A DNA stretch of 9,988 nucleotides from Clostridia bacterium (GTDB lineage: Bacteria > UBA6262 > WVXT01 > JAUXBS01). The notes beneath the pieces are model-generated. The model saw only the letters and a list, made by a program, of their open reading frames with translations. It was not told the DNA's origin and made no database searches. Made by a program: the position numbers and the translations under genes. The DNA lies in contig JAUXDE010000062.1 in the NCBI GenBank assembly GCA_030618495.1, positions 1 through 9,988 on the forward strand. The letters run 5' to 3'. The stretch's first letter is position 1, and every line of letters begins with the position of its first letter. Shown piece by piece: positions 1-9,988 of this stretch.

Positions 1-1
1 T

Positions 2-157
2 ACGATTAGAAGTTCCGTTGCCGGGGACAGCCCGATGTGGGCGGGGAAGGATGAGAAAGGAAATACGGTCAACAGCGGGCTGTATATTTACCGGATAAAA
101 TACTCGGACGATACGAGCAAGCCGATATTGAGTGGTGTCATTGTTGTTGCAAAATAG
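2..157 (+). CDS. C-terminal end of a secreted protein with FlgD-Ig / T9SS type-A-like terminal domain (5' partial)
   Basis: Reading from base 2, the frame stays open for 51 codons and stops at TAG 155-157; the start lies before the window. The fragment contains the pattern W-x-G-K-D-E-K-G-N-x-V-x-S-G-L-Y-I-Y-R-I (residues 13-32 of the fragment), a short polar stretch, then a final strand S-G-V-I-V-V-A-K. This is the hallmark of the FlgD-Ig-like beta-sandwich found at the extreme C-terminus of many large extracellular proteins, closely similar in shape to type IX secretion type-A sorting domains. What is seen is only the terminal domain; the function of the rest is unknown. It lies 32 nt upstream of a PorV-family gene on the same strand with no promoter visible between, so the two are probably co-transcribed. 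Family assignment of this tail is fairly secure; a sorting role is inferred. Confidence 0.75.
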   Translation, partial: TIRSSVAGDSPMWAGKDEKGNTVNSGLYIYRIKYSDDTSKPILSGVIVVAK

Positions 158-158
158 A

Positions 159-175
159 GGGGTCAGGCTTTAACA
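159..175. repeat. Possible fragment of a dispersed GGGGTCAGGC-type repeat
   Basis: Immediately after the stop of the first gene is GGGGTCAGGCTTTAACA. It resembles the GGGGTCAGG(T/C)CTT... elements scattered through intergenic regions of many environmental bacterial genomes, sometimes beside Y1-type (REP-associated) transposases. Only one arm is present and no inverted partner or transposase is in this window. The assignment is from memory of similar sequence and is weak. Confidence 0.25.
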
Positions 176-189
176 CAAAAAGGCAGATA

Positions 190-1419
190 ATGCGTAAAAA
201 GAATAACATTATTTTAACAATAGGAGTTTTCATCGTTACCTGCGGCTGGCTGGTAAGGCCCGGTTATTCCGCATTCGATATTTCAGGCTGGGGAGCGAGA
301 CCGACGGGCATGGGGGGCGCTTTTTGCGCCGTAAGCGATGACGCCAATGCGATATTCTGGAATCCCGCGGGTATCGCCAGGATGAAGTACGCCGAGGCGA
401 CTTTCATGCACTGTCTGCCGTATCTTGGCCTTGATTTGAAGAGATGGGACGCTGAAGCGAATAAATACGTGGCCGCGAACCTGGCAATGAATTATCTGGC
501 AGCGGCATACCCGTTAGGAAGAGCAGGTTCGGTCGGGCTGGGTTGGACGAACTTCAACGAGACGATACTCTATCATGAAAATGCCGTATCACTGAACTAT
601 GCCCTGCAGGTAATCGGTTACGGCGCTGATGAGAAAAGGCGCAGGTTCAGTGAAGAAAAGCAGGTAGATGTGTATGCGGGGCTGAATTTAAAATATGTTA
701 ACCATATGTACGGCATGAACGAACGGACAGAGAAAGACCCTGTTTTCGGCAATAAAGGTTCGTCAACGTCAGTGTCCGGAATTACCGCGGAAATCGGGGG
801 TATCGCTGTTATTGACAAAAATATTTCAATCGGGCTGGCAATAAAGAATATCATACCGGTGAACCTGGGATTATTGGATGAGGAATTACTGCTCCCGGAA
901 ATCAGGCTGGGAGGCGCTTACGAGGTGTATGAGAATATTACACCGACGCTTGATATTTTATACAGGCTGGGTGTTCCCGAAGCGCAGAGTTTCAATATTT
1001 GCCTGGGCTGCGAGGCATGGTTTTTATATAAAACTATCGGAGTGAGGACCGGGGTGAACCTGGATGAGATAGGTATAGGGTTCAGTTTCCGCAAGCTCCT
1101 GGAAGTTATCGGGGTGCAGGCGGATTATTCTTTTAACTATCCTTTCATGGTGGGGCCAAATCATATCGGAACTCACAGGGTTTCAATTACACTCCAGTTT
1201 GGCGAGTCCCTTGGGCTTGTGGCGGTGGAAGAACAGAAGGGGTTGGATAGAAAAGACAAGAAAGCGGTTATTGAGCAGTACTATAAACAGGGGGTCAGGT
1301 ATTACAAGAAAGGTAATTACAGGGCAGCCATAAGGGAGTGGAGAAAGGTATTGACGCTTAAGCCGAACCACAGAAAGACCAAAGTTCTAATCAACAAGGC
1401 AAGAGAAAAAATGGAATAA
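190..1419 (+). CDS. PorV/PorQ-family outer-membrane beta-barrel protein with C-terminal TPR
   Basis: The 409-residue product has an N-terminal signal peptide (basic residues 2-4, hydrophobic stretch about 7-22, probable cleavage near A28). It is followed by the family signature: G-W-G-A-R-P-T-G-M-G-G-A-F at 33-45, then D-D-A-N-A-I-F-W-N-P-A-G at 50-61. Residues about 29-337 alternate like a FadL/PorV beta-barrel and end in a strand V-S-I-T-L-Q-F (331-337). A charged linker leads to a TPR-like helix pair at about 362-396 (Y-x-x-G-x-x-Y-Y-x-x-G-N-Y-x-x-A-I, then L-x-L-K-P-N-H). In Bacteroidota PorV shuttles type IX secretion cargo; many homologues elsewhere have no known role, so transport or cargo handling is inference. 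The start ATG has a weak AAGG at 180-183 and directly precedes the signal peptide. The upstream neighbour ends in a FlgD-Ig/sorting-like domain, which fits a cargo-carrier pairing. The TPR extension is outside the usual PorV core. Confidence 0.85.
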   Translation: MRKKNNIILTIGVFIVTCGWLVRPGYSAFDISGWGARPTGMGGAFCAVSDDANAIFWNPAGIARMKYAEATFMHCLPYLGLDLKRWDAEANKYVAANLAMNYLAAAYPLGRAGSVGLGWTNFNETILYHENAVSLNYALQVIGYGADEKRRRFSEEKQVDVYAGLNLKYVNHMYGMNERTEKDPVFGNKGSSTSVSGITAEIGGIAVIDKNISIGLAIKNIIPVNLGLLDEELLLPEIRLGGAYEVYENITPTLDILYRLGVPEAQSFNICLGCEAWFLYKTIGVRTGVNLDEIGIGFSFRKLLEVIGVQADYSFNYPFMVGPNHIGTHRVSITLQFGESLGLVAVEEQKGLDRKDKKAVIEQYYKQGVRYYKKGNYRAAIREWRKVLTLKPNHRKTKVLINKAREKME

Positions 1420-1420
1420 A

Positions 1421-1432
1421 GTGATATATCAC
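1421..1432. promoter_or_regulatory. Perfect 12-bp palindrome GTGATATATCAC, possible operator
   Basis: GTGATA-TATCAC is a perfect inverted repeat starting two bases after the porV-like stop codon and 35 bp upstream of the -35 box at 1468. No T-run follows, so it does not look like an intrinsic terminator. Its centre would be about 76 bp upstream of the predicted transcription start, a position compatible with a dimeric regulator. It resembles CRP/FNR-type sites only loosely, because the half-site spacing is too short. Its core GATATATC recurs at 1562-1569. A role is inferred. Confidence 0.35.
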
Positions 1433-1467
1433 ACATTGATATAGCGACGATAAACAAAAAATAATGG

Positions 1468-1496
1468 TTGACAAAAGCGACAGGGTGTGGTATAAT
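1468..1496 (+). promoter_or_regulatory. Consensus sigma-70-type promoter with extended -10, upstream of pilM
   Basis: TTGACA (1468-1473) and TATAAT (1491-1496) are both exact consensus hexamers separated by the optimal 17 bp. TGG directly before the -10 (1488-1490) supplies the extended -10 TG dinucleotide. Transcription would start near 1503, leaving a leader of about 160 nt before pilM. It sits in the only long intergenic gap of the window and points into the pil operon, so it most likely drives pilM-Q and perhaps the genes beyond. The match is unusually perfect, suggesting strong constitutive-type transcription unless a regulator or leader element limits it. Confidence 0.8.
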
Positions 1497-1509
1497 AGTC
1501 AAATTAGTG

Positions 1510-1538
1510 TTGACAATCGTCTGTATTTTTGTTACTTT
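1510..1538 (+). promoter_or_regulatory. Possible second, weaker promoter for pilM
   Basis: A second exact TTGACA (1510-1515) lies 42 bp downstream of the first. At 17-bp spacing it is followed by TACTTT (1533-1538), which matches the -10 consensus at three of six positions including T1, A2 and T6. Transcription would start near 1545. The -35 is perfect but the -10 is poor, so this may be a weak tandem promoter or chance. Confidence 0.3.
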
Positions 1539-1553
1539 AAGGAAATTTCAACG

Positions 1554-1577
1554 GCAGACTAGATATATCTGAACTGC
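1554..1577 (+). promoter_or_regulatory. Inverted repeat in the pilM leader (GCAG / AGATATATCT / CTGC)
   Basis: The 10-bp perfect palindrome AGATATATCT (1561-1570) is flanked symmetrically by GCAG (1554-1557) and CTGC (1574-1577), with 3-nt unpaired spacers. As RNA it would make only a weak interrupted hairpin; as DNA it could be a dimer binding site. It shares the core GATATATC with the palindrome at 1421-1432, so the pair brackets the promoter at a centre-to-centre distance of 139 bp. It matches no riboswitch I recognise. Confidence 0.3.
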
Positions 1578-1662
1578 AGTTGAATAAATACTATGAGAAG
1601 AAGGATGTTTTTAAAAAATTTATTAATAATTGTATAGTAAATAAATAAGTCAGGGAAATGTA

Positions 1663-2748
1663 ATGGCAAAAAATCTAATAGGTCTTGATATAGGTTCTCA
1701 TGGCATCAAGCTGGTACAGCTTAAGGGGGCGGGGAAGAAGGTAAGTCTTGAGAAATGTATAAATCAACCGTTTTCAACCGTTTCCATTTCAGAACTTTCA
1801 CCCGATGACAGGTTGAATCTAATTTCCGGGGACCTTAAAAAGATTTTAACGGATAACAAGATTACCGATAAGAAAGTTGCCATATCGGTTTCGGGTAATT
1901 CAGTGATAGTGAGATACGTTAAGTTCCCCAAGATGCCTTCCAGCGACCTGGAGAAGTCAATTCAATTCGAGGCGGAGCCGTATATACCATTTGATATCAA
2001 GGAAGTCAATATCAGTACCTACATAATAGGCGATGTTATGGAGGAAAACGTACCTAAAATGGAGACGGTCCTGGTGGCGGCGAAGAAGGACATCCTGCAG
2101 GAGCGCATGAATATTATAGAAAGAGCGGGGTTGAAACCCGCGATTATTGATGTTGACGCATTTGCCCTGGAAAACGTGTACGAATTGAACCGCCAGGAGT
2201 CAGAGGAGGATGAAGAGACTGTCATGATGTTTGATATCGGAGCTGCTACCTCCAATATTAACATTCTTGAGAAGGGTGTTTCAAAAGTTGTGAGAGACCT
2301 TTTTGTTGCCGGCAATAGTTTCACAAACGCTATTCAGAAGGGTATGCAGATGGATTTTAATTCTGCGGAAGAGATGAAAAAAGAGAAGGGTATAATATTA
2401 CCCGATGAGGAAAAGGCGGCGGGAGACGAAAGCGAAATCCAGTTTTCCATGAGCATAATGCCTGTACTGCAGGAAATGGTTGGTGAAATACAGCGTTCAA
2501 TTGATTATTACCAGGCCCCCACGGAAGGTGAAATGAGGGTTGAAAAAATTATCTTGAGCGGCGGCAGCGCAATACTCAAAAACATTGATAAATACCTTGC
2601 CAAGGAACTTAATATTCCCGTTGAAATATGCAATCCTTTCGGCAATGTAAGCGTCAATGAGGTTTCCGATGAATTTGAAAAGGATGCTCCGGTGTTTGCC
2701 GTGGCGCTGGGACTTGCCTTGAGGTCTGAAGGGGACATTAAGAAATAA
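1663..2748 (+). CDS. pilM: Type IV pilus assembly ATPase-fold protein PilM
   Basis: This 361-residue, FtsA/actin-like cytoplasmic protein anchors the type IV pilus alignment complex by binding the N-terminus of PilN. The sequence opens with the family's phosphate-1 motif G-L-D-I-G-S-H-G-I-K (7-16). The conserved PilM block Y-V-K-F-P-K-M-P then L-E-K-S-I-x-F-E-A-E-P-Y-I-P-F follows at 85-110. The second nucleotide-binding loop is M-F-D-I-G-A-A-T-S-N (189-198), the adenosine motif is I-L-S-G-G-S-A (297-303), and the family-typical end is G-L-A-L-R (350-354). Length is normal for PilM. The ATG has AGGGA at 1652-1656, six bases away. It is first in the pilMNOPQ operon behind a consensus promoter and is separated from pilN by one base. 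All nucleotide-binding motifs look intact. Assignment is very secure from both sequence and gene order. Confidence 0.97.
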   Translation: MAKNLIGLDIGSHGIKLVQLKGAGKKVSLEKCINQPFSTVSISELSPDDRLNLISGDLKKILTDNKITDKKVAISVSGNSVIVRYVKFPKMPSSDLEKSIQFEAEPYIPFDIKEVNISTYIIGDVMEENVPKMETVLVAAKKDILQERMNIIERAGLKPAIIDVDAFALENVYELNRQESEEDEETVMMFDIGAATSNINILEKGVSKVVRDLFVAGNSFTNAIQKGMQMDFNSAEEMKKEKGIILPDEEKAAGDESEIQFSMSIMPVLQEMVGEIQRSIDYYQAPTEGEMRVEKIILSGGSAILKNIDKYLAKELNIPVEICNPFGNVSVNEVSDEFEKDAPVFAVALGLALRSEGDIKK

Positions 2749-2749
2749 A

Positions 2750-3325
2750 ATGATAAAAATCAATCTTCTGCCAAAAGAGATACTGGAAAAGGAAAAAGGG
2801 AAAAAACTGGTATTTCTTATAATCTTTGCATGCGCCTGCCTGCTTCTGGCAGTTTTCGGGACTTACGGAATGAGGGTTCTGAAGTACAGGGGTTTGAATG
2901 CCGAGATAAAAGATATCGATAAAAAACTTGAACCCCTGCAGGAAACCATTGCCAAGGTTGAAAAAATTGAAAATGAAAAGAAGAAATTAAAAACAAAAGT
3001 AGGAGTGATAAAGACATTGATGAAAGAAAGTCTATTATACCCGCACCTGATGCAGGACATCTCGGCAGTAATTCCCTGGAATGTATGGATGACTTCGTTG
3101 CATACCAACATGAAGGGGGAAACGCTGAAACTCAAAATGAAACTTTTTGCGACTAATAATGGCGGGGTTGCCAGGTTCACCGCTCGACTTGAAGACTCCG
3201 AGAAATTCGATAATGTAGAAATGGGAGGTGTTCTTACGTCAACGATGGGCGAAGGAGTGGAAGTAAGGACTTTTGATATAGATTGTGATTATGTTCATAA
3301 AGAAAAGGAAAAAAAAGAAGGTTAA
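2750..3325 (+). CDS. pilN: Type IV pilus inner-membrane protein PilN
   Basis: The 191-residue protein starts with the diagnostic cytoplasmic PilM-binding motif I-N-L-L-P (4-8). A single transmembrane helix follows at about 20-40, then a lysine/glutamate-rich coiled coil at about 45-92, and a periplasmic ferredoxin-like domain at about 95-183 containing I-P-W-N-V-W-M-T-S-L. It pairs with PilO to form the periplasmic stalk linking PilM to the PilP-PilQ secretin assembly. The start is one base after the pilM stop, with only a distant AGGGG (2730-2734), so translation is probably coupled to pilM. The C-terminus ends in a run of Lys/Glu residues. Size and order match the family. Confidence 0.95.
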   Translation: MIKINLLPKEILEKEKGKKLVFLIIFACACLLLAVFGTYGMRVLKYRGLNAEIKDIDKKLEPLQETIAKVEKIENEKKKLKTKVGVIKTLMKESLLYPHLMQDISAVIPWNVWMTSLHTNMKGETLKLKMKLFATNNGGVARFTARLEDSEKFDNVEMGGVLTSTMGEGVEVRTFDIDCDYVHKEKEKKEG

Positions 3326-3331
3326 CCGGCA

Positions 3332-3907
3332 ATGGATATAAAAGCAGAGTTAGGTAAAATAGATTTTAAGAGCAAGGAAGTTCAGAATATCCTGGGCGGT
3401 ATAGGGCTGGGTATAATAATCATAATCGCATTCTTTAAGTATGTATACGCGCCTATGGGTCTCAAAATAAAGGATCTTGAGAAGCAGGTAGAAGAAAAGG
3501 TAGAAGTATTAAGGAAAGCCGAGGAAGAAGCGAAAAGACTGCCCGAGTTAGAGGTGGAGTTTAAAGCGCTTAAGGTTGAACTTGCCCATGTGGAAAAGAA
3601 ACTTCCCAGGGAAAACGATATTCCGGGACTGCTTAAAACTGCCACCAGGGTGGGGCGCAGATATTCCATTGACATTACGAATTTCAGTCCCAGGAAAGAG
3701 AGCAAGAAAGCATACTATACATTGCTGCCCATGGAGATATCCATAAACACGACTTATCACAGGCTGGGATTTTTTATGACTAAAATGGCGCAGCAGGAAA
3801 GAGTGCTTGGTTTTAAAAACCTTAGAATTACTTCAACCATTGATGAGAATAGCCGTGTGAACATCATGGCGAGTTTTATGCTGTGCGCTTATGTTTACAA
3901 TGATTAG
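3332..3907 (+). CDS. pilO: Type IV pilus inner-membrane protein PilO
   Basis: The 191-residue protein has a short cytoplasmic N-terminus, one transmembrane helix at about 20-40 (rich in Gly/Ile), a coiled coil at about 45-90 and a compact periplasmic domain at about 95-191. The signature K-K-L-P-R-E-N-D-I-P-G-L-L (89-101) corresponds to the conserved L-P-x-x-x-x-I-P-x-L-L segment of PilO. The following Y-T-L-L-P-M-E-I (129-136) and Y-H-R-L-G-F-F (142-148) match the family's central strand and helix. It heterodimerises with PilN in the periplasm. GAAGG at 3317-3321 lies 10 bases before the ATG, inside the end of pilN. This PilO is the alignment protein, not the pilin glycosyltransferase that carries the same name in Pseudomonas 1244. 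Confidence 0.95.
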   Translation: MDIKAELGKIDFKSKEVQNILGGIGLGIIIIIAFFKYVYAPMGLKIKDLEKQVEEKVEVLRKAEEEAKRLPELEVEFKALKVELAHVEKKLPRENDIPGLLKTATRVGRRYSIDITNFSPRKESKKAYYTLLPMEISINTTYHRLGFFMTKMAQQERVLGFKNLRITSTIDENSRVNIMASFMLCAYVYND

Positions 3908-3921
3908 AAAGTATTAACAGA

Positions 3922-4479
3922 GTGAAAAAAGTGATAAAAAAGTTATTTATAATACAATTATTAGCGTTATTGTTCCTGATTTCTACGATGGGTGGTTGCG
4001 GGAAGAAGGACTCCGGAAACGCGGAACTCGATGCTGCCATGGAGAAAATGGCAAGGATAGCTCATAAAAAGATGCTTGCCAGGCTCAAGGCCGGGGAGAA
4101 AAAGAAGAAGGAAGAGAAGAAATACGTATACCGCACAAAGAATGTCAGGAATCCTTTTATTCCGCCGGGACTCAAGGCGGATGGAGATACAGTTTCGGGG
4201 GGTGTTGATATATCGCTGCTTGAACTAAAGGGAATTATAGAATCAACCGATAAGAAGGAAAAATATGCCCTTGTTGCGGGCCCCGGAGGCAGGAGTTATA
4301 TTGTCAAGGGAACCAAACTGATAGGTTTAAACAATCAGGTTGTTCCCGGGGTAACGGGTTCCGTGGAGAAGAGCAGGGTAATCCTGAACACGAGGAAGCA
4401 TTATATGCGCGTGTTAAGGATTAAAAGCGCTAAATCTGAATCGTTAAAACTTGAAATGAAAAAAGTTAAGGAGAAATAA
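3922..4479 (+). CDS. pilP: Type IV pilus biogenesis lipoprotein PilP
   Basis: The 185-residue protein starts at GTG 3922; the next upstream in-frame triplet of interest is a stop at 3901-3903, so no earlier ATG is possible. The N-terminus is a lipoprotein signal: basic residues, hydrophobic stretch 8-20, and a lipobox-like T-M-G-G-C with the lipidated Cys at 26. A charged, lysine-rich flexible segment (about 40-68) precedes the PilP core, which begins with R-N-P-F-I-P-P (76-82). The core continues L-L-E-L-K-G-I-I (99-106), Y-A-L-V-x-G-P-G-G-R-S-Y-I-V-K-G-T (115-131), all conserved PilP features. PilP connects the PilN/PilO dimer with the periplasmic N-domains of PilQ. The ribosome-binding signal is poor. 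Spacing is 14 nt after pilO and 3 nt before pilQ. Confidence 0.93.
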   Translation: MKKVIKKLFIIQLLALLFLISTMGGCGKKDSGNAELDAAMEKMARIAHKKMLARLKAGEKKKKEEKKYVYRTKNVRNPFIPPGLKADGDTVSGGVDISLLELKGIIESTDKKEKYALVAGPGGRSYIVKGTKLIGLNNQVVPGVTGSVEKSRVILNTRKHYMRVLRIKSAKSESLKLEMKKVKEK

Positions 4480-4482
4480 AAT

Positions 4483-6402
4483 ATGAGAAAATTTATAATA
4501 AGAATTTCAGCTATGTTGTGTTTTCTTTTCTTGTTATTTTTAACATTCAATAAGACGATGATGGCTGAAAAAGCGGGGTCGGCCCCGGAGTATAAGGAGA
4601 TGAAAAACGTAAAGGTTAAAAAAATCAGCGATACGAAATCAGACGTAATCATCCAGACCACGGGGCTTGTCAAGTACCGCTGTTTCAAGATAGAGTCTCC
4701 TCCCAAGCTTGTGGTTGATATAACGGGTATAAAACACAGCTGGGATAAGAAGAACATGGAAGTGGATAATCCCCTTATAAAAAAAGTGAGGACCAGCCAG
4801 TTCCAGGACGAGCCCGAAATGGTTGTTCGTGTCGTGCTGGATTTAAGCAGGCAGGTAAGCTATGAAGCCGAAAGTACCGCAAGTAATATCATCATAACCG
4901 TTTTTTCGGAAAAAGGCGCCACTGAAAAAAAGCCGGAAAAAAGAGTGGAAAAGAAGGTTGAAAAGAAACCCGTTAAGAAGGCTGTAAAAAAGAAACCCGC
5001 GGTAAAAAAACAGAAAAATACTGAAGATATCGAACATAAGAGACTCGTTGAAAAAATAAGGAAACAGGAAGAAGAGGCGGCCTTAAGGGAAAAGAAAAAA
5101 AAGGGAAAGCCGTCGGTAATGGAAGGGGTAATCCCGTCCATAAGCGATGAAATCGTTAACCTGAATTTTTACCAGGCTGATATTACCGAAGTCATGAGGA
5201 TGCTCTCGGAGCAGAGCGGGATGAACTTTATTTACGGTTCGGATGTTTCCGGAACGATTACGCTATTTCTGGAGAATGTTTCATTTGACGATGCTTTCCG
5301 GGCTATTCTCAAGTTAAGCGGGCTGGTAGCGCAGAAACAGTCGGAGAATATCGTCCGTATCGTTACGCCGCAGCAGTTGAAAACCGAGAGGGGCAGGGCC
5401 GTCAAAATTACCCGAAAGTTCACCATGAAATATACCAAGGCAGATGATATCAAGGCACAGCTCACGGGTATGGAGTTCGGCGGGGTAAAAGCCAACGTCA
5501 GCACGGACAAGACAACGAACAGTTTAATCATAACAACGACGCCGGAAGGGCTTGAGGAGTATCAAAAGATAGTCAATGAACTTGATGTAATGCCGAGGCA
5601 GGTGATGATTGAAGCAAGAATAATGGAAATAGGCATTGATGATGTCCCCATTAACTTAGGTGTTGATTGGTCGGTAGCGCGCGATTTTAACAACAGGAAC
5701 AACAGGGGCTCAGGAAAGGATAACCTGCTTACTATTGGTTCAACTCAGGATTCAAGCGCTAGGTATGAAGGATTTGACGGGAATGCTCCGTATATTGCTC
5801 ATCCGGGAGAAGACGGATCGGGTGTGAATTTTATGGAGAACCTGACTTCAGCGGGCGGGATACTCCGGATAGGCAGTATACTTAACCAGACCAGGTTTAA
5901 TCTTACCCTGGCAGCGCTTTCTAAGTCCACTAAGTTAAAAGAACTTTCCCACCCGCGAATAATAACGTTGAACAATGAGACGGCAAAGGTGCTTGTAGGA
6001 GATAAAATACCGGTTAAGGAAAAATCTGTCAGTCAGGGAATTATGACGGAATCTATCAAGTATCTTGACACAGGTATAAAACTATCGGTTACCCCCACCA
6101 TTAATGAGGACGGGTACATAACACTCGTGGTTCATCCTGAAATAAGTACCTTTAAAGCCGATGGGAGCAGTTACGTAATCAGCACGAGGGAGGCTGAAAC
6201 AAAGGTGCTTGTAAAGGACGGCGATACAATTGTAATCGGTGGATTGATTAAGGATCAGGAAGTGAAGACCACGAGCAAGGTGCCTATACTCGGGGATATA
6301 CCGATACTGGGTATATTATTCAGGCATAAAAAAATTGAGAATAAACGCACTGAACTATTGGTGTTCGTGACGGCAAATATAATAAAGCAGCTTGAAGAAT
6401 AA
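4483..6402 (+). CDS. pilQ: Type IV pilus outer-membrane secretin PilQ
   Basis: The 639-residue protein is the pore through which the pilus crosses the outer membrane. Order of regions: signal peptide (hydrophobic 7-22); one AMIN domain (about 41-143), which in the family binds peptidoglycan; a very lysine/glutamate-rich linker (about 144-210); an N0/STN domain (about 222-298) with L-N-F-Y-Q-A-D-I-T-E-V; an N1/NolW domain (about 310-372); and the secretin barrel (about 373-637). The barrel has E-A-R-I-M-E-I (377-383), L-S-H-P-R-I-I-T-L-N-N (488-498) and the hallmark V-P-I-L-G-D-I-P-I-L-G-I-L-F (600-613), followed by R-T-E-L-L-V-F-V-T (622-630). AAGGAG at 4468-4473 inside the end of pilP gives a good ribosome-binding site, nine bases before ATG. 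Only one AMIN domain is visible, and the length is within the usual range. No PilW/PilF-type pilotin gene is adjacent. Confidence 0.97.
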   Translation: MRKFIIRISAMLCFLFLLFLTFNKTMMAEKAGSAPEYKEMKNVKVKKISDTKSDVIIQTTGLVKYRCFKIESPPKLVVDITGIKHSWDKKNMEVDNPLIKKVRTSQFQDEPEMVVRVVLDLSRQVSYEAESTASNIIITVFSEKGATEKKPEKRVEKKVEKKPVKKAVKKKPAVKKQKNTEDIEHKRLVEKIRKQEEEAALREKKKKGKPSVMEGVIPSISDEIVNLNFYQADITEVMRMLSEQSGMNFIYGSDVSGTITLFLENVSFDDAFRAILKLSGLVAQKQSENIVRIVTPQQLKTERGRAVKITRKFTMKYTKADDIKAQLTGMEFGGVKANVSTDKTTNSLIITTTPEGLEEYQKIVNELDVMPRQVMIEARIMEIGIDDVPINLGVDWSVARDFNNRNNRGSGKDNLLTIGSTQDSSARYEGFDGNAPYIAHPGEDGSGVNFMENLTSAGGILRIGSILNQTRFNLTLAALSKSTKLKELSHPRIITLNNETAKVLVGDKIPVKEKSVSQGIMTESIKYLDTGIKLSVTPTINEDGYITLVVHPEISTFKADGSSYVISTREAETKVLVKDGDTIVIGGLIKDQEVKTTSKVPILGDIPILGILFRHKKIENKRTELLVFVTANIIKQLEE

Positions 6403-6430
6403 ATAGTAAGATAAACGGAGGGTACCAAAA

Positions 6431-7105
6431 ATGAAGAAAGTAATACTATTTTTACTGACTATAATCCTGATACCGCTTATTGTGAACTGCACCGGCAGGA
6501 TAGAAGGTTATGTGTCTAAATCGGATGAAAGGGCCGCGGTTGAGGACGTTGATGTGCTGGATGCGGTGGAAGTAACCCTGTCGCCGCAGGACGGTAGTAC
6601 CGCCCCTCCCGCGGAGCGCACCAACCAGTCAGGTTATTATGTTTTTGAAGGGCTTACACCGGGATATTACGATATGACTTTTACTGCGCTTAATCATGGG
6701 AATGTAACAAGCACTTTTGATAACGTTGAAGTAGAGGAAAACCTGACTACTCCTGTTTCAATCAAGATGGAAATACTCACCAGTTCAAGCACGGTCGTTT
6801 CGGGCACTTTTTCAGTAGAGAAATCAACTATACCAATAACATGTGATGTTTCATTCGAGGTATTTAATGACGGGGATTGTCCTATATATGGAATTGTTGT
6901 AAAAGTCATTTTATACACTGACAGCGCAAAGAACACCGCGATTACCACGGCATATGGGAGCGTGGAAGATACCACTATACAACCGGGTTCTTCGAGTGAA
7001 GGCACTATAGATGATATTGATTGTGGAGCGCAGGAACCAAAGGCGATCACCTGTTCCATTGATAGTCTTTCCTGCCCATCCGCATGGAGTATACACAGTC
7101 AATGA
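6431..7105 (+). CDS. Putative lipoprotein with carboxypeptidase-regulatory-like domain
   Basis: This 224-residue protein has an N-terminal signal (K-K at 2-3, hydrophobic 4-18) ending in L-I-V-N-C. Cys20 is the probable lipidation site, although Asn before the Cys is unusual. Residues about 22-113 form a carboxypeptidase-regulatory-like / Cna-B-type beta-sandwich: G-R-I-E-G-Y-V at 22-28, V-E-V-T-L at 46-50, and T-N-Q-S-G-Y-Y-V-F-E-G-L-T-P-G-Y-Y (64-80). Residues about 118-210 look like a second beta-sandwich of FxLYD character (F-N-D-G-D-C-P-I-Y-G-I-V-V-K-V, then I-Q-P-G-S-S-S). There are five further Cys in the mature part (138, 150, 198, 208, 215), compatible with disulfides. A strong GGAGG (6417-6421) lies nine bases before ATG, 28 nt after pilQ, so it is probably in the pil operon. 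It could assist the secretin or be a surface lipoprotein; its function is unknown. Its 3' end overlaps the following open frame. Confidence 0.75.
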   Translation: MKKVILFLLTIILIPLIVNCTGRIEGYVSKSDERAAVEDVDVLDAVEVTLSPQDGSTAPPAERTNQSGYYVFEGLTPGYYDMTFTALNHGNVTSTFDNVEVEENLTTPVSIKMEILTSSSTVVSGTFSVEKSTIPITCDVSFEVFNDGDCPIYGIVVKVILYTDSAKNTAITTAYGSVEDTTIQPGSSSEGTIDDIDCGAQEPKAITCSIDSLSCPSAWSIHSQ

Positions 7106-8792
7106 TAAAAAAAAACTTCCTTTATTACTACTCCTGTATTTTATAGTTGTTTTTTCCCCTCTTGCCAGGGCATCCTGGGATATCTGGGCATGCGCTTCAA
7201 TTCACATTGTATCTCTCCTTATCCTCCTTATTTACCTGATTTCAGTATTATGGGATTCTGAAAGAGCGGGTATCCGGGTTAATGTAAAATCGGTTTATTT
7301 CCCGCTTTTTATTTTTTTATTTATATCTTCACTTTCATATTTAACTTCAATAGACAGGTTCAACACCCGCAATGAGCTCTTTAACCTGCTCAACTACATG
7401 TTCCTGTTTTTCATGGCTGGCAGGATAGTTGGAGAGGAAACCTCCGGTAATAGCGGTCTTAATTCCAAATATGACTTAAAACAGGACAGGAGCAGGCAGT
7501 ATTTCCTTTGCCTGCTGTTGTCTATCGGGGCGTTTCTTTCGTTAACAGGGTTTTCCCAGTTCATAAGGGGAGTGTCGGTCACGGGAACAATGGTTAATTC
7601 CAATATACTTGCCGGGTACCTGGTGATGGTAATCCCTGTTTCGCTCGGTTTTTTAATAAAGGAATGGAATTCAAAGATTAAAAGGTTCTTGTGCCTTGGA
7701 ACTTTTGGCTTAATGCTGGTATGCTTGTTTTTAACGAGGTCCCTGGGGGGGATCCTCGGGGCATTTATTGGTGTATTGTTGGTGGCGTACTTCATGTTAG
7801 GGAGGGATTTTTTCAGGAAGTACAGGTACTACTTCATAGTCCTGGTTTTCCTGCTGGCAGCCCTTTCAATAATCAAGCTCTGTGATATTAACGCGGCGAA
7901 CCGTTTTTCGTGGTGGAAGACAGCTCTCAGGATGATAGCCGACAAGCCGCTTTTTGGCGTGGGTTTGGGAAATTTTGGTTCGGCGTTTCTTAACTACAAG
8001 TCAGGAGCGTTGAATTCCCTGTACGCGCATAATTTCTTTCTTCAAACCGGGGCTGAAACCGGCGTTGCGGGATTGCTGGTATTAGTATGGTTTTTAATAA
8101 AGGTGTTGAAGAGGGGAAAAACAACTGATAAATTGCTGTTCGCAAGCGTAATCGGCATACTCGTTCAGAACCTTGTGGATTATAACCTGTGTATTCCCGC
8201 CAATGCCGTGCTTTTCTGGATGATGCTTGGAATAATGCGGGGAAGAGATGAAGGAGGGCATTACAGTAGATTCACGCTTGAATTAAACAGGGAAAAGAAG
8301 GGCATACTAACCGCTGTAATCGTAATGCTGGTTTTATGGGCAGGCGTTAAGGTGACCAAACCGTTTCTTGCGAGCAGGTACGGGGTTTTCGCCGGCAACA
8401 GCGTAAAGGAAAGACATGCTTCCCATGGGGATACAGCTGAGGAGAAAAAAGAAACTAAAATCAGAGCGCTGGGCGAGGCGGAAGATTATTACAGGAAAGC
8501 CATTGATACTGACCCGTTGAATTCCATGCATTACTCCGCCCTGGCGGACGTGTACATGGGTTATTACATGGAAGACGGTTACAGGAGCTGGCTGGACGAG
8601 GCAATAATAGAACTGGAGAAGGCGGTAGAATATCGGTACTGTTACGCGCCATTTCACAGGAACCTATCGCTTCTGTACCAGCTTAAAATGGACTATGAAA
8701 GGGCTGTCAGGGAAATAAAAACAGCTATTGAGTGCGATAAGTTTAACAAGGAATACAGGAATATACTTGAAAACCTTATGATTAATCAGTAG
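7011..8792 (+). CDS. O-antigen ligase / polymerase superfamily (Wzy_C) membrane protein with C-terminal TPR; start uncertain
   Basis: The open frame gives 593 residues from ATG 7011 (GAAGG 6998-7002 eight bases before), but its first 31 codons overlap the end of the lipoprotein gene and look like shadow sequence. Real protein appears to begin near residue 33 (K-K-K-L-P), leading into a first membrane helix with F-S-P-L-A-R-A-S-W-D-I-W (48-59). Many hydrophobic segments follow, with superfamily landmarks: N-S-N-I-L-A-G-Y-L (196-204), T-R-S-L-G-G (242-247), K-P-L-F-G-V-G-L-G-N-F (312-322), A-H-N-F-F-L-Q-T-G-A-E-T-G (339-351, the periplasmic-loop His region) and N-L-V-D-Y-N (387-392). After a last helix (about 433-450) comes a TPR-like region (about 487-588). 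The family transfers or polymerises undecaprenyl-linked glycans in the periplasm: WaaL, Wzy, or pilin oligosaccharyltransferases such as PglL. Which of these applies cannot be read from the sequence. A start at 7102 needs a frame shift in the A run. Confidence 0.85.
   Translation: MILIVERRNQRRSPVPLIVFPAHPHGVYTVNDKKKLPLLLLLYFIVVFSPLARASWDIWACASIHIVSLLILLIYLISVLWDSERAGIRVNVKSVYFPLFIFLFISSLSYLTSIDRFNTRNELFNLLNYMFLFFMAGRIVGEETSGNSGLNSKYDLKQDRSRQYFLCLLLSIGAFLSLTGFSQFIRGVSVTGTMVNSNILAGYLVMVIPVSLGFLIKEWNSKIKRFLCLGTFGLMLVCLFLTRSLGGILGAFIGVLLVAYFMLGRDFFRKYRYYFIVLVFLLAALSIIKLCDINAANRFSWWKTALRMIADKPLFGVGLGNFGSAFLNYKSGALNSLYAHNFFLQTGAETGVAGLLVLVWFLIKVLKRGKTTDKLLFASVIGILVQNLVDYNLCIPANAVLFWMMLGIMRGRDEGGHYSRFTLELNREKKGILTAVIVMLVLWAGVKVTKPFLASRYGVFAGNSVKERHASHGDTAEEKKETKIRALGEAEDYYRKAIDTDPLNSMHYSALADVYMGYYMEDGYRSWLDEAIIELEKAVEYRYCYAPFHRNLSLLYQLKMDYERAVREIKTAIECDKFNKEYRNILENLMINQ
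7102..7115 (+). other. ATGA stop/start overlap followed by a nine-A run: likely true ligase start with a frame discrepancy
   Basis: The lipoprotein stop TGA (7103-7105) overlaps an ATG at 7102-7104, the classic ATGA arrangement, with GGAG at 7086-7089 twelve bases upstream. Read literally, this ATG gives a 14-residue peptide ending at TAG. The sequence that follows is ATA and then nine A (7107-7115). With ten A instead of nine, the ATG would enter the ligase frame as M-I-K-K-K-L-P, a natural N-terminus for an inner-membrane protein of about 563 residues. Either one A is missing from the sequence (sequencing or assembly error, or strain mutation), or polymerase or ribosome slippage on the A run restores the frame. 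Confidence 0.55.
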
Positions 8793-8809
8793 TAAAAAAT
8801 AATACAATA

Positions 8810-9988
8810 ATGAACAAAATGATTTCAATACTGTTATTTATCCTGTTTCTTTTTGCTCCATGGTTTAAGGGGGGCAGGGAAACAGCGCCTCTTGCCGTAA
8901 TCCAGGTTATTATATTATTTGCAGGTTTGCTGTGCCTGCGGAGAAACAGGTATTTTCCTTTCAGCAGGTCATCAAGGTTAAATTTTCCGCTGGTAGTATT
9001 TATTGGTTTCTGTTTCCTTTCCACGATATATTCTATGTACCTGAATAATTCCATCCTGGGTTTTATAAGTGTAATAATCTTCATCATTTTATACCAGGTT
9101 CTGGTATACAATTCAACGGATTCAATAAATGACAATCTGTTTATGTTGATATTCATAACGGTTTTTGTTATCTCCATAGTCTCGTTTGAGAAGAATTTAT
9201 TTCCGAACAGGAACCTGCTGGCAGGTTACCTGGTTATTGGTATAGTTATAGGTTTGACCAGGATAATGATAAATATGAAGGACTGGCTTTATGACGGGAA
9301 GTACGGTCATGTTGTCCTTTTTTCCCTGCCGATTCTGGTAATGTTTATTAGTTTGGTTAAAACGCATTCAAGAGCGGGGTACCTGGGGTTGGCTGCCGCT
9401 GTTATCTTTTTTGCAGTCACAAGGTATAGGAAATGGGGAATAGCCGCAGTATCCGCGGTTCTGATTTTAACGTTTGTTATAGTCCCGTCATCCGGGATAA
9501 GGAAGGTCCTTAAAATGGATTCGGCAGACCCTTATTCAAACCAGAGGCCAAATATATGGAAGGGAAGCGTTCGTATGATTTTAGAACGCCCTTTCCTCGG
9601 AACGGGACCGGGTAATTTTGAATACGGTTTCTTAAAATACAATTTTCCGGTTTATGGAGCGTTGGCGCAATACGGCAAACATCCCAGGTTTGCGCACAAC
9701 GAATACCTGCATCTCGGCGCGGAAGCAGGATTGATTCCCCTTTTTATGTTTTTATGGATAGTGTGGTTGTTTTTTGCCCGGGGGATTAAAAGGTTCTATA
9801 TCGCCTGTGATAATAAAAGGCTGCTGTGGCATTATCTTTCCTCCATGGCAGGGGCTGTGGCCATATTGACTCATGCGCTGGTGGATTTTAACCTTCACCT
9901 TCCCGCAATATCAACTGTATTTGTATTCTTCTTAAGCGTTGTCATGAGGAAGGAGGACTCAAAACAGTTGCGCTGTGTTCCCGGAACC
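8810..9988 (+). CDS. Second O-antigen ligase / polymerase superfamily (Wzy_C) membrane protein (3' partial)
   Basis: From ATG 8810 the frame is open for 393 codons to the last base of the window, so the stop lies beyond it. The N-terminus is a membrane helix with F-A-P-W-F-K-G-G-R-E (15-24), followed by multiple hydrophobic segments. Superfamily motifs appear in order: N-R-N-L-L-A-G-Y-L (133-141), H-S-R-A-G-Y-L-G-L (186-194), E-R-P-F-L-G-T-G-P-G-N-F (259-270), a periplasmic-loop A-H-N-E-Y-L-H-L-G-A-E-A-G (295-307) and H-A-L-V-D-F-N-L-H-L-P-A (355-366). It is a divergent relative of the gene just upstream, 17 nt away. No Shine-Dalgarno-like sequence is evident; a second in-frame ATG at 8819 is no better, so translation may depend on re-initiation. 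It may acquire a TPR tail beyond the window as its neighbour does. Role as glycan ligase, polymerase or pilin oligosaccharyltransferase is undetermined. Confidence 0.88.
   Translation, partial: MNKMISILLFILFLFAPWFKGGRETAPLAVIQVIILFAGLLCLRRNRYFPFSRSSRLNFPLVVFIGFCFLSTIYSMYLNNSILGFISVIIFIILYQVLVYNSTDSINDNLFMLIFITVFVISIVSFEKNLFPNRNLLAGYLVIGIVIGLTRIMINMKDWLYDGKYGHVVLFSLPILVMFISLVKTHSRAGYLGLAAAVIFFAVTRYRKWGIAAVSAVLILTFVIVPSSGIRKVLKMDSADPYSNQRPNIWKGSVRMILERPFLGTGPGNFEYGFLKYNFPVYGALAQYGKHPRFAHNEYLHLGAEAGLIPLFMFLWIVWLFFARGIKRFYIACDNKRLLWHYLSSMAGAVAILTHALVDFNLHLPAISTVFVFFLSVVMRKEDSKQLRCVPGT

Follow-up and report, generated by a model that had tools for sequence, protein, structure and literature searches.

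The DNA analysed here, called the window, takes in the entire length of one contig (G000:C43, 9988 bases). It belongs to a metagenome-type genome, designated G000, which comprises 1.69 Mb in 179 contigs with a GC content of 42.6%. Judged by open reading frames only, the contig holds an apparent pilM-N-O-P-Q-type set, followed on its 3' side by a lipoprotein gene and a ligase-like gene (waaL). The features that matter here are the following.

6431..7105, plus strand: putative lipoprotein, 224 aa, with an SdrD_B/CarboxypepD_reg-type domain (Pfam PF17210, E 2e-8; PF13620, E 4e-8)
7086..7089, plus strand: GGAG, Shine-Dalgarno-like, the sole such element near ATG 7102, with 12 bases between them
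7102..7146, plus strand: short ATG frame, MIKKNFLYYYSCIL and a stop, 14 codons (from the sequence, with the run read as A9)
7107..7115, plus strand: A9 run, the presumed slippage site (from the sequence; the same run in the second genome, G001)
7116..8792, plus strand: body of a Wzy_C / O-antigen-ligase-like protein (Pfam PF04932 Wzy_C, E 4.7e-16)
8810..9988, plus strand: second Wzy_C ligase-like gene with its own ATG, which leaves the contig end (open reading frame and Pfam)

The junction of the lipoprotein and ligase genes

The Wzy_C domain of the ligase gene scores 59.4 bits, above the Pfam cut-off of 31.7, and the C-terminal region is weakly TPR-like, with a weak PilW-type TPR match. The protein is thus a member of the Wzy_C family, in which WaaL, Wzy and pilin-glycan ligases are inseparable by sequence alone, and its ligase activity is putative. 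The two Wzy_C ligase-like genes stand in tandem 3' of the pilM-Q-type cluster, and many more Wzy_C and TPR matches lie elsewhere in the same genome.

The junction reads CAATGATAAAAAAAAACTTCC. The ATG at 7102-7104 overlaps the TGA at 7103-7105 that ends the lipoprotein gene, and the A9 run (7107-7115) is followed by C 7116. From this ATG the frame runs for 14 codons, MIKKNFLYYYSCIL, to a TAG at 7144-7146. The ligase frame is open directly 3' of the run, one base off the ATG frame. Its stop-to-stop open reading frame spans 7011-8792, and the only ATG, GTG or TTG codons that it contains 5' of the run are at 7011, 7023 and 7059, plus a TTG at 7017. All of these lie within the lipoprotein gene, and none of its own codons offers the ligase frame a credible start. 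When one A is added to the run, the translation becomes M-I-K-K-K-L-P-L-L-L-L-L-Y-F-I-V-V-F-S-P. An earlier note on this DNA had described the ATGA overlap with the nine-A run, the one-base offset, the want of a plausible ligase start (it named 7011, 7023 and 7059) and the M-I-K-K-K that an A10 tract would place before the first membrane helix, and our reading of the sequence agrees with it throughout. Standard gene callers would assign such a protein a false N-terminus, here from 7011.

In the phase of the ATG, the run contains the heptamers A_AAA_AAA (7107-7113) and A_AAA_AAC (7110-7116). The count of A8 words within the window is at chance, and an A9 run is unremarkable by composition alone.

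Conservation of the break in related genomes

The relatives available are one genome of the same genus (G001) and genomes of the same order. Since the genus is represented by two genomes in the collections, conservation here means two loci in two species. A protein search of genome contigs with the ligase alone gave no match; beyond the same relatives, an alignment-based search returned only a distant homologue from Elusimicrobia, whose ATG is normal.

The ligase orthologue in G001 has 63% protein identity, and its junction reads GTAAATGATAAAAAAAAACTC, with the ATG, the A9 run and the offset all as in G000. The segment ATGATAAAAAAAAAC is identical in the two genomes and carries the same one-base break, so that the A9 tract has equal length in both available genomes of the genus. 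The GGAG at 7086-7089 is kept as well, but TGG AGT, the lipoprotein codons that contain it, are themselves conserved. The G001 sequence comes from a cold-seep catalogue assembled with MEGAHIT (PMC10491686), and its record is a short-read contig in the style of that assembler, with a coverage of 86. The same break in a second species, at this identity and coverage, makes an assembly slip very unlikely.

Over the 50 codons after the run, G000 and G001 differ at 41 of 150 positions, with 13, 6 and 22 differences at codon positions 1, 2 and 3. Most differences thus fall in the third position, so that the ligase frame is under constraint at the protein level right after the run, and the residues stay hydrophobic in character from the first codon onward. 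The G001 locus (L003) has no counterpart of ATG 7011, and the extension from 7011 onward is not conserved. The earlier note had proposed to compare tract length and N-terminus among orthologues, and had named a conserved extension from 7011 without an ATGA-type start as the pattern that would speak against it; the alignment gives A9 in both species and, in G001, the opposite of that pattern.

In the same order, ligase orthologues from three genomes (G002, G003 and G005) have about 44% protein identity. Near the start, none of them contains ATG, GTG or TTG, and protein similarity begins at ATA TAT ACC AAA AAA GTT, which is invariant among them (L004 near 1486, L006 near 1483, and L005 on the reverse strand). 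On this pattern, the same-order orthologues may use an AUA start codon.

Long A runs and broken frames across the genome

Every run of at least nine A in the genome was inspected for frame breaks. Besides the ligase, two further runs sit on such breaks, in mreC and coaBC.

G000:C120:9090-9099 (L231 about 10900), minus strand: A10 run at the start of mreC (from the sequence)
G001:C288, L102 near 1491-1500: mreC start ATG-A10-TTTAAT, with the same break
G000:C102, L213:316-324: A9 run of coaBC, between the CoaC and CoaB domains

The mreC gene, identified by PF04085 (E 2.6e-39) and TIGR00219, lies 3' of mreB and begins ATG-A10-TCTAAT. The MreC frame is one base off this ATG, needs A11, and is without any start for about 25 codons. 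The A10 break is exactly kept between G000 and G001 at 68% protein identity, and in four same-order genomes mreC has an in-frame GTG start. An A9 run, one A short, splits the coaBC gene into a CoaC portion (PF02441) and a CoaB portion (PF04127, E 1.6e-61). The gene is fused in frame in four same-order genomes; a search for its orthologue in G001 found none. The breaks in the ligase gene, mreC and coaBC share one direction, each needing an added A, and beyond the break itself all three genes are intact across hundreds of codons.

An A9 run in the leader of a sigma-factor-like gene (G000:C119, L230; G001:C148, L239) was considered as a fourth case and rejected, as the gene has its own ATG and the contig is shared or misbinned: both bins have the same 1079 bases at 100% identity, where other genes are at about 70-75%. 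The leader reads ATG-GT-A9-TAATG, and one added A would join it to the gene. A supposed break in G002 (L262) was rejected as an antisense reading, and no broken gene was found at any of the A9 runs checked in G002 and G003.

A fourth-order coding model was also trained and used in a Viterbi scan allowing frameshifts, which covered 1.117 Mb, with 985 kb called coding. Among its 24 frameshift calls, 23 were ordinary gene junctions and one, coaBC, was a true internal break. The scan itself missed mreC and the ligase gene, where it could bypass the shift by taking a start codon located later or upstream, and start-proximal breaks at shorter runs may be under-detected in the same scan. A separate search for ATG-proximal A runs yielded mreC, the ligase gene and the sigma-factor leader at a length of at least nine; at A6-A8 nothing as clean turned up.

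Counted on both strands, the genome has 1639 A6, 625 A7, 211 A8 and 15 A9 runs. Runs of at least nine number 18, against about 108 extrapolated from shorter runs, and are thus about six-fold rarer. About 500 coding A7/A8 runs contain no break, whereas three coding runs of at least nine are broken and at least five are intact (Fisher 2.6e-6, on approximate counts). A7/A8 runs are rarely kept between G001 and G000 (about 4 of 50), and four A9 runs of G001 that can be aligned to G000, in-frame or at gene edges, are none of them A9 there, whereas the two broken runs (A9 of the ligase gene, A10 of mreC) are kept exactly. On these small numbers, the Fisher value for broken runs is 0.067 against A9 runs and 0.013 against A7/A8 runs. 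Genes elsewhere in these genomes also hold A9 runs in frame, which tells against slippage in so far as it cannot be so frequent as to damage them. The assembly retains runs as long as A13.

Probable slippage, its alternatives and known systems

The sequence itself shows that the genes are broken, all in one direction, that two of the breaks are exactly conserved between two species, and that runs of at least nine are depleted. As in known slippage, a run of at least nine lies at the frame junction, long runs are otherwise avoided, and both break and run are conserved while the gene stays intact. We infer that the ligase gene is probably expressed through slippage of RNA polymerase on its A9 run, where the slippage, its fraction and its transcriptional nature all carry this same qualification. 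Ribosomes would start at ATG 7102, coupled with the lipoprotein gene's 3' end. On a faithful A9 mRNA they would read 14 codons and stop at 7144-7146, while a fraction of the mRNA with one inserted A (or 1+3n) would be read as M-I-K-K-K-L-P-L into the first membrane helix and give the full-length ligase. The same arrangement would serve mreC, where ATG-A10-T needs A11, and coaBC, where the A9 lies between the CoaC and CoaB domains. The depletion of long runs has been tied to transcriptional slippage, with nine as the usual length at which selection acts against it (Baranov 2005, PMC1088944). In Buchnera, 151 of 157 insertions made in transcription fall in A/T runs, and deletions lie mostly elsewhere (PMC5574713). 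The measured preference of insertions for A/T runs matches the shared +A direction of the three breaks. Against slippage, the same genome-wide RNA error sequencing in Buchnera recorded no case of a frame restored by a transcription error (PMC5574713).

The same protein could also, as the chief alternative, be made from an unaltered mRNA by programmed -1 ribosomal frameshifting on A_AAA_AAA or A_AAA_AAC just after initiation at ATG 7102. The latter is counted among frameshift heptamers (PMC5009743), heptamers stand in the right phase in all three broken genes, and the -1 direction is common to them. This route is nevertheless unlikely. Downstream RNA structure is absent (fold z -0.2 and -0.6 in the two species), the GGAG lies 17-20 bases 5' of the heptamer, so that no close Shine-Dalgarno stimulator is present, and no frame break lies at A7/A8 runs, where these heptamers also occur and which exceed the longer runs about 60-fold in coding sequence. 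A ribosomal site needs only A7, and the threshold of nine seen here points to the polymerase; the preference for the polymerase rests on breaks and depletion that both begin at nine, on the direction of A insertion and on the missing ribosomal stimulator. Both tRNA-Lys anticodons are in the genome, which is undecisive between polymerase and ribosome. If initiation took place instead within the ligase frame, at a near-cognate codon such as CTG 7134 or through termination-reinitiation, the ATG and the run would be irrelevant. The CTG after the run is common to G000 and G001, and the same-order family, also without ATG, GTG or TTG, seems to begin at ATA. Such a start is very improbable, given that ATG-AT-A9-C is unchanged between the species, that hydrophobic character begins with the first codon after the run, and that coaBC and the shared ATG-A10 of mreC are left unexplained.

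The earlier note had listed an assembly indel, phase variation and slippage as its options. Single-base homopolymer errors are frequent with some sequencing chemistries, and a decayed pseudogene might have the same appearance. Error or decay now has a probability close to negligible, and the indel option is removed in practice: the run has equal length, with the same break, in a short-read contig of another species, three core-type genes carry the break within hundreds of otherwise intact codons, there is no other internal frameshift in 1.1 Mb, and even A13 runs are preserved. Phase variation, in which replication slippage alters the run so that A10 cells express the ligase, A9 cells are off and the assembly represents the off phase, has precedents at A8-A9 in the surface-glycan genes wbeL and manA of Vibrio cholerae O1 (PMC3441752), and an A9 run is a plausible hypermutable tract. 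It is quite improbable here, as the same off length would have to be present in both species, and likewise an off state in coaBC and in mreC, which is A10 in each; these last two are core genes of cell shape and coenzyme A, presumably needed, and not expected to be off as the consensus. Slippage is the option that remains, with the break shared by two more genes; the distinction between polymerase and ribosome is an indirect one, drawn from run-length threshold, direction and the lack of stimulators. Read in this way from the genomes compared, the conserved gene start of the slippage type is real, and its transcriptional step is the part that we infer.

The break may represent decay that is tolerated because slippage rescues it, as in Blochmannia (PMC3017870), or a selected dosage valve that caps the amount of protein. 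A hypermutable run that is exactly kept out of frame, at two loci in two species, even though the gain of one base restores the frame, leans tentatively to the valve. That start-proximal A runs form a deliberate expression valve in this genus, with nearly all functional envelope protein (MreC, glycan ligase) dependent on slippage and kept so by selection, is a tentative and rather doubtful proposal. If true, a free-living-type genome retains out-of-frame starts across a long divergence. Outside mobile elements and insect endosymbionts, few genes depend on slippage, and a limited literature search found no paper on core genes with a slippage break immediately after the start codon.

Several known systems resemble this one in part. 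In Citrobacter rodentium tssM1, an A run breaks the frame and insertion of A by the polymerase restores it; about 20% of the product is full length, and an AAG substitution abolishes the effect (PMC4256274). There the run is A11, far inside the gene, and protein of both lengths is needed, whereas here the run is directly behind the start codon and the unslipped product is a 14-residue peptide. Blochmannia and Buchnera (PMC3017870 and the studies it cites) also have core genes broken at A9 or longer and conserved between species, with about 30% corrected transcripts reported. These are AT-rich obligate insect endosymbionts with more than 100 long runs in genes, whereas the present genome, at 42.6% GC, has few long runs, and breaks mark 3 of its roughly 8 coding runs of at least nine. 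A run of nine A, or one of U, together with a mixture of mRNA lengths that sets the product ratio, is also found in dnaX of Thermus thermophilus (A9) and mxiE of Shigella (PMC1088944); they are other genes, and dnaX is in frame without slippage. The A8/A9 tracts of Vibrio cholerae wbeL and manA (PMC3441752) are similar in lying in surface-polysaccharide genes at an A9 scale. The in-frame length is usual there, whereas the ligase gene described here has the out-of-frame length in two species and shares its break with housekeeping genes.
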